NCBI RefSeq assembly: GCF_900184735.1
Contig: NZ_LT855386.1
Span: 394,988-458,987, forward strand
DNA length: 64,000 nt
From: Paucisalibacillus globulus
GTDB taxonomy: Bacteria; Bacillota; Bacilli; Bacillales; Amphibacillaceae
Direction of reading: 5' to 3'
Positions 1 to 64,000 of this stretch are shown piece by piece. The position numbers were made by a program, and so were the translations under genes. Position 1 is the stretch's first letter. Every line of letters starts with the position of its first letter. The notes under the pieces are model-generated. The model worked only from the letters and a program-made list of their open reading frames with translations, ran no database searches and had not been told where the DNA came from.

Positions 1-121
1 GTCCGCCGCTAGATCCACTAACGTCATCCCGAAGGAATCAGTTAGTTTCACTCGCTCGACTTGCATGTATTAGGCACGCCGCCAGCGTTCGTCCTGAGCC
101 AAGATCAAACTCTCCAAAAAA
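1..121 (-). rRNA. 16S ribosomal RNA, 5' end only
   Basis: On the minus strand the window opens with the first ~120 bases of a 16S rRNA gene, including the universal block around AGAGTTTGATC (the 27F primer region; here GATCTTGG instead of GATCCTGG, common in Bacillaceae) and the GACGAACGCTGGCGG block. The rest lies beyond the left edge. The exact 5' end is inferred by alignment to the remembered B. subtilis start and may be off by a few bases. Confidence 0.97.
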
Positions 122-243
122 GTTTGTTTATCATAATTGAAAGAATCAATTAAGTTCTTAGCACTAAAAGCACGCTAGCTTTTAGAATTTCTTTTTAATA
201 GAAAAAACAGGGTTGTTTTTTCTTACATACTGGTTGTTTTGTT

Positions 244-261
244 CAGTTTTCAAGGAGCAAG
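244..261 (-). promoter_or_regulatory. rrn leader boxA-like antitermination motif
   Basis: The minus strand reads CTTGCTCCTTGAAAACTG, the conserved Bacillus rrn leader block that resembles boxA (TGCTCTTT...). It lies between the P2 promoter and the 16S 5' end, where the Nus-factor antitermination site is expected. Between it and 16S are two short hairpins (about 164-185 and 200-222), probably part of the precursor-16S processing structure. Confidence 0.7.
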
Positions 262-284
262 TTTGTTTTTTTAACAACTTTTAT

Positions 285-313
285 ATAATACCAAAATAAC
301 AAAATGAAGTCAA
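285..313 (-). promoter_or_regulatory. rRNA operon promoter P2 (sigma A)
   Basis: Minus-strand -35 TTGACT (308-313) and -10 TATTAT (285-290) with an exact 17-base spacer, just upstream of the boxA-like leader. The strength and position fit the P2 promoter of a Bacillus rrn operon. Confidence 0.85.
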
Positions 314-370
314 TAGTTATTTTGAAAAGTTTTTGTGTAACTCACATGTCTTAATGAGCAACGATTAATA

Positions 371-399
371 ATTTAACATAGATATCAATAGGGTGTCAA
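371..399 (-). promoter_or_regulatory. rRNA operon promoter P1 (sigma A)
   Basis: Minus-strand -35 TTGACA (394-399), a 17-base spacer and -10 TTAAAT (371-376). It sits about 86 bases upstream of P2, giving the tandem P1-P2 arrangement usual for Bacillus rrn operons. The stretch 400-490 further upstream shows no gene. Confidence 0.75.
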
Positions 400-491
400 T
401 AACTTTTTTATATTTTTAGCAAGTTAACTGTTTAGGTAGAATGATGTAACTAATATCCATCATCTGATGGAGTTATTATTTCATGACGCAC

Positions 492-536
492 AAAAAAACT
501 AAGCCACACAACAATACAAGTTTCTGTATGGCTTAG
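492..536 (-). terminator. Rho-independent terminator after the 34-aa ORF
   Basis: Stem CTAAGCCATACA/TGTGTGGCTTAG with one G-U or mismatch position and a ~14-base loop, followed on the minus strand by seven T. It closes the yjcA-like/34-aa transcription unit and separates it from the rrn promoters. Confidence 0.8.
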
Positions 537-553
537 CTCCTATTCTAAAGTAC

Positions 554-658
554 TTATTTTCTTTTTCTTCTATTACCACAACCACAACCCGATTTTTTCC
601 TTCTCTTTCCTTGTGGTTTTGGTGAGGACGAACTTTCTTCTTTCTTTTGTTTAGTCAT
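554..658 (-). CDS. 34-aa basic, cysteine-containing micropeptide
   Basis: A short ORF of 34 codons begins with ATG nine bases after a strong AAAGGAGGA site. The product is very basic: a Lys/Glu/Ser N-terminal half, then a KRRKKSG patch, a CGCG motif at about residues 26-29, and a C-terminal RRKRK tail. It follows a DUF1360/YjcA-like gene and precedes a terminator, so it is probably co-transcribed. No family is recognised. A Gly-Cys core with basic flanks would suit a spore-coat or nucleic-acid-binding micropeptide, but that is inference. Confidence 0.65.
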   Translation of the reverse strand: MTKQKKEESSSSPKPQGKRRKKSGCGCGNRRKRK

Positions 659-683
659 TAAAACTGTCCTCCTTTTAACATTT

Positions 684-1037
684 TTACTCTACTAAGCGCT
701 GTACAATGGATTCACAAATACCAGCTGCCCCAGCAATTGCTAGTAATGTAATCAGAACATCACTTCCACTAGGCCAAATAACTGTTAAACCAACTAGAAA
801 GGCTGAGCACCAGATACCTGCACACCAATAACAACTTAATAATTCACCAAGCCAATATTGTAAACCTTTCCCTTTAATTTCAATATAATTGATTGTATTT
901 CCATTAGAATCTATCTCTTCAACTTCTTCATGAAAAGGTCTCCTAATAAAATTCGTAATCTTGTCAAACACAACTAGCCTTGTTAATCGGAAAGAGGCTA
1001 GAATTAATAACACAAATTCAAACCATCCACTAATCAT
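684..1037 (-). CDS. yjcA: DUF1360 membrane protein, YjcA-like (sporulation)
   Basis: The protein is 117-120 aa and resembles B. subtilis YjcA (DUF1360), annotated there as a sporulation protein of unknown mechanism. Hydrophobic segments lie at about residues 5-22 and 70-112, with an acidic soluble loop between. A cysteine-rich piece SCYWCAGIWC lies in the second hydrophobic region. The ATG at 1037 (MISGW) is preferred because AAGGATGAA lies at proper spacing before it; the ATG at 1046 overlaps that site. It heads a small unit with the downstream 34-aa ORF. Confidence 0.75.
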   Translation of the reverse strand: MISGWFEFVLLILASFRLTRLVVFDKITNFIRRPFHEEVEEIDSNGNTINYIEIKGKGLQYWLGELLSCYWCAGIWCSAFLVGLTVIWPSGSDVLITLLAIAGAAGICESIVQRLVE

Positions 1038-1173
1038 TTGCTTCATCCTTATTAAAAATTCTAGTTTAAGGGAAGATTTACTTTATAAACAACGTTATAG
1101 AAATAGTATATTTTTCACCACTACTATGTGACACTGTTATATACCCAATTGAATCTTTTCGAGATCCTCGTGT

Positions 1174-1809
1174 TTATATTTCCGCGAGATCAAAAGAAAT
1201 TACGCGATCGGTCTGAGGATTATAAATAACATTTCCACGTATTTTTAGTTCTTCTTGTTGTTGATGTAGAACAAAGTCAAAAGTTTCTTTGGTTCTTGTA
1301 GGAGAGATCTCTGTTTTTCCGACAGATTTGTAATCAGTTACTTCAAAGTCTGGATGACCAACTTGCACTAATTCGAGTAGATACTTGCCCCATTTCTCCT
1401 CTTCTAATTCTGGTGATAGGGTTATTTCTACATTTATAACTCCTTGATTTAGATTAGCTCCTAAAGCTTCAAACGCTCTACGATGTATGTTAATTTTATT
1501 TTGAGGATATCCTCCCACTTGGTCTACAACTGTTAAAATAACCTCCCTACCAGTTATCGGATTTCTTACTTTTATAGATTCACCACACTGATACGGGGTG
1601 TCCTCACCAACTGCAACCGTCATAAACTGGTTAGTGGACCAGGGTAGACCGCATTTTGTAACTTGACCTCCTGAAGTCCATGTTGCTTGACCTTTAATAA
1701 CTTGTTGACGTTCCTTCTCATTTGAATATAAATACTCAGGATAATATGGATAAACCGGATAAGGATAATATCTATATTCCGAAATATAAGGATTATAATA
1801 ATAATACAT
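1174..1809 (-). CDS. Double-psi beta-barrel / DUF3889 protein
   Basis: After a Tyr/Pro-rich N-terminus (residues 1-30) comes an expansin/RlpA-like double-psi beta-barrel at about residues 38-130, with GQATWTSGGQ, CGLPWS and VVDQVGGYPQ. A C-terminal domain with the pattern of DUF3889 follows (KWGKYLLE to the end). There is no classical signal peptide; the Tyr-rich head is typical of spore or exosporium surface proteins in Bacillaceae (inference). The start at 1809 has AGGGGGAAACGAG in front; an upstream in-frame ATG at 1842 has no site. The function is unproven, possibly cell-wall binding. Confidence 0.7.
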   Translation of the reverse strand: MYYYYNPYISEYRYYPYPVYPYYPEYLYSNEKERQQVIKGQATWTSGGQVTKCGLPWSTNQFMTVAVGEDTPYQCGESIKVRNPITGREVILTVVDQVGGYPQNKINIHRRAFEALGANLNQGVINVEITLSPELEEEKWGKYLLELVQVGHPDFEVTDYKSVGKTEISPTRTKETFDFVLHQQQEELKIRGNVIYNPQTDRVISFDLAEI

Positions 1810-1973
1810 CTCGTTTCCCCCTAAATGTAAATTGTTTCCCATAGCTTGTTAGTCAAGCTAACGAGCTAGTTCTGTATTACATGAATATGAATACAGATGG
1901 TTGACCTGTTACAATTTTGGAAAACATATTTAGGATAGAGACAAAATTAGAAGCAAAGAAAGGAAAATAATTA

Positions 1974-2183
1974 ATGAGTGAACAAACTATATATATAAAA
2001 GAAGCCACATCTAAACCAGGGATTGTAAAAGTAGAAGATCTCCTGAATCAATTACATGGTATAGAGAGAGTATTGATAGATACCGATGATGGAGAGGTAA
2101 GAGTAGAGTTCGATGAAAAGGCCATTTCAAAGGAAAGAATTTTAACAGTCTTAATAGAGAGCAATTTTACTATATTACATTAA
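1974..2183 (+). CDS. Small HMA-fold-like protein lacking the metal-binding CxxC
   Basis: 69 aa with the beta-alpha-beta-beta-alpha-beta pattern of heavy-metal-associated domains (TIYIKEA ... GIERVLIDTDDGEVRVEFD ... ILTVLIESNF). The loop that normally carries CxxC reads SKPGIV, so no thiolate metal site is visible. An AAAGGAAAA site precedes the ATG. It stands alone between convergent or divergent neighbours. It is either a non-metal HMA-like fold or a diverged chaperone; the function is unknown. Confidence 0.7.
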   Translation: MSEQTIYIKEATSKPGIVKVEDLLNQLHGIERVLIDTDDGEVRVEFDEKAISKERILTVLIESNFTILH

Positions 2184-2312
2184 GTTGCTTTAAAAAACTG
2201 TACAAGGCACTCGATGTATTCTTGTAAGACAGTAGTAAAATACTCATTTATCATTTTTTAGAGATACTCTATCTCCCTTCACTAATTCTCAATAAAAAAC
2301 TAATAAAAAAGT

Positions 2313-2346
2313 AAAAAAGCAGTATAGCTAATTGCTACACTGCTTT
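2313..2346 (-). terminator. Rho-independent terminator of the acetyltransferase gene
   Basis: Minus-strand hairpin AAAGCAGTGTAGC/GCTATACTGCTTT (one mismatch) with a short loop, then TTTTTT. It lies just downstream of the GNAT-like gene stop. Confidence 0.85.
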
Positions 2347-2353
2347 GTACATA

Positions 2354-2623
2354 TCACGCTAGAACTTCTTGAAGATTATTTTTTTCTATATACTTCTGAG
2401 CATAGGGACATTCTGCTACTATCTTTACTTCTTCTTGTCTTGCAAAACTTACAACCTTTTCGACAAGCTGCCCTGCCATGCCTTGTCCCCTTAGTTCATC
2501 TGATACATAGGTATGGTCAACCACCAAATTACCAGTAGAATCTTTTTGATAGGTGATTTCAGCTTTTGGTCTCGCTTCATCACCAACAAAAAACTTACCT
2601 TGACCCTGTTTAATATCGCCCAT
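2354..2623 (-). CDS. YjdJ-type GNAT N-acetyltransferase
   Basis: An 89-aa single-domain protein of the short GNAT subfamily (PF14542/YjdJ type). The acetyl-CoA loop is visible as LRGQGMAGQLVEKVV at about residues 45-59, followed by CPYAQKYIEK, typical of this subfamily. A GGGGTGG site precedes the ATG. The substrate is unknown; small family members may act on metabolites or proteins. It is transcribed alone with its own terminator, downstream of nrnB and possibly read through from it. Confidence 0.85.
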   Translation of the reverse strand: MGDIKQGQGKFFVGDEARPKAEITYQKDSTGNLVVDHTYVSDELRGQGMAGQLVEKVVSFARQEEVKIVAECPYAQKYIEKNNLQEVLA

Positions 2624-2675
2624 TACGCCACCCCTTTATCTGTTTTTTTCCTTATTTTCCATTATAATCTACTGA

Positions 2676-3857
2676 TTATTTTTTTGATAGTTTGTAACCT
2701 TCCATCAAATACTCAACAAATTCTTCATCACGTATTAGCCATGTCTGATAATTTCTCTTTATAAATTTTTCACCGTCATCAAAGCTAGGAAATGACAGAG
2801 TTAATTCTTTGTGATTTTCTTCTAGCAACCAATATTCATCTTTTCTAAATAATAAATAGTTTTTTCCTTCATTAGAACGGTAAAGTGAACCAAGTGGATT
2901 TCCTTTTAAATTAAATTTATTTCTTCTAGCATCTTCTCTAAGGGGGTCCAGATGGAAGGTTTCCTCCACAAATTGTTTGAAAGCTTCACTACTCATCGTA
3001 CATCCAGAAGCCTTGGAGTGTCCTCCACCACCATATTTTTGGGCAACTACAGATACATCAACATCATCATGAATCGTACGAAAGCCAATACGTCTTCCCC
3101 CCATATTGATAATAGCAATGTAATCTAAATGTGGATAATCTTTCCCTAACTCATTTCCAAGTTCTGAGTGATACATTTCTGCGAACACTACACCAGCATA
3201 GTAACTATCTATCTTATGTTGAATCAATTCCCTCCTTTTTCTTCGAATGTAGCGCTCTATTTTATTGTCTTCCAACTCAAGAATTTTTTTCTCGAAATCA
3301 CTAAATTGAAAATGCTCATTATCTTGTAAGCGTTCCAACATAATTTCTACAAACTCGTCGATGGAAATTAAATAGAATAATGAATTTAAACGATGCGCCT
3401 CATAGTTATCATTTTCTTCCCATTCCCACGTATCATATTGCCTTATCAACTCCACAAATTCCTCAATTACTGGCTTCGGAGTCAAAAGATTATGCTTAAC
3501 AAGATATTCATAAAGGAGAGAAGTTGCTGAATTAAGTTTGCCCTCTCCATTTTCAACAACAACATGCCCCCACTCATATTCATTAAAATGCAATGCAGTT
3601 TTATGATGATCAATCAATTGTAGATTTCCACCACTTCGGAAATACTCAGCTAGTCTTTTTTCATTTTCTTCATTCACTGATAAATCAGTGATAAATAAGA
3701 ATGTATCCATATCTTTTTGATCTAAGAACCAAGAAACTTCTTTATCCAACCCACCTACTGAGTTATATCGGATATTTACTTCCTTTCCAAATGCAAGTTT
3801 TGCTAATATTCCACAGCCAACACCATCTAAATCATTATGCGAAAGTAATTTATACAT
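2676..3857 (-). CDS. nrnB: Oligoribonuclease NrnB (DHH family)
   Basis: A 393-aa DHH/DHHA1 phosphoesterase matching the length and start of B. subtilis NrnB (YngD), which degrades short RNA oligonucleotides 3' to 5'. Motifs seen: N-terminal SHNDLDGVGC (metal-binding Asp), LIDHHKTA (the DHH motif, about residue 77) and the DHHA1 glycine loop GGGGHSKASGC at about residue 275. A long charged helical linker separates the domains. The protein is cytoplasmic. It is an apparently monocistronic gene. Confidence 0.9.
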   Translation of the reverse strand: MYKLLSHNDLDGVGCGILAKLAFGKEVNIRYNSVGGLDKEVSWFLDQKDMDTFLFITDLSVNEENEKRLAEYFRSGGNLQLIDHHKTALHFNEYEWGHVVVENGEGKLNSATSLLYEYLVKHNLLTPKPVIEEFVELIRQYDTWEWEENDNYEAHRLNSLFYLISIDEFVEIMLERLQDNEHFQFSDFEKKILELEDNKIERYIRRKRRELIQHKIDSYYAGVVFAEMYHSELGNELGKDYPHLDYIAIINMGGRRIGFRTIHDDVDVSVVAQKYGGGGHSKASGCTMSSEAFKQFVEETFHLDPLREDARRNKFNLKGNPLGSLYRSNEGKNYLLFRKDEYWLLEENHKELTLSFPSFDDGEKFIKRNYQTWLIRDEEFVEYLMEGYKLSKK

Positions 3858-3980
3858 GTTCTCACCTCTGATGCTAGTATGTATTATGCGACATAAAAAT
3901 ATGAAAGCTAAACAGAATGAAAATATTAAACCAAGGAGAGAATACTAAGTAAATTCTACTTAAAAGAAGGTGTAACACTT

Positions 3981-4418
3981 ATGAAGCATTTATCATCTTT
4001 CCTAATAAAACTTATCATGACTACCTTAATACTTTGGGTAGTGTTAGGTATTTTTTTCGATGTAACACTATCCGATATACTACTCACTAGTTTTATATTA
4101 AGTACGGTTTCGTTTATTACCGATGTTTTTATCCTACCAAACGTGTCCAATCTATGGGCTACAATTGGTGACTTTGGTTTAGCACTGGTTGGGGTTTGGC
4201 TTATAGGTCAAGGTTTATTCGAAGGGAACTTCTCATTAAGTGACGCATCACTAATATCTGCTGCAATAATCGCACTTGGAGAAATATTCTTTCATCATTA
4301 TATGAAGAGTAGAGTAATCGACAGAAAACAATATAGTGCACCTAATACCATTACCCTTACTAATCGAATGCAAACGGAATTCAGTAGAGAATTACAAGAA
4401 GAAGAAGAAGATAAGTAA
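3981..4418 (+). CDS. DUF2512 (YndM-like) membrane protein
   Basis: 145 aa with four predicted membrane segments in residues 5-115 and a charged Glu-rich tail (LQEEEEDK). The sequence matches the DUF2512 family (B. subtilis YndM, unknown function). An AGAAGG site precedes the ATG. It is followed by a YjcZ-type micropeptide on the same strand. A role in sporulation or the envelope is plausible from context but not shown. Confidence 0.8.
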   Translation: MKHLSSFLIKLIMTTLILWVVLGIFFDVTLSDILLTSFILSTVSFITDVFILPNVSNLWATIGDFGLALVGVWLIGQGLFEGNFSLSDASLISAAIIALGEIFFHHYMKSRVIDRKQYSAPNTITLTNRMQTEFSRELQEEEEDK

Positions 4419-4535
4419 CCCTATAGACTCAGGAAAGCGGAAGAGCACATTTTACATTCCCTCCACGTAAGTCCACAAAGTGCTAATTAAATTCCCATAT
4501 GCTAATAGTAATACGGGTGTAAGGAGGGGAATGTA

Positions 4536-4637
4536 ATGGGATACGGTGGAAGAAACAACAATAACTTCGAATTAATTGTTGTTCTATTTATCCTACTAAT
4601 TATTGTAGGATCATCTTATGTTGGTAGAGGGTACTAA
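4536..4637 (+). CDS. YjcZ-family sporulation micropeptide
   Basis: A 33-aa ORF directly after a strong AAGGAGGGG site. It has a Gly/Asn-rich head (MGYGGRNNNN) and one hydrophobic helix FELIVVLFILLIIVG, then a short SSYVGRGY tail. This is the signature of the YjcZ family of tiny spore-associated membrane proteins. A 15-bp hairpin follows, ending the transcript. Confidence 0.88.
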   Translation: MGYGGRNNNNFELIVVLFILLIIVGSSYVGRGY

Positions 4638-4643
4638 CTATAG

Positions 4644-4679
4644 TAAACGAACGCATTATTTTACTAATGCGTTCGTTTA
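4644..4679 (+). terminator. Strong hairpin terminator after the YjcZ-type gene
   Basis: A perfect 15-bp stem TAAACGAACGCATTA with its complement and a 6-base loop. The following T tract is short (TTGTT), so termination may be partly bidirectional. Confidence 0.75.
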
Positions 4680-4742
4680 TTGTTCCAACTATTAGGTGAA
4701 GTCGCACCTTATAATATCTAGTGATTTGTATACCTTCCTAAC

Positions 4743-4783
4743 AAAAAAATATGCCAGGTTATCGGTTGTTTCGATACCTGGCA
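4743..4783 (-). terminator. Terminator of the UPF0182 gene
   Basis: Minus-strand stem TGCCAGGTATCG/CGATAACCTGGCA followed by a run of T (4743-4749), immediately downstream of the UPF0182 stop codon. Confidence 0.85.
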
Positions 4784-4791
4784 ATTTTCTA

Positions 4792-7530
4792 TTATTCAAG
4801 ACCTTCTAAAATTGTTTCTATTTCTGTCATTAACTCCCCAGCTTTTTGCCATTCACCTTGTGAAAGGGCCTCTTGATATGCATCAAATAGTTCAGATACT
4901 TCTATTAGAGTATCTTCAGCATTCAGAATTGGTTCGGTGTCCTCCCCATCCTCCGTATCTTCTTGAGAATCATTAGGCTCATTATTTTGCTTACTATCTG
5001 GGTCAACAAGTTCGAGAATCCGTGCTAATGCTTTTTCAAAACTCTCTTCCATGACGATATAGTCACTATACGCTACAACTACTTGCTTTACTTCAGGTAG
5101 TGAAGTTTCATTGGAAGATTCAATATAAATAGGTTCCACATACAATATCGTATCCTCAATAGGAATAGCTAACAGGTTACCACGAATAACTTCAGATCCA
5201 CCTTGAGACCACAGATTTAACTGCTGTGAAATAACACTATCCTGGTTAATTCGGTTTTCAATCTGTTGTGGTCCATAAACATTTTTCTGTTTAGGGAAAC
5301 GATAAACAAACATCTCACCGTAATGTTCTCCATCATTTCTAACACCCATCCACGCAATCATGTTTTGCCTATTTCTAGGTGTAAATGGTTGCATTAATAT
5401 AAATTCCTCCTCTTCATACTCAGGAAGTTTCATGGTTACAAAATACGGATCCATTTCTACATCTTCATTATAATACTTTTCTGTAGGAATCTGCCATACA
5501 TCTTCACGATTATAGAAGACTTCTAAGTTAGACATATGGTATGTTCCGTATATAGAGGATTGAACCTTAAATAACATTTCTGGATAGCGAAAATGAGCAC
5601 GTATGTCTTCAGGAATTTCCTCTTCAAAAAGACTCGGGAACATATTTTGATAGGTCTTTAATAAAGGATCACTTGGATCCACAACATAAAAGTCGACCTC
5701 TCCAGTATAAGCGTCAACTACAACCTTTACTGAGTTTCGAATATAATTCGCTCCACTATCCGAATAAGGTTCAGCATATGGATAATGCTCTTCTGTTAAA
5801 TAAGCATCAATCATCCATGCTAAGCTACCATCTTCTCGAATGAAAATATAAGGGTCCTCATCATAAGTGAAGAATGGCGCAATTCTATCAACGCGATCCA
5901 TAATATTTCTTGTATGCAGCAATAAACTATCACTACTTATTTGATCAGAAACTAGCATTCGGAAATTAGCTGTATCTAATGCAAATAGCAAGCGGTTCAG
6001 CCCTGTCATCGGAATACCATTTTCCGCTTCATAACGAGAGGTAGCATTATCACCACCTTGCGGATAATCGAATTCCTCTTTCTTGCTGTTTACCACAATT
6101 TCATCATAAGACTCTTCACCAAAATATATCTGAGGTCGATTAACATCCATAACACCTTGTGGCGGTAAATTATTTAACATGTATTTAGGTTGCCCCTGTG
6201 GTGTCACTTGATTTACGTGACTCATTACAACACCATAACCATGTGTATAGCGAAGATTCAGGTTTTCCCAGGTTTTTGCTTGTTCAGATAAATCTTCTGT
6301 TCGCAATTCTCTTGCACTTATGAATACTTGTTCGTAATCTCCATCAATCTGATAACGATCAATATCAACATCATTAAAAGCATAGTATGGTCTGATCGTC
6401 TGGGTTTGATCATACACATCTTCCAGCGGTCTTACATCATTTATACGGACATTTTCAATCGTCTTCATATTTCTCTCAATCATAGCTGTATCTAGCGAAT
6501 CATTTACAGGATGCTCCTGCTCTTCTATTCCTAATATTTTATAAGCAGCTCTCGTATACTCTAAATTATGTGCCAAATAAGGCTCTTCTTTTGAGAATTC
6601 ATTCGGTGAAACAACAAAGCTTTGAACCGCAACACTTGCAAGTTGTCCAACAATAACAAGTACAACGTAAGCAACAATTGGCATTGCCATGGAAAGGATT
6701 TTCCCACGATTCATGGATACAATCATCCAAATTGTTCCTATGACTGCCACAGCTGCTAATACATAAGCTTTCGGTATGTTGATTAATTGGTCTGTATAAC
6801 TTAGCCCATAAACAGCACTTTCTTGAAAGATATTAACCTTATTAGTAAGTATGGTTTCATATGGTGCTAATACATGTAACCCAGCAAGTAGTAAACCAAT
6901 AAAACCTAATGTCACACCCATATGAATTTGCGCTTTTTTACTTTTACGATACATTCCAAAAACAGAATAAAACCCTGCTTCAAGTAAGAAAAAGAAAATA
7001 CCCAAACTTAATAAAAGATTTAGCATGATTTTTAATACTGGTAAGGTATACATATAAAAAGATATATCCATATTAAAGTATGGATCAGTTATATTAAATG
7101 AAGCTTGATTTAGAAACTTTAATAAAGGTTCCCAACCTATCCCCTGTACGAGTGAACTTCCAAATAAACCAATTACCATGGATATACCAAAAATAATAGC
7201 ACTACTTTTCTTTTTTTCTAGGATTATAGGTGGCAACTGTTCTTGTTTCAGATGACCAATATACGTACTCCGAACCCAGAAAAATGTTATCATGGATAAT
7301 ACTAAGAAAACGATAAAGCCAATCCCTGCTAGCAATACTTTGCTTCCTAGAATTGTTGTAAATAAGTCACGAAACCCTAAACTATCCATCCAAATAAAAT
7401 CGGTTATGAAACTAACAGATAAAGCACCGACAATAAATAAAAGAATAATGACTATAAGTGTTATAGATTTTGCTTTTGACATTCTTGGTTTCTTTTTAGA
7501 AGTTTTATTCTCAAAAACCGTAAAATCCAA
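4792..7530 (-). CDS. UPF0182 family large membrane protein
   Basis: A 912-aa protein. Residues 20-310 carry about seven hydrophobic segments. A large, probably extracytoplasmic, domain follows with conserved pieces such as NIMDRVDRIAPFF, LAWMIDAYLT and VDFYVVDPSDPL. The C-terminus is a low-complexity acidic linker (NEPNDSQEDTEDGEDTEP) and a helical end. Length and layout fit UPF0182 (COG1615), which has no established function. An AGGAGGAAC site precedes the ATG. The gene is monocistronic with its own terminator. Confidence 0.88.
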   Translation of the reverse strand: MDFTVFENKTSKKKPRMSKAKSITLIVIILLFIVGALSVSFITDFIWMDSLGFRDLFTTILGSKVLLAGIGFIVFLVLSMITFFWVRSTYIGHLKQEQLPPIILEKKKSSAIIFGISMVIGLFGSSLVQGIGWEPLLKFLNQASFNITDPYFNMDISFYMYTLPVLKIMLNLLLSLGIFFFLLEAGFYSVFGMYRKSKKAQIHMGVTLGFIGLLLAGLHVLAPYETILTNKVNIFQESAVYGLSYTDQLINIPKAYVLAAVAVIGTIWMIVSMNRGKILSMAMPIVAYVVLVIVGQLASVAVQSFVVSPNEFSKEEPYLAHNLEYTRAAYKILGIEEQEHPVNDSLDTAMIERNMKTIENVRINDVRPLEDVYDQTQTIRPYYAFNDVDIDRYQIDGDYEQVFISARELRTEDLSEQAKTWENLNLRYTHGYGVVMSHVNQVTPQGQPKYMLNNLPPQGVMDVNRPQIYFGEESYDEIVVNSKKEEFDYPQGGDNATSRYEAENGIPMTGLNRLLFALDTANFRMLVSDQISSDSLLLHTRNIMDRVDRIAPFFTYDEDPYIFIREDGSLAWMIDAYLTEEHYPYAEPYSDSGANYIRNSVKVVVDAYTGEVDFYVVDPSDPLLKTYQNMFPSLFEEEIPEDIRAHFRYPEMLFKVQSSIYGTYHMSNLEVFYNREDVWQIPTEKYYNEDVEMDPYFVTMKLPEYEEEEFILMQPFTPRNRQNMIAWMGVRNDGEHYGEMFVYRFPKQKNVYGPQQIENRINQDSVISQQLNLWSQGGSEVIRGNLLAIPIEDTILYVEPIYIESSNETSLPEVKQVVVAYSDYIVMEESFEKALARILELVDPDSKQNNEPNDSQEDTEDGEDTEPILNAEDTLIEVSELFDAYQEALSQGEWQKAGELMTEIETILEGLE

Positions 7531-7771
7531 AGTTGTTCCTCCTAATATTTAGTATTAATAAGGTTAATTTCCCTTGCTAATCATAACAGATAATCAGATT
7601 GTTTCACTATTATTACGATAAATTTACTAATAAGTTTCACTTTTTTATCAGAGACATGATAATCGATACTAAGGTTATCACACTTAATCTACTATCATCC
7701 TATCCAATATTACATCTACTATTTCATTTGAAAATTATAAAATAATAGGCATTGATTGAAAGGAGATTTAT

Positions 7772-8362
7772 ATGAATAGCACACTTTCCCCTCTACCTAA
7801 AAGTTTCTATATCAAACCAACATTAGAAGTAGCAAAAGATCTCTTGGGATGTGTTTTGGTTAAAATCACAGATGAGGGTATTACATCAGGAGTTATTGTT
7901 GAGACGGAAGCTTATCTTGGAGTTAATGATCGTGCGGCTCATAGCTTTCAAAATCGCCGAACCAAACGTACAGAAATCATGTTTCACGAACCTGGCCTAG
8001 TTTATACATACCAAATGCACACCCATTGTTTAGTTAATGTAGTCACTGGTGGGTTAGGCATACCAGAAGCTGTATTAATTCGGGCTGTAGAGCCCTTAAG
8101 TGGTATCGAGTTAATGTTAAAGAGAAGACCTGTTTCTAATATCAAAAATCTCACAAGTGGTCCTGGCAAACTTACAAAAGCATTAGGGATTACAATGGAT
8201 GATTATGGAAAAGCCTTTTATAATTCATCTTTGTTTATTGCGGAGGGAAAACAACCATTAACTGTTGAGCAAGGAACAAGAATAGGAATTAATAATTCTG
8301 GTGAAGCAAAAGATTATCCGTATCGGTTCTTTATTCCAGGCAACCCATTTGTATCCCGATAA
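7772..8362 (+). CDS. 3-methyladenine DNA glycosylase (AAG/MPG family)
   Basis: 196 aa, the usual length of the Aag/Mpg family, which removes alkylated and deaminated purines from DNA in base excision repair. Seen: [15 protein letters not shown], the catalytic-region [18 protein letters not shown], and [32 protein letters not shown] site precedes the ATG. The closest Bacillus relative is YxlJ. It precedes moaC on the same strand, but the 64-base gap and unrelated function suggest proximity rather than shared regulation. Confidence 0.92.
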
Positions 8363-8426
8363 CTTGTCTTTTCCAATGCCCTACCATAAGATAAATGTAA
8401 CAAAATTTTCGAGAGGTGGAACAATT

Positions 8427-8912
8427 ATGTTAACCCATTTTAATGAAGACGGAAGAGCTAAAATGGTTGATATTTCAAATAAAGATAAAACAGTTCGATT
8501 AGCAATTGCAAGGTCCAGTATTCAAATGAGTAATCAAGTATATGATGCAATCCGAAATCAGAAGATAAAAAAAGGAGACGTACTCTCTGTAGCACAAGTT
8601 GCTGGAATTATGGCAGCAAAACAAACATCCTCACTCATTCCAATGTGTCATCCAATCCCAATTAGTGGGGTAAACATAACATTTCAATGGAATGAACTAA
8701 CAGAAGCAGAAGCTATAGAATTAGTAATACGTGCAGAAGTAAAAACTGTTGGAAGTACAGGCGTAGAAATGGAAGCATTAACCGCAGCATCCATTTCAGC
8801 GTTAACTATTTATGATATGTGTAAAGCTGTTGATAAAAGTATGGTTATCGGTTCAACCTATTTACTTGAAAAAAGTGGGGGTAAGAATGGAGATTATAAA
8901 AGGAATGGTTAA
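8427..8912 (+). CDS. moaC: Cyclic pyranopterin monophosphate synthase MoaC
   Basis: 161 aa. MoaC converts the MoaA product (3',8-cyclo-GTP) to cPMP, the second half of step 1 of molybdenum cofactor synthesis. Family motifs: GRAKMVDIS at the start, [33 protein letters not shown] and the C-terminal [10 protein letters not shown]. The open frame extends upstream to 8301, inside the glycosylase gene. The ATG at 8427 is chosen because GAGAGGTGG lies in front and the protein then aligns with known MoaC starts. It is separated from the other moa genes by repeat copy A and lies on the opposite strand. Confidence 0.95.
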
Positions 8913-8963
8913 AACAATAGGCAGTATTTAAGTGCTAGTTTCTTGCATTCTCTCATTCACTTT

Positions 8964-9449
8964 TGATAGAAACTGTGCGGCTAATAATTTATTATGGGAG
9001 CAACATACCCGCTACGGAAATACACTCCGCTTTCCGCGGGCGGCTGGTGAGCCTCCTCGTGCTATCGCACTGCGGGGTCTCACCGATGCCTATCCTCCCG
9101 CAGGACAAGGAACGCTACGAAAGGGATACATCGCACGCAGAAAAAGTGATTTTCTTTTTCAAGGAGTCTCCGTGTATTTTCTACGCTAGTGTTGAGTGAA
9201 TAAGAGCAATTGAACCACATAAAAGCAAAACATAATTCAATAACTAACAATAATTAGAAAACTAAACCAGCGCAGGCAGAATTCGGAGACTCCTGCGGGA
9301 ATAGCACGTGTCCGAAGACCCCGCAGAGGTGGTCTTTCCTCGAGGAGGCTGAGGCCGGGCCCGCGGAAAGCGGAGTATTCTGCCGGAGCGGTAACATACC
9401 ACTATCCCGACTTAATTATAGCAGTTAACAGTCTACCGCACTGTTTGTA
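8964..9449. repeat. Modular GC-rich intergenic repeat, copy A
   Basis: It begins with TGATAGAAACTGTGCGG and ends with the decayed inverse CCGCACTGTTTGTAT. Two hairpin modules are visible. Module 2 (9016-9181) has outer arms GGAAATACAC and GTGTATTTTC. Module 1 (about 9274-9384) has arms GGCAGAATTC and GTATTCTGCC. An AT-rich linker joins them. The orientation is opposite to copies B and D. Base composition is visibly richer in G+C than the surrounding genes. The short ORFs running through it are not shared between copies and have no proper start sites, so it is taken as non-coding. It fills the gap between convergent moaC and moaB. Confidence 0.85.
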
Positions 9450-9546
9450 TAAATTATGTAATTCACAATTATTTTAGAGCAACTAGTAGTAAATTAAAGA
9501 TATTCACATGGAATAATGAATGCCTCTAATCGTTAACACATCACAC

Positions 9547-10059
9547 CTAATTTAAATCCTTGGTAACTTCCCTAACAGCATGTCCAAGCTCCGGCAGAAT
9601 CAGTCTTTCCATAGCCAATTCTACTGCTCCACTTGAACCCGGTGTTGAAAAAACCACTCGGTTATTGATTACACCTGCAATGGCCCTTGATAACATACTC
9701 GCAGAACCAATGTCTAGTTGATAACTAAGCATACGGAATAGCTCTCCAAAACCTGGTATCTGCTTGGCGAACAACGGCTGAAGTGCTTCAATAGTCACAT
9801 CACGATTAGAGATCCCCGTACCACCATTTATGAGTACCGCTTCTACTTCATTACTTGCTGTTACACCTTTTACAGTTTCTTGTATTACTGTTTTCTCGTC
9901 TGGAATGATGCTGTATTGGAGAACCTTATGTCCCCCATTTTCCAGAAATTCAATCATTAGTTTACCACTTTTGTCTGTTTCTTTTGTTCTAGTGTCACTA
10001 ACCGTAATTACCGCACATTTTACAGAACGTTTAGCAAGTCTCTTATGGTCCTTTAACAT
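9547..10059 (-). CDS. moaB: Molybdenum cofactor biosynthesis protein MoaB
   Basis: 170 aa of the MoaB/Mog family (molybdopterin adenylylation). Seen: AVITVSDTRTKETDKSG near the N-terminus, LINGGTGISNRDVTIEAL at about residue 75, and FSTPGSSGAVELAM. The start at 10059 (MLKDHKR) is chosen because TTAGGAGGGGA lies just upstream; the longer frame to 10137 enters mobA. It is the last gene of the minus-strand operon, 10 bases after mobA. Confidence 0.93.
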   Translation of the reverse strand: MLKDHKRLAKRSVKCAVITVSDTRTKETDKSGKLMIEFLENGGHKVLQYSIIPDEKTVIQETVKGVTASNEVEAVLINGGTGISNRDVTIEALQPLFAKQIPGFGELFRMLSYQLDIGSASMLSRAIAGVINNRVVFSTPGSSGAVELAMERLILPELGHAVREVTKDLN

Positions 10060-10069
10060 ATTTCCCCTC

Positions 10070-10660
10070 CTAACTATCCTTAACTTGATACTTACGTAAA
10101 TCATCTTGATAATTAATATTTCGAAAGGGTTCTTCACAATCCATTTCTATAAATTTAACTTTACTTTTTGTAAATAATTGTTTAGGGGAGAGTTCTTGAT
10201 TCGCAAGCTGCTCTCTTATTCTCTCCTTCATCGTACAATGGAAAGCGGAAATGAGCGGCTGCATTCTCCCCTTTACAATAGGAACAACTATTTCGTTACC
10301 AACTTCTATATTCTCGAGAAGAGTTTTATAAACCAATTCATCCATAAATGGTACATCAATAGGGGAAATAAGATACCATTCCGCTTCGACAGAATCCATC
10401 CCAGAATAAATACCTGCAAGTGGTCCAAGTCCTGCATATAATGGATCATCAACAATTAGTTTAAGATTAGGAATCTCATGCTTGAACTCATCCACTATAT
10501 CGTTATTAGATACTAGTACAATGGATTTTACAAATGGCTTCATCACGTTAATGGAGTACTTATAAAACGGGATACCTTCGAGTAATGCAAACGCTTTTGG
10601 TGTACCGAATCTTCTTGACTGTCCACCTGCTAATACTATTCCAGCAATTTCAAGATTCAT
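10070..10660 (-). CDS. mobA: Molybdenum cofactor guanylyltransferase MobA
   Basis: 196 aa. It transfers GMP from GTP to molybdopterin to make the guanine dinucleotide form used by DMSO-reductase-type enzymes such as the FdhF/YdeP protein upstream. The nucleotidyltransferase motif LAGGQSRRFGTPKA lies at about residues 9-22, with SPIDVPFMD as the metal-binding region. Its ATG overlaps the mobB stop (ATGA), and AAGGAGAAA lies in front, which favours this start over an upstream one at 10699. Confidence 0.93.
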   Translation of the reverse strand: MNLEIAGIVLAGGQSRRFGTPKAFALLEGIPFYKYSINVMKPFVKSIVLVSNNDIVDEFKHEIPNLKLIVDDPLYAGLGPLAGIYSGMDSVEAEWYLISPIDVPFMDELVYKTLLENIEVGNEIVVPIVKGRMQPLISAFHCTMKERIREQLANQELSPKQLFTKSKVKFIEMDCEEPFRNINYQDDLRKYQVKDS

Positions 10661-11166
10661 CTTATTTCTCCTTGTACATAATGGTGTTGATATAACCACT
10701 CACATATACCACCTGTATTCTCCAGTCGAAATATAGATGTATCTTTATTTTCTATATGTATATCACAAGGCTTTATTATACCGATAATATTTGTAAGACT
10801 AGTTAACAAAGATACGTCATCTTGATTCCGAAGAAGGACTAACTTGGGATAAGCAAGTTCCTTAAATCCTTCTAAGATTAGGAATTCTATTTTTAAATAT
10901 TGGTAGACGGCAAGCATATCCTCAATCTCCCATTTATTTACATGAGACAACTGAAATATATTTTCACCTAGTACACCTGCAATTTTAGAACCCGCTTTTT
11001 GGTGTTGAGCGCTATCTGTGAACTCCATTCCAAGTGGTGTTCCACCGTGTCCATGATGTTTGAGTGAGCCGACTTTAATACCTTTACTAGTAAAGTAACG
11101 AATTATTTCTTTAGAAATAGTCGTTTTTCCACTGTTTTTGTAACCCACTACCTGTAGTATTTTCAT
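10657..11166 (-). CDS. mobB: Molybdopterin-guanine dinucleotide biosynthesis adaptor MobB
   Basis: 169 aa with a P-loop GYKNSGKTT at residues 8-16 and SLKHHGHGG at about residue 34, the MobB pattern. MobB is a GTP-binding partner of MobA in cofactor maturation. It lies three bases after moaD and overlaps mobA by 4 bases, so translation is probably coupled. Confidence 0.92.
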   Translation of the reverse strand: MKILQVVGYKNSGKTTISKEIIRYFTSKGIKVGSLKHHGHGGTPLGMEFTDSAQHQKAGSKIAGVLGENIFQLSHVNKWEIEDMLAVYQYLKIEFLILEGFKELAYPKLVLLRNQDDVSLLTSLTNIIGIIKPCDIHIENKDTSIFRLENTGGICEWLYQHHYVQGEIR

Positions 11167-11169
11167 TTA

Positions 11170-11403
11170 TTATCCACCACTAACTGGTGGAATTAGGGCA
11201 ACTACATCTCCACTCGAGAGTATATCATCTGGTAAAGCATATTCTTCATTTACAGCTGTCATAACATGATCAATTTGAGGTAAATTGTAGGCGATTTTAA
11301 GTTGTTCTTTTAACTCTGTAACGGAAATATTTGAAGCTTCGACTTCAATCATTTCCTTCCCTAATGATTCTTGAAGTTGTGCAAAAAGCAGAACTGTAAT
11401 CAT
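11170..11403 (-). CDS. moaD: Molybdopterin synthase sulfur-carrier subunit MoaD
   Basis: 77 aa, ubiquitin-like fold, ending in the required Gly-Gly (PPVSGG). The C-terminal glycine is adenylated by MoeB and thiocarboxylated, then donates sulfur within molybdopterin synthase together with MoaE. The start overlaps the moaE stop as ATGA. Confidence 0.93.
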   Translation of the reverse strand: MITVLLFAQLQESLGKEMIEVEASNISVTELKEQLKIAYNLPQIDHVMTAVNEEYALPDDILSSGDVVALIPPVSGG

Positions 11404-11882
11404 TCTTCTATATCCCCCTTCATAGATATAGATGGTACACCATTAGGATAGGCTACTTTTTCTAATTGGTCGCCAATCCAAATTTCACCATCTTCCCAAT
11501 GCTCTTTTTTCCAAATTGGAACAATTTGTTTTATTCTTTCGATCGCATATTCATTTGCTTCGTATGCCGCCTTTCGATGTGGAGAAGAGACGACAATTGC
11601 AACAGCCACTTCTGAAATGTCTAGTTTCCCAATTCGGTGAGTAATAGCAACTTCTGTATTTTCCCATCTATCTTTTATCTCTCTTCCAATTTGAGCTAAC
11701 TTCTTAACCGCCATTGGTTTATAGGCTTGGTATTCCAGATAAAGGGTCCTTCTCCCCTTTGTCCATTCTCGAACTGTTCCAAGGAAAGTGGTAATCGCAC
11801 CTGCTTCACTTCTGGTAACTTTTTGAATCAATTCCTCAACCCGAATTGGTTCCTCTACGATAGAAAAGAAGTCATTATCCAT
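11400..11882 (-). CDS. moaE: Molybdopterin synthase catalytic subunit MoaE
   Basis: 160 aa. It catalyses dithiolene formation on cPMP with MoaD. Family motifs: GAITTFLGTVRE at about residue 28, LEYQAYKPMA, THRIGKLDISEVAV and PIWKKEHWEDG, which carries the conserved lysines near the active site. Its start overlaps the end of moeA by 8 bases. Confidence 0.94.
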   Translation of the reverse strand: MDNDFFSIVEEPIRVEELIQKVTRSEAGAITTFLGTVREWTKGRRTLYLEYQAYKPMAVKKLAQIGREIKDRWENTEVAITHRIGKLDISEVAVAIVVSSPHRKAAYEANEYAIERIKQIVPIWKKEHWEDGEIWIGDQLEKVAYPNGVPSISMKGDIEE

Positions 11883-13185
11883 GACGCATACCCCTTCGCG
11901 AAATAATATCGTTTTGTATAAATGTCTCCAAGGTTGTACCTTCCTGATCTTCTAGTAGAATAACCGACACATCCATTCCCGCTTCATATCCCCTTGTTCC
12001 TCCTGGAAGTTGAATTAATATGTCTGCATGACCTAGCGATGAAACTACATTTGATTTATCTAAACCGACTGGGATGGCTACTAATCTACCATGTTTAATT
12101 TCTAAATGTCCTCTTACAAACCGGTCAAATGGGTTTGCTTTTTTGAAATCAATCCCTAGTACAGCTATCTCTTTCTTCAAAATTGGTTTCTTAGTATGTA
12201 AGAACTCCCGAATTATTGGTCTAGTAAAAAGTTCAAACCCTACGTAACAAGCTGATGGGTTGCCAGATAAACCAAACATTAACTTGCCATTTAGTTCTGC
12301 AACAGTTGTGACACTGCCGGGACGCATCGCTATCTTATTGAATAGAACATTCGCCCCTAATTTTTCATAAATTGCTGGTAAATAATCATAGTCACCTACC
12401 GATACCCCTCCCGTTGTAAGGAGAATATCTACTTTAGATAACGCTTCTGATACTTGATGGAAGCATGTATCAAAATCATCGCTAAATTGACCTAAATAGA
12501 TTGGGTTTCCACCTGCGCGTTTTACTTGAGCATAGACCATATAAGCATTACTATTGCGTATTTTACCCGGTTCAAGTGGTTGATCGACCTCGAGTAACTC
12601 ACTACCTGTTGCAATTATCCCAACATTAGGTTTTATACTAACTGGTACCTTTTTATATCCAAATGTTGCCAAAAGGGCTACAATTCCCGGATTTATATAT
12701 GTGCCCTTTGATGCTAGAATTGTTCCCTTTTTGGTATCTTCACCAATAAATGAAATATTTTCACCTACTTTTGAGGGGCGCTTCAATTCAAAGTAAGATT
12801 TACCACCTATTTCCAATTCATTAGCTAATTCAAGCATCACAACAGCATCACACGCCTCAGGTAGTTGTGCACCTGTCATAATTCGAACTGCTTGCTTTTC
12901 TTCTACATGCTTATCAAATACACTTCCTGCACCAATCTCTCCAATCACTTCAAATGTGACCGGATTACTTCTAGAAGCACCTGCTGTATCTTCAGCACGA
13001 ACTGCAAAACCATCATATGGTGAGCGGTCAAAATAAGGAATGTCATGATCGGCAATTAAATCTTTTCCTAGAAAACGCCCAAATGAGTCTTCAATAGAAA
13101 CAAATTGAACACTCCCACTTTTTTTATACTTCAACACCCTTTGTAACGCATCTATTACTTTGATAGGTTTTCTTCTTTCAACCAT
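11875..13185 (-). CDS. moeA: Molybdopterin molybdenumtransferase MoeA
   Basis: 436 aa. It inserts molybdate into adenylated molybdopterin. Seen: PYFDRSPYDGFAVRA (about residues 48-62), RIMTGAQLP, IATGSEL, TTGGVSVGDYDY and GLSGNPSACYVGFE. The C-terminal domain IV ends in a ~25-residue tail. The gene follows moeB with a 12-base gap. Confidence 0.95.
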   Translation of the reverse strand: MVERRKPIKVIDALQRVLKYKKSGSVQFVSIEDSFGRFLGKDLIADHDIPYFDRSPYDGFAVRAEDTAGASRSNPVTFEVIGEIGAGSVFDKHVEEKQAVRIMTGAQLPEACDAVVMLELANELEIGGKSYFELKRPSKVGENISFIGEDTKKGTILASKGTYINPGIVALLATFGYKKVPVSIKPNVGIIATGSELLEVDQPLEPGKIRNSNAYMVYAQVKRAGGNPIYLGQFSDDFDTCFHQVSEALSKVDILLTTGGVSVGDYDYLPAIYEKLGANVLFNKIAMRPGSVTTVAELNGKLMFGLSGNPSACYVGFELFTRPIIREFLHTKKPILKKEIAVLGIDFKKANPFDRFVRGHLEIKHGRLVAIPVGLDKSNVVSSLGHADILIQLPGGTRGYEAGMDVSVILLEDQEGTTLETFIQNDIISRRGMRHG

Positions 13186-13197
13186 CTTGTATCCTCC

Positions 13198-14208
13198 CTA
13201 TCCAACTAGCTGATAATAAATATTCCTCGCTTTTTCAGTAGAGTCAGTTCCATGAATTAGAACCCGACCATCATGAAAAATCACTACCCGATATCCCTCG
13301 TATTGTAAAGATAATAAAAATTCATTTTGATTTACAATGCCTATCCTCTTTAAGCGATTTGCTAATTCTTCAAGATGAACCTCTCTCCTAGCTCTTACCT
13401 GTACCGTATTCCTACCACATAGCACTTCCATCTTCGTCTGTGCATCATAGGTAAGAGTTGGATATACTGGGTTCTCTCCACAGGTTGGACATGAGTCCTT
13501 TTGGGCACGCTTCATATTCATTGTATGATAAAGATTTTTCCACATATCAAAGGTAACTAAATTTGTACGTAGTGCACCGTAATCCTCTACCAATATCTTT
13601 AAAGCCTCTGCTTGTTGGTGAGCAACAACCATCTGAACAGTAGGAGCAATAATCCCCACAGAATCACAAGTTGCACCTGATACAGGTGTTGCATCAAGTA
13701 TACATTGTAGACATGGACTATTACCTGGTAGGATGGTATAACTCATTCCTGTGCTTCCAACGCAAGAGCCAAATATCCAAGGTACCTGGTATTGATGAAT
13801 TAAGTCATTCATGATGAACCGTATATCAAAATTATCGGTAGCATCTATAACTAAATCCGCTTCGATTACGAGTGGTACTAAATTAACACTAGTTCCATCC
13901 ATCACATAACTTCTAATGTCCACACTAGAGTTAATTTTAGCTAAATGTTCTTTTGCAGCAACAGCTTTTGGTAATTGCTCCAAGCAATCTTGCTCTGTAA
14001 ACAACTGCTGTCTTTGGAGATTACTAGCTTCTACATAATCACGATCAACAATTGTTAACTTGCCAATACCAGCTCGTACTAAACCTTCTGCGTTGGCTGT
14101 ACCTAATGCACCGCAGCCAATGATCAGTACATGTTTTTTAGAAATAAGTTCTTGTCCATTCATTCCAATAGGATTAAATAATATTTGCCTGGAGTATCTA
14201 TCTTTCAT
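13198..14208 (-). CDS. moeB: MoeB/ThiF-family adenylyltransferase
   Basis: 336 aa of the E1-like family. ATP-binding GCGALGTANAEGLVRAGIG lies at about residues 32-50, with D56 and the SNLQRQQLF block. Zinc cysteine pairs are CLQC (about 170) and CPTC (about 240), and the candidate catalytic cysteine is in SGATCDSVG. In this operon it most likely activates MoaD. The C-terminal ~80 residues extend beyond E. coli MoeB, as in other Firmicutes. ThiF-like activity in thiamine synthesis cannot be excluded from sequence alone, since many Bacillaceae share one enzyme. Confidence 0.9.
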   Translation of the reverse strand: MKDRYSRQILFNPIGMNGQELISKKHVLIIGCGALGTANAEGLVRAGIGKLTIVDRDYVEASNLQRQQLFTEQDCLEQLPKAVAAKEHLAKINSSVDIRSYVMDGTSVNLVPLVIEADLVIDATDNFDIRFIMNDLIHQYQVPWIFGSCVGSTGMSYTILPGNSPCLQCILDATPVSGATCDSVGIIAPTVQMVVAHQQAEALKILVEDYGALRTNLVTFDMWKNLYHTMNMKRAQKDSCPTCGENPVYPTLTYDAQTKMEVLCGRNTVQVRARREVHLEELANRLKRIGIVNQNEFLLSLQYEGYRVVIFHDGRVLIHGTDSTEKARNIYYQLVG

Positions 14209-14221
14209 CGTATTACCTCAC

Positions 14222-15229
14222 TTAGCCACCAATATAGGACATTTCAATTCTATCTTTATTCTTTGCTGATTCTTCCGTTCTCTCATCAGAGTAGCGGTCT
14301 GTTCTATTATTCCAGAGAGCAATAATTTGCTTAATGACCTCATCATCATTCACACCAGAACGAAGCAACTCTTTAAAATCAAATCCTTTTGAAGCAAATA
14401 GACAGGTATAGAGTTTTCCATCTGCTGCAATTCGTGCCCTTGTACAAGTAGAACAAAATGATTCTGAAACAGACGTTATGAAGCCTACCTCCGTATCTGT
14501 TCCAATATAACGATAGCGCTTTGCCACTTCGCCAATATAATCAGGATCTATTGGCTCTAATTCAAATTCACGGGATAATTCATTGAAGATTTGCTTCTTT
14601 GTAATGACCTTACTAAAGTCCCAACCGTTTGTCTTACCGACATCCATAAATTCTATGTAACGAAGCGTTACACCTTTGTCCTTAAAGAAGCGAGCCATTG
14701 GAACGATTTCAACTTCATTCATTCCTTTTTTTACAACCATATTGACTTTTACTTCTAACCCAATTTCTACTGCTTTATCAATACCTCTCAGCACTTTTTC
14801 AGTATTAATACCACTATCATTAATAGATTGAAATAATTGATTATCTAAAGCATCTAGACTAACATTAATACGCTTTAACCCTGCATCCTTTAAATCACTA
14901 GCCATTTTCTCTAGTAAAGTAGCATTTGTAGTTAATCCGATATCCTCTAAACCATCAATAACTGATAATTTACCTATCAAATCTGGTAAATTTCTTCGTA
15001 ACAGTGGTTCTCCGCCTGTTAAACGTATTTTCTTTACACCTAACTGAACAAAAGCTTTTGCTAGTCTCTCTATCTCTTCAAACGAAAGTAAATCGTTCTT
15101 GGGTAAGAATGGATAATCACGACCAAATATCTCTTTAGGCATACAATATGTACAACGAAAATTACAGCGATCTGTTACAGAAATACGCAAATCCTGTAAG
15201 GGCCGACCAAATTTATCCGTTACAATCAT
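14222..15229 (-). CDS. moaA: GTP 3',8-cyclase MoaA (radical SAM)
   Basis: 335 aa. First enzyme of molybdenum cofactor synthesis. The radical-SAM cluster CNFRCTYC has Cys22, Cys26 and Cys29; TGGEPLLR follows. The second [4Fe-4S] site uses Cys259, Cys262 and Cys276 ([10 protein letters not shown] ... YTC). The C-terminal Gly-Gly (YIGG) required in MoaA is present. An AAAAGGAGG site precedes the ATG. It follows fdhD after an 82-base gap with a hairpin. Confidence 0.96.
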
Positions 15230-15273
15230 GACGACAGGCCTCCTTTTATTACTTAACTACTAACCTATGATAA

Positions 15274-15304
15274 AGAGCTGTATTTCATCACTAAACACAG
15301 CTCT
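15274..15304 (-). terminator. Weak hairpin between fdhD and moaA (attenuator?)
   Basis: Minus-strand stem AGAGCTGTGTTT/AAATACAGCTCT with a short loop, followed only by TTATCA rather than a T run. It could be a leaky terminator that sets a lower level for the moa/moe genes than for fdh-fdhD, or an mRNA processing site. Confidence 0.45.
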
Positions 15305-15311
15305 ACATCAT

Positions 15312-16124
15312 TTATTTTGTATAGGATTCCATATCCAATTCTACAATCCGATGTGGATGTGTATAGACATTCATTTTATTCTCACGGGCAAAACCTATCG
15401 CTGTAATTCCCAACTCATTTGCCAAGTTCAGTGCTAGGTCAGTAGGTGCAGATTTCGATAATAATATTCCTACTCCAATTTTGGATACTTTCAATAGCAC
15501 TTCAGAGGAGATACGACCACTAAATACTATTAATTTATCATTTAGAGTTATTTTTTGCTCTAGTACTGTACCATAGATTTTATCTAATGCATTATGTCTA
15601 CCGATATCAGTTCGAACCTCAAGTAGACTTTCCGGTGTTGCAAGTGCTGCATTATGAACACCGCCTGTTCTTCTAAATTGTTCAGAGCGTAACTGCAATT
15701 CCTTCATAAGATTATAGCATTGTTCTGCGCTAATGAGAATTTTACTCGTAACAGTTTTAGCCGTTTTTGCGTCACTTTTAAAATAAAATTGTCTACTTTT
15801 ACCACAGCACGACCCGATGAAGCGTTTGGAGTGTTCTATACTTGCTTGATTGATTTCTCGATATAACTCCACATATGCAAACCCCATTGCTTCATCAATG
15901 AACATGTTTTTTATCTCCTCATACAACCGAATAATACCTTCTGAGGCAAGAAAACCAACAATTAATTCTTCCATACTAGTTGGAGAACAAACCATCGTAG
16001 CAAATTCTTCACCATTAAGAATAATAGTTAGAGGAAACTCTTCAACAATTTCCTCCTCCATTCTAGTTGCTTCTGTACCATTAAAACGAATGATTTCAAA
16101 AGGTTCTTGTTTTACCTCATTCAT
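15312..16124 (-). CDS. fdhD: Formate dehydrogenase accessory sulfurtransferase FdhD
   Basis: 270 aa. FdhD passes sulfur from a cysteine desulfurase to the molybdenum centre of FDH-type enzymes. Seen: SPTSMEELIVGFLASEGII, the active-site cysteine segment GSCCGKS (Cys106, Cys107), RTGGVHNAAL and DIGRHNALDKI, then a segment ending SKSAPTDLAL. It sits 11 bases downstream of the molybdoenzyme gene, the usual pairing. Confidence 0.95.
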   Translation of the reverse strand: MNEVKQEPFEIIRFNGTEATRMEEEIVEEFPLTIILNGEEFATMVCSPTSMEELIVGFLASEGIIRLYEEIKNMFIDEAMGFAYVELYREINQASIEHSKRFIGSCCGKSRQFYFKSDAKTAKTVTSKILISAEQCYNLMKELQLRSEQFRRTGGVHNAALATPESLLEVRTDIGRHNALDKIYGTVLEQKITLNDKLIVFSGRISSEVLLKVSKIGVGILLSKSAPTDLALNLANELGITAIGFARENKMNVYTHPHRIVELDMESYTK

Positions 16125-16135
16125 ACTCTCACCCT

Positions 16136-18487
16136 CTAATGTGGTTCCATCTCTAGTTCTTCCACACGTTTTTCTACATATTTCGTGTCTTTATGGGCAT
16201 AATAAGTTTCCGCTTTTTCTATAATAACTGCAGTATTATATTCCGGTATTCCTGCAAAATTCTCATATACACCTTTTGGAATGAGGGAGTTACCTTCTGG
16301 CCAATGGACTTCTACATTCCCAGACTTTACCGGTTCAAACTTAGCTCGACCTGTAAATGTTCCATATTGATTAAAAGCAACTATTGCATCACCTTCATTT
16401 ATATTTAATTCTAAAGCATCTTTCTTGTTCATGAGAAGGTCATAGCGATCAGCTGCATTAAATGGATCTTTTTCATCATAAATCATGGAGTTAAATTGTT
16501 TACCTCTTCTTGTTGTGACATAGAAATGTCCTTCTGGCTTCCTAAGTTCCGGAATCTCTACAGTAATTAGATTGCCTTTTCCGTCTGGTGTTGGACATAT
16601 TCCATCTTCGCAAAGCCATGCACCACCCCATTGGAATACGTCTCCTTTATTATTTAACTGCTGGATTCCATCATAGTTAGGAGCGGTGATAGCAATTTCT
16701 TTACGAATATCGTTAGCGTCCTTAAAATCGATCAATTCCTTTTGTTCGGGTTTTACTCGTTTTGCTAAATCTACATAAATCTCCCACTCTGCTCTTGCTT
16801 CTTCTATTCTGGGACCTTTGATTTCTGGTGAAAAGTATACCATTCTTTCTGTTGAGGTAGATGTTCCACCACCTGGTTGTTCATATCTAGTCATTGCAGG
16901 TAGGACAAGCACTGCTTCCTTTGCATCTAATAAAGTAGAAGTGTTCAAAATAATATCTTGATGGACACGTAACTCGATATTCTCTAGTGCTTCTTTTACA
17001 AAATCCGGATCTGGCATGGTCTCTAGGAAGTTACCACCTGACAAATAGTAGAGTTTTAACTTTCGTTCATGTTCCCCTGGTAATAGTGCATTTTCTAATG
17101 AAACACCTACAATATCTCCCTGCCATTTTGGAATATCGAACCCCCATATCGATTCAACACGTTTACGGTTCTTCTTATCTAATCCACCACCCGGTAAAGA
17201 AAATGGGTCTGCCCCCATTTCCGCTGAACCTTGAACACCTGAATGCCCACGAATTGGCATTAAGCCACAATGCTCTCTACCAAGAAATCCTCTGAGTAGA
17301 GCTAAATTTGCTACTTGTGATATATTATCCGTTCCAAATCGGTGTTGTGTTAGTCCCATTGACCAGACAAACACTGCAGAGTTTGATTTAGCTAGAAGCT
17401 CGGCCAATTCTAGCATTCTGTCTTTAGGTATTCCAGATGATTTTTCTAATTGCTCCCATTGATAGGACATTACTTTCTTTCTTAATTCTTCAAGACCGTT
17501 CACATGTTCATTTATAAATGCATGGTCAAGTGCTGATCCAGGATTTGCTTCTTCCATCTCAAACCAGTGCTTCATAATTCCATGCATAAAGGCAATATCA
17601 CCGCCGATATTTACTTGATAAAAATCATCAGCTATCTTCGTTCCAAATAGAGCAGATTCTGCAATAGAAGGTACCCAATACTTATCCATCGCAGGTTCGT
17701 GATATGGATTGATTATGATAATCTTCGTTCCTTTACGTTTTGCTGCATACATATATTTCGTTGATACAGGTTGGTTATTAGCAGCGACTGACCCCCAGAA
17801 TACAAGGACATCTGTTCCAATCCAGTCTTTATAATTACAAGTTGATGCTCCAACTCCAATAGATCGGCTTAAAGCTGTTTTCGATGGAGAGTGACAGATT
17901 CTTGACGCATTATCCACATTATTTATTCCTAGGAAACGGGAAACTTTTCCTAATGTATAATACACTTCGTTCGTTATTCCTCGAGATGTTGTATAGAAAG
18001 CCGCTTGCTTAGGGTTGATTGACTTTATTTTTTCTGCAACCATATTTAACGCTTCATTCCAGGAAATACGAGTAAAGTTCGGGTCACCTGGCTTTCTGAT
18101 TAGTGGATACGGGATTCTTCCTAGTTGCCTTAGCTCTGTACTAGTCATTTTACGAAGCTTTTCAATGTCGCCATGTAACATACCTTCTTTAATTGGCCCC
18201 ATTGTATTAAGACGTAATACATTAAGTCTAGTTGTGCAGACATGTGGACCTGTCAATGTTTGATCTTTAAGACCTGAAACCCCAAGCGCACATCCATCGC
18301 ATACACCTTGTGTAAGAATTCGAGTAGCATACGGTAAGTTATCCTTATTTTCCCATACGACTTTCATGGTATCTCGAATATGGTGGGGTTTAACTTTACC
18401 TAGACCAAAAGGAACCTTACTTACCCAAAGCTTTGGATCTGGCTTTTTTGGTAATTTAATCGGGCCAGTATGTTTGGTTTTCCCCAT
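16136..18487 (-). CDS. FdhF/YdeP-type molybdopterin oxidoreductase
   Basis: 783 aa, bis-MGD oxidoreductase of the FdhF/YdeP (CbbBc-type) branch. The N-terminal cluster segment has CDGC (Cys63, Cys66) and HVC (Cys84); only three cysteines are visible where E. coli FdhF has four, which fits the YdeP branch. Cys198 in RICHSPS aligns with the selenocysteine of formate dehydrogenase H and is the expected Mo ligand. Cofactor-binding pieces include RGHSGVQGS. The C-terminal molybdopterin-dinucleotide domain starts near residue 660. No membrane or electron-transfer subunit is adjacent. The substrate could be formate, but YdeP-branch specificities are mostly unknown. Confidence 0.88.
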   Translation of the reverse strand: MGKTKHTGPIKLPKKPDPKLWVSKVPFGLGKVKPHHIRDTMKVVWENKDNLPYATRILTQGVCDGCALGVSGLKDQTLTGPHVCTTRLNVLRLNTMGPIKEGMLHGDIEKLRKMTSTELRQLGRIPYPLIRKPGDPNFTRISWNEALNMVAEKIKSINPKQAAFYTTSRGITNEVYYTLGKVSRFLGINNVDNASRICHSPSKTALSRSIGVGASTCNYKDWIGTDVLVFWGSVAANNQPVSTKYMYAAKRKGTKIIIINPYHEPAMDKYWVPSIAESALFGTKIADDFYQVNIGGDIAFMHGIMKHWFEMEEANPGSALDHAFINEHVNGLEELRKKVMSYQWEQLEKSSGIPKDRMLELAELLAKSNSAVFVWSMGLTQHRFGTDNISQVANLALLRGFLGREHCGLMPIRGHSGVQGSAEMGADPFSLPGGGLDKKNRKRVESIWGFDIPKWQGDIVGVSLENALLPGEHERKLKLYYLSGGNFLETMPDPDFVKEALENIELRVHQDIILNTSTLLDAKEAVLVLPAMTRYEQPGGGTSTSTERMVYFSPEIKGPRIEEARAEWEIYVDLAKRVKPEQKELIDFKDANDIRKEIAITAPNYDGIQQLNNKGDVFQWGGAWLCEDGICPTPDGKGNLITVEIPELRKPEGHFYVTTRRGKQFNSMIYDEKDPFNAADRYDLLMNKKDALELNINEGDAIVAFNQYGTFTGRAKFEPVKSGNVEVHWPEGNSLIPKGVYENFAGIPEYNTAVIIEKAETYYAHKDTKYVEKRVEELEMEPH

Positions 18488-18570
18488 TTCCTTCCCCTCC
18501 TAACAATGTTCGAAGATCTACTGTACAACTGTTAATTACAAACTATTATTTTCTTTATATTCTGTCATTA

Positions 18571-18593
18571 ATTGTAACATGGAATCGCTTTCA
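18571..18593 (-). promoter_or_regulatory. Candidate promoter with CcpA cre box upstream of the molybdoenzyme operon
   Basis: On the minus strand TGAAAGCGATTCCA (18580-18593) matches the B. subtilis cre consensus TGWAANCGNTNWCA at all but one position. It abuts an extended -10 TGTTACAAT (-10 hexamer at 18571-18576); the -35 is weak. The box would lie just upstream of the -10, the position for repression. The start codon is about 90 bases downstream. This is inference from sequence. Confidence 0.5.
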
Positions 18594-18702
18594 ATTAAAT
18601 GTTAAATACTTTCCTTTGATATTCCTTCTATTGTTATATGTCTATGGTAACGAATCAAACTTTTAGAATCCTGGTGAACAAATTATTTTTTTCTTTTGTA
18701 AT

Positions 18703-18729
18703 AAAAAAAGCCCTAATATACAGGACTTT
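18703..18729 (-). terminator. Terminator of the XRE-cupin gene
   Basis: Minus-strand stem AAGTCCT/AGGGCTT with a 7-base loop, followed by seven T, just after the regulator stop codon. Confidence 0.8.
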
Positions 18730-18739
18730 GTTTTTCTAT

Positions 18740-19300
18740 CTATAATGGATTGTCTATAAAGAATGTTAATACTTTTGCTTCATTTTCATCAACAGGAATG
18801 AATAAATGCGGCTTTGACCCTTGAAAACATGCACTATCTCCCTTTTCCATAAAATAATTCTTCCCATCATAAGAGAGGTATATAGAGCCTTCCAAGACAA
18901 AAATAAACTCGTCCTGGGAGTGGGTATAAGATTCTTGTCTTAAATTTAGGTTTTTAGGAGTAACATGTACAATGGTTGGTTCAAACCCAGATAACGAAGA
19001 ACGATTAGCAAGTAACTCGTACGAATAACCCATATTATCATCACCAATTCTTGCTCGCCTATTACTTTTTGGCAGAAATACCAAGTCCTGTTCTTCTCTA
19101 TCATCAATTAACCACGAGAGAGAGACATCTAGGGCTTCACTTATTTTAGACAGGGTGGCTACCGCTGATGCTGTTTGACCATTTTCTATTTTAGATAACA
19201 TACTTTTTGAAATACCAGATAAATCAGCAACTTGCTGTTGAGTTAATTTTTTACGTAATCGTAATTCTTTTATTTTCTTTCCGATAGTTTCAAGATTAAT
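18740..19300 (-). CDS. XRE-family regulator with C-terminal cupin
   Basis: A helix-turn-helix of the Xre/lambda-repressor type occupies about residues 5-60 (LTQQQVADLSGISKSMLSKIENG). A linker and a cupin_2 domain follow at about residues 105-180 (SYTHSQDEFIFVLEGSIYLSYDG ... GDSACFQG). The family controls amino-acid, polyamine or aldehyde metabolism in other bacteria; the ligand here is unknown. Start choice is unusual. The only well-placed ribosome site (GAGGGGAG) is seven bases before an ATT codon at 19300. The in-frame TTG at 19330 has no site and lies almost at the inferred transcription start. The ATT start is preferred. Confidence 0.85.
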   Translation of the reverse strand: MNLETIGKKIKELRLRKKLTQQQVADLSGISKSMLSKIENGQTASAVATLSKISEALDVSLSWLIDDREEQDLVFLPKSNRRARIGDDNMGYSYELLANRSSLSGFEPTIVHVTPKNLNLRQESYTHSQDEFIFVLEGSIYLSYDGKNYFMEKGDSACFQGSKPHLFIPVDENEAKVLTFFIDNPL

Positions 19301-19340
19301 TGTATTTCTCCCCTCTCTGGCTGCGAACAATATTTCTTAT

Positions 19341-19370
19341 ATAATAGATTATAGTTATAAAGCTAGTCAA
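19341..19370 (-). promoter_or_regulatory. Sigma-A promoter of the XRE-cupin gene
   Basis: Minus-strand -35 TTGACT (19365-19370), an 18-base spacer and -10 TATTAT (19341-19346). Transcription would begin near 19333, so the leader ahead of the ATT start is about 30 bases and contains the GAGGGGAG site. Confidence 0.65.
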
Positions 19371-19412
19371 GATACGTAACTTAACGGGTGACTATTAGAC
19401 TTACTTAAGTCC

Positions 19413-19446
19413 GAAAAAAAATGACTATAAGAATTCTATAGTCATT
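19413..19446 (-). terminator. Terminator of the HMG-CoA lyase gene
   Basis: Near-palindrome TGACTATAGAATTCTTATAGTCA followed on the minus strand by eight T (19413-19420). With only short A/T on the other side it acts mainly leftward. Confidence 0.8.
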
Positions 19447-19485
19447 TTAAATCTCAGTATAGCGTTATAATTGGCAGGAGAAAGG

Positions 19486-20391
19486 TTAAGCAGTTCCTTC
19501 AATATAGGCTAAAGAGCGACTCGGGAGTTTTTTTCCTAATCTATTTTGAATAAAAATAGAAGCCTCTTGAATCTTTTTATCTATTATCCCAGTTCTTACC
19601 CCTAATCCATGTAACAAATATAACACGTCATTGGTCGCAACATTTCCAGCAGCCCCTGGAGCATAAGGACAACCACCAAGTCCCCCAATGGATGTATCAA
19701 ATCTGGTTATACCATAGTTTAAGGAAGTCATTATATTAGCGATTGCCATTCCTCTTGTATCATGAAAGTGCAAGATTACTTTTTCTTTAGGAAATCTCTT
19801 TAGAATTTCTTCTAGTAGCAATTCCACTTGTGAAGGAACTGCTGATCCAATTGTATCTCCGAGTGAAATGTCGTCAACCCCATCCTCAATCAATTGGTCA
19901 AATACACGCAAAACTTGATTGGGATTAATCCTACCTTCAAACGGACAGTCAAAGACTGTTGACACATATCCTGTTACCTTTTTACCTTCTTTTTTAGCCT
20001 CTGTGATAACTTGTTTCAAAACCGGGTAAGTTTCCGCGATTGATTTATTAATGTTTTTACGGTTATGTGTTTCACTTGCTGACATAAACACAGATGCACC
20101 ATCAATTCCTGCTTCTAATGCATTCTCTAGACCTCTCATATTGGGAATTAATGCTGAATATAACACATCTGGATTTCGTGTTATCCGCTTCCCAACTTCT
20201 TTGGCATCAGCTAAGGCTGGGATCCATTTAGGATTAACAAATGAAGAATACTCAATTTCCTTTATTCCCGAGTTTGAAAGCATATCAATCCACGCTACTT
20301 TATCATCGGTTGAGATAAACTGTTTCTCATTTTGCAAACCATCACGTGGTCCAACTTCTTTTAACGTAACAAAATCCGGCCATTTTCCCAC
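19486..20391 (-). CDS. Hydroxymethylglutaryl-CoA lyase
   Basis: 301 aa of the DRE-TIM metallolyase family (B. subtilis YngG/MvaB type). It cleaves HMG-CoA to acetyl-CoA and acetoacetate, the last step of leucine breakdown. Seen: LKEVGPRDGLQNE with the metal- and substrate-binding Arg-Asp, HFHDTRGMA with metal-ligand histidines, and the signature GGLGGCPYAPGAAGN with the catalytic cysteine. A GTG start follows AAGGAGGGA. No other leucine-degradation gene is adjacent, unlike the yngEFGHIJ cluster of B. subtilis. Confidence 0.93.
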   Translation of the reverse strand: MGKWPDFVTLKEVGPRDGLQNEKQFISTDDKVAWIDMLSNSGIKEIEYSSFVNPKWIPALADAKEVGKRITRNPDVLYSALIPNMRGLENALEAGIDGASVFMSASETHNRKNINKSIAETYPVLKQVITEAKKEGKKVTGYVSTVFDCPFEGRINPNQVLRVFDQLIEDGVDDISLGDTIGSAVPSQVELLLEEILKRFPKEKVILHFHDTRGMAIANIMTSLNYGITRFDTSIGGLGGCPYAPGAAGNVATNDVLYLLHGLGVRTGIIDKKIQEASIFIQNRLGKKLPSRSLAYIEGTA

Positions 20392-20514
20392 GAACTTCCC
20401 TCCTTAACCTTATATTCACCCAAGAGTCCTTATCAGGAATACGTTTTCACCAGTATAGAAAATTTTTTATATTATACAATATGAAAATAAGAAAAGAATC
20501 GTTTATAAAAGCAT

Positions 20515-20546
20515 ATTCAATTTTGTATCGTTTCATTCAATTTTGT
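20515..20546. repeat. Tandem 12-bp direct repeats upstream of the HMG-CoA lyase gene
   Basis: ATTCAATTTTGT occurs at 20515-20526 and 20535-20546, exactly 20 bp apart (two helical turns); the second copy extends to the inverted repeat ATTCAATTTTGTTGAAT. On the minus strand they lie 40-75 bases upstream of a TATAAT (20471-20476). A regulator-binding site is inferred. The rest of the gap 20392-20774 is AT-rich and otherwise featureless, apart from the GGAAAGGA site before prfC. Confidence 0.4.
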
Positions 20547-20774
20547 TGAATATAGTTTAACGAAGTATCATAATATTGTCAACTTACGAACCATTATCCA
20601 TGTAAGATTATAAACTGCCTATATATCTTAAAAATCATCAACGGAACTATTTATTCAACTATACAGACCCGAAAAGAATATAGTATTATAGGAAAGTGCC
20701 TAAGCCATTGCGGTATAGTAATGGACGAATGAAGCTCGAAATAATGTGAATTTTACTTTGGAAAGGAATTATTT

Positions 20775-22361
20775 ATGACGATTAAAGAGGAAGTTGCAAA
20801 ACGAAAAACGTTTGCTATTATATCTCACCCAGATGCCGGAAAAACAACACTTACAGAAAAGCTATTACTGTACGGTAACTTAATTCGCTCTGCAGGTACT
20901 GTTAAAGGTAAAAAGTCAGGAAAATTTGCCACCTCAGATTGGATGGAAATTGAAAAGCAACGTGGTATCTCCGTTACATCCAGTGTTATGAATTTCCCTT
21001 ATAAGGATTTTCAAGTTAATATTCTTGATACACCTGGACACGAGGACTTTAGTGAGGACACTTATCGTACATTAACAGCTGTTGATAGTGTGGTAATGAT
21101 TATTGATTCGGTTAAAGGAATTGAGGCCCAAACAATCAAGTTATTTAAAGTATGTAGAATGCGTGGTATACCTATCTTTACTTTTATAAACAAATTAGAC
21201 CGTGAAGGTAGAGAGCCCCTTGAGTTATTAGAGGAAATAGAAGAAGTATTAGAAATTGAAACTTACCCAATGAACTGGCCAGTAGGTATGGGAAAGAGGT
21301 TTCATGGTATTTTTGACCGTTCTAATGAACAATTTATTAAATTTAACGGTAATGAAGAGGAAACACATATTCCTTATGCCGAGTTAGATAATCCTGATTA
21401 TCTAGATATTACAAATTCAAATGAATATAGCACGGCTAAGGAGGAACTTGAATTATTAGATGAGGCTGGCGATCAATTTTCAATGGAAGCTGTAATAAAC
21501 GGAGAACAAACACCTGTATTTTTCGGAAGTGCATTAGCTCCATTCGGTGTACATGACTTTTTTGATACGTTTATTTCCCTTGCACCGACTCCAGGCCCAC
21601 GTAGATCAACAGAAGGTGTAGTCGCACCAGCTGACTCAAATTTCTCTGGTTTCATCTTTAAGATTCAAGCTAATATGAATCCAGCACACCGTGACAGAAT
21701 TGCATTTGTACGGGTATGCTCAGGGAAATTTGAGCGAGGAATGAGTGTGAAACTATCGAGAACGGGAAAAATATTTAAACTTTCTCAATCCCAGCAAATA
21801 GTTGCTTCATCGCGCGATACTATAGATGAAGCATATGCTGGTGATATAATAGGAATTTATGATCCAAATGCATATCAAATAGGTGATACATTGATAGAAG
21901 GAAAAGCAGACTTCGAGTTTGATGAACTTCCAAAATTCCCACCTGAATTGTTTAAGAAAGTAATGGCAAAAAACGTCATGAAATCCAAGCAATTTAAAAA
22001 GGGAATTGATCAGCTAGTACAAGAAGGTGCGATTCAGTTATTTAAAGACAAGCGGACAGAATCTTATATTATTGGAGCAGTAGGTGAACTCCAATATGAA
22101 GTATTTAAGTACCGAATGGAAAATGAATATAATGTAGAAGTACTGTTTGAATCCATTGGCGAAAGAATTCCGCGTTGGTTAAAAACAGAACAAGTTAAAG
22201 AATCTTTATTTGACGACCGTAATCTGTTAGTTCGAGATCGCGAAGACAATTATATAGTCCTTTTCCGAAATGAGTTTGCCCTAAACTGGTTTAGAGATAA
22301 TCATGAAGACATTGATTTAATCGATTTATTTGAGACAAATTCTTATAGTCAGGTCAAATAA
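20775..22361 (+). CDS. prfC: Peptide chain release factor 3
   Basis: 528 aa translational GTPase that recycles RF1/RF2 from the ribosome. G-motifs: G1 HPDAGKTT (about residues 18-25), G2 near RGISVTS, G3 [17 protein letters not shown]4 NKLD. The C-terminal domain III ends near [10 protein letters not shown]. Length matches the family. prfC is patchily distributed in Bacillaceae. The gene is monocistronic with a strong terminator. A GGAAAGGAA site precedes the ATG. Confidence 0.96.
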
Positions 22362-22363
22362 TT

Positions 22364-22406
22364 AAGCAGTATGTAACAAGACTTCTAGTCTTGCTACATA
22401 CTGCTT
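22364..22406. terminator. Bidirectional terminator shared by prfC and the kinase-like gene
   Basis: Long stem AAGCAGTATGTA-CAAGACT with its complement (one bulged base) and a 3-base loop, then TTTT on the plus strand. It contains the last codons and TAG stop of the minus-strand kinase gene (22394), so convergent genes share it. Confidence 0.85.
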
Positions 22407-23248
22407 TTCCAATCATAATAAAACTCTTGTACACTTCGATAACGCTTGTTTCTATCCTTCTCCACCGCTTTAATTGCTACATCATATAATTCACTCGATG
22501 CTTCCCATTTCTCCATTGAACGGTCTAATTCACCGCCTAACAGTCCAAAGCAGATTGCCCCCATATTAAACACATTCGTTCTTTCATCAATTATTGCGTG
22601 AAGTTCAAACTCTTCCGGAGACATAAATCGGGAAGATCCCCACATTCGTCCCATCTGGTTTTTATATGGTTTCGTATGATATAAATCGATATCACATATT
22701 TTAGCTAGGTTATTTTTGAAGTCATATAGGATACTTCCATCATAAAAATCAATCGCAACATAATTATTTTCTTCCACATGAACATGGAACTCAAGGATGG
22801 TATTCACTACCTCTAATCGGTGCATTAAGGGCAATTTTCTAAATCTAAAATAAGGTGAATCAGGATGTTCATATTTATTAGGTGGTGGGAAATCCCAATG
22901 ATTATGCAGCGTTTCCCCACCAAACCAATCAAATAATAGAGCGAAACCCTTTTCTGTCTCAAAACAATCCATTAATTCAACCAAATATGGGTATTTTAGG
23001 TCGGAATATATCGTCACTGAATTTTTTAAATGCTGAATTGCTATGTCCGGGTTCACTGATGAATTTATTGTCTTTGCTCCAGCATATTTGATAAAGCGTC
23101 TCTTACCTTTAATTTTTATTCCGAAACATATATTTCCTGAATCTTGCTGATCAAATACTGAAAATACTTCTCCAAGTCTCTCTAACCAAGAAAAGTCTTG
23201 ATCCTCTTTTAATTCAAATGTTAATCCATTAATCGTCTTTGTTACCAT
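22394..23248 (-). CDS. Serine/threonine protein kinase-like protein
   Basis: 284 aa with a kinase-like layout: RRFIKYAGAK (candidate Lys), a hinge region ALLFDWFGGETL, the catalytic-loop equivalent NYVAIDFYDGSILYD, CDIDLY in place of DFG, and SRFMSPEEF in place of APE. The usual HRD is missing, so catalysis may be altered or lost. The C-terminal piece KRYRSVQEF is typical of the kinase C-lobe. It is cytoplasmic with no membrane segment. It starts 15 bases after a 53-aa membrane peptide gene and is probably co-transcribed with it. Partner and substrate are unknown. Confidence 0.75.
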   Translation of the reverse strand: MVTKTINGLTFELKEDQDFSWLERLGEVFSVFDQQDSGNICFGIKIKGKRRFIKYAGAKTINSSVNPDIAIQHLKNSVTIYSDLKYPYLVELMDCFETEKGFALLFDWFGGETLHNHWDFPPPNKYEHPDSPYFRFRKLPLMHRLEVVNTILEFHVHVEENNYVAIDFYDGSILYDFKNNLAKICDIDLYHTKPYKNQMGRMWGSSRFMSPEEFELHAIIDERTNVFNMGAICFGLLGGELDRSMEKWEASSELYDVAIKAVEKDRNKRYRSVQEFYYDWKSSM

Positions 23249-23263
23249 ATTTATACCTTACCT

Positions 23264-23425
23264 TTACTCTTTCTTATTTGCTCCTATCATAGAAACAATA
23301 GTTGAGAACAAGAACCCTGTGCCTAGTCCTATAAATAATCCTGCAACTAAATGCCCCATTGCCATTCCAATTCCCATTCCAATAAACAAACCTGCAGGAA
23401 TTAACATGTTATTTTTATGATTCAA
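23264..23425 (-). CDS. 53-aa glycine-rich membrane peptide, TTG start
   Basis: 53 codons from a TTG preceded by GGAGGG at six bases. The product has two hydrophobic helices with glycine-zipper spacing (GLFIGMGIGMAMG and GLFIGLGTGFLF) and a short NKKE tail. It lies directly upstream of the kinase-like gene with a 15-base gap. No family is recognised. It could anchor or sense for the kinase; this is inference from context. Confidence 0.7.
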   Translation of the reverse strand: MNHKNNMLIPAGLFIGMGIGMAMGHLVAGLFIGLGTGFLFSTIVSMIGANKKE

Positions 23426-23590
23426 TCAATTCCCTCCCTTTTTTATTTTCTTAATCATTCTATGATTTTAACATAATTCACCACTTTCATCTCCCTAGTT
23501 TTTTTAAGTTCAATATCATCTATATTTACTATGTTTTACATTTATGGGTACGCTAAAGGAGAGTATATGTCAATGTTAGGAGTGAATTTG

Positions 23591-25063
23591 ATGGATCTTT
23601 ATTCTAAGTTAACTAAAAATTATATATCTGGTGAATGGAAAAATGGTAATGGGAATACAGAACTTGAAGTAGATAATCCATATAGTGGGGAGATTATAGG
23701 TAAGATAAAAACGGCAAGTATTGATGATATTAACGAAGCTTATGAATCTGCCAAAGAAGCACAAAAAATATGGAAAGATAAAAATCCTTTTGAAAGATCA
23801 CAAATTATGGAAAAGGCAGTTCAACTCTTTGAATCACATCGAGAAGAGCTGGTGAACATATTAATCAAAGAAAGTGGTTCTTCACATCTTAAGGCAAATG
23901 TTGAGGTTGATTTTGTAATTGCGATTACAAAAGAATCTGCTTCGTTTCCATTACGTATGGGCGGTGAAATTATCCCCTCACTTGTTGCAGGTAAAGAAAA
24001 TAGGATATATCGCAAACCAGTAGGAGTTGTTGGTGTAATTGGACCATTTAACTTTCCAATGTACTTAGCTCAGCGATCGGTTGCCCCAGCGCTTGCAACT
24101 GGTAATGGGGTTGTATTAAAACCCGATAGTCAAACTCCTGTTTCAGGAGGAACTATTCTAGCCAAGATAATGGAAGAGGCCGGTGTCCCTAAAGGCTTAT
24201 TTAATGTCGTTATTCCTAATAGGAAAGAAGTCGGAGACAGGATGATTGAACATCCAATCCCTAGAGTCATATCGTTTACCGGGTCAACAGGTGTTGGTCG
24301 CCATATCGGGGAAGTCTGTGGTCGACTAATTAAAAAGTCAATTCTTGAACTCGGTGGAAATAATGCCCTGCTTGTACTCGAGGATGCCGATATAGACCGA
24401 GCAGTTAATTCCGCCCTCTTTGGTAAGTTTATGCATAACGGACAAATATGTATGTCACTTAACAGAATTATCGTACATGAAAAATTACATGATAAATTTG
24501 TTGATAAATTCGTAAGTCTCGCAAAGAAAATTAAGGTAGGTAATCCCGAAGAAAAAGATACTTTGATTGGACCCCTCATCAACAAAAGGTCAATAGAAAC
24601 CATATTAAGTCATATCGATAAAGCAAAGTCAGAAGGAGCAAAAATTGTCTTAGAAGGAAAAGTTGAAGGAAATGTTATGCACCCATATATATTAATTGGT
24701 AGTAATGAGGTTGCAACTGCTCAAAATGAGATGTTTGGGCCTGTAGCAACCATTATTAAGGTAAAAACTGACCAAGAGGCAATTGAAATTGCAAATGATA
24801 CGCAATATGGATTAAGTGGAGCTGTTCATGCTGGCACCGTCGAAAGGGGAGTAGAGGTAGCAAAACAAATCGTAACTGGAATGGTACATGTGAATGATCA
24901 AAGTGTTAATGATGAGCCTCTAATAGCCTTCGGTGGTGAAAAAGACTCTGGTATCGGTCGCTTTGGTGGTATTCGATCACTGCTTGAATTTACTACAGAA
25001 CAATGGATCTCAACACAAAGTGATGAAAGAGAAAGTCCATTTCATGTAAATTATCTAAAATAG
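23591..25063 (+). CDS. Aldehyde dehydrogenase family protein (vanillin/benzaldehyde DH-like)
   Basis: 490 aa NAD(P)+-dependent aldehyde dehydrogenase. Seen: GVVGVIGPFNFPMYL, FTGSTGVGRHIGE (cofactor loop), LELGGNNALLVLEDAD with the general-base Glu, and the catalytic Cys287 in HNGQICMSLNR. The general pattern is near B. subtilis YfmT. Two starts compete: ATG 23591 after AGGAG at eight bases, giving the usual family N-terminus, and ATG 23567 after AAAGGAG at five bases. The substrate is unknown, probably an aromatic or aliphatic aldehyde. Confidence 0.9.
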   Translation: MDLYSKLTKNYISGEWKNGNGNTELEVDNPYSGEIIGKIKTASIDDINEAYESAKEAQKIWKDKNPFERSQIMEKAVQLFESHREELVNILIKESGSSHLKANVEVDFVIAITKESASFPLRMGGEIIPSLVAGKENRIYRKPVGVVGVIGPFNFPMYLAQRSVAPALATGNGVVLKPDSQTPVSGGTILAKIMEEAGVPKGLFNVVIPNRKEVGDRMIEHPIPRVISFTGSTGVGRHIGEVCGRLIKKSILELGGNNALLVLEDADIDRAVNSALFGKFMHNGQICMSLNRIIVHEKLHDKFVDKFVSLAKKIKVGNPEEKDTLIGPLINKRSIETILSHIDKAKSEGAKIVLEGKVEGNVMHPYILIGSNEVATAQNEMFGPVATIIKVKTDQEAIEIANDTQYGLSGAVHAGTVERGVEVAKQIVTGMVHVNDQSVNDEPLIAFGGEKDSGIGRFGGIRSLLEFTTEQWISTQSDERESPFHVNYLK

Positions 25064-25120
25064 TAATTATTCATTTAAGTGTTGTATTAAATAATACTAG
25101 ACATATATTTAGCACATTTA

Positions 25121-25182
25121 AAGAGCGCTAAAACTAGCTTTCGGAAATATACGTAGCACTTAGAAAAAGCGCTCTTCTTTTT
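25121..25182 (+). terminator. Terminator of the aldehyde dehydrogenase gene
   Basis: Base stem AAGAGCGC/GCGCTCTT with a long ~40-base, partly structured loop, followed by CTTTTTTC. It may also serve the convergent FAH-family gene weakly. Confidence 0.65.
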
Positions 25183-25258
25183 TCAATTAGTACAAATAAT
25201 CCAAAAGCTAGTATGAAGCATTCTTTTAAAAAATTTGATTTGTTAATTCTCCACATTA

Positions 25259-26143
25259 TTATTGATTACTTATTTTCAAATCAATAACCGGATTTTTTAG
25301 ACTCTCAAATCCATCGATTTGGCACTCTACAATATCCCCATCCGAAATTTTAATTGCACCAGGTGTTCCGGTTGAGATAATGTCCCCTGGCTTTAGTGTC
25401 ATTACTTTTGAATGAAATGATACTAAATCCCATGGTTTAAAAGTCATATTATTTACTATATTTTTTCTATGTACTTCCCCATTTTTGATAGTGGAGACAT
25501 GAAGTTGTAATATATCTTCCACCTCTTCTCCAGTAATTAATTGTGGACCAAAACTAAAAAATGTATCAAAGCTTTTAGCTCGGGTTAAGTAACGAGGATT
25601 TTTTTCCAAAATATCCTCTGCGGTCATATCTAGTATGGTTGTAAATCCAGCAATTACATTAGGGACATCCTCTGGAGATACATTCTTACATTCTTTCCCT
25701 ATAATAATACCTAATTCTGCTTCAGCTGTTGTACGGTATGATTGATGTGGTACTTTAATTTGTTCACCTGGTCCGATTATTGTTGTGACTGGTTTCATAA
25801 AACTTGCTGGTTCTGTATTAGGGGCGACTTCATTTAAGTCAGATGCGTGATCTACGTAGTTCAACCCGATTCCCCATATCTTTCCTGGGTTTCGGTACAG
25901 AGGTTTGTATTGGACTTCGTGATGAGGGATTAATTCAAGTGTTGAATTTAACAATATCATTTCTTCTTTTTCTTTAATGAATTGATTCAATTCCTCCAAT
26001 TTCAGTTTTGCTATGAGATGGAATAGACTTGTTGGCCATCTATGACCTAACTTATCATTTAATAATTTTACTGGTAACAAACCTTCAAAGAAAACGATCC
26101 CTGCCTGTTCTTCCCCATCTAGTAAAATAGTTGCTAATTTCAT
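25259..26143 (-). CDS. Fumarylacetoacetate hydrolase (FAH) family protein
   Basis: 294 aa. The N-terminal ~80 residues are a lid-like domain. The FAH fold follows: IWGIGLNYVDHASDL, metal-binding TAEAELGIIIGKEC (Glu ligands), NDM-equivalent TTILDMTAED, RAKSFDTFFSFGP, and ISTGTPGAI. Such enzymes hydrolyse or decarboxylate beta-diketo and 2-oxo acids with Mg2+. It lies 12 bases after the LarA-like gene, so the two probably act in one pathway; the substrate is unknown. Confidence 0.88.
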   Translation of the reverse strand: MKLATILLDGEEQAGIVFFEGLLPVKLLNDKLGHRWPTSLFHLIAKLKLEELNQFIKEKEEMILLNSTLELIPHHEVQYKPLYRNPGKIWGIGLNYVDHASDLNEVAPNTEPASFMKPVTTIIGPGEQIKVPHQSYRTTAEAELGIIIGKECKNVSPEDVPNVIAGFTTILDMTAEDILEKNPRYLTRAKSFDTFFSFGPQLITGEEVEDILQLHVSTIKNGEVHRKNIVNNMTFKPWDLVSFHSKVMTLKPGDIISTGTPGAIKISDGDIVECQIDGFESLKNPVIDLKISNQ

Positions 26144-26155
26144 ATACTCTCTCCT

Positions 26156-27406
26156 CTATAATGGCATTATTTTATTAATTAGGTTACCCTTTTCAAATAA
26201 GAACTCTAATCTTCTAGTGACTGAATAATCTACTTGAGGAGACACTTCTTTTAAAGCAGATTCTGATACTATTACTCTACTAAGATGTAATGTATTAGGA
26301 ATCTGAACAATTTTTACATTTTCTTTATTAAGCCCAGGTCCAAGAGTTAATAGTGCATGGTTGATAGCCTCCTCTTCCGTAGGATAAATAAACGGAAACA
26401 TGGCCCTTCTTAAAAACGTGCTCGTAATACTATTCATATATGTTGCGTATTTATCTACCTTTGAAATTAACTTCTCTGTTGTAAAATCAGCTAGACCGAT
26501 ACCTTGTGCATTTCCATGGGATTGTTCTGCTAAGTCAAGAACTGCAATCCTTTTGACTATTGGCTTCTGAGGTTCTGGTATCCCATCAATCCGTAATCTT
26601 CCAATAATTGTAGGATCCATTCCAGTTCCGCTGTAACATTTCCCCATTTCCTCTACTATTAGTAAATCAATATTATCAATAGGTAATGATGGCATTAGAC
26701 TTTTGGATATATCCAGTAATTTAGCTTCCTCCTCATGCCAATTTTCTATTGATATTCCTTTTATTATAGAAGTCTGATCATAACTATCTTCAACAATCGC
26801 TAACCCCATACAGATTGGGCTATTTTCAATTGCGTACTTTGAGCCTTTTATGATATTATCTTCCATAAAATCAGATCCTTGGCTATGTATAAAACTAGCT
26901 CCTTTTTGTTTTCCCATCCCAACTGAAACCATTTTACTTAAACCACTTTCAATTTTCCCACTAAAGGCTGTGTGTGATTTAATTCGGTTAACTACTAAGA
27001 TAGCATCAGCTTGATAAGCAATCCTGTCCATATAAACTGGCATTTTTTCGTTAATATGACCTAATTTAACAACCTCCATTGTGGACCGAATCGGTACTCC
27101 TACCGAATCCTCAGTAATACCAAGTTGTTTTAATACTTCAACTTGTCCTTCTGCAGTTGCTCCACCATGACTTCCCATCGCTGGAAAAAGAAAGGGTTTC
27201 ATTTTTTTACTCTTTAAGAAATTCGCGATTTCTTTTAAAATTAATACAATATTATTTATTCCTCTACTGCCGGCAGTGATGGCTACTTCAGCATTAGGTG
27301 GTAATGCAATAAGTTGACTATTCCTTGACAGCTCTGACCATATAACTTCCTTTAGGTTTTCGAGCTTGGATGACTTGAACTTTAGCTCCAATTCATAACC
27401 AATCAC
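26156..27406 (-). CDS. LarA-like (DUF2088) lactate racemase-family protein
   Basis: 416 aa from a GTG start seven bases after CAGGGGG; the longer frame to 27439 lacks a site. The N-terminal half shows the lactate-racemase-like pattern: ITAGSRG, FPAMGSHGGATAEGQ, and VVNRIKSHTAFSGKIESGLSKM. True LarA needs a covalently bound nickel-pincer cofactor made by LarB, LarC and LarE, and none is in the window. It heads a two-gene unit with the FAH-family gene. It is likely an isomerase or racemase of a hydroxy acid, not necessarily lactate. Confidence 0.75.
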   Translation of the reverse strand: MIGYELELKFKSSKLENLKEVIWSELSRNSQLIALPPNAEVAITAGSRGINNIVLILKEIANFLKSKKMKPFLFPAMGSHGGATAEGQVEVLKQLGITEDSVGVPIRSTMEVVKLGHINEKMPVYMDRIAYQADAILVVNRIKSHTAFSGKIESGLSKMVSVGMGKQKGASFIHSQGSDFMEDNIIKGSKYAIENSPICMGLAIVEDSYDQTSIIKGISIENWHEEEAKLLDISKSLMPSLPIDNIDLLIVEEMGKCYSGTGMDPTIIGRLRIDGIPEPQKPIVKRIAVLDLAEQSHGNAQGIGLADFTTEKLISKVDKYATYMNSITSTFLRRAMFPFIYPTEEEAINHALLTLGPGLNKENVKIVQIPNTLHLSRVIVSESALKEVSPQVDYSVTRRLEFLFEKGNLINKIMPL

Positions 27407-27557
27407 ATTAATTCCCCCTGACAAAATGAACAAGCTCACACAACAGTATACACCAAATGTTCAAAATATTCACTACGCATTATAAAAAGTCAGTGATAGA
27501 TCTCTTATTTTGGGTACTAACATCATTCTAGGGAATAATAGGGGTGGAGGTGATAAG

Positions 27558-27722
27558 TTGGAAAAAGAATTTCGTGAATATCGTACTGGACAAGGTGTTC
27601 CTGTTTCAGGTTCCTATATATGTCAATCAGGCGAAAAATCAAGTTTAAATAAGAATGATACATTCCCACAATGCCCTATAAGTGGACAAGATACTTACTG
27701 GAAACATCAAAATGAAACGTAA
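27558..27722 (+). CDS. YjzC-like small protein, TTG start
   Basis: 54 aa from TTG preceded by GGAGGTGATAAG, a near-perfect anti-Shine-Dalgarno match, chosen over an upstream frame. The pattern RTGQGVPVSGSYICQSG ... GDxFP-like NDTFPQCPISGQDTYW resembles the small YjzC-type family found in Bacillaceae. The two cysteines (YIC, PQC) could bind a metal. Function unknown. It is followed at once by a terminator. Confidence 0.75.
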   Translation: MEKEFREYRTGQGVPVSGSYICQSGEKSSLNKNDTFPQCPISGQDTYWKHQNET

Positions 27723-27726
27723 TTAT

Positions 27727-27760
27727 AAAAAAACTTTGTCTCACCTGACAAAGTTTTTTT
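27727..27760. terminator. Bidirectional terminator between the YjzC-like and yuxH-like genes
   Basis: Perfect stem AAAAAAACTTTGTC/GACAAAGTTTTTTT with a 6-base loop, giving a T run on both strands. Confidence 0.9.
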
Positions 27761-27768
27761 AATTAAAA

Positions 27769-29010
27769 TTAAGCCATATCATTCCCATCCATAACTTCTT
27801 TAGCCCACATCAACGATTTTTTATATAAGTCATTATAATTTTCCGCATTTATCCCAAGTTCTTTTACCAATGGTCCTACTTTATTCCACTCACCTTTTTC
27901 TGCAGCAAAAACTAAATCTCGAACAGGTGTCAAGGAAGTCTCCAATCCTAATAAGGAATCTTTAATTTCTTGATCAAGTGGTAATTTTTGCAGAATTTCT
28001 TCTAATGGTTTCTTAAATATTGGTTCTACAAGTGAAAATAATCCCATTAGAAACATACTTGAGCTTTCTTTTCTTTTTCCAATATGTAAGGAAATTAATT
28101 CACTTGCTTTGGCCCTAGTTAAAGACAACTTAATTACTTCATCAATTACTGGGTCTGTTTTTTCAAGTTGCTCTCGAAATGAAAGTACATATACCCACTT
28201 TCTTAACTCAATTAAACCTAGCAAGACAATGGCTTGCTTAATAGATTTAATCTTATATACAAGACCAATAGTCGGTGAGTTCAATAATCTTAATAATTTA
28301 TAGGATAAAGAAACATCTGATTCTATGATATTGCTCAGTCTATCAATATCTGGATCCTCTTTAGAAAGTTCGGAAATAATGATATATAAATTATGATTAA
28401 AGACTGGAATATCCTTTGATGAGAGTATGACTGGTTTACTAAAAAAATAGCCTTGAAAATAGGAGTATCCATCATACAGACATTGCTCGAATTCTTCTCT
28501 TGTCTCCACTTTCTCTGCTAAGAAGACAATATTTCTATTTTGCAACTCATTCATAATCTTTAATTGTTCAAATCGATTTGTCTTTTGAATATCTATTTTT
28601 ATAATGTCGGCCAATGAAATAAGTTTGTTGAAGTTTATATCGTTCTCTACTAATTCAAAGTCATCTAGTGCAATTTTATATCCTTGCGCTTTTAATTTCA
28701 TGCAATTCTCAATGATTTTCTCAGTAGGTCTTACAGTTTCCAAAATTTCAACAACCATTAATTCGGGTTGAAGAAATGTAGGTACTGTATTTTCTAATAG
28801 TGTTTCCGTAAAATTAACAAAGCAGGGCTTGCCATCAGACAGCTCCTCAATGCCAATCTGCAGAAAACTATTTATGACTTCAGAGGTGGCTTGGTCACTA
28901 TCCAAATTAGCATATAAATTGTCATGTTTATTGTTTCGATACAGTAATTCATAAGCAAATACTTCTTGTTTTTTTGTTAGAATAGGCTGCCTTGCAACAA
29001 AGACTTCCAC
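27769..29010 (-). CDS. EAL-HDOD domain protein, YuxH-like
   Basis: 413 aa. An N-terminal EAL-type domain (about 1-190) has ARQPILTKKQEVFAYELLYR; the catalytic EAL Glu-Ala-Leu is replaced by YELLYR, so c-di-GMP hydrolysis is doubtful, although ALDDFE and FLAEKVET are retained. The C-terminal HDOD domain (about 195-390) has SDVSLSYKLLRLLNSP and VLLGLIELRKW. It matches B. subtilis YuxH. HDOD proteins usually act in signalling by protein contact. Confidence 0.9.
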   Translation of the reverse strand: MEVFVARQPILTKKQEVFAYELLYRNNKHDNLYANLDSDQATSEVINSFLQIGIEELSDGKPCFVNFTETLLENTVPTFLQPELMVVEILETVRPTEKIIENCMKLKAQGYKIALDDFELVENDINFNKLISLADIIKIDIQKTNRFEQLKIMNELQNRNIVFLAEKVETREEFEQCLYDGYSYFQGYFFSKPVILSSKDIPVFNHNLYIIISELSKEDPDIDRLSNIIESDVSLSYKLLRLLNSPTIGLVYKIKSIKQAIVLLGLIELRKWVYVLSFREQLEKTDPVIDEVIKLSLTRAKASELISLHIGKRKESSSMFLMGLFSLVEPIFKKPLEEILQKLPLDQEIKDSLLGLETSLTPVRDLVFAAEKGEWNKVGPLVKELGINAENYNDLYKKSLMWAKEVMDGNDMA

Positions 29011-29123
29011 ACTTCCACCTCAATTTTCTGATAATATAGTAAAATAATACCATATTTTTATCAAAAATAGGAAAAAAGAATGAAAATTTTCGTAAAATAT
29101 TGTCACAATTTGATGAAATATAA

Positions 29124-29165
29124 GAAAAAGTCGAACTGCCTCATATAATTCATTGGGCAGTTCGA
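29124..29165 (-). terminator. Terminator of the yetF-like/secreted-protein unit
   Basis: Minus-strand stem TCGAACTGCC/GGCAGTTCGA with a ~14-base loop, followed by CTTTTTCTT. Confidence 0.85.
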
Positions 29166-29169
29166 TAGA

Positions 29170-29622
29170 TTACCGAATGATAGTTACATCTCGAAACTTA
29201 AATTCTGTTTGTTGGGTTCCATCTGTAATAACTAATACATCAACTTGTTCCGTTTCTTTACTTAAATCGGCATTAATTCGGTATTCTTTCCAATCGCTAG
29301 TTAATAAAATCATTGGTGTTGTGTGTTCTTTTATATACTTGCCATTTGGATTTGTTTCCACTAACTTAATATAAACAGTTCCTTTCCCTTCCAAACTAAC
29401 TTGAAAGGTAATTCTATCACCATTAGTAATTTCCTCAGGAGTGAAAATAAATCCTTCACCTACGTTCTCTCCTTTAGTCTTAACCGTAAAAGTTGCTTGC
29501 TCTACTTCCTCAACAGTTGCCCCTACACCAAAATATTTAGTTTTGGTTTCTTCTAATGCAAAGGAATTCGAACTTATAAAAACAATAATGATGGAAACTA
29601 TAGGTACCAACCATACTCTCAA
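29170..29622 (-). CDS. Secreted protein with a jelly-roll-like domain
   Basis: 150 aa from TTG (GAGGAG nine bases before; the upstream GTG at 29631 overlaps the site). An N-terminal signal peptide (VWLVPIVSIIIVFISS) ends near SFA-LEE. The rest is beta-strand rich with GDRITFQVSLEGKGTVYIKL and SDWKEYRINADLS, the pattern of a carbohydrate-binding or galactose-binding-like module. It lies 48 bases after the yetF-like gene and shares its terminator. Ligand unknown. Confidence 0.65.
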   Translation of the reverse strand: MRVWLVPIVSIIIVFISSNSFALEETKTKYFGVGATVEEVEQATFTVKTKGENVGEGFIFTPEEITNGDRITFQVSLEGKGTVYIKLVETNPNGKYIKEHTTPMILLTSDWKEYRINADLSKETEQVDVLVITDGTQQTEFKFRDVTIIR

Positions 29623-29670
29623 GTTATTCACTCCTCATGCTCTATTGAAATAATGAATTATTTCAATATC

Positions 29671-30531
29671 TTATTTTAAATATGGTGAAATATTATCTAT
29701 GACCTCTTGAAGACTTTTAGCTTGGTTTGTGTACATTTCTTTCGCTGCTGGATTTTGAGTTTGTAGTGCAAAACTTTCCAAATCTGCTTGAAGTTTTTTT
29801 AATGTTGCTGCCATTAATGGGCGCTGTTTTACAGGCTCTCTTTTTAGTTCATCTGAGTACAAATCAATAAACACATTTCCCTTAGAATCTATTTGCGCTA
29901 AAAAAACATCATCAATTCTTTTTGCACCCTGATTTTGCACTTCTCCTAATAGCCACTCATTCGTGTAACCCAATCTTTTTAAACTATTCTTCATTACCTG
30001 ACCATCTGAAATAATAATGGTTGGTCCTTGATCTCGTTCAACCGGCTTACCTATAAATTCTGGAGTTACTGGCAGTTTCTCTGACTTTTTTAGAATACTT
30101 AATTGACCATTTGTTTCGAACACTGCCATTTCTACATCATCTATATTAAAAACATCTTTTTCTCGTAATAATAACATTAATTCCTCAACGGCTAGTTGAT
30201 TCTTTCTTAGATTCCTCTCCAAAATCTTCCCTCTTTCAATCAGTACATCGGACTTCCCATCTGTCAATTGATGGAACCATTTAGATTTTAATCCTAAATA
30301 ACCTAAAATTAGTGGTATTAACCCCCATACAAGAAGTGCAATAATTCCATTTGAGATCTTAATATTTTGATCCACAGCCATGCTAGCAGCAATTGAACCT
30401 ATTGTAATTCCCACGCAATAATCAAAGAAGGTTAATTGTGAGATTTGTTTTTTCCCCATTATTCGAGCTAGTATGAGTAACAATAAAAACGAAATGAATG
30501 ACCGAATGATCGTCAATACAAACTCAGGCAT
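29671..30531 (-). CDS. YetF-type DUF421 membrane protein
   Basis: 286 aa. Three N-terminal hydrophobic helices (about 5-22, 35-52, 58-80) with RIMGKKQISQLTFFDYCVGITIGSIAA, the DUF421/YetF signature, then a cytoplasmic YetF domain (RGKILERNLRKNQLAVEELM; DVEMAVFETNGQLS). Bacillus homologues (YetF, YdfR, YkjA) have been linked to spores, but no mechanism is established. A DUF4363 lipoprotein gene sits divergently upstream, a frequent partner. Confidence 0.88.
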   Translation of the reverse strand: MPEFVLTIIRSFISFLLLLILARIMGKKQISQLTFFDYCVGITIGSIAASMAVDQNIKISNGIIALLVWGLIPLILGYLGLKSKWFHQLTDGKSDVLIERGKILERNLRKNQLAVEELMLLLREKDVFNIDDVEMAVFETNGQLSILKKSEKLPVTPEFIGKPVERDQGPTIIISDGQVMKNSLKRLGYTNEWLLGEVQNQGAKRIDDVFLAQIDSKGNVFIDLYSDELKREPVKQRPLMAATLKKLQADLESFALQTQNPAAKEMYTNQAKSLQEVIDNISPYLK

Positions 30532-30699
30532 ATTATACCCTCCAAACTTTTAATGTAGCATAGTATTTAACTTGGAATAAACCTTCTTTGCATATATATT
30601 CGGCGTAGGATTATCAAACATATTTAATTCTAGGTACATATGTAAGCTTTTTATAGTATTGGACAATCTAGAAATAACATGCAAATTTGGAGGATGCTT

Positions 30700-31047
30700 A
30701 TGCTAAAAAATACGATATTTATATCTTTATTAATTTTAATTACGTTCTTCATTGGTGGGTGCACGGAACCAATTGGTGGTGATTATTTTTTCAATAAAGT
30801 TGAGGCTTTAGAAGTGGCCATTAGCCAAGAGGACTGGCAAAATGCCAATATGCTATTAGAAGATTTAAAGAAATTATATAAAAAGAATGATTGGAAGTTA
30901 CAGCTGTTAGGGGACGAAGCAGAATATGAGGGAATGAATGAAGCGATATCGAGACTATCCGCAGCTATTGTAAGCTTAGACTCCAAACCAGCACTTCTTG
31001 AATTAGCAACCATACGTGCTTATCTGGAAGAAATATATTCTATGTAA
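30700..31047 (+). CDS. DUF4363 family lipoprotein
   Basis: 115 aa from ATG 30700, preceded by GGAGG at six bases. The signal peptide ends with a lipobox-like FFIGGC, so Cys is lipidated. The remainder is helical (DYFFNKVEALEVAISQEDWQNANMLLEDL), as in DUF4363. Genes of this family often neighbour DUF421/YetF genes; here they are divergent. Confidence 0.82.
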   Translation: MLKNTIFISLLILITFFIGGCTEPIGGDYFFNKVEALEVAISQEDWQNANMLLEDLKKLYKKNDWKLQLLGDEAEYEGMNEAISRLSAAIVSLDSKPALLELATIRAYLEEIYSM

Positions 31048-31085
31048 TTAAAAACGAGGCTTCCCTAGTTAATTGGGTTAGCCTC
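31047..31085. terminator. Convergent-gene terminator (DUF4363 / FUSC)
   Basis: Stem GAGGCTAACCC/GGGAAGCCTC with internal mismatches. The minus strand continues GTTTTTAATTA, so it mainly ends the FUSC-type gene; plus-strand function is weaker. Confidence 0.7.
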
Positions 31086-31110
31086 TGCTCTATTTAGTCT
31101 ATATAAATGT

Positions 31111-32148
31111 CTATTTACTTTCTTTTAATCTTACAAATCGCTCTAATTTATTTAATTCAAAAAATAACTCAATAATACTATTCGCAATTGGAAAAACGAT
31201 GGCCCACTTGGAAAACTCTGCTCCTTGTAACTCATCAATCAAATTATTAATAGTTACTTGCATCGCCGATTTCGTTTCTTTTTGTAAATCCTTGTCTAGA
31301 ATTATTTTATCTTCATATAATAGCAAAATATTTTCACTGTATGAGTTAATTTCAAGTACTAGTTTTTTAATCAATTGTGACTTGTTACTAGGCATAGTTT
31401 CTATTTTATTAAAGTTCTTCTCTAATTCACGAATTAGTGTATGTTTCTTACTTAAAACCTGAATCATGTGCTTGTAGATAATAATATTCCGGAAAAAGCT
31501 TAGACGTTTACGAATAAACAAACGATTACGCTCATCAGAAATTATCCCATAATAATTTTTGGCATCATTGATTAATCTTTCTGCATCTTGATCCTCTGCT
31601 TTCATCTGTGGAACATTCATTGTTTTATTAGAAATAACACGTAATAAAAAGTTAGTTTTATCATTAGCCTTTTTAATCATAGTATATAAAATCTTCTTAT
31701 GGTCTGGTGGCATTACTAATGCATTTATTACAAATGCAGCCATGACCCCAATTGTAACAAGTGATAGACGTTCAAGAATATAAAGATAGTTTATACCATC
31801 ATCGCCACCAAGCATCATCGTTATAATGGTTAAAACTGTTAAACTTACTGTCTTGTTAAGTCCTAGTTTAATATTAATAGCAATCGATATAATAACAACT
31901 GCCCCAACGGAAAGGGGATGACTTCCTAGTAGAAAAAAGCCACCTAAAGCAAAAATTATTCCGATACTATTGGAAATAACAACTTCCTTAATATAGGCAT
32001 AGGAACGCATAATAGAAGGTTGCATAGCGAGTACAGCAGCAATTGCTGCTACTATCTCCAAATCTAGATTAAGGATATCAGTTATAAGTAGAGTCAAAGC
32101 AACCGCAAGACCCGTCTTAACCATACGCGGGCCAATATTAACTTCCAT
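31111..32148 (-). CDS. Aromatic acid exporter / FUSC-family membrane protein
   Basis: 345 aa from ATG 32148 (GAGGTG before; the longer frame starts within the leader). The N-terminal ~150 residues hold about five membrane helices with GPRMVKTGLAVALTLLITDIL and MQPSIMRSYAYIKE, typical of the ArAE/DUF939 family. The C-terminal ~190 residues are helical and charged, as in the DUF939_C extension. It may export aromatic or other organic acids; substrate not known. Confidence 0.85.
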   Translation of the reverse strand: MEVNIGPRMVKTGLAVALTLLITDILNLDLEIVAAIAAVLAMQPSIMRSYAYIKEVVISNSIGIIFALGGFFLLGSHPLSVGAVVIISIAINIKLGLNKTVSLTVLTIITMMLGGDDGINYLYILERLSLVTIGVMAAFVINALVMPPDHKKILYTMIKKANDKTNFLLRVISNKTMNVPQMKAEDQDAERLINDAKNYYGIISDERNRLFIRKRLSFFRNIIIYKHMIQVLSKKHTLIRELEKNFNKIETMPSNKSQLIKKLVLEINSYSENILLLYEDKIILDKDLQKETKSAMQVTINNLIDELQGAEFSKWAIVFPIANSIIELFFELNKLERFVRLKESK

Positions 32149-32294
32149 GTTTTGCACCTCATGTACATCGTAATAATCAATTAAGATAGACTTATTATAG
32201 TGACTCCCACCGGAAAATTCAATCACTTCATTTATTATTCTTTCGACAAATTCTTTATTCTAACAATCTCACTCTAGTATTATAAGGCAAATTT

Positions 32295-32330
32295 AAAGGC
32301 ACAGTAGCTTAATAGCTAGCTGTGCCTTTT
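32295..32330. terminator. Hairpin downstream of the subtilase gene
   Basis: Stem AAAGGCACAG/CTGTGCCTTT with inner TAGC/GCTA pairing. The strong T run lies on the plus strand (CTTTTTTT), whereas the minus-strand side reads TTTAAATTT. Both flanking genes are on the minus strand, so it may work less well for the protease than its shape suggests. Confidence 0.65.
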
Positions 32331-32346
32331 TTTAGAAAAGGGTAAG

Positions 32347-35300
32347 TTAGTTTTTCCCTTTTGCTTTCCCTTTCCCTTTTCCAGGATTGTCGTTGCCGTT
32401 GCCTTTACCTTTTCCTTTTCCTTTTCCTTTGCCAGGGTGATTATCTTCATCACCGCTACCATCAGAAATATTTAGTTTACCAGCTGCTTGTGCTCGAGAT
32501 TCATTACCGAAGTCATCCACTGCAATAACTTCAATAACAGCTCCTTCTGCAATAATTCCACCTGGTACTGTCCAATATGCAACATAGTGACCTTCCGTAG
32601 TTTCAATCATTGGAAGCTCTGTTACATTAGAAGTCGTCATATTAGTTAAAGGCATATGAACAACAAAGGATGTGTCTAACCCTGATTCACTGTCGAATGT
32701 AATCATAACCGTCTCACCTACTTGGAGATTCTTGTCTTCAGTAGGTGTTACATTTTCGATTTCAGGAGCAGTGAAGTCTGCTTCTACTGTAACTACCTTA
32801 GTAGTCACGTTTCCAGCAGCATCAGTTGCTACAACCTCTACTGTGTTTTCACCTTCATCAAGTAAAATACGTTTCGAGAATAGTCCTTCTTCAACGGAAG
32901 TTTCCTGACCGTTTACAGTTAGAGAAGCAAGATTTGCATCATTTACTGTTCCTTGAACTGTTAATGTTTCTCGATTTGTTCGATCACCATCTTTAACATT
33001 GGAAAGAGTTAATTCTGGTGCAATAGTATCAAGAGTTACTGTAACCGTTTCAGAATCAGTAGCTTCCTCACCGTTAACAAATGTTACAGCTTGAAGTTCG
33101 TTAGCACCTTCTTCTAGTTCAATGTCGAAGCTAAATGCTCCATCATCGCCAATATCAGCTGTTCCAACTTCTGCTCCGTTATTTTGAAGACTTAGTGAAG
33201 TTGAATGAGATGCTGTTCCTTCAACAGTAACTGCTGCTTCATTCGTAAACGCTCCGTTAGTTGGAGATGTAATGACAGGGTCACTTACTCCATATGCAAC
33301 TCGAGCACGAATCATATAGTTACCTTCAGCAGCCGGTGATGCAGACCACGCTCCACCAACATATTGATAACTTCTTCCTGCATTGGTACCATTTTCATCC
33401 GTTGCAAGTCCTGGTGCATTAGGATTAGCGATTGTTTGAATGTATACCATATAGAAGTCGCCATTTACTTGAATGTTATGCTCACTTAAATCAACAACTG
33501 TTGGTTGGTTTAAGTCGCGAATTGCTTCTGCCTCAATTGGTCCAGCTAGCTTTTCTGCAGGCATACCATCATCGCCAGCACTCCAAACTTCTACTGCAAA
33601 TCCTGTTCCACCTGGAACTGGCCAATCAGTGCCATGGAATTGGAATACACCATCAGTAACTATTGCTTGATCTTTTCCTTCTGGAAGTGACATTTTAACT
33701 GCCCAACCATTACCAGCATCATAGAATGCACGTGCATTTTCAGCTGTACCGTCATCATATCCAATTTCTCCACCAGGGATGGTAAAGAATGGTTCCAATG
33801 CAATGTCTAGTGTCTTGTCTTGATCAAATGTTACTTCAATTTCTTGTCCGTAGTAATCTGCTGCAATAACTTTTAATGTGTATGTTCCTTCATAACCTGT
33901 AATAGAGAAGTTTCCATTCTCATCTGTTTGAACCGGTTCAACGTTAGCATCTTCAACAAGTAATAGTGTAGCTCCCGCAATTGGGTTGCCTGACTTCTCG
34001 CTTGTTAATGTACCAGACACGGTAGCTTTTGGTAATTCTTCCAGTACGAAGTTTGCAGTTGCAACCTCATCCTGATTCACTGTAACAGCCTGCTCTAGAG
34101 CACGGAAGCCATAAGTTTCAGCAACTAATGTGTAATCCCCTGCTGGAAGCATTAGAGAATACGATCCATCTTGTGGATTAGTTGAAACAGAGCGTCCATT
34201 TTCAAGTACAGAAACTGTTGCACCAAGTGGTAAACCACTTACTTGATTGTCAGCATTAACGGAAGCATCTTTAGCTGGTTGAGCAGCTTTATTTTTAGAT
34301 TCTGCATTTTTCTCTAATGATGCTTCTTTTGCTTTTTCATCTTCATCACTTATTGTTGTAATTTTTTCTTTCGCTGGATTACTTTCTAGGTTTAGCGATG
34401 TATCAGATAATGCAACATCATCAAGGTACCAACCCAGTTTTGTTATACTACCATCTGAGTACCCAAAGAATCCAACAAATACCGTTTGTCCAGCATATTC
34501 AGATAAATCAACTTCTGCATCTAACCAGTCACCCGAAGTTCCATTGAACTGAGATAGTGACGTCCAGTTGACCATATCTGTAGATACAACTACCCGGCCA
34601 TAATCATATGCAGTACCAGAAGAAGATTGTTCAAACTCATGCCAGCTCTTAAATTGCAGATAAGCTCCATCTGCAGGTACGCTCACAGCAGGCATTACTA
34701 GTGTTCCATCCATACGCGTCGGATATTGCCCTGCTAGATTTGTAGCATAAACATTGTCTCCTGAAACCGCGCCATTTGGTCCGGAAGTTGGTTCACCAAG
34801 CTCCCATACATTATTCGCACCAATTAGAGACCAGCCTGCAGGATTGTTTTCAAAGTCTTCAGAGTACCCTACTGTAATACCATCACTTAAAGTAACCTCA
34901 TATTCAGGACTTTCTACTGTATTACCAGCATAGTCACGAACTTCCCACTTATAAGTGAAAGTTTCACCAGTAACATGTTCACCTGGTACAAGTGTACTGA
35001 ATGTACCTTCTAATTCACTGCCATCTTGAAGTTCGGCATCAAGTGATTGCCACTCTCCATTCTCTAAGAAATGAAGTGTCGCTCCACCAATCCGTAAATC
35101 ATCTTGAACCGTTACATTAAGGGTTAGTGGCATATTTTTATACGCATCGCTTGGTGCAGCGTGATCAAATGTTGGTGCTACAGCATCATCACTGAATTGT
35201 GAATCGCCTGTTAAAGCTACATCATCAATATACCAACCATCTCTTGTCACACTTCCATCGGAGTAAGTATAGAAACCGATATAAACGCGTTCTCCTTGGT

Positions 35301-37548
35301 AATCTGCTAAATCAAATTCTTTAGCAGCCCATCCTTCTGAAGCGCCAACAAATTGCTCCAAGGTAGTCCAGTTTTCCATATCGTTGGAAATTACTAATTC
35401 ACCATAATCCCAAGCCCTACCTGAAGAACTGATTTCAAAGTTATGCCAGCTCTTAAATTGTAAGAAGGAATCTCTTTCTGCTGGAACATCGATTGGTGGC
35501 ATTACTAAATGATTATTCATGCTACTAGCATAAGGTCCCGCTAGATTTGTAGCATAAAGATTATCACCTGAAAATGCTTCACCAGGTCCAGAAGTTGGTG
35601 CTCCCCACTCCCAAACATTGTTCGTTCCAAGCTTTTGCCAACCTAATGGATTAACTTCAAAGTCCTCGAAGTAACCGTTGGTGATTCCAGCCTTAACATC
35701 GACACTATAATCTTCACTAACTACTTGGTTGTTACCAAAGTCATTGATTACCCAGTTATAAGTGAAAGTACCTACTTCAAGTGCATCTCCAGGTAATGTC
35801 ACTTCATAAACACCTTCTTTGAAGTTACCAGATACACGTTTAGCATCTACCGTTTCATCACCAAACTGCAGTTGTACAGATGTGACACTAATATTGTCAC
35901 TAACATCAATACTTAATTCCAAATCAAGGCCAGCATATGTTTCAGATGGAGCAACATGCTCAAACACTGGTGCTTCTGTATCTTCCCCATCCATTGTTAC
36001 TTGACCTTGTACTGAACCTAAACCGTCTGCAATTGTAGATACTGCAGCAAATGCATCAATAATTCCATGTCCAAAACCATTGTTTGGACTTTCTGGATAT
36101 TCACTATCAGTCATTGGTTCTGCTGTATCCATTAATAGTTGCTCAATATCATCGACGGAAATGCTTCCATTTGCAGATCGTAGTAATGCTACTGCACCGG
36201 CTACTGCAGGTGCTGCCATAGAAGTCCCGTTATAACTAGCATAGCTATCAACTGGGACGGATGAGCGAACCGCTACACCAGGAGCAGAAACATCAGGCTT
36301 AATTTCTCCATAAGGAGATGGCCCTTCAAGTGAAAAGCTAGCAAGATTATCATTTATGTCAGTTGCTCCAACTGCAAATGATTCCGGATAGTTTGCAGGA
36401 GTTGCTACTGAACCAGGTCCTCCAGGGTTAAATAACGTTGTATTACCTGCTGCAAACACTGGGAAAATCTGCGCTGCACGCCAAGCGATTACAGTGTCAC
36501 GATACCACTCATCTATACCAGATCCTCCACCCCAAGAGTTGTTCACAACATCAGGAGCTTTTGATGAGTCTCCACCAGGAGCCATAATCCAATCTGCCGC
36601 TTCAAGTAAATCAGAATCATAGGCACCATCTGCAGTAAATGCTTGTACAGCAATCCACTTCGCACCAGGTGCTACCCCAATTTGGTTTGAACCATCTGGC
36701 TCACTACCAACCATCGTACCCATTGTATGTGTACCATGACCATCAATGTCATACGGAGTAGTTTGTCCGTTAACAGGGTCAAAGAAACTATAAGTATGAT
36801 CTGCTTGACCAGTTGCAGCATCATATCCGCGATACTTTTCTTTTAGTGCTGGGTGATCCCATTGAACACCAGTATCGATATTCGCTACAACTGCCCCTGT
36901 ACCATCAATTCCAAGTCCCCAAACTGCTGGAGCATTCACACGATTAACACTCCACTCAACGTTTTGAGGTTGAGCTTTTGGAGCTTCCTCTACAGCTAAA
37001 CCTTTAATCAATTTACGTGTTTCATTCGGAAGGATTTTTTCTACTTCTTGGAATGTCGCAATTTTCTCAGCCACTTCTTTTGTAGCTGTAACTGCCATAC
37101 CGTTAACAACGAAAAATTCTTTAATTTCTTCAGCGTTACCTTTTGAAGCCTCAGCCTCTAAAAACTTCTTAACGTTCTGTTGCGAAGCAATCGCTGTAGC
37201 CTTTAGCTCTGAGATTACTGCTGAACGTTGAACTAATTCTTGGTTATAAGCTGAAAGATTTGCACTTTGAGCTTTCGCAAGAGATTCCTTTGCAACTTTC
37301 ATTGGATCTGCTTTTTCTTTAAACTTAACTAAGAAAGTGACTTTCTCCTCTTTCTCAAATTCACTCATTACATTGCTACTTACTTTTGCTTCTACTACTT
37401 CTTTAGAATCAACTAGAGAAGTATGTGGTGTAGCATTTTTTGATGCACTATTTGGTGCTGCACCTGCAAAAGCTGGCGTAAACAACGAGAAAATCATTAA
37501 GATTGTGGCAACAATACTAAATCTTCTTGCCTGTCTTCTTCTCTTCAA
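32347..37548 (-). CDS. Giant secreted subtilisin-family protease (bacillopeptidase F-like)
   Basis: 1733 aa. Signal peptide (MKRRRQARRFS then a hydrophobic core, cut near AFA-GAA), an inhibitor-type propeptide (about 60-190), an S8 catalytic domain (about 200-510) with Asp225 (NIDTG), His271 (GHGTHT) and Ser443 (NGTSMAAP). Two choice-of-anchor/jelly-roll domains at about 625-790 and 890-1050 are clear duplicates; two carboxypeptidase-regulatory-like repeats, Ig-like repeats and a Lys/Gly tail (KGKGKGKGKG) follow. The tail could bind wall polyanions. Start TTG 37548 has GGGGGAGG at seven bases; a GTG at 37590 with AAAGGAGG is the rival. B. subtilis Bpf is shorter (about 1430 aa). Confidence 0.93.
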   Translation of the reverse strand: MKRRRQARRFSIVATILMIFSLFTPAFAGAAPNSASKNATPHTSLVDSKEVVEAKVSSNVMSEFEKEEKVTFLVKFKEKADPMKVAKESLAKAQSANLSAYNQELVQRSAVISELKATAIASQQNVKKFLEAEASKGNAEEIKEFFVVNGMAVTATKEVAEKIATFQEVEKILPNETRKLIKGLAVEEAPKAQPQNVEWSVNRVNAPAVWGLGIDGTGAVVANIDTGVQWDHPALKEKYRGYDAATGQADHTYSFFDPVNGQTTPYDIDGHGTHTMGTMVGSEPDGSNQIGVAPGAKWIAVQAFTADGAYDSDLLEAADWIMAPGGDSSKAPDVVNNSWGGGSGIDEWYRDTVIAWRAAQIFPVFAAGNTTLFNPGGPGSVATPANYPESFAVGATDINDNLASFSLEGPSPYGEIKPDVSAPGVAVRSSVPVDSYASYNGTSMAAPAVAGAVALLRSANGSISVDDIEQLLMDTAEPMTDSEYPESPNNGFGHGIIDAFAAVSTIADGLGSVQGQVTMDGEDTEAPVFEHVAPSETYAGLDLELSIDVSDNISVTSVQLQFGDETVDAKRVSGNFKEGVYEVTLPGDALEVGTFTYNWVINDFGNNQVVSEDYSVDVKAGITNGYFEDFEVNPLGWQKLGTNNVWEWGAPTSGPGEAFSGDNLYATNLAGPYASSMNNHLVMPPIDVPAERDSFLQFKSWHNFEISSSGRAWDYGELVISNDMENWTTLEQFVGASEGWAAKEFDLADYQGERVYIGFYTYSDGSVTRDGWYIDDVALTGDSQFSDDAVAPTFDHAAPSDAYKNMPLTLNVTVQDDLRIGGATLHFLENGEWQSLDAELQDGSELEGTFSTLVPGEHVTGETFTYKWEVRDYAGNTVESPEYEVTLSDGITVGYSEDFENNPAGWSLIGANNVWELGEPTSGPNGAVSGDNVYATNLAGQYPTRMDGTLVMPAVSVPADGAYLQFKSWHEFEQSSSGTAYDYGRVVVSTDMVNWTSLSQFNGTSGDWLDAEVDLSEYAGQTVFVGFFGYSDGSITKLGWYLDDVALSDTSLNLESNPAKEKITTISDEDEKAKEASLEKNAESKNKAAQPAKDASVNADNQVSGLPLGATVSVLENGRSVSTNPQDGSYSLMLPAGDYTLVAETYGFRALEQAVTVNQDEVATANFVLEELPKATVSGTLTSEKSGNPIAGATLLLVEDANVEPVQTDENGNFSITGYEGTYTLKVIAADYYGQEIEVTFDQDKTLDIALEPFFTIPGGEIGYDDGTAENARAFYDAGNGWAVKMSLPEGKDQAIVTDGVFQFHGTDWPVPGGTGFAVEVWSAGDDGMPAEKLAGPIEAEAIRDLNQPTVVDLSEHNIQVNGDFYMVYIQTIANPNAPGLATDENGTNAGRSYQYVGGAWSASPAAEGNYMIRARVAYGVSDPVITSPTNGAFTNEAAVTVEGTASHSTSLSLQNNGAEVGTADIGDDGAFSFDIELEEGANELQAVTFVNGEEATDSETVTVTLDTIAPELTLSNVKDGDRTNRETLTVQGTVNDANLASLTVNGQETSVEEGLFSKRILLDEGENTVEVVATDAAGNVTTKVVTVEADFTAPEIENVTPTEDKNLQVGETVMITFDSESGLDTSFVVHMPLTNMTTSNVTELPMIETTEGHYVAYWTVPGGIIAEGAVIEVIAVDDFGNESRAQAAGKLNISDGSGDEDNHPGKGKGKGKGKGNGNDNPGKGKGKAKGKN

Positions 37549-38077
37549 GAATATTCCTCCCCCAACAAATTTTGATAAACAAAAAACCACACTTGCCTCC
37601 TTTCCCCTAAAAGTAAGAACATGTCTGGTTTCTGAGATGCTCGTCTAGTTGTTGTAATCAACTATAAGCTATTGGTATTGTCATATTCCGTCGAAGTTTG
37701 TAATGATTTTCAGAATATTTCCAAAATGAATAATTATTCCTAGGATGATTATTTTTTATTCTAAGACCAAAGAAGCATACAGTGTTATAAATGCCTCAAG
37801 ATATATTGACCTTATCTGTTATTTATCAATATAGTTCTATACCACCACATCAAACTTTTCCTATGAAGGGAAAGAAAAATAATGATAAAGTCATGCATAA
37901 AATTGGTTTAATATGCAAATATGACTGGTTTCTCTTTTTTTCTACTTTATTTATTTAGCGAATCCATTCAAAAGACTCAAAATTTATTCATCAGAACACT
38001 ACTTTTTGCTCATTCCTACACCATATATAGAACCAATTTTTATTGAAAATTTTAACCACAAAAAAAAGAAAAAGCCC
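37549..38077. other. Intergenic stretch upstream of the protease gene
   Basis: Besides the two ribosome sites of the protease (37549-37556 and 37596-37603), this AT-rich stretch shows no gene. No convincing sigma-A promoter was found; TATAGT near 37664 lacks a good -35. Positions 38055-38077 are an A-rich run on the plus strand that probably once formed half of the ctaB terminator before the insertion element arrived. Confidence 0.5.
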
Positions 38078-38086
38078 AATTTAGAC
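38078..38086. repeat. Left 9-bp target-site duplication
   Basis: AATTTAGAC directly precedes the left end of the insertion element and is repeated directly after its right end (42557-42565). A 9-bp duplication is typical of IS1-family transposition. Confidence 0.85.
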
Positions 38087-38113
38087 TAACGGGGTCAGTT
38101 ACGGGAGAGAAAA
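38087..38113 (+). repeat. Left terminal inverted repeat of the IS
   Basis: Starts TAACGGGGTCAGTT and continues ACGGGAGAGAAAA. It matches the right end in inverted orientation with three mismatches over 27 positions. Confidence 0.88.
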
Positions 38114-38134
38114 TATAATATAACACACAAATTA

Positions 38135-38170
38135 GGGATGCAAATCACATATGATTTAGCATCCCATTTT
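38135..38170 (+). terminator. Terminator just inside the left IS end
   Basis: Stem GGGATGC-AAATCA / TGATTT-GCATCCC with one bulged base, then ATTTTTATT. No gene lies between it and the IS end. It probably blocks outside transcription from entering the transposase gene. Confidence 0.75.
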
Positions 38171-38231
38171 TATTGTCATAACAGCGTTCAACTACTTTTA
38201 CATAGTCAAATATCGTTATAAATAACAAGGC

Positions 38232-38271
38232 AAATAGCAAAGGCACATAGATTTATGTACTCTTGCTATTT
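38232..38271 (+). other. Hairpin in the transposase leader
   Basis: AAATAGCAA at 38232-38240 pairs with TTGCTATTT at 38263-38271, with a further ACATA/TGT inner match. It lies about 80 bases before the first gene of the IS. It may control expression; not a terminator, because no T tract follows. Confidence 0.45.
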
Positions 38272-38351
38272 TATGTGCTAAAATCATTGCTAAATTAGTT
38301 GTTATATCTATTGCTATTTATGGTGATAATAATAGTAGGAAGGTGATGGCA

Positions 38352-38591
38352 ATGAAATTCATTAAACCTAAGAATAGAAACGCTGAGAAGGTAAATTGGG
38401 AGTTGTCGGAGCATACAAGAGCCATTGTTAAATACTATGCTGAATACACAGAATATACCGAGGATGAAGTAGTTGAGATTATAATGCTCAACCTCCTTGA
38501 TGATGAAGGTTTCATCAAATGGATTGAAAGCAAACGTAACAACAAGCGAATTATCCAACAACTAGAAATTGAAGATAAGGTGGCGAAATAA
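38352..38591 (+). CDS. Small helical protein of the IS (possible ribbon-helix-helix)
   Basis: 79 aa from ATG 38352, eight bases after GGAAGG. The sequence NWELSEHTRAIVKYYAEYTEYTEDEVVEIIM has a strand-helix-helix look, as in MetJ/Arc regulators, followed by a basic KRNNKR tail. It overlaps the transposase frame by up to 23 bases. By position it is the InsA equivalent: regulator, or part of a frameshifted fusion. The transposase lies in the +1 frame, so a classical -1 slip would not join them. Confidence 0.7.
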   Translation: MKFIKPKNRNAEKVNWELSEHTRAIVKYYAEYTEYTEDEVVEIIMLNLLDDEGFIKWIESKRNNKRIIQQLEIEDKVAK

Positions 38592-40545
38592 ACTGGTTAA
38601 GCCAAAAAGGTTAACTACAAAAGAAGATGTGGTTGTTGCAGTTTCTGCTCCGATTACTAATGAGGAAATCAAAGAACGGACAGAACAGTATCCGCTTTTA
38701 ACGCCGAAAAGGTTCGCTACAAAGTTCAATGATTTACTGTTTAAACCTGTTCAGTTTCAATGGAACGGAATTAGTAATACTATTCAAGTAAATCAATGCA
38801 CTAATCCATATTGTAAATGGTTTGGGATGGGACAAGAAAAGTTTCCAGTTAAAGGGAAACCAAGTCGATATAAATTAAGTGGAACAGGTGAAAGTAAAAC
38901 AATCAAATGCAATCCTGACCCTGTGCATCCAACAAGAGGGATGACGCTAGATTGCCATACAAGAACCTTCTCCAACTGGTCTGTCGCTGAAGAAATTTCA
39001 AGATTAGTCAGCTTGGAAACAGTGAAAGAAGTTGAACCAGAATATATCTTTCACAAAGAAGGGTGCGTATCCGAAGGACTTACTCCATTCAATGAACCAA
39101 AAGGCTTTTATAAGCAAGGAAAGAGTAAAGTCGGAGCACAGAGATGGCAATGTAAATCTTGCGAGAAAAAGACGAATATAATGCCAAACACCAAACAATC
39201 TATCACTTATAATCAACAAAAAAATGATATTGTTCCTACTTTTGCGAAACTCCTTTTAAACAAGACACCAGTTAGTCGTACTTGCGAAATTTTAGGGATT
39301 GGTAGAGGAACGTACTATCAAAAGCTAGAATGGCTATATCGTCGTTGTTTAGAGTTTATAGAGCGATATGAAACTAAACCATTAAAACAAACCTCTTTTG
39401 ATGAAATTTGGCTTAACACCGATAAGATGACCTATCTATTGAACAATGTTCGTAGAAAAGGAATGGGTGGCAAAAAATACGATAGCGTTGAAGACACTCA
39501 ATTTCCTACAAATGTAGTCATTACCGCTGAGGTCTTCTCTCGATATATATTTCGGTCGGATATAGCTTATGATTGGAACGCCTCGATGGAAGATATAGCA
39601 TTGGATACGGTTTTATTTAAGGAAGACCACTTGAATGAATTTGCTAAACGACACGCTCGGTTACGCTTTTCGCATTATCCGCAGCCACCTTCTCATAATG
39701 ATACTCAAACCAAAGAGGAGTATCACAGGGAACTGTTAAAGGTGGAAAGAAGAGATAAATATATTGAGGGTTTACACGTCAATTCAACATACACGACTAT
39801 GGCACACTACTGGCTTATCAAGCAGCTTTTAAACGCTTCTGAGTGGCGATTTGTTACTGATAGGGATAGTTCGTTAATGACTGCTTGCTATCGAATGTTC
39901 GCTAAAGAATTTAAGCTAACAGATGCACATCATTTCATTAGCCAAACAAATAAAACGAAAACACGAAAGCAAGCATATGAGGAATTCAAACAAGCTCAAC
40001 AAGACCTCTACGATTGGGGAGTTACGAACGGGCACACTACACGGTCTTTGCGGAAACTAGCGTATATGTACCTTGAGGATACATTCCAACGACATCAGTT
40101 TCACGAAGAAATTCATACTGCCACCCACTCCTACAATCAATATGCAAGTAATCCAATTGAACATCCTTTGGCTACACCAGACAGAGGTTTCAGAGAAGTG
40201 GATGGCACAACTGATTTATCTTCTTTAGAACCGAGCGATATTGCTAATTTAATACTTGAAGTAAACGACAATGCAGTAAATACTTTTATACAAAACATCC
40301 GCAGAAGATTGTCCATTTTAGAAAGACCTTTAATGACAGCTCGTGGAGATGGTAAAAGTTATATCTATTCTAATTTCAATCCAAAATACGCACAAATGGC
40401 TCTAACGATACTTCGAACTCATTATAACTTTTGTATGCCGTTTACAACGAAGGAAGGGAAAAAGAAAACAGTGAAAACACCAGCACAACGATTGGGGATT
40501 ACTGACAAAGTGTTTGATTTAAAAGATATAATTTACTTTAGGTAG
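38569..40545 (+). CDS. IS1-like zinc-ribbon DDE transposase
   Basis: 658 aa from a TTG inside the previous gene (start uncertain; AAGGTGG lies just downstream). An N-terminal zinc-ribbon region contains NQCTNPYC and QRWQCKSCEK, the QRYxCxxC pattern of IS1/IS1595 proteins. A helix-turn-helix follows (VSRTCEILGIGRGTYYQKLEWLYRRC). Candidate catalytic acidic residues are in SFDEIWLNTDK, FVTDRDSSL and RRRLSILERPL. The end HYNFCMPF ... TPAQRLGI is typical of DDE transposases. Much longer than E. coli InsB, with extra segments around residues 330-400. Family assignment is by motif, not by search. Confidence 0.85.
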   Translation: MKIRWRNKLVKPKRLTTKEDVVVAVSAPITNEEIKERTEQYPLLTPKRFATKFNDLLFKPVQFQWNGISNTIQVNQCTNPYCKWFGMGQEKFPVKGKPSRYKLSGTGESKTIKCNPDPVHPTRGMTLDCHTRTFSNWSVAEEISRLVSLETVKEVEPEYIFHKEGCVSEGLTPFNEPKGFYKQGKSKVGAQRWQCKSCEKKTNIMPNTKQSITYNQQKNDIVPTFAKLLLNKTPVSRTCEILGIGRGTYYQKLEWLYRRCLEFIERYETKPLKQTSFDEIWLNTDKMTYLLNNVRRKGMGGKKYDSVEDTQFPTNVVITAEVFSRYIFRSDIAYDWNASMEDIALDTVLFKEDHLNEFAKRHARLRFSHYPQPPSHNDTQTKEEYHRELLKVERRDKYIEGLHVNSTYTTMAHYWLIKQLLNASEWRFVTDRDSSLMTACYRMFAKEFKLTDAHHFISQTNKTKTRKQAYEEFKQAQQDLYDWGVTNGHTTRSLRKLAYMYLEDTFQRHQFHEEIHTATHSYNQYASNPIEHPLATPDRGFREVDGTTDLSSLEPSDIANLILEVNDNAVNTFIQNIRRRLSILERPLMTARGDGKSYIYSNFNPKYAQMALTILRTHYNFCMPFTTKEGKKKTVKTPAQRLGITDKVFDLKDIIYFR

Positions 40546-40849
40546 TTTATAAATTATGGTGGACTATATTTTGACTATATTTTTTTAAAGGTAAATGGAA
40601 AATTTATGTTAAAATCATTATAGAGATTGTGAAAAATAGTAAGATGACAAAATTAAAATGATTTGGTCGTATTCGGTGCTTTTTCATATTCACTACCCCC
40701 TACGGATGTATAGTTTGGAAAGCAGTATTAAACGAAAACTCTTAACAAAATGCTATTGTATAACAATTTAAAAATAGATGGGGGGCATTTAGCCAATGTA
40801 AACTTCTCCTTTTCTCATACTGAATTAAATGATAAAAGGGGTAGTGAAA
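40546..40849 (+). other. Intergenic region between transposase and MFS gene
   Basis: About 300 bases without a gene. No T-run hairpin follows the transposase, so read-through into the MFS gene is possible. A TATAAC at about 40757 could be a -10 but lacks a good -35. A four-codon ATG-GGG-GGC-ATT-TAG mini-frame lies at about 40779. No antibiotic-type attenuator with competing hairpins was recognised. Confidence 0.4.
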
Positions 40850-42067
40850 ATGAAAAGTAAATCATTTCGATTTTTATGGATTGGTGATTCTTTTGCGAAT
40901 TTGGGCGATGTGCTTTATATTGTAGGGTTAATTACGATTCTTTACGAAATAACGAGTTCAGCGTTTTATTTGGCACTACTGCCATTCTTTAACACGTTTG
41001 GGCGTTTTATTGGCAGTACACTTGCCCCCTTGTTGTTCGATAAATATAGGTTAAAGACGATCTTGGTTGGTTCCCAGTTAAATAAAACATTCATATTGTT
41101 CGTTCTTTGCTGTTTAATTACCTTTACTAAATCACATTCGTTGTGGCTCATTTTATTTATGATTCTTATCATTGCGTTTTTGGATGGATGGTCCATGCCT
41201 GCCTCCATGTCGTTGCTCCCAAGACTGGTACAAAAGGATGAGATTGTTCAAGCGAATAGCTTTGTTGCAGTTATTGACCAGACCATTCAATTGGGCGCCT
41301 GGGCGGTAGGTGGGGTTCTGGTTGTTTTGTTGGGTGGGCAGAATGTGGTTTGGCTAACATTTACCTTATTTGTTTGTTCTACATGTCTGCTTCACAGGAT
41401 TAATGATGATACCCCAATTAAGACTAAGGATGCCGAAACGACAAAATTACAGGCTATGAAGGAAGGATGGATCCTAATATGGAAAAAACCTTTATACCGA
41501 TTAATACACCTTCTGATTTCATTTGAAGCAATTGCAAATGTAGTCTGGATTGCGGCGATCTTGTATGTGTTTGTAACAGAGATATTGCAAAAGAGTGAAG
41601 CATGGTGGGGGTATATTAATACTGCTTTTTTCATTGGTATGATTCTTGGTGGAATAGCCTGCTCAAGGTATGCTAAGCATATTGAAAAACATTTAAGACT
41701 AACAATGTTAATTACTTCTGCGCTCGTTAGTGTTATCGCGTTTTCGTTTGGATTCAACCCAATAGCCTGGATTTCATTATTACTTGTGGCGTTTAATGGT
41801 GTCGTTCAACAAGTTAAAGGGATTACAATTGAGGTGTATTTGCAAAGAGAGGCTACACCGTATGAATTGCCAAAAATATATGGCGCACAAAGTGCATTGA
41901 TCTCGCTAATGTTCGGTGTGTCGACTCTTGCCTTTGGAGCAATTGCTGACTTTCTAAGTGTTCAGATTGCCTTCCTAGTATCGGGAACGTTATTGGCAAT
42001 TGGGGCTGGTTATGTATATTTTTATAGGGGAGTGTTTCCAAAGGGCTACTTTGGGCACCAAAAGTAA
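40850..42067 (+). CDS. MFS efflux transporter (passenger of the IS)
   Basis: 405 aa from ATG 40850, with AAGGGG eight bases before (the upstream ATG at 40829 lacks a site). About ten to twelve membrane helices; the N-terminal MKSKSFRFLWIGDSFANLGDVLYIVGL and MPASMSLLPRLVQKDEIVQANSF are typical of the MFS_3/Mef-type branch that includes macrolide exporters. A central charged loop (KTKDAETTKLQAMKEGW) is present. Drug specificity cannot be read from sequence. It lies inside the IS, so it moves with it. Confidence 0.88.
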   Translation: MKSKSFRFLWIGDSFANLGDVLYIVGLITILYEITSSAFYLALLPFFNTFGRFIGSTLAPLLFDKYRLKTILVGSQLNKTFILFVLCCLITFTKSHSLWLILFMILIIAFLDGWSMPASMSLLPRLVQKDEIVQANSFVAVIDQTIQLGAWAVGGVLVVLLGGQNVVWLTFTLFVCSTCLLHRINDDTPIKTKDAETTKLQAMKEGWILIWKKPLYRLIHLLISFEAIANVVWIAAILYVFVTEILQKSEAWWGYINTAFFIGMILGGIACSRYAKHIEKHLRLTMLITSALVSVIAFSFGFNPIAWISLLLVAFNGVVQQVKGITIEVYLQREATPYELPKIYGAQSALISLMFGVSTLAFGAIADFLSVQIAFLVSGTLLAIGAGYVYFYRGVFPKGYFGHQK

Positions 42068-42079
42068 ATTGTAGTATTG

Positions 42080-42108
42080 GGCGCTTCTAATAAGGGCAAG
42101 AAGCGCCT
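42080..42108 (+). terminator. Hairpin after the MFS gene
   Basis: Perfect stem GGCGCTTCT/AGAAGCGCC with an 11-base loop, 12 bases after the MFS stop, without a T run. It may protect the mRNA 3' end or act as a weak terminator. Confidence 0.45.
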
Positions 42109-42110
42109 AA

Positions 42111-42326
42111 TTGCAATATCAGATTAGAGTAATAAAAGAAGATTCCTCATTTTGGGTAAACATACCAATATTTCTATTAACTGTAATTACCTTTTCCTAT
42201 ATTGTATTTACTGGTAAAGAGGAATTCAGGTTTACCCGTATTTTGATGTATTTTGTTACATTTCTAGCTGTATATACCGTAGGCTTTTTACGCAGAAATA
42301 CATTCAAACAAAAAAGGAAAAAATAA
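42111..42326 (+). CDS. 71-aa two-helix membrane protein, start uncertain
   Basis: An open frame with two hydrophobic helices (FWVNIPIFLLTVITFSYIVF and ILMYFVTFLAVYTVGFL) and a basic end (FKQKRKK). The frame opens with TTG at the edge of a hairpin and has no good ribosome site, so it may be a 5'-truncated remnant or wrongly started. No family is recognised. It is inside the IS, after the MFS gene. Confidence 0.45.
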   Translation: MQYQIRVIKEDSSFWVNIPIFLLTVITFSYIVFTGKEEFRFTRILMYFVTFLAVYTVGFLRRNTFKQKRKK

Positions 42327-42424
42327 ACTATACTGCAATCGGGCGCGTTTGTGGGGTAAAAGTCACTTTTCTTATTAAACAAACGGGGCATTTAGTTGAA
42401 GAAGGAAATTAAATATCACGTTAA

Positions 42425-42458
42425 AAAACGCTCAGAATACTTTCTGAGCGTTTTAGTT
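42425..42458 (+). terminator. Terminator near the right IS end
   Basis: Stem AAAACGCTCAGAA/TTCTGAGCGTTTT with a 3-to-4-base loop, then AGTTTG. It stops transcription of the IS genes before the right end and the convergent ctaB gene. Confidence 0.75.
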
Positions 42459-42529
42459 TGCTATTTATAATGTGATATAGGGTGCGAAATGTACACAAAT
42501 TATTGTGTTATTTCTAATGTTATTTGCAT

Positions 42530-42556
42530 TTTTCTCTCCCAAAACTGAACCCGTTA
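42530..42556 (-). repeat. Right terminal inverted repeat of the IS
   Basis: Read inward on the minus strand: TAACGGGTTCAGTT then TTGGGAGAGAAAA. It pairs with the left end over 24 of 27 positions. Confidence 0.88.
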
Positions 42557-42565
42557 AATTTAGAC
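42557..42565. repeat. Right 9-bp target-site duplication
   Basis: AATTTAGAC, identical to 38078-38086. It lies 15 bases downstream of the ctaB stop codon. Confidence 0.85.
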
Positions 42566-42579
42566 TTCTTCTTTATTTT

Positions 42580-43485
42580 TTATAAGTTAAATATTATTCC
42601 CATTAGAGAATAGATAATTATAGTTGAGAACATAACCGTCATATATAAAAGGGAATAAATAAATAAAGTCTTAGCCCACTTCTTTGAATTCTCTTGTCGA
42701 AAAGCAACAATACTAATAATTAGCCATAATCCTCCAAGAAGCAATCCAACTAGCATCAATCCTAAGCTTAATGAACCCAACAAAAAGCTTGCTAATATCA
42801 TAATAATTAGGTATATGTTGGTCTGATAATATGTCCTTTTAATTCCTTTCACAACAGGAAGCATAGGCACGTTGGCTGCTTTATAATCATCATGTCTACG
42901 AATAGCAATAGCATAAAAATGTGGCATCTGCCAAAGGATTGCGATTACAAAGAGACCCAATACAGCAGGATGTGAAATATCCGGGTAAACTGCTGCCCAT
43001 CCAATTAATGGCGGTACAGCACCAGACAGACTTCCTATTTCTGTATTCCAAATGGTTCTTCTTTTTGTCCACATAGTATACGGAACAACATATAGGAATA
43101 ATCCTAAAAATCCTAAAATAGAAGCTAGAGAAGTAGTTAAAGCTAAACTCCCCACGCCTAAAACGGCCATGATAATAGCTAGCCATAGTGTCATCCTAAA
43201 ACTAACATCACCCGTTACAGTCGGTCTTACCTTAGTTCTTTCCATAATCATATCAATATCTCGATCATACAAGTTGTTAAATGCACCCGCAGCTGCAATA
43301 ATTAATGCAGTTCCTATTGTTGCAAAAATCATTTCAGGTATTTTATCAATAAGGCCAAAATCATATGTATACATCGCTAATGTTAAGCCTGCAAACATAG
43401 GAACAAGATTGGATTTCACAATACCAATTTTAACCGTCTGATCTAATGTTGTTCTAATTTCCTTGAATTTACTCATGTTCCACAA
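42580..43485 (-). CDS. ctaB: Protoheme IX farnesyltransferase (haem O synthase) CtaB
   Basis: About 301 aa, UbiA-family membrane enzyme that adds farnesyl to haem B to make haem O for cytochrome oxidases. Prenyl-diphosphate-binding Asp motif NNLYDRDIDMIMERT lies at about residue 76; a second conserved region is QMPHFYAIAIRRHDDY. About nine membrane helices. TTG 43485 with GAAGGG at six bases is preferred; the in-frame ATG three codons later and an upstream start at 43509 are alternatives. ctaA and oxidase genes are not in the window. Its terminator appears split by the IS. Confidence 0.93.
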   Translation of the reverse strand: MWNMSKFKEIRTTLDQTVKIGIVKSNLVPMFAGLTLAMYTYDFGLIDKIPEMIFATIGTALIIAAAGAFNNLYDRDIDMIMERTKVRPTVTGDVSFRMTLWLAIIMAVLGVGSLALTTSLASILGFLGLFLYVVPYTMWTKRRTIWNTEIGSLSGAVPPLIGWAAVYPDISHPAVLGLFVIAILWQMPHFYAIAIRRHDDYKAANVPMLPVVKGIKRTYYQTNIYLIIMILASFLLGSLSLGLMLVGLLLGGLWLIISIVAFRQENSKKWAKTLFIYSLLYMTVMFSTIIIYSLMGIIFNL

Positions 43486-43805
43486 GAATTTCCCTTCTAA
43501 TAGCACCACACACTATAGGTCTATTTTCACTTATTGTCCTTATCTATTGTATCACTTCTTGTCATTTTTTTCTCAAGATAATTATCACTAATTGTTGAAC
43601 ATTAGAATTAATCTCTATCTAATACACTCCTTTATCAAACTTCACTATTAGATTTACAAGTAATTTCCACTCAAAAAGCAGGAATTATGTCTTAACTTCT
43701 CGAATTATGTATTAAACAACTTTTGCAGGAAATTTTCAGGAGGTATCATCCAATGTACAACAAATCTTATTAACTCAAAAATAAGAAGAAACGAGGACAT
43801 AGCAT
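43486..43805. other. Divergent intergenic region ctaB / isochorismatase
   Basis: Contains the upstream parts of both genes. A striking item is a six-codon frame (MYNKSY, 43753-43773) behind a strong AGGAGG (43738-43743), 32 bases before the isochorismatase start. No clear sigma-A promoter was identified for either gene. Confidence 0.4.
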
Positions 43806-44354
43806 ATGAAGAAAGCATTACTTGTAATAGATGTTCAAAATGGCATTGTTAATTTTAAGGATTTTACAGAGGAACTAGGATTAATCGAACATGTAATAAA
43901 AGATTTCAAAGAAGTATCCAATCCAGTTATTTTTGTTCAGCATTTTGACAAGCAGGATGAAAGTCCATTACATCGCAACTCTGAAGGCTCTAATTTATAT
44001 CCTAAACTAAAAGTTTATGCAGATTATGTTGTCGAAAAGGAGTCACCTAGTGCCTTTCACAATACAAACCTTAGTAATATACTGGATGAATTAGATATTG
44101 AGCAACTTTTCATCACTGGATTTAATACAGAATTTTGCTGTATGTTTACTGCTATATCTGCTTATGACAGAGGATACAAGGTTACATTTATTGAAAATGC
44201 TACCGGAACAGCAAATGAAGGTGAAACATATGAAATGCAAGATTTAGATATTAGGGATTTTGTTGGAACTGTTTTACATTGGTCTGATGTCGTTGAAGTA
44301 TTAGAATTTGATGAATACAAAGAAGCTTACCAAAATGTCAAAGTAAAAAAATAA
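43806..44354 (+). CDS. Isochorismatase-family cysteine hydrolase
   Basis: 182 aa. Catalytic triad visible as Asp9 (VIDVQNG), Lys78 (VEKESPSAF) and Cys111 (GFNTEFCCMFTA). Family members hydrolyse isochorismate, nicotinamide or other amides; with no neighbouring pathway genes the substrate is open. The ATG follows ACGAGGAC at about eight bases. It ends at a strong bidirectional terminator shared with the cold-shock gene. Confidence 0.9.
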   Translation: MKKALLVIDVQNGIVNFKDFTEELGLIEHVIKDFKEVSNPVIFVQHFDKQDESPLHRNSEGSNLYPKLKVYADYVVEKESPSAFHNTNLSNILDELDIEQLFITGFNTEFCCMFTAISAYDRGYKVTFIENATGTANEGETYEMQDLDIRDFVGTVLHWSDVVEVLEFDEYKEAYQNVKVKK

Positions 44355-44356
44355 GA

Positions 44357-44393
44357 AAAAAATCTCTTCTCGCAATGGAGAAGAGATTTTTTT
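44357..44393. terminator. Bidirectional terminator between isochorismatase and csp genes
   Basis: Stem AAAATCTCTTCTC/GGAGAAGAGATTTT with a ~5-base loop and T or A runs on both sides, serving both convergent genes. Confidence 0.9.
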
Positions 44394-44397
44394 GTTA

Positions 44398-44598
44398 TTA
44401 TAATTTAGTAACGTTAGCAGCTTGTGGTCCACGGTTACCTTCAGTAATTTCGAAAGAAACTTGTTGACCTTCTTCTAGAGTTTTGAAACCTTCGTCTTGA
44501 ATTGCTGAGAAGTGTACGAATACATCGTCTCCACCTTCAACTTCGATAAATCCAAAACCTTTTTCTGCGTTAAACCATTTTACTGAACCTTTGTTCAT
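44398..44598 (-). CDS. Cold-shock protein (CspA/CspB family)
   Basis: 66-aa single cold-shock domain that binds single-stranded RNA/DNA and melts mRNA structure. RNP1 KGFGFIEV (residues 13-20) and RNP2 VFVHFSAI (26-33) are intact. Length and sequence match Bacillus CspB/CspD. A strong GGAGG lies eight bases before the ATG, with a small hairpin (TGTGC/GCACA) just upstream of it. Confidence 0.96.
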
Positions 44599-44740
44599 CT
44601 AAAAAACCTCCATGTGCTATTGCACAAATATTACTAATTTCAGTTCAAGATAATAATTCAAGACGAAGATAACCACTAGAAAGTTATTACATAAATCTTG
44701 TATTGCTAAAACGAACATCAATGAGTTAATCATAGTATAA
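44599..44740 (-). promoter_or_regulatory. csp promoter and long structured 5' leader
   Basis: An extended -10 TGTTATACT (-10 hexamer at 44734-44739) with a weak -35 sits about 130 bases upstream of the start codon. The long leader, with a TGTGCAATAGCACA hairpin next to the ribosome site, fits the cold-responsive leaders of csp genes. Confidence 0.6.
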
Positions 44741-44862
44741 CACGATATTACGTTAAAAGATACCTATTTTATTAAAAAAGTATTATCTTACTATAAAATC
44801 ATAAACTTAAATAACAGTTACCTTATGACTTTACAGCGAGAATCCCCCTTTTTTATCATGTA

Positions 44863-45594
44863 TTATACTGATTTCCTTTGGAAATACAGGAAACCTCCAA
44901 TAAAAAACAATAGAAAGCTTCCGCCAACTACCGTAATAAGCTGTTCCCATGGAATAAAAAAGAACTCACTAGTGTCTCCACCTACGTTCATCATGAAAAC
45001 TGGCTGTGCCCATGGATAATATGGGCCAAACTTTTCTGAATTGATTGCTAGGATCGTTGGCAATGTAAAAATAACGTTTACCGAGAATGATGCTGCAAAA
45101 CTCTTGAATAATATGGACATCCATAGCTGCAATGCTACAAGGGGGAATGTTGCTACCCAACCTCCTAGTATACTTTTCCAAACAATTTCCATTGGAAAGG
45201 AATCAGTAAAACCATGCACGATTCCGACTACAAATATTGATCCTAGATATAGAACTTGAACAACCAATACTAACATGATTAAAAGTAAATATTTTGACAT
45301 GAACACCTTGCCTCTTGTTACTGGCAAAGCCAATAGTTGTTTCCAGCCTCCTGCTTGATGTTCATATCTGCAGACTGTTGCAGCTAGTACCCCTGTAACT
45401 AATGGTAAGAATAATAGTGCATAGGTTAAATTCATCATTAACAAAGCTCCAGCCCATTGATTAACTTCAACCGGAAATACACTTGATCCTCCTACTATGC
45501 CAATTAGTAAACCAACTAAGGGAGCAGCAAATAAAATATAGATAATATTTGATTTTCTAACCTTATACCATTCCGATTGCAATAGGGAAATCAT
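44863..45594 (-). CDS. ABC transporter permease (lantibiotic-immunity type)
   Basis: 243 aa, six membrane helices, ABC-2/MutG-EpiG type: MISLLQSEWYKVRKSNI at the start and EHQAGGWKQLLALPVTRGKVFMSKY, a segment shared with the upstream permease. It starts directly after the stop of that permease. With the ATPase it forms a BcrAB/SpaFEG-like exporter or self-protection pump against peptide antibiotics. Confidence 0.87.
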   Translation of the reverse strand: MISLLQSEWYKVRKSNIIYILFAAPLVGLLIGIVGGSSVFPVEVNQWAGALLMMNLTYALLFLPLVTGVLAATVCRYEHQAGGWKQLLALPVTRGKVFMSKYLLLIMLVLVVQVLYLGSIFVVGIVHGFTDSFPMEIVWKSILGGWVATFPLVALQLWMSILFKSFAASFSVNVIFTLPTILAINSEKFGPYYPWAQPVFMMNVGGDTSEFFFIPWEQLITVVGGSFLLFFIGGFLYFQRKSV

Positions 45595-46305
45595 CTATTT
45601 CACGTCCCTTCTCATAAAGTCTATCATTCCAACTAAATATATGGCTAAGCCTACAGCCAATCCTAGGCACACATTAATTATTGGCTCATCCCACTGATTA
45701 TCCAGGGATGGCCATTTCCAAATCAACCAATCCGGTAGAAAGTAAGCCATGTACGACAAAATCACTCCAAATATTCCAAGGGTGATGGGAATTCCCTGAT
45801 TTTTACTCACTAAGGCAACCCACAACTGCAAGCCTAGAACAGGTAGAGATGCAAAGAAAGTATAAAAACAGTATTTAATTAAGTCCAGATATGGTATTCC
45901 ACCATCAAGCCCTAGGAACATACCAAAACCTAAAGAGAATAGGGTTAATAGACAAGTTGAAACCACCAATAATATAGCTAGAGTCGTATATTTAGATAAA
46001 TAGACACCCCACTTTGTTACAGGTAAAGCAATAACTTGCTTCCAAGCGTTTGTCTCATTTTCAATGCTAGCCATAAAAGAAGTCAAAATCACTATTCCGA
46101 GTATTAGTGCAAATGGTGTAAATGCAATAACATTCCGGATATAATAAAACCAGCTGTATATATCCTGCTGAATAAACCAATCTTTACGTAAACCATAGTT
46201 AACCATTTGTAATGCTACAACACCAAACGGTCCTAAAACTGTTAAAAACCATATTCCCTTCCTTCTAATCTTCATAAAATCAGTACGGATGAGTTTTCCA
46301 ATCAT
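45595..46305 (-). CDS. ABC transporter permease (lantibiotic-immunity type)
   Basis: 236 aa with six membrane helices. MIGKLIRTDFMKIRRKGIW and the common ENETNAWKQVIALPVTKWGVYLSKY segment mark it as paralogous to the next permease (MutE/MutG-type pair). Its ATG overlaps the ATPase stop by 4 bases. Confidence 0.87.
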   Translation of the reverse strand: MIGKLIRTDFMKIRRKGIWFLTVLGPFGVVALQMVNYGLRKDWFIQQDIYSWFYYIRNVIAFTPFALILGIVILTSFMASIENETNAWKQVIALPVTKWGVYLSKYTTLAILLVVSTCLLTLFSLGFGMFLGLDGGIPYLDLIKYCFYTFFASLPVLGLQLWVALVSKNQGIPITLGIFGVILSYMAYFLPDWLIWKWPSLDNQWDEPIINVCLGLAVGLAIYLVGMIDFMRRDVK

Positions 46306-47213
46306 AATCCTCTCTCCTCCGCTGTCATTTGTAGGAATGTACTTTCTAATGAACGTTTCTCTTCCTCAATTCGGTAAACAGAAATATTATTCTCTACTAG
46401 TACACGAACTATATTTGCTATATCCTCATCGTGATGTTCCGGTAAGGTAATGCTATCGATTGAAAAGTCGGCTTTCATACCATTTGAAATTAATATGCGG
46501 TTTGCCCTCTCATAATCATTAACCTTAAGTGAAATCTTCTTCTGTGATTGTCTACGCATCACATCAATTGTATCTTGGAAAATCATCTTTCCTTTGGAAA
46601 TTACCCCAACATGGTCTGCAATCTGATCAATTTCTGATAATAAATGGCTCGATATTAAAATCGTCATTCCTTCTTCTTTAGATAAACGCTTGATCAGATT
46701 TCTTATTTCAATAATTCCAGAGGGGTCTAGTCCATTAGTTGGTTCATCCAGGATTAACAACTCTGGTTTGTTTAACAAGGAACTAGCTATTCCCAATCTT
46801 TGCTTCATTCCTAGGGAGAATCCTTTAACTTTTTTATTGGTCACTTCTGACAGACGAACAATTTCTAACACATCTGCTATTCGCTTTTTAGGAACCCCGT
46901 ATATTTTCCGTATTGTTTCTAAATTTTCATAGGCTGTTAGGTGTGGATAGTAAGACGGATTTTCAACTAGTGAACCAACCTTTTTCAAGATTCCTATTCG
47001 CTCTCTTTTTAAATCCTTCCCAAATACTTTTATATTTCCTAAAGTTGGCTCCATTAACCCTAGCAACATTCGTATTGTCGTTGTCTTCCCTGCCCCATTT
47101 GGTCCTAAAAATCCATAAATCTCCCCTTTTGGGATCCTCAAATCCACGGCCTCTACTGCGTATTCTTTTCCAAATCGCTTTGTTAACTTGTTCGTTTCAA
47201 CTATATATTCCAT
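46302..47213 (-). CDS. ABC transporter ATP-binding protein (BcrA/lantibiotic-immunity type)
   Basis: 303 aa. Walker A GPNGAGKTT (37-45), signature SLGMKQRLGIA, Walker B LLILDEPTNGLDPSG, H-loop SSHLLSE. The Q-loop glutamine is replaced by Glu in SLVENPSYYPHLTAYENL, the E-loop feature reported for lantibiotic and bacitracin immunity transporters. The C-terminal ~90 residues are the usual BcrA extension. A two-component system lies upstream across a repeat, the usual regulator of such pumps. Confidence 0.92.
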   Translation of the reverse strand: MEYIVETNKLTKRFGKEYAVEAVDLRIPKGEIYGFLGPNGAGKTTTIRMLLGLMEPTLGNIKVFGKDLKRERIGILKKVGSLVENPSYYPHLTAYENLETIRKIYGVPKKRIADVLEIVRLSEVTNKKVKGFSLGMKQRLGIASSLLNKPELLILDEPTNGLDPSGIIEIRNLIKRLSKEEGMTILISSHLLSEIDQIADHVGVISKGKMIFQDTIDVMRRQSQKKISLKVNDYERANRILISNGMKADFSIDSITLPEHHDEDIANIVRVLVENNISVYRIEEEKRSLESTFLQMTAEERGL

Positions 47214-47344
47214 TTCTTATCACCTCTATCTTAAGGATAAGTTACGAAGGTTAAAACTACGTCTTGAGTTAGTTTAAATTTTGTTTAAAAAAGGCTATTT
47301 TCCAAATGATTGTTATATTTCAGGATAGCACCTAACAAATAGTA

Positions 47345-47840
47345 TGTTAGAAACTGTGCGGTAACCACTGCTAATCTCAAAAAATAAATGGGTATAGTGG
47401 TATGATTCTGCTCCGGCAGAATACTCCGCTTTCCACGGGCACGGCCTCAGCCTCCTCGCGGAAAGTTCACCGCTGCGGGGTCTTCGGACACGTGCTATTC
47501 CCGTAGGACAAGGTAGGCTTCGGCAGCATAATCATCATCGCACGAAGAAAATTGCTCTTTATTTTCGAGGAGTCTCCGTATTCTGCCTGCGCTGGTTTAG
47601 TATTCTAATTATTGTTAGTTATTGATCATATTTTTGGATTTAAGTGGTTCTATTGCCCTTAATTACTTATTACTAGCGAAGGAAATACACGGAGACTCCT
47701 GCGGGAGGATAGGCATCGGTGAGACCCCGCAGTGCGATAGCACGAGGAGGCTCACCAGCCGCCCGCGGAAAGCGGAGTGTATTTCCGTAGCGAGTATGTT
47801 GCGCTAACCAAAATAATTATTTACCGCACAGTTTCTATCA
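47345..47840. repeat. Modular GC-rich intergenic repeat, copy B
   Basis: It runs from TTAGAAACTGTGCGG to the inverse CCGCACAGTTTCTATCA. Module 1 comes first (outer arms GGCAGAATAC ... GTATTCTGCC), then an AT-rich linker nearly identical to that of copy D, then module 2 (GGAAATACAC ... GTGTATTTCC). Module 1 holds the optional AGGCTTCGGCAGCATAATC segment; module 2 lacks the optional segment seen in A and D. It lies between the histidine kinase and the ABC genes. Confidence 0.87.
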
Positions 47841-47866
47841 AATGCAATTAAATGAACGAGAACAAA

Positions 47867-47914
47867 CTAAAAAAAGAAGCAGATAGAGGGCTTTATCCTC
47901 TTCTGCTTCTTTTA
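47867..47914 (-). terminator. Terminator of the two-component operon
   Basis: Minus-strand stem AAGAAGCAGA-AGAGG / CCTCT-A-TCTGCTTCTT followed by a T run. It ends the regulator-kinase transcript before copy B. Confidence 0.88.
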
Positions 47915-47936
47915 ACTCATTTTTAAGGTTGATTCC

Positions 47937-49283
47937 TCACTTAAAGCGAATAATCTTAATTATTGTTCCATCTTCACTTGATTGAACTTCCCAGTCTAAT
48001 TCCATTCCTTTGACCATCATGTCAACAATTGTTAATCCAATTCCAGCACCTTTTTCATTGGACTCCTGTGACAATCCTGGACCATGGTCTATAATCAATA
48101 TAGCATCATACTGTTCATTAGATACTGTTTTGATCCCAAGGTATTTTCCCTTTTTGGCATGTCGTAATACATTCTGAAGAAGGTTGTCCAATATTCTTCC
48201 CATCCAGATTGGGTCTACCTTCCATACTCCCAATGATTCCAATGACACATCTATTTCAAAGGATTCCTTTTCAAAAACGGGATACCAGGTTGCTGCGGAT
48301 TCCCTCAAAAAACGGGTTATATCTATTTCAGTTGGGTCATACTTGTACTTACTTGCCATCAGTAATGTGTAGGACATTAAGTTTTCAATTAAGCGATCAA
48401 TAGCAGAAATGGATACTTCTATCGCTTTAACAGCTTGCCTTCCCTCATCTGACAATTTCTCTTGCATAATTGAATAGGTTTGAGCACGTACTTTTGTCAA
48501 CGGTGTTCTAAGGTCGTGCGATAAATTTGCAATTAGCTCTCTTCTAAGTTGTTCTTCCCTTATTTCCCGTAATCGACTTTCACTCAGCTCATCTACCATT
48601 GTGTTATAGGATTTTTCAAGTTCGCCAATCTCATCTTCCTTTTTTATTACCACCTTTATAGGTAACCCATCAACATCACGAATTCCCATAGATTCCTGAA
48701 ACTCCAATAATCGCTTCTGTATACTTCGGAAAAACAAAAATGAAACGACAATGAAAAGAAGCACAAAAATAAATACACCAGCAATTATTAGTCCACCATA
48801 TTTTTGGGAAGCTTGTAATATTGGTGGCCCAAATGCAGTTCTAGGGATTTCAAAAACAATAAAGCCATTTACATCTTTGTTATCAAGAAAAGCGACGACT
48901 GTGAATGGATCTCCATTGTATCGCTCTTTTAAAAAAGAAGCCGTATAAACAGAAGTCCACTGAACAGGTAATTCTGCCATAGTATTACTTTCGATTACTA
49001 ATCTGCCATCTCCATCAACCCAGAACATACCTGCCTCAGGGTAAATCTCTTTCCATTTTTTGAAGAGATTATGAATATTAACTTCATTAACTTGCTGAAT
49101 TCGATTTGCATCTTCATGCCATTTAATTTCTACTTCATTAGCATCAATATCTTCATCTTCTTGCATATTAAATCCAAAAATTGCAACTGATCCTACTAGT
49201 AAATACGCGAGTTGTACAACAATGATAGCAACAATAATGATAAGCATATATTTAGCTAGTAGTGACTTCATAAACCGTTTCAT
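47937..49283 (-). CDS. Sensor histidine kinase
   Basis: 448 aa. Membrane helices at about 11-35 and 164-185 flank a ~125-residue extracellular sensor. A HAMP-like linker is followed by HisKA with His256 (NLSHDLRTPLTK) and a HATPase_c domain (NLLQNVLRHAKKG ... DHGPGLS ... GAGIGLTIV). It overlaps the response regulator stop by 4 bases. It probably senses a cell-envelope-acting compound and drives the neighbouring ABC pump (inference from gene order). Confidence 0.93.
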   Translation of the reverse strand: MKRFMKSLLAKYMLIIIVAIIVVQLAYLLVGSVAIFGFNMQEDEDIDANEVEIKWHEDANRIQQVNEVNIHNLFKKWKEIYPEAGMFWVDGDGRLVIESNTMAELPVQWTSVYTASFLKERYNGDPFTVVAFLDNKDVNGFIVFEIPRTAFGPPILQASQKYGGLIIAGVFIFVLLFIVVSFLFFRSIQKRLLEFQESMGIRDVDGLPIKVVIKKEDEIGELEKSYNTMVDELSESRLREIREEQLRRELIANLSHDLRTPLTKVRAQTYSIMQEKLSDEGRQAVKAIEVSISAIDRLIENLMSYTLLMASKYKYDPTEIDITRFLRESAATWYPVFEKESFEIDVSLESLGVWKVDPIWMGRILDNLLQNVLRHAKKGKYLGIKTVSNEQYDAILIIDHGPGLSQESNEKGAGIGLTIVDMMVKGMELDWEVQSSEDGTIIKIIRFK

Positions 49284-49948
49284 AGTTTCACCCGGTATCC
49301 AATGCCACGAATTGTTTCAATAATGGTTGGAGAAGCTGGGTTCTTTTCAATTTTTTCTCTTAAGTAACGAATATGTACCATTAGGGTCTTATCTCCATCC
49401 ATATACTTATCACCCCAAACACCTTCATACAACTGTTCTTTTGTTAATATTTGATTAAGGTGCTTTATGAAGAATTGAAATAGATGATATTGTTTTCCTG
49501 TCAATTGGATTTCTTCTTGTGTTTCCTTGTGAATAATTCTTCCATCTTTTGTATGTACAATTAAATGTTGAATCTCCATCTCTTCATCTTGCTTTTGATA
49601 TCTCCTAAGTAATACTTCAACTCGAGCAAAAAGCTCATCCGGATGAAAAGGTTTGGTCAAATAATCATCTGCAAAGTCCAACCCCTCAATTTTATCTTCA
49701 ACAGAAGTTCGGGCAGATAGCATTAAAATAGGCAGATCAGGGTAATCCTTTTTTATTCTTCTTCCTATAGAAAAACCATCTAACCCTGGTAGCATGACAT
49801 CTAAGATCACCACATCAACCGTTGGAATATATTTTTCTATACCTTCCCCACTTGTTAGCCAATGAACCTGATGTCCGCGCTCCGTTAAATCTTTTGATAC
49901 CCATTGCCCTATTTCTCTTTCATCTTCTATGTACAGAACCCTTGCCAA
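49280..49948 (-). CDS. OmpR-family response regulator
   Basis: 222 aa. Receiver domain with acidic pocket E8/D9, phospho-acceptor Asp50 (VILDVMLPG) and the lysine in LTKPF; winged-helix domain from about 125 (VWGDKYMDGDKTLMVHIRYLREKIE ... IRGIGYRV). First gene of the two-component operon. Confidence 0.95.
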   Translation of the reverse strand: MARVLYIEDEREIGQWVSKDLTERGHQVHWLTSGEGIEKYIPTVDVVILDVMLPGLDGFSIGRRIKKDYPDLPILMLSARTSVEDKIEGLDFADDYLTKPFHPDELFARVEVLLRRYQKQDEEMEIQHLIVHTKDGRIIHKETQEEIQLTGKQYHLFQFFIKHLNQILTKEQLYEGVWGDKYMDGDKTLMVHIRYLREKIEKNPASPTIIETIRGIGYRVKL

Positions 49949-50078
49949 TTAGCATCAACCTCTCTTATAAAACAAATTACATCCTTCTATTAATATAGTA
50001 CTACATAAATAATAGTTCATAGAAATTAGAATGTTTTTTAAAATAATCTCGCGATACGTTGAGGATAATTTTTCAAAT

Positions 50079-50107
50079 TAAAAAACTCGCTAATTAAAAG
50101 CGAGTTT
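50079..50107 (-). terminator. Terminator of the DinB-like gene
   Basis: Minus-strand stem AAACTCGCT/AGCGAGTTT, 7-base loop, then TTT. Confidence 0.85.
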
Positions 50108-50111
50108 CCAG

Positions 50112-50567
50112 TTATTCTGCATCATAAACCTGTTTCATGGTCTTTATCTTTCCTAATAGCTCCGCTTCACGGTGTGATAGCATAATCAAAAGATCACCAT
50201 GTGTTTCAACATGACCATGTGGTACTTTGAATTTAACTTCTGATTTCCAAAAAAGTTCATCAAAGTTATTAATTCTATTTTGTTGGTCTTCTAGATGTCC
50301 CAATAATTCCTCAAGACTTGGTACCTCTTTAGTCCAATCTGAAGCTTTTATATCGGTACTAAAAAGTTCTCGGTATTGATCAGGTAATTTAAAAGAATTC
50401 TTGCTAACAAACAGTAGTTTTTCATTCATCAATAAAGAATTCCCTATATACCAACGAATGGTATTATCAAAGTATTTAGATTCACGGTCTACTATAGCCT
50501 CATCCAACTCTCCTAAAAAGGTAAGTAAAGATGTTCTTGTAAGATTGAATTGTTTAAGAACTGACAT
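50112..50567 (-). CDS. DinB-like helical protein
   Basis: 151 aa, all-helical, with a C-terminal HVETHGDLLIMLSHREAELLGKIK. Histidines in HGHVETHGD and SHRE suggest a DinB-type metal site, but the family match is by pattern only. An AGGAGGAAAA site precedes the ATG. It is monocistronic with its own terminator. Function unknown. Confidence 0.65.
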   Translation of the reverse strand: MSVLKQFNLTRTSLLTFLGELDEAIVDRESKYFDNTIRWYIGNSLLMNEKLLFVSKNSFKLPDQYRELFSTDIKASDWTKEVPSLEELLGHLEDQQNRINNFDELFWKSEVKFKVPHGHVETHGDLLIMLSHREAELLGKIKTMKQVYDAE

Positions 50568-50616
50568 ATTTTTTTCCTCCTTCTAACCACTATAGTATAT
50601 AGGAATCCAGTAACAA

Positions 50617-50655
50617 ATAAAAGAGATGTGACTGCGCTGTGCAGGTCACATCTCT
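50617..50655 (-). terminator. Terminator of the 3D-domain gene
   Basis: Minus-strand stem AGAGATGTGAC/GTCACATCTCT, ~12-base loop, then TTTTATTTG. Confidence 0.88.
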
Positions 50656-50665
50656 ATTGAAAAAA

Positions 50666-51805
50666 CTATTCAATGGTTACTTTCACTCTACGAACGCCCC
50701 ATTTTAGAGCCTCAGCTCGATTAGGAACGAAGATATCAATCTTATTGCCTTTTATTGCTGATCCAATATCACCAGCTATAGCATATCCATAACCCTCTAC
50801 ATAAACAACTGAGCCTAATGGAATCACAGATGGATCAACAGCTATTACCTTTGAATCTGGATTGTCAATCAAATTAATTCCAGTATGGGTAATTCCTGAG
50901 CACCCTTTACAGTTTGCTGTATATGCTGTAGCTGTTACGGTAAATGTTTTTCCTGCTACTTGTTTTAAAGGTTTTTGACTTTGACCTGACTCTTTAGAAT
51001 TACTTGATTTTTTAGCCATAAGTGCAAGTTCTCGTTCCTTTTTCTTTCTTGCTTCTTCATCCGCAATTTGTTTCTTGACATCGGATTCGACACGTGCAAG
51101 GCTACTATCTTCCTTCTTTAACTTATCGATAATAGCTAATAAGTCTTTTTGCTTTGACTCTAGAGAATCTCTTCTTACTTCATTCTGCTGTTGTTGTTCT
51201 TCAACTAGTGCTAGAGTCTTCTCCTGTTCGAGCTTCATCTCATTTAAGTTATCAAGTTTATCTAATGAAAGTAACTTTTTCTCTTCGACAGATTTTATAT
51301 CCGACTCTAAATTCTTGATTAGATCTGTGTCTGATTGAGTTATCGTGTTTACCATCGTTACTCTACTTATAAAATCACTAAAACTTTGTGCTCCAAATAA
51401 TACTTCAAGGTAATTAATAGAGCCACCTGATTTTTGGTAGGAAGACATTCTTTCTGTTAATATATCTTGACGTTTCTCAATATCAGCTTCCAATTCCTTA
51501 ATTTCTTCTTGTAGTTTACCTATTTCAACAATAGTATCCGTAATCTTGCCTTCTGTTTGATCTATTAATTCTTGATTTTTGGAGATTTCCTCATTCACCT
51601 GATTAATCTCTTGATTTAACTCATCTATTTCAGTCATAATAGAATCTATTTGTGCTTGTGCACCTGAAAGGTTTTTCTGGATTTGATTACGTTGTTCTTT
51701 AATATCTTGTAACTTATCTTTTCCTTCTGCAAAAACTTGAATACTACCAAATGCACTTCCGAAAATAATTGAAATAGCTAAGGTAATTACAGTTAATCTT
51801 CTCAA
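50666..51805 (-). CDS. Secreted coiled-coil / 3D-domain protein
   Basis: 379 aa. Signal peptide (LTVITLAISIIFGSAFG, cut near VFA-EGK). A long coiled coil at about 28-265 resembles the PcsB/CwlO-type N-terminal domain, which controls peptidoglycan hydrolases. A Ser/Lys linker leads to a C-terminal 3D domain (FTVTATAYTANC ... VIAVDPSVIPLGSVVYVEGYG ... AGDIGSAIKGNKIDIFV) with its three aspartates, as in MltA-like lytic transglycosylases and YocH. It probably acts in cell-wall turnover. Confidence 0.88.
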   Translation of the reverse strand: MRRLTVITLAISIIFGSAFGSIQVFAEGKDKLQDIKEQRNQIQKNLSGAQAQIDSIMTEIDELNQEINQVNEEISKNQELIDQTEGKITDTIVEIGKLQEEIKELEADIEKRQDILTERMSSYQKSGGSINYLEVLFGAQSFSDFISRVTMVNTITQSDTDLIKNLESDIKSVEEKKLLSLDKLDNLNEMKLEQEKTLALVEEQQQQNEVRRDSLESKQKDLLAIIDKLKKEDSSLARVESDVKKQIADEEARKKKERELALMAKKSSNSKESGQSQKPLKQVAGKTFTVTATAYTANCKGCSGITHTGINLIDNPDSKVIAVDPSVIPLGSVVYVEGYGYAIAGDIGSAIKGNKIDIFVPNRAEALKWGVRRVKVTIE

Positions 51806-52006
51806 CTTTTTCCCCTGCTTTCTGTTTATCTACTATAAAACATGTCCATTCTATCAAGGAGAATTATAACATTGCTAGATTTCGTACACTTTAGCGTCAT
51901 ATTACAAGTTTATTTCATATATTAAGAGCAGCCACTAATATTGGTCCTATTTTTTTAATAATTTCAAATTAGGTGATATTAGTAAATTATTTCAATCCAT
52001 GGTCAA

Positions 52007-52045
52007 AATTAAAAGGAAGAAAACTTCATGTGAAGTTTTCTTCCT
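52007..52045 (-). terminator. Perfect 15-bp terminator left of repeat copy C
   Basis: AGGAAGAAAACTTCA and its exact complement with a 2-base loop; the minus strand continues TTTAATTTTG. The only minus-strand gene reading into it is at 52383-52658, on the far side of copy C. Confidence 0.8.
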
Positions 52046-52088
52046 CTATATTACAAAGGCTCTCTTAATATATACAATTTGTCACTAT

Positions 52089-52328
52089 TGATAGAAACTG
52101 CGCGGCTAATAATCTAATTTGGGAGCAACATACCCGCTACGGAAATACACTCCGCTTTCCTCGAGGAGGCTGAGGCCAGGCCCATGGCAAGGTAGACACT
52201 GCGACGGTCTTTTCGAGCAGATGTCGCCCCTGTGCTGGCAGTAAAAGCGGAGTATTCTGCCGGAGCGGTAACATACCACTATCCCGACTTAATTATGGGA
52301 GTTAACAGTCTACCGCGCAGTTACTAAT
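52089..52328. repeat. Modular GC-rich repeat, copy C (short chimeric copy)
   Basis: It begins TGATAGAAACTGCGCGG and ends CCGCGCAGTTACTAATA. The left half matches the module-2 edge (CCGCTACGGAAATACACTCC); the right half matches the module-1 edge (GCGGAGTATTCTGCCGGAGCGG). The linker and one half of each module are missing, so it looks like a deletion between modules. It separates the 91-aa gene from its likely terminator. Confidence 0.83.
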
Positions 52329-52382
52329 ATACTATTTGTTAGAACAATACGAGATAAACAACAATTCTTTAGAAAATAGCTA

Positions 52383-52658
52383 TTACAATACATCATTAAT
52401 ATTTTGCTGGGCTTCTTGTACTTGTTGCCTTATATCGTGCAAGGATTCAAAAGCCTGCTGGAATTGTGAGTTCTCTGTAGCTTCTTTTCCAGCTTGATTT
52501 TGAACCGCTCGTAGTTCACTTTCAGCCTGATTTAGTGCATTCTCTGCTTGTTCGAGGGTTTGTAAATCTTGTCCACCTGCTTGAATCACAGCTTCCTGCG
52601 CTTCTTTTAACATTCTAGATGCCTGTTGCAATTTTTCATGTAAATTTAGATAAGCCAT
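52383..52658 (-). CDS. 91-aa helical, Gln/Glu-rich hypothetical protein
   Basis: An all-helical, Ala/Gln/Glu-rich protein with heptad-like spacing (LHEKLQQASRMLKEAQEAV ... LEQAENALNQAESELRAV ... QVQEAQQNINDVL), probably a coiled-coil bundle. ACGGAGG precedes the ATG. No membrane segment, no cysteine, no recognised family. Confidence 0.7.
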   Translation of the reverse strand: MAYLNLHEKLQQASRMLKEAQEAVIQAGGQDLQTLEQAENALNQAESELRAVQNQAGKEATENSQFQQAFESLHDIRQQVQEAQQNINDVL

Positions 52659-52773
52659 TTCATTTACCTCCGTTACCTACAATTTCTACAAAATACTATC
52701 TATATTGTTCCAAACATCCATTTAAATATGTGCCCATATTATGTAGTAATTGTTTAACGGTAATAAAATGAAC

Positions 52774-54729
52774 TTATTGACAATGCATCATTTTTTCCGC
52801 TTCGTCCCACTTCACACTGTATCCTGCACCTTTTGAACAGAACACAGATGCCGATGTATACATCGGGTCAGATTCTTTATCATAGCCAATCTTCTCGATT
52901 ATTGCGGATTCATTATGGCAAATGTCATACCCAGCAAAATCTAACGAAATACTTCCTTTTCCCTTTGTATATGAGGCGAGTGTAGTAGTATAATCCATAA
53001 AAGTTGAAACTGGTACTTTCCCTGTTATTATAGCCTTATCGCCATCTGTCATTGGTGGTTCAAATGTCCCATGTGCAGTTTGGATGTCCGTCATTACTCT
53101 GCCCATCTGCTCTATTTCCACTTTGATATTAAATTGATAATAAGGTTCCAATAATCTATTTTTGGCTTTTTCTAATCCTTGACGTATCGCCCTAAAGGTT
53201 GCCTCTCGAAAATCACCACCATGAGTATGTCTATTATGGGCTCTGCCAGTTAGCAGTGTAATTTTAACATCTGTAAGCCCTGAACCAGTTAATAAACCAT
53301 GGTGATCCCGTTCATAAATATGCTGCTTGACCAAATTCTGTAACCCTAAAGATAAATGATCCGTATGACATGTACTTCTAAATTGGATACCGCTATTGCG
53401 TGGTGCTGGTTCAATCTTAAGATGAACTTCTGCATAATGCTTAAGCGGTTCAAAATGACCATACCCTGTCACAGTAGACTCAATCGTTTCCTTATATATA
53501 ATCTCAGGTTTTTCAAAATTAACCAGTAAGCCGAATCTTTCCAATACAACCTGCTTCAATACTTCAAGCTGAATCGTTCCCATCACATGGATATGGATTT
53601 GTTGTAACTTCTCCTCCCAGGAAACCATTAAAGAAGGGTCTTCCGAATCCAAGATCATAAAGTATTTCAAAGCTTCTTTTGCATTAACTTGCGATTCAAA
53701 GACTACCTTTGAACGGAGAGTGGGAATCATGTCAAAGCTCATTTTTTTAGCGGGTAACTTGCCAACTCCATCCCCGGTAGTAGCTTGTGACAATCCAATA
53801 ACAGCACAAAGTTCACCCGCACAAACTTGTTGAACCACTTCATATTGATTTCCATTATATTTTCTTATTTGTGTAATTTTTTCTGTAATTTTATTATCTA
53901 TATCGCCATAAACTACTTCATCACGAACTTTTAAAGTACCACTAATGACCTTAATAAATGTCAACCTTGTACCAGCATCTTCATAACGAATTTTATACAC
54001 CCGACCTGAAAGTTCTTCTTCTTTTTTATAATTAGTTGTTGTTAAATTATTTAACTTCTCTATAAAATCCTCGATGCCAATATCTTGTAATGCAGAACCA
54101 CTTAAACAAGGGAATAGAGTACATTCCTTAATCATATTTTTCATCGTATTAACCCACAATTCATGGTTAAAGCCATATTGCATATAATAGTCAAAGAGTT
54201 TCTCATCTCTTTCAGCCACAAATTCTATTACCTTTTCATCAAGCGAATCAGTAATTGAGACAGCATTCAAATTCAACACGTCACTTGTTAAGTTATTACG
54301 TATATCTGCTATTACCCTCTCAACATCCCCCCCTGTTCTATCAGTTTTATTGATAAAGAAGAATGTTGGAACATGGTGTTTATTCAACAATCTCCAGACC
54401 GTTTCTGTATGACCTTCAATACCTTCTACTGCACTTATAATGATGATAGCAAAATCCATAACTTGAATAGATCGCTCCATCTCCGGTGAAAAATCAACAT
54501 GCCCAGGTGTATCTAATAGGTAATATGTAGAATCTTTATAGTGAAATATTGCTTGATCTGCAAACACCGTTATTCCTCTTTGCTTTTCTATATCATGATT
54601 ATCGAGGAACGCACTCTGATGGTCTACTCTACCTCTATTACGTATTGCTTTTGTATGAAAAAGTAATTGCTCAGAGAAGGTTGTCTTTCCAGCATCAACA
54701 TGTGCTAATATTCCTATTGTTTTGTTCAT
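52774..54729 (-). CDS. TetM-like ribosomal-protection GTPase (EF-G-like)
   Basis: 651 aa. G1 AHVDAGKTT (9-17), G3 DTPGHVDF, G4 NKTD; EF-G-like domains follow with TDVKITLLTGRAHNRHTHGGDFREA. It belongs to the translational GTPases that free tetracycline-stalled ribosomes. The C-terminal CSKGAGYSVKWDEAEKMMH differs from TetM/TetO, so it is a divergent, probably intrinsic member; actual resistance is unproven. GGGGAG precedes the ATG. There is no room for a TetM-type long leader (about 85 bases to the next terminator). Confidence 0.85.
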   Translation of the reverse strand: MNKTIGILAHVDAGKTTFSEQLLFHTKAIRNRGRVDHQSAFLDNHDIEKQRGITVFADQAIFHYKDSTYYLLDTPGHVDFSPEMERSIQVMDFAIIIISAVEGIEGHTETVWRLLNKHHVPTFFFINKTDRTGGDVERVIADIRNNLTSDVLNLNAVSITDSLDEKVIEFVAERDEKLFDYYMQYGFNHELWVNTMKNMIKECTLFPCLSGSALQDIGIEDFIEKLNNLTTTNYKKEEELSGRVYKIRYEDAGTRLTFIKVISGTLKVRDEVVYGDIDNKITEKITQIRKYNGNQYEVVQQVCAGELCAVIGLSQATTGDGVGKLPAKKMSFDMIPTLRSKVVFESQVNAKEALKYFMILDSEDPSLMVSWEEKLQQIHIHVMGTIQLEVLKQVVLERFGLLVNFEKPEIIYKETIESTVTGYGHFEPLKHYAEVHLKIEPAPRNSGIQFRSTCHTDHLSLGLQNLVKQHIYERDHHGLLTGSGLTDVKITLLTGRAHNRHTHGGDFREATFRAIRQGLEKAKNRLLEPYYQFNIKVEIEQMGRVMTDIQTAHGTFEPPMTDGDKAIITGKVPVSTFMDYTTTLASYTKGKGSISLDFAGYDICHNESAIIEKIGYDKESDPMYTSASVFCSKGAGYSVKWDEAEKMMHCQ

Positions 54730-54814
54730 TATTAACTCCCCATAAATTTATTCTATAAAATATTATATCAGATTTAACCATAATCAAATTTCTATACATA
54801 AGCCATTAAACTAA

Positions 54815-54847
54815 CAAAAAAAAGAATCTGGTATTATCCCAGATTCT
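54815..54847 (-). terminator. Terminator of the flavin-enzyme operon
   Basis: Minus-strand stem AGAATCTGG/CCAGATTCT, 7-base loop, then eight T. Confidence 0.9.
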
Positions 54848-54848
54848 C

Positions 54849-55415
54849 CTAAAAACCGTATTCTGCTTCTTTTTCTTTTCTAATACTTTCATATGTTTTA
54901 GTTAATGTAACTATATCTTCTACCAAACGTTCTAAACGAAAAATCACATCATCACTAACGATTTCTTTTCGATAGAAATCTTGTTCTTCAAGAAATACAT
55001 ATGTTTGAACGATTTGTGCCTTCATATAGGCAAGTATTGGTTTTAATTGTTGTTCAGCAACTAAATAATGTTTTGGAGAACCTGCAGTTACTACAAAACC
55101 AACTACTTTATCTATGAAAGCTTTCTCTGGTAGTAAATCAAATATATTCTTCAAAGTAGCTGGAATAGATGCCTGAAAAACAGGTGTGCCAATTACTACT
55201 GCATCTGCTTCCATAATGGTTTGCGTCACATATGCAGTATCACCTTCATATTCCAAGTAATTACGACCGTCACTGAATTGTATATTAAAATCTGCTAGAT
55301 CGATTAATGTAACTTCGATCTCCGGATATTTTTCAGAAATAATATTAATAGTACGCTCCATCGCTGTTCTTGTTTTTGATCCAACTATAGACCCAGATAA
55401 GCCAACAATCTTCAT
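54849..55415 (-). CDS. NADPH-dependent FMN reductase
   Basis: 188-aa flavodoxin-like reductase: FMN phosphate loop GLSGSIVGSKTRTAMER at the start and GTPVFQASIPATLKNIFDLL, the SsuE/YwqN-type pattern. It lies 11 bases downstream of an LLM-class monooxygenase and is probably its reduced-flavin supplier. Confidence 0.88.
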   Translation of the reverse strand: MKIVGLSGSIVGSKTRTAMERTINIISEKYPEIEVTLIDLADFNIQFSDGRNYLEYEGDTAYVTQTIMEADAVVIGTPVFQASIPATLKNIFDLLPEKAFIDKVVGFVVTAGSPKHYLVAEQQLKPILAYMKAQIVQTYVFLEEQDFYRKEIVSDDVIFRLERLVEDIVTLTKTYESIRKEKEAEYGF

Positions 55416-55426
55416 ACATGCTCCCC

Positions 55427-56485
55427 CTATTTTTTCCGTGTATGTTTCTTTATTTCAGGTAATATTTTTGTACCTATTATATCAATATTACGCTTTAATT
55501 TATCAAACGTAACACCACCAAAGTCCATTTGTGCAATATAGCGTTGATGGCCAAATACCTCATGTTGATATAATATTTTTTCTATTACTAGCTCAGGACT
55601 ACCAATATTCATCACATCTTGTGGATGTGCACCTTGAGCAAAATGTTGTTTAGGAAAACCATTACCATTAGTTAATTTCATACCTTCATTGATATAAGGA
55701 TACGTTTCTGCTTGGGCTGCTTGAGTTGTATCCGCAACATAGAAAAAGCCAGCCGTTGCAACTGGAAGTTCATCTGAATTATGACCACTTCGATTTGCGG
55801 CTTCTCGATAAGCTTCTATTGACCGTTTGAAACTGGAAACCGGTCCACCTAGCATGGCTAGAAACATCGGTACCCCAGCATATCCTGCCTTGATAGCACT
55901 TGCCGGTGGCCCACCAACTGCACGCCAAATCGGTAACGATCCATTAAGTGGTCTTGGAATCACTTTGGCATTATTTAAAGGTGCCCGATAACTACCTTTC
56001 CAATTAACAACTTCCTCTTGATTTATCTTCAACAGCAAGTCAAATTTCTCTTCAAACAACTCTTCATAATCTCTTAGGTTGTAACCTAGTAAGTCAAATA
56101 CTCCTACTCTTGATGCACGGCCAGCAATAATCTCAGCTCGACCATTCGATATTAAATCAATCGTTGCAAAATCTTCGAATACACGCACCGGATCTAAAGT
56201 ACTAATAATAGTAGATGAACTAGCAATTTTAATTTTTTCTGTCGCCTGAGCAATTGCTCCTAAGACCACTGTGTGTGCTTGGGTAGTAAAGTATTCTTGA
56301 TGACTTTCCCCTACACTAAAAAAGTCTATACCCGCTTGTTCAGCCATTTTCGCTAGTTCTATTATCTCCTTAATACGTTGTTGATTAGAGATCCGTTTAC
56401 CTGTATGTGGATCGGCAATATGATCTCCCAAAGTATATAAACCAAATTCTAATCCAGAGTTTGGGTTGATGCGATACTTTTCCAT
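55427..56485 (-). CDS. LLM-class flavin-dependent monooxygenase
   Basis: 352 aa, bacterial-luciferase-like TIM barrel (GLEFGLYTLGDH; AEQAGIDFFSVGESHQEYF; SSSTIISTLDPVRVFEDFATIDLISNGR). ATG 56485 follows CGGAGG at nine bases and is preferred over 56509. Together with the FMN reductase it forms a two-component oxygenase; the substrate is unknown (alkanesulfonate-type desulfonation is one option). Confidence 0.88.
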   Translation of the reverse strand: MEKYRINPNSGLEFGLYTLGDHIADPHTGKRISNQQRIKEIIELAKMAEQAGIDFFSVGESHQEYFTTQAHTVVLGAIAQATEKIKIASSSTIISTLDPVRVFEDFATIDLISNGRAEIIAGRASRVGVFDLLGYNLRDYEELFEEKFDLLLKINQEEVVNWKGSYRAPLNNAKVIPRPLNGSLPIWRAVGGPPASAIKAGYAGVPMFLAMLGGPVSSFKRSIEAYREAANRSGHNSDELPVATAGFFYVADTTQAAQAETYPYINEGMKLTNGNGFPKQHFAQGAHPQDVMNIGSPELVIEKILYQHEVFGHQRYIAQMDFGGVTFDKLKRNIDIIGTKILPEIKKHTRKK

Positions 56486-56603
56486 AAAAATAATCCTCCG
56501 TTCAGCCATTCATCTCAATTTGGAGTAATTGAGAGCGTTTCTCACTTAATAGTACACTATACAATATATATTAATCTAGTTTACTGCCTGTGAAACATTA
56601 AAT

Positions 56604-56640
56604 AAAAAAGCACCTAAGAAATTTCCTCCTTAAGTGCTTT
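56604..56640 (-). terminator. Terminator overlapping the end of the EamA gene
   Basis: Minus-strand stem AAAGCACTTAAG/CTTAGGTGCTTT followed by TTT; its loop holds the last codons and the TAG stop (56614). Confidence 0.82.
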
Positions 56641-57546
56641 TTTACTCAGTTCCTTCTTGCTACTTCCACCTATGGATAGTATCGTAACAAAAACTAACAT
56701 GATGATAACTCCGAATAATTGAACAGCTTGGAGCATTGTTCCAAACCATATGACAGATATGATCATGGCAGTTAATGGCTCCACACTAGATAATATGCTC
56801 GTTTCAACAGGTGTAATATAGCGCATACTAGAAAGGAATAGGACAAAGGCTATGGTACCTAATACAATCATCAAAGCTATCATCAATAACACTTCGACTT
56901 GAGTAAGAATCACCCACTCTTTAGATCGCCATATTTGATTAGTAGTCCCCAATACAATTCCACCAATCAACATAGCCCATCCAACAATTACCAATATACT
57001 TAATTCTTTCATCAGCCGAGCTGGATATAACGTATAAAACGAAAAGGCAACACCGACTGCCAGTCCCCATAGGAGGGCTTGTTTACTAACCATTAAGGAT
57101 TCAAATGAACCATTTGTCATTAACAAAAATAATCCAGATAGGGTTCCAAGTATACCAATCACTTGTATTCTAGGTGGAATTTTCTTCATTCGTAAGGAGA
57201 CCCAAGTGGTTATGAAAATTGGTGCTGAAAATTGAAGTAATGTTGCAACAACCGCATTACTTGCATTGATAGCACCTACGAATGTAAACTGCACACCCAA
57301 CATCCCAAAAACACTAAAAATTATTAGCTGATATCTCCAGGATGGTGCTTTCCAAACGGATACTATGTCTTTTTTACTTATAAGAAGAAAGCAAAGTAGA
57401 AAAAGACCCGCTATTGTTAATCTTAGCGTTAATAAAAATGAAACCGTAATACCGGTTGTCTCTAAGATTCTTTCAATTAGCGGACCTGTTGCACCCCAGA
57501 ACATGGAACCAATAATAATCATAATTATTCCTTTAATTCTATGCAT
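56614..57546 (-). CDS. EamA/DMT-family transporter
   Basis: 310 aa with ten membrane helices in two EamA repeats (MFWGATGPLIERILETTG ... FTFVGAINASNAVVATLLQFSAPIF; second repeat ending TPVETSILSSVEPLTAMIISVIWFG). The family exports metabolites or amino acids. AGAGG lies eight bases before the ATG. Confidence 0.9.
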   Translation of the reverse strand: MHRIKGIIMIIIGSMFWGATGPLIERILETTGITVSFLLTLRLTIAGLFLLCFLLISKKDIVSVWKAPSWRYQLIIFSVFGMLGVQFTFVGAINASNAVVATLLQFSAPIFITTWVSLRMKKIPPRIQVIGILGTLSGLFLLMTNGSFESLMVSKQALLWGLAVGVAFSFYTLYPARLMKELSILVIVGWAMLIGGIVLGTTNQIWRSKEWVILTQVEVLLMIALMIVLGTIAFVLFLSSMRYITPVETSILSSVEPLTAMIISVIWFGTMLQAVQLFGVIIMLVFVTILSIGGSSKKELSKKALKEEIS

Positions 57547-57672
57547 CCTTGCTACCTCTTCTCCCAGATTAAATCATTATTTAAATATAGCATTAGATTC
57601 TAGAAACAGGAAGAAGGAAATAACATTATGAAAACGTATGACTTCTCTATAAATATTTGTTTCTTACATAAT

Positions 57673-58320
57673 TGATAGAAACTGTGCGGTTACGACTGTC
57701 ATGAATGGGCGTGGTGGTAATATACCGCTCCGGCAGAATACTCCGCTTTCCACGGGCACGGCCTCAGCCTCCTCGAGGAAAGATCGCCTCTCTAGGGGTC
57801 TTCGGACACGTGCTATTCCCGCAGGACAATGGTTTTCGGTGGGGCGAGTAATCGCAGTCCCAAGGAAGGCTTCGGCAGCATAATCATCGCACGAAGAAAA
57901 TTGTTCTTTATTTTCGAGGAGTCTACGTATTCTGCCTGCGCTGGTTTAGTATTCTAATTATTGTTAGTTATTAATCATATTTTTGGATTTAAGTGGTTCT
58001 ATTGCCCTTAATCACTTATTACTAGCGAAGGAAATACACGGAGACTCCTTGAAAAAGAAAATCACTTTTTCTTCGTGCGATGTATCGCTTTCGTAGCGTT
58101 CCTTGTCCTGCGGGAGGATAGGCATCGGTGAGACCCCGCAAGAGCAAAATAGGGGTTCAAAGGCTAGGAACGCCTCATCCTGAGGCAACGCCTTTGTGAC
58201 CAACATCCTGTTGGCCCGTGGCTCACCAGTCGCCCCTTGCAGGCAGTAAAAGCGGAGTGTATTTCCGTAGCGGGTATGATGCTTCGTCCAAAATCCTTAG
58301 TTACCGCACGGTTTCAATCA
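57673..58320. repeat. Modular GC-rich intergenic repeat, copy D (longest)
   Basis: It runs from TGATAGAAACTGTGCGG to CCGCACGGTTTCAATCA. Both modules carry their optional segments: AGGCTTCGGCAGCATAATC in module 1, and the AAAGAAAATCACTTTTTC hairpin segment in module 2. An extra insert around 58150-58215 includes a CAACATCCTGTTG palindrome and AGGAACGCC/GGCAACGCC pieces. It separates the EamA gene from the DUF819 gene. Confidence 0.87.
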
Positions 58321-58340
58321 ACCATGATAATAAACTAAAA

Positions 58341-59555
58341 CTAAAATAAACCAAGCCAGGTACCGATTGCTGCACCTAAATAATTACCGATAATATAGCC
58401 AAGGGTTCCAACAATCAATACTGGTGCAACTAGTTTACTCCAACCTTTTGAAATAGCCATCGCTGCCGCTGTTGTTGGTCCACCTATATTCGCATTACTT
58501 GCAAGGATAATTTCTTCCAGATTAAATTTAAATAACTTACCAAATCCGAATGAAATTACCATATTTAAACCAACCATGATAAACACTAATACAAATAATA
58601 ACGGTGCGTTTTGTAAGATTACAGGAAGGGAAGCTGGAACACCGATCACAACAAAAAAGATATATATGAGGTATGTCCCTATCTCCTGCGCTCCATTAAT
58701 CCTCTCAAAGAAGCCGGAAAAGATTGTTACAGCTAGTAAGGTGACCGTTGTAAGCATTAGGTAATTATCACCTAGAATTCCGTTCAGTGTGTTTAATATA
58801 ACATTTACATTATCTCCTGATGGGATGAACTGTTTAAAAACTTCAGCTAACTTAAAAGAAATTGCGACAAGTACAAAAGCCGAACCTACTGCAAGCCCTA
58901 TATCCATTAATGAGATTTCTTTACCCTTCCAATAAGATGCCGCTAAATTGTGATTGTCAGAAGAATTTTCAACCTCTTCCTGATATGGTGCACTATATCG
59001 TTTACGAAAAAAGGCTAAGGTTGGAATAACCATCAAGACTAAGAAATATAATGCCATCATTAAATTGTCGGCAACAACTGTTGAAGATATCAATTCTCCA
59101 GGAGTATCAAATCGAGCAGATAGTGCAACTAAATTCACGCTGCCACCTATATAAGAGCCCGTCATCATTCCAACAACTTTGTACAAATCTGGTATGAAGT
59201 CCTTTAACAAAAAGAAACCGACAATAGCCCCTACTACCGTTCCAATTGAACTAATGAGAAAAATCAGTAATAATCTACCACTTTCATTCCATATTTTTAA
59301 TATATTAGACTTAAACAGCAATAATGGTATTGCAAGAGGAATGACATAACTCCAAACCGTGTCATATACAGGAGATTCAGTTGGAATGATATTAAAGTTT
59401 GCTAGGAGCATCGCGCCAACAAGTGCAATAATTGCACCAGATATTTTGGAAGCCCATTTGTATTTTTGTTCCAAATATATACTAACGGCAGCCCATCCAG
59501 CTAAAAATGCCCAAAGAACCCATATATCATCTGGTTGTATAAGTGCATAAATCAT
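58341..59555 (-). CDS. DUF819 (YjcL-like) membrane protein
   Basis: 404 aa from ATG 59555 (AAGGAGA six bases before; the longer frame starts upstream of the site). About twelve membrane helices with duplicated halves; GSYIGGSVNLVALSARF and ANIGGPTTAAAMAISKGW are the DUF819 signature. Possibly an anion or amino-acid exchanger; no substrate is established. Its downstream neighbour is copy D, with no own terminator seen. Confidence 0.88.
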   Translation of the reverse strand: MIYALIQPDDIWVLWAFLAGWAAVSIYLEQKYKWASKISGAIIALVGAMLLANFNIIPTESPVYDTVWSYVIPLAIPLLLFKSNILKIWNESGRLLLIFLISSIGTVVGAIVGFFLLKDFIPDLYKVVGMMTGSYIGGSVNLVALSARFDTPGELISSTVVADNLMMALYFLVLMVIPTLAFFRKRYSAPYQEEVENSSDNHNLAASYWKGKEISLMDIGLAVGSAFVLVAISFKLAEVFKQFIPSGDNVNVILNTLNGILGDNYLMLTTVTLLAVTIFSGFFERINGAQEIGTYLIYIFFVVIGVPASLPVILQNAPLLFVLVFIMVGLNMVISFGFGKLFKFNLEEIILASNANIGGPTTAAAMAISKGWSKLVAPVLIVGTLGYIIGNYLGAAIGTWLGLF

Positions 59556-59640
59556 GAAAACTCTCCTTAGTATCAATAATATTAAATTATAACGCATATG
59601 TATTTTTACTGCTATTTTATCCTGTTATACTTTTGCTAAC

Positions 59641-59668
59641 AAAAAAAGGTCAGTGATTACACCGACCT
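59641..59668 (-). terminator. Terminator of spo0M
   Basis: Minus-strand stem AGGTCGGTG/CACTGACCT, short loop, then seven T. Confidence 0.88.
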
Positions 59669-59680
59669 CCTTAAATTAAT

Positions 59681-60439
59681 TTAACTATAGCGACTAATAA
59701 TACCTCTTAACTTCTCTGCTATAAAAGTCGTACCTTGTTCCAGATCGCCATCTAAGAAAGTTACTCTTACAAAATTCTCATCCATTTCCAGTGCCTCCGC
59801 AAAAAGTCCACCAAGCCCTTTTGCTCGACGGTCAATTTGTAGAACAACCTCCACACGGTCTTCTTGCATAAAAAACATAGCTTCTAACTCATCTAGATCT
59901 CTGCGAAATTCATTACTTGGGTAAAACTCAAATTCTTGTACATAACGATGCTTACGTGAATACTCCATCTCGACCTTACGTAAATGAAATCCTAGGACAT
60001 TTGTCAAAGCATCCAAAACAGTTTTCATATATGGATGTGGTGAAATTCTAACAAAATCTTTATCTGTTGGGTCTATAGCACTTGGTACGTCTAGACCGGT
60101 TTGCACCCAAACTTTTGTCCTTCCTAGTGTTGGTGGTGTATGTATAGGTAATCTAAATTGAAAATCTACTTCCTTAGTTTCACCTTCACGAATAGAAAAG
60201 GATTCCCCAACAACAAATGAACCAAGTACAACTTTTTCATAAACTTTACGATCGTCCTTTTCACGAACTGCTTCTGTCATGACAAATAAATTAATCTTTT
60301 CAATTTGTTGTTCTGCCCCTCCACCTTGAATCACTACTTTTCCACGTACTTCTTCACCCGGTAGAAGCTGATCACTTACTAGTTGTGTATCTACTTTTGC
60401 ACTACCAATTCCAACACTCGCTAATAACTTCTTAAACAT
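59681..60439 (-). CDS. spo0M: Sporulation control protein Spo0M
   Basis: 252 aa from ATG 60439 (AAGGGGGAATGGGGA before). The N-terminal arrestin-like beta domain has DQLLPGEEVRGKVVIQGG and LPIHTPPTLGRTKVWVQTGLD, with DPTDKDFVRI. It matches the Bacillus Spo0M family (about 258 aa), which affects the onset of sporulation and cell-shape proteins. Cytoplasmic, no membrane segment. Confidence 0.93.
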   Translation of the reverse strand: MFKKLLASVGIGSAKVDTQLVSDQLLPGEEVRGKVVIQGGGAEQQIEKINLFVMTEAVREKDDRKVYEKVVLGSFVVGESFSIREGETKEVDFQFRLPIHTPPTLGRTKVWVQTGLDVPSAIDPTDKDFVRISPHPYMKTVLDALTNVLGFHLRKVEMEYSRKHRYVQEFEFYPSNEFRRDLDELEAMFFMQEDRVEVVLQIDRRAKGLGGLFAEALEMDENFVRVTFLDGDLEQGTTFIAEKLRGIISRYS

Positions 60440-60521
60440 TCCCCATTCCCCCTTACTACATTTTATTAAAATACTTATTTCCATAATACAAAAATATTTT
60501 TCTTATAAAAACCCAAGAATA

Positions 60522-60562
60522 AAAAAATAGGTAGTTTAGCCCATAAGCCAAACCACCTATTT
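60522..60562 (-). terminator. Terminator of the RND pump gene
   Basis: Minus-strand stem AAATAGGTGGTTT/AAACTACCTATTT with one mismatch and inner GGC/GCC pairing, followed by seven T. Confidence 0.88.
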
Positions 60563-60566
60563 CTCA

Positions 60567-63500
60567 TTAATTCTCTTTAATTTCTTTACGATTTTTCTTA
60601 AAGATTTTTGACAAAATCTCATAAACAATTGGAACAATGATTAAAGTTAAAAGGGTTGAACTTGCCAATCCACCAATAACCGTAATAGCAAGACCTTTTG
60701 AAATCAAACCACCACCGGCATTACCAAATAACATTGGTATTAAGGCACCAATAGTTGCAATTGCTGTCATAAGAATTGGACGAAGTCGTGTAGCGCCTGC
60801 TTCCAGTATTGCCTCTCGCATTCCCATTCCCTCATGTTCCATATGGATTATCCGATCAACTAGTACAATGGCATTCGTTACAACGATACCAATTAACATT
60901 AGTAATCCCATCATTACTGTAACTGAGATCGTTTCACCTGCAATTAGAAGTCCAACAAACGAACCAATAACCGCAAACGGTAAAGAGAAAAGAATGGCAA
61001 ATGGTGCAAGACCCTCACCAAATGTTACAACTAGGATAAAGTAAACAATTAGCACAGCAGCAAGCATTGCAAAACCGAGTTGTGTAAATGTTTCTTCCAT
61101 ATCCGCGGTTACACCAGCCACTCCTGTTGTTACTCCTTTTGGAAACTCTAACTCACTAATCGCTTCATCTATTTCCGCTGAAGCCTTGGAAATATCATCA
61201 CCAATTATTGTTCCAGAAACAGAGGCATAATACTCTCCTTCACTACGTGCAAGTGTATTCAGGGTTGACCCTTCTTCAACTTCTACAAGTTCAGAAAGTG
61301 CCATTGTTGTTCCTAATGCCGTCATTACTTCTGTTTCTAATAACTCATCAATTGATTTTGGCTCTTGTATCTGTTCATCGTGTTTTACTATTACATTTAG
61401 ATCCTGACCATCTTTTTCAATTGTTGTTAGTATATCTTCAGAACGGTTTGGATTTAATAACATGACGATTTGACCAGTTGTTAAACCATATTGTAATAGT
61501 TCTTCTTGATCAACTTTAAATGTATATTCTACAAAAGATTCTTCCTTACTAGAAGATACATCTTTTAATCCGTCATTTCCATTCATCACTTCTTCTACCA
61601 TCGAAACTGCTTCATTCAACTTATCTAAGTCTTCACTATAAAGTGTGTAACTTATTTCATTTGAAGAAAATGCCATGGCAGAGAAATTCTGACTCTTCCA
61701 CTCCCCAGATTGCCCAATATTAAAGACATATTCCTCAATCTCTTCACGAACTTCTGGGAAATTCTCTGTATCAGGGTCGAAGATTAAGTACATTAATGCA
61801 CCGCCTCCACCAACCATCATGGAAGCTTGTGGGTCATTTTCCGAAATCGATAATTGAACAATATCAATATCCTTACGTTTTAACATTTCTTCTTCAACTA
61901 CTGACACGTTTTCTAGTGTCTCTTTTGGTAGTTCACCTGTTTCAGGAGTGTAGGTTAAATACATTACCTTCTCTTCTTCACTACCAAGGAAACTAAATCC
62001 AATCAATGGCATTAATGCTAAGCTACCGATTAACATAATGATCGCTATAGCAGATGTAATAATCTTATGGTTTAAAGTCCAGCGTAAAATTCCTTTATAC
62101 CAATTAGCTAATTTACCAGCTTCTTTATGTTTGATTTCCTGTTTCTCACTATATAGTTTCTTTTTAAATAAGAAATGTGAGAGTGCTGGAACGATTGTAA
62201 TCGCAACTAACAATGAACCACCTAATGCAAATGTCATGGTTAGAGCAAACGGTAAGAATAATTCACCGACCATTCCACCTACAAAGATTAGTGGAGCGAA
62301 GACAGCCACTGTCACTAATGTAGAAGAAGCGATTGGCTTAAACATTTCAAGAGTAGCTTCACGAACTAAAGCTCTACCATTTAACTTTTCTTCACGTAAA
62401 TGTAATCGTCTATAAATATTTTCAACTACTACAATGGAGTCATCGATAACTCGCCCTATCGCCACGGTTATCGCACCTAGAGTCATAATGTTAAGTGTAA
62501 TATCCATCCAATTTAATAACATTAACGCAATAAATATGGAAACCGGAATAGATATTACAGAAATAATTGTTGATTTAAAGTCACGCAAGAATAGTAGAAT
62601 GATGAGTACTGCAATCAATCCACCAAAAACAGCTTTTTCTACCATGGTCGCAACTGATTCCTCGATTGGTTGTCCTTGGTCAAGGGAAATATCAACAACT
62701 AGCCCTTCAATATTTGCTTCTTCTTCCTTCATTAAATCTTTTACTTCATTTACTACGTCAACCGTATTCGCTTCTTGTCCTTTAACAACTTGAATTGCAA
62801 TTGCATTCTCCCCATTAGTACGAGAAACCGATTGAACCTTACCAATAGTCTCAACAGAAGCAATCTCATTTAGTTTCACAAACGGAAGTGGTTGAGTCTC
62901 AGAAGGAGTAACTGGAATTAGCATGTCTTTTAAATCATTCTCTGACATGAATTTCCCATCAATTGCAACAGCTTGCTCTCCCTCTTCAAATTCGTATAGT
63001 CCTAAAGATATTGCCATGTCGCTTGCTTGAATCATTTGTTTAACATCATCTTCAGTTATACCGAGTTCTGTTAATCTCTCTTCATCATATCGTAATTCAA
63101 TCTCTTCAATATGCTGACCGGTAATTGTTGCAGAAGCTACCCCATCTAATTTTTCAAGATTTGGAACGATAATCTCTTCAACTGTTGATGTTAATTCTAC
63201 AATATCCTCTGTCTCACTACTTATACTAAGAGCAACAACTGGCATCATGTCCATACTTATAGACGTAATAGTTGGTGCCTCCACACTATCAGGAAGTGTC
63301 ACATTATCAAGAGCAGAGTCAAGAGCTCTTTTTGCCTCGTCCATATCAATACCATAATCGTACTCAACTTGAATACTAGCCATATTGGCATATGAATTGG
63401 AATAAACTGCTTTAACATCTTCCAAATTCTCGACTGCTTTTTCTATTGGAATAGAAACCTCTTCCATAACCCTTTCAGGAGTTGCACCAGGATACACACC

Positions 63501-63647
63501 TGTTACCATTAAATATGGAATAGAGATATCCGGAATCATTTCTGTTTTCATACGAGAACCAGAATATATACCGGACACAATAATGATAATTGTTAACAGC
63601 CATACTGCTAGCTTGTTTTTAACTACAAAATTAACAAAACCTTTCAC
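60567..63647 (-). CDS. swrC: RND-family efflux pump, SwrC/AcrB-like
   Basis: 1026 aa. RND transporter with twelve expected helices and two large external loops: first helix KNKLAVWLLTIIIIVSG, loop 1 residues 35-330, helices 335-500 (GAITVAIGRVIDDSIVVVENIYRRL with the proton-relay Asp pair), loop 2 540-830, final helices. It resembles B. subtilis SwrC (YerP), a surfactin-tolerance pump; here no membrane-fusion partner is adjacent. Divergent from a TetR gene with overlapping promoters. Confidence 0.92.
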   Translation of the reverse strand: MKGFVNFVVKNKLAVWLLTIIIIVSGIYSGSRMKTEMIPDISIPYLMVTGVYPGATPERVMEEVSIPIEKAVENLEDVKAVYSNSYANMASIQVEYDYGIDMDEAKRALDSALDNVTLPDSVEAPTITSISMDMMPVVALSISSETEDIVELTSTVEEIIVPNLEKLDGVASATITGQHIEEIELRYDEERLTELGITEDDVKQMIQASDMAISLGLYEFEEGEQAVAIDGKFMSENDLKDMLIPVTPSETQPLPFVKLNEIASVETIGKVQSVSRTNGENAIAIQVVKGQEANTVDVVNEVKDLMKEEEANIEGLVVDISLDQGQPIEESVATMVEKAVFGGLIAVLIILLFLRDFKSTIISVISIPVSIFIALMLLNWMDITLNIMTLGAITVAIGRVIDDSIVVVENIYRRLHLREEKLNGRALVREATLEMFKPIASSTLVTVAVFAPLIFVGGMVGELFLPFALTMTFALGGSLLVAITIVPALSHFLFKKKLYSEKQEIKHKEAGKLANWYKGILRWTLNHKIITSAIAIIMLIGSLALMPLIGFSFLGSEEEKVMYLTYTPETGELPKETLENVSVVEEEMLKRKDIDIVQLSISENDPQASMMVGGGGALMYLIFDPDTENFPEVREEIEEYVFNIGQSGEWKSQNFSAMAFSSNEISYTLYSEDLDKLNEAVSMVEEVMNGNDGLKDVSSSKEESFVEYTFKVDQEELLQYGLTTGQIVMLLNPNRSEDILTTIEKDGQDLNVIVKHDEQIQEPKSIDELLETEVMTALGTTMALSELVEVEEGSTLNTLARSEGEYYASVSGTIIGDDISKASAEIDEAISELEFPKGVTTGVAGVTADMEETFTQLGFAMLAAVLIVYFILVVTFGEGLAPFAILFSLPFAVIGSFVGLLIAGETISVTVMMGLLMLIGIVVTNAIVLVDRIIHMEHEGMGMREAILEAGATRLRPILMTAIATIGALIPMLFGNAGGGLISKGLAITVIGGLASSTLLTLIIVPIVYEILSKIFKKNRKEIKEN

Positions 63648-63665
63648 ATTTACACCTACCCTAAT

Positions 63666-63719
63666 TTGACATTACAAACTCATTTCTCTATACTAATGAC
63701 TAATCGGTCATTTTGTCAA
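63666..63719. promoter_or_regulatory. Divergent overlapping promoters with a TetR operator
   Basis: Plus strand: -35 TTGACA (63666-63671), 17-base spacer, -10 TATACT (63689-63694), for the TetR gene. Minus strand: -35 TTGACA (63714-63719), 18-base spacer, -10 TAGTAT (63690-63695), for the RND pump. The inverted repeat AATGAC-TAATCG-GTCATT (63695-63712) fills the RND spacer and covers the TetR transcription start, so one bound repressor could block both. Confidence 0.75.
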
Positions 63720-63752
63720 CTGATTAGAAGAATTATTAGGAGAAACTTTACA

Positions 63753-64000
63753 ATGAGTAAAAAGAAATTAATCATGGATAAATCTCTTGAATTATTTGCT
63801 AACCAAGGATTTGAAGCTACTTCTGTTCAACAAATAACAGACTATTGCGGAATTTCAAAGGGAGCTTTTTATTTATCATTTAAATCAAAGGACGAACTTA
63901 TTATTGCGCTAATCGATCACTTTATGCAGCAGTTAGCAGCGGACATTGACTCTGCGGTCACAAGCTCAAATTCAGATGATATTTTGTATTACTTTTACCA
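63753..64000 (+). CDS. TetR-family regulator (N-terminal part, cut by window end)
   Basis: 82 codons are visible from ATG 63753 (TTAGGAG ten bases before) to the right edge. The helix-turn-helix is clear: SLELFANQGFEATSVQQITDYCGISKGAFYLSFKSKDEL (split here as SLELFANQGFEATSV and QQITDYCGISKGAFY). The ligand domain lies outside the window. It is divergent to the RND pump and the likely repressor of both genes, as in B. subtilis yerO-yerP. Confidence 0.93.
   Translation, partial: MSKKKLIMDKSLELFANQGFEATSVQQITDYCGISKGAFYLSFKSKDELIIALIDHFMQQLAADIDSAVTSSNSDDILYYFY

Follow-up and report, generated by a model that had tools for sequence, protein, structure and literature searches.

Intergenic GC-rich repeats of Paucisalibacillus globulus are most probably non-autonomous transposable elements with IS1595-family ends

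Results

Four intergenic repeats with inner and outer ends

The window, which is the whole stretch of 64,000 nucleotides that was analysed, contains four copies (A to D) of a modular GC-rich repeat, all of which are intergenic (Table 1). The original prediction had delimited these copies, and our analysis confirmed them with small changes in coordinates. Copy A sits between genes that we take, from their translations, to be moaC-like and moaB-like; copy B between presumed ABC ATPase and histidine kinase genes; copy C between a gene for a presumed 3D-domain protein and a small gene; and copy D between presumably EamA-like and DUF819-like genes. Long open reading frames (ORFs) of the window flank all four copies and none of these overlaps a copy; copy A overlaps with two mechanically called ORFs, 78 and 85 codons long. 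The longest stop-free stretches span 77 (A), 75 (B), 60 (C), and 94 (D) codons, and at no more than 94 codons the copies are transposase-free. As had been proposed, the repeats are richer in G+C (A, 0.487; B, 0.474; C, 0.510; D, 0.486) than the window (0.361). An inner 17-mer that bounds the copies matches the window 7 times at up to 3 mismatches, compared with 0.11 matches expected from shuffling. Copies B and D are 96% identical over 175 nt, and the end stretches of A and C are 93 and 95% identical. Pairwise matches and module strands bear out the inverted orientation of A with respect to B and D; copy C has the same orientation as A.

Table 1. Coordinates of the repeats and of their parts in the window.
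Feature	Position	Strand	Remarks
Copy A, inner-repeat extent	8964-9452		right end with 3 mismatches
Copy A, whole element	8920..9489	.	left outer end GGCAGTATTT at 8920; right end (~9489) decayed, placed by eye
Copy A, inner inverted repeat, left	8964..8980	+	0 mismatches; 'terminus' of the original prediction
Copy A, module 1, partial (profile 24-119)	9010..9105	-	stem type GGAAATACAC/GTGTATTTCC; E 7.3e-28
Copy A, module 2, inverted	9269..9390	+	stem type GGCAGAATAC/GTATTCTGCC; E 6.7e-22, itself in profile
Copy A, inner inverted repeat, right	9436..9452	-	3 mismatches
Copy B, inner-repeat extent	47345-47840		
Copy B, whole element	47293..47868	.	GGCTATTTTCC...GAGAACAAACT; element-free site in G007 (L167 4520-4760)
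Copy B, target A-run, left	47287..47292	.	right A-run 47869-47875
Copy B, inner inverted repeat, left	47345..47361	+	1 mismatch
Copy B, module 1, partial	47410..47508	-	module profile E 2.1e-14
Copy B, module 2, complete	47674..47792	+	module profile E 2.3e-36, itself in profile
Copy B, inner inverted repeat, right	47824..47840	-	0 mismatches
Copy C, inner-repeat extent	52089-52329		right end with 4 mismatches; large internal deletion
Copy C, whole element, internally deleted	52058..52381	.	G007 without element beside the same small gene
Copy C, target duplication, left ATTACAAA	52050..52057	.	right copy ATTACAAT 52382-52389, 7/8
Copy C, inner inverted repeat, left	52089..52105	+	right one degenerate, ends 52329
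Copy D, inner-repeat extent	57673-58320		
Copy D, element	57640..58320	.	decayed left outer end (by eye) to right inner repeat
Copy D, inner inverted repeat, left	57673..57689	+	0 mismatches
Copy D, module 1, partial	57726..57826	-	module profile E 7.7e-14
Copy D, module 2, split by nested hairpin inserts	58023..58272	+	pieces 58023-58049, 58106-58140, 58220-58272
Copy D, Bacillaceae-1 motif (RF01690) in module 2	58148..58214	+	66.3 bits, gathering 35
Copy D, inner inverted repeat, right	58304..58320	-	2 mismatches

Comparison with a sister genome (G007) revealed sites without the element, with clear junctions at B and C. At site B, G007 reads GTTTAAAAAA-GAAGCAG, and the window reads GTTTAAAAAA-GGCTATTTTCC...GAGAACAAACT-AAAAAAAGAAGCAG. 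At site C, the window reads ATTACAAA-GGCTCTCTT...GAAAATAGCT-ATTACAAT and G007 reads CTTACAACACATC, with extra genes on the far side of the site. No element is present at site A in G010, G003, and G005, where the space between the genes is short; in G006, G009, and G001 this position is occupied by different sequence, without a blastn match to B or D. G007 itself is filled at site A with a copy of different mosaic structure and at site D with a much shorter copy. We tested 59 copies of the own genome against the G007 stretches, and 11 had syntenic flanks: the element is absent from 8 of these sites and present at 3 (A, D, and a copy designated e58). Two of the absences (e10 and e28) are less clean, with other sequence in between; overall, the comparisons indicate that the element was inserted as a unit. 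In the filled site A of G007 (L166, ~1885-1910), the inner repeat overlaps the stop codon of the presumed moaC-like gene (TTGATAG), and this overlap leaves the copy without a left outer arm.

The element-free sites rule out the inner 17-mer as the transposon terminus. The original prediction had treated the 17-mers as the ends of the element; they are inner repeats, and in B and C the true ends, which are GGCTGTTTTCTAAAAGATTGTTG-type sequences, lie 28–52 nt farther out. The flanks of the copies are alike beyond the 17-mer, one side reading ...AAGGCTGTTTTCTAAAAGATTGTTG... and the other (read inwards) AAGGCTGTTTTCGTACAGTTTGTTGCT. Within the window, B and C retain the left outer end, and those of A and D are decayed and could be read on the left side only, by eye. 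The limits of A derive from comparison of the family and from the filled site in G007, and comparison with the shorter copy at the same G007 site (L167) revealed that D has lost its right outer end. The best target duplication among the own copies is that of C in the window (7/8); the A-runs of B are compatible with one, and the flanks of A and D are unreadable. By eye, the left A-run of B is the T-tract behind a terminator-like hairpin of the minus-strand gene presumed to encode a histidine kinase.

The own genome (3.92 Mb in 23 contigs) contains 63 and 65 (128) matches to the inner 17-mer at up to 2 mismatches and none to the reversed control, and a blastn search with copy B returned 103 pieces. 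From this genome we extracted 64 end pairs, a set that does not cover every 17-mer match. Of these, 59 are at least 200 bp long, and the remaining 5 (123–127 bp) are mostly pairings within elements. Both outer ends were found in 13 of the 59 copies at a loose limit of 9/25 mismatches, some of them perhaps by chance, and no target duplication of at least 7/8 was seen by eye in those 13. The copies are old and mostly decayed at their ends.

Outer ends and target duplications in related genera

Of 31 genomes of the order (the own genome among them), 14 contain the outer 23-mer at up to 2 mismatches, and the reversed control gave 0 in each. A scan of named genomes found at least 120 loci carrying the outer end; the counts that follow refer to the 120 loci listed. 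We take the names on these loci to be those of Bacillales, save two records labelled Pseudomonas sp. ISL-84. These two records (L312 and L316) carry an element otherwise seen in Bacillales and are perhaps mislabelled or contaminated.

Among the matches listed, there are 123 left ends, of which 94 could be paired with a right end no more than 3 kb away and 29 could not. Direct repeats of 8 bp flank 53 of the 94 paired elements perfectly and 73 with at least 7/8 identity, again among the matches listed; a shuffled-pairing control gave means of 0.25 (maximum 2) and 2.6 (maximum 8), respectively. The perfect duplications of this set are 91.5% A+T. Most of the elements listed are short (88 of 94 at 850 bp or less; median 223), and 4 of the 6 that exceed 850 bp (L276, L360, L273, and L302) combine perfect duplications with genes. 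The 8-bp target duplication is thus evident from the named genomes, and within the window only from C (7/8).

Transposase-bearing partners

Autonomous elements with the same ends were found in relatives, including the same genus. One of these (L382, in G004 of the same genus) is 1,880 bp in length, has the ends GGCTGTTTTCTCAAAGATTGTTG / GGCTGTTTTCGTATAGATTGTTG and a perfect duplication ATAATTAA, and contains passengers together with a 342-codon ORF. This ORF matches PF12762 at 66.8 bits (cut-off 27) and PF12760 at 25.7 bits (cut-off 25.4), so that L382 is a partner with both the DDE_Tnp_IS1595 and the zinc-ribbon domain. A similar element (L385, in G041) has a duplication of 7/8 by eye and reaches the cut-off for PF12762, with PF12760 below it at 23.2; L384 (in G008, same genus) and L383 (in G038) are broken elements. 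Among the named genomes, Paenibacillus castaneae has a 1,588-bp element with a perfect duplication (L276; TTAATCAA), in which a stop-to-stop ORF of 367 codons matches PF12762 DDE_Tnp_IS1595 at 52.2 bits and PF12760 at 22, below cut-off; a 130-codon ORF is its passenger. The 1,604-bp element of P. mellifer (L360; TTTCAAAA) also has a perfect duplication and contains a 154-codon passenger and a 339-codon ORF, a putative transposase that resembles that of L276 in appearance. In P. tyrfis (L273) and Lysinibacillus xylanilyticus (L302), the transposases are broken and passengers are present.

The outer ends of the window family match the 23-nt ends of L382, L276, and L360, and these inverted ends are therefore common to the repeats and to autonomous IS1595-family elements. 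PF12762 occurs in 10 of 61 genomes, 8 of them above cut-off, and has 0 matches in the own genome; besides L382–L385, 6 further PF12762 loci have no pair of these outer ends. Two reports (PMC8101967, PMC12561309) describe AT-rich 8-bp duplications and both domains as features of IS1595. The GC-rich module is absent from the transposase-bearing loci tested (L382–L385, L276, L273, and L302), so that the repeats are not simple deletion derivatives of them. The passengers of L382, L276, L273, L302, and L360 vary and appear to include an HTH regulator with a membrane protein, a cupin-like protein, and a peptidase E-like protein.

Insertion targets

Among the matches listed, 12 of 73 insertions have a strict terminator-like hairpin directly next to the duplication, compared with 37 of 2920 AT-rich control positions (1.3%), a contrast that is inflated because these positions include coding DNA. 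With a strict hairpin at only 12 of 73 insertions, a terminator as the sole target was rejected, and terminators are a preference at most. By mechanical ORF calls, the neighboring ORFs are tandem for 36 of the 59 own copies, convergent for 15, and divergent for 3, with 5 undetermined; these are raw counts. Both the adjacency of hairpins and the setting of ORFs are compatible with elements inserting behind genes, or with the loss of harmful ones in front of them.

The GC-rich module as cargo

The ~120-nt module is carried in 47 of the 94 paired elements among the matches listed, which had been fetched by their ends alone. These elements amount to 30 kb; outside them, the module occurs in 32 places over the remaining 917 kb of their loci, and 5 of the 33 profile sequences used for this comparison derive from the named loci themselves. 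Counting the own genome, 49 of 61 genomes match copy B; beyond the closest species these are, among the matches listed, mostly the module alone, without inner ends. In relatives, we compared 28 module clusters with control sites. At up to 5 mismatches, an IS1595-type end lies on at least one side of 6 clusters and on both sides of 1 (control, 3 and 0 of 151); allowing a sixth mismatch raises these numbers to 9 and 3 (control, 11 and 0).

The wide occurrence of the module raises a serious possibility, one that we place somewhat short of probable, that it is a real and separately mobile or selected unit with several carriers, the IS1595-type MITE being just one of them. The distribution of copy B matches favors this model, as does the strong covariation described below. 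In addition, different ends (GRGGCTGGGACATAAC ... TATACTTTTGTCTCAACCTC) surround the module in 5 of 5 copies examined in G031 and in 2 of 7 in G005, one of the latter being a weak match with 3 and 4 mismatches. The presence of the module in a second carrier implies that it is older or wider than its IS1595-type carrier. However, neither second-carrier end was found in G024 (0/7) or G023 (0/1), and the ends of old carriers may simply have disappeared. The enrichment of the module within IS1595-ended elements over the rest of their loci also weighs against a separate unit, and no sharp insertion boundary or duplication of the module itself was seen inside a MITE. The second repeat is ~240 bp in length (L436–L440 in G031; L425 and L428 in G005).

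Structure and covariation of the module

As RNA, module 2 of copy B folds at -58.4 kcal/mol (z -5.9). Each strand of the module can fold (z -5.9 and -4.4), and copy B as single-stranded DNA yields a fold with z -8.7. We collected at least 129 unique full-length relatives of module 2: 81 from the own genome, 40 from relatives, and 8 from named genomes. Selection at <90% identity left 46 sequences, from which 31 were taken by hand and trimmed; together with the complete modules of A and B these form an alignment of 33 sequences (3 from the own genome, 23 from the same family, 2 from other families of the order, and 5 named). The 15 sequences omitted were mostly near-duplicates from the own genome.

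RNAalifold predicted 36 pairs in this alignment, and at least one double change occurs at 24 of them (shuffled, 10.0). The proportion of paired cells is 97.0% as compared with 86.3% after shuffling, the number of double-change cells 104 as compared with 21.6, and the covariation score 0.289 as compared with 0.100; 0 of 500 shuffles reached any of these measures. Sliding the structure by 1–3 columns reduced pairing to 48.3% or less, a comparison that favors the original structure because it was derived from the same alignment. The stem-loop pairing of the module has thus been kept by compensatory changes among related genera, which supports the proposal of a large structured repeat.

Compensatory changes might also arise through template-switch correction of imperfect palindromes at replication, without selection on structure. 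The outer stem does form a long palindrome, and G-U pairs make up only 16 of 1184 cells. This rarity of G-U pairs, which we had considered as a hint that pairing occurs in DNA and not in RNA, does not discriminate, because the Bacillaceae-1 RNA used as a yardstick is equally poor in them (7 of 492). Template switching is unlikely as the explanation, given that unpaired columns that never vary are kept and that the inner branches (helices 4–6) covary; perfecting of a palindrome would tend to erase such features.

The conserved structure with its compensatory changes, together with the Bacillaceae-1 RNA within copy D, could point to an alternative in which duplication, and not transposition, dispersed a large conserved RNA, either a non-coding RNA gene or a cis-regulatory RNA. 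As an account of the family this is very improbable: it is contradicted by the presence and absence of the repeats as units, the 8-bp duplications, the ends common with transposase elements, and the differences between copies at the same site in sister species. Moreover, RF01690 is the only Rfam family that reaches its gathering score inside the copies, and A, B, and C are without a match. An RNA of this kind can hold for the module alone. The original prediction gave no named family with this architecture; a nested piece of 67 nt in D does match one, RF01690. With just these 67 nt matching the covariance model, identity of the whole repeat with Bacillaceae-1 was rejected. In 18 of the named loci, Rfam revealed no further family inside elements at the gathering score, the sole match being a ribosomal leader.

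Hairpin inserts of ~55–60 nt were seen by eye at 58050-58105, 9106-9162, and 52170-52243, spliced into the module and recurrent between copies. Several of these inserts begin with CAAGG on one strand.

Discussion

The repeats are very probably copies of a non-autonomous transposable element (MITE) with IS1595-family ends. This identity rests on the ends, the target duplications, the presence and absence of copies, and the transposase-bearing partners. The MITE-like nature suggested in the original prediction is supported by the element-free sites, the 8-bp duplications, and the partners with the same outer ends. We assign the MITEs to the IS1595 type because these partners encode an IS1595 transposase. 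No such transposase was found in the own genome, and the partner is therefore inferred from relatives. Mobilization in trans by an IS1595 transposase would be the most likely route.

In the mechanism that we propose, an IS1595-type transposase supplied in trans would cut at the outer GGCT..TTTTC ends, and copies would be put into AT-rich sites, sometimes into the T-tract behind a gene's terminator hairpin. The copies contain up to two inverted ~120-nt GC-rich modules as cargo, and, as D illustrates, further small hairpins such as Bacillaceae-1 have been inserted into the modules. Within transcripts, the hairpins may function as, for instance, terminators or stability elements that take the place of the interrupted terminator. 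The module itself may serve in transcript termination or as an insulator. It is tempting to speculate, although we consider it rather doubtful, that a widespread nucleic-acid element, selected for its structure, travels in the form of this module within at least two families of transposon ends and is preferentially dropped behind genes as a new folded 3' end (a terminator, insulator, or stability hairpin), with Bacillaceae-1-like hairpins swapped in and out of its loops. If this were true, transposition would spread a functional structured element.

Like the present MITEs, IS1595 elements and their MITEs have ends beginning GGC and AT-rich 8-bp duplications; the IS1595 elements encode a transposase with DDE_Tnp_IS1595 and zinc-ribbon domains and contain passenger genes in longer copies. 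The present MITE differs from them in its conserved structured GC-rich module, which the tested transposase-bearing elements lack. An ISL3-family transposase, which we had guessed from the ends and duplication length, was set aside: ISL3 matches occur in 27 of 61 genomes and 0 in the own genome, and IS1595-type elements have the ends.

REP sequences and REPINs are GC-rich inverted palindromes between genes, and the paired inverted GC-rich hairpins of our repeats resemble the REPIN layout. Mobilization of the family as a REP/REPIN-type repeat by a RAYT (Y1) transposase is scarcely credible, even with two Y1_Tnp genes in the own genome, one of them presumably RAYT-like (L105, G000:C22:319645-319974): the inner repeat and the tested module motif are absent at up to 3 mismatches from the 3.3-kb stretches around both genes, a short GGAGTGACAGGCACC-type repeat of its own flanks the weaker-scoring Y1 gene (by eye), and 8-bp duplications with inverted ends fit a DDE transposase. 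The repeats thus do not flank a RAYT gene, and no Y1 gene lies beside the present ends. The flanking GGAGTGACAGGCACC-type repeats that were seen by eye at the Y1_Tnp gene of L105 are short and bear no relation to the GC-rich repeats. Passages of the report on GTAG/CGTC-tagged REP sequences, which were rejected as a match, mention Bacillus only for bcr1 (PMC3733652).

The bcr1–bcr3 repeats of the Bacillus cereus group are described as high-copy intergenic MITE-like sequences, often in UTRs (PMC3446304). In this description they resemble our repeats, and they differ in that bcr1 is 147–167 bp long according to a second report (PMC2267715) and is termed group-specific in a cited title. Bhal-1 of Bacillus halodurans, given as a 74-bp stem-loop repeat in the same report (PMC2267715), is by this description comparable in being a stem-loop repeat family of a Bacillus genome. 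Among the papers listed, titles and abstract openings contain no description of the present repeat and no IS1595-family MITE carrying a conserved structured GC-rich module.

For an extensive group of GC-rich repeats between the genes of Bacillaceae and their relatives, the MITE reading would provide a definite route of mobilization, and the ends, target duplications, and transposase-bearing partners are searchable features. Pairing is kept among many genera while the module rides on mobile elements, which makes the question of a selfish hairpin or a useful 3' end testable. At least some Bacillaceae-1 copies lie inside transposable elements, which calls for caution in regarding this RNA as a stand-alone gene. 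Bacillaceae-1 is, like our repeats, a hairpin repeat in the same genomes and is nested in D and 3 other own elements; it differs in that 7 of its 13 own-genome matches above cut-off lie outside inner-repeat pairs (6 lie inside, in 4 elements). It is present in 44 of 61 genomes and, with 67, 66, and 57 matches in the relatives G012, G043, and G045, behaves like a repeat family.
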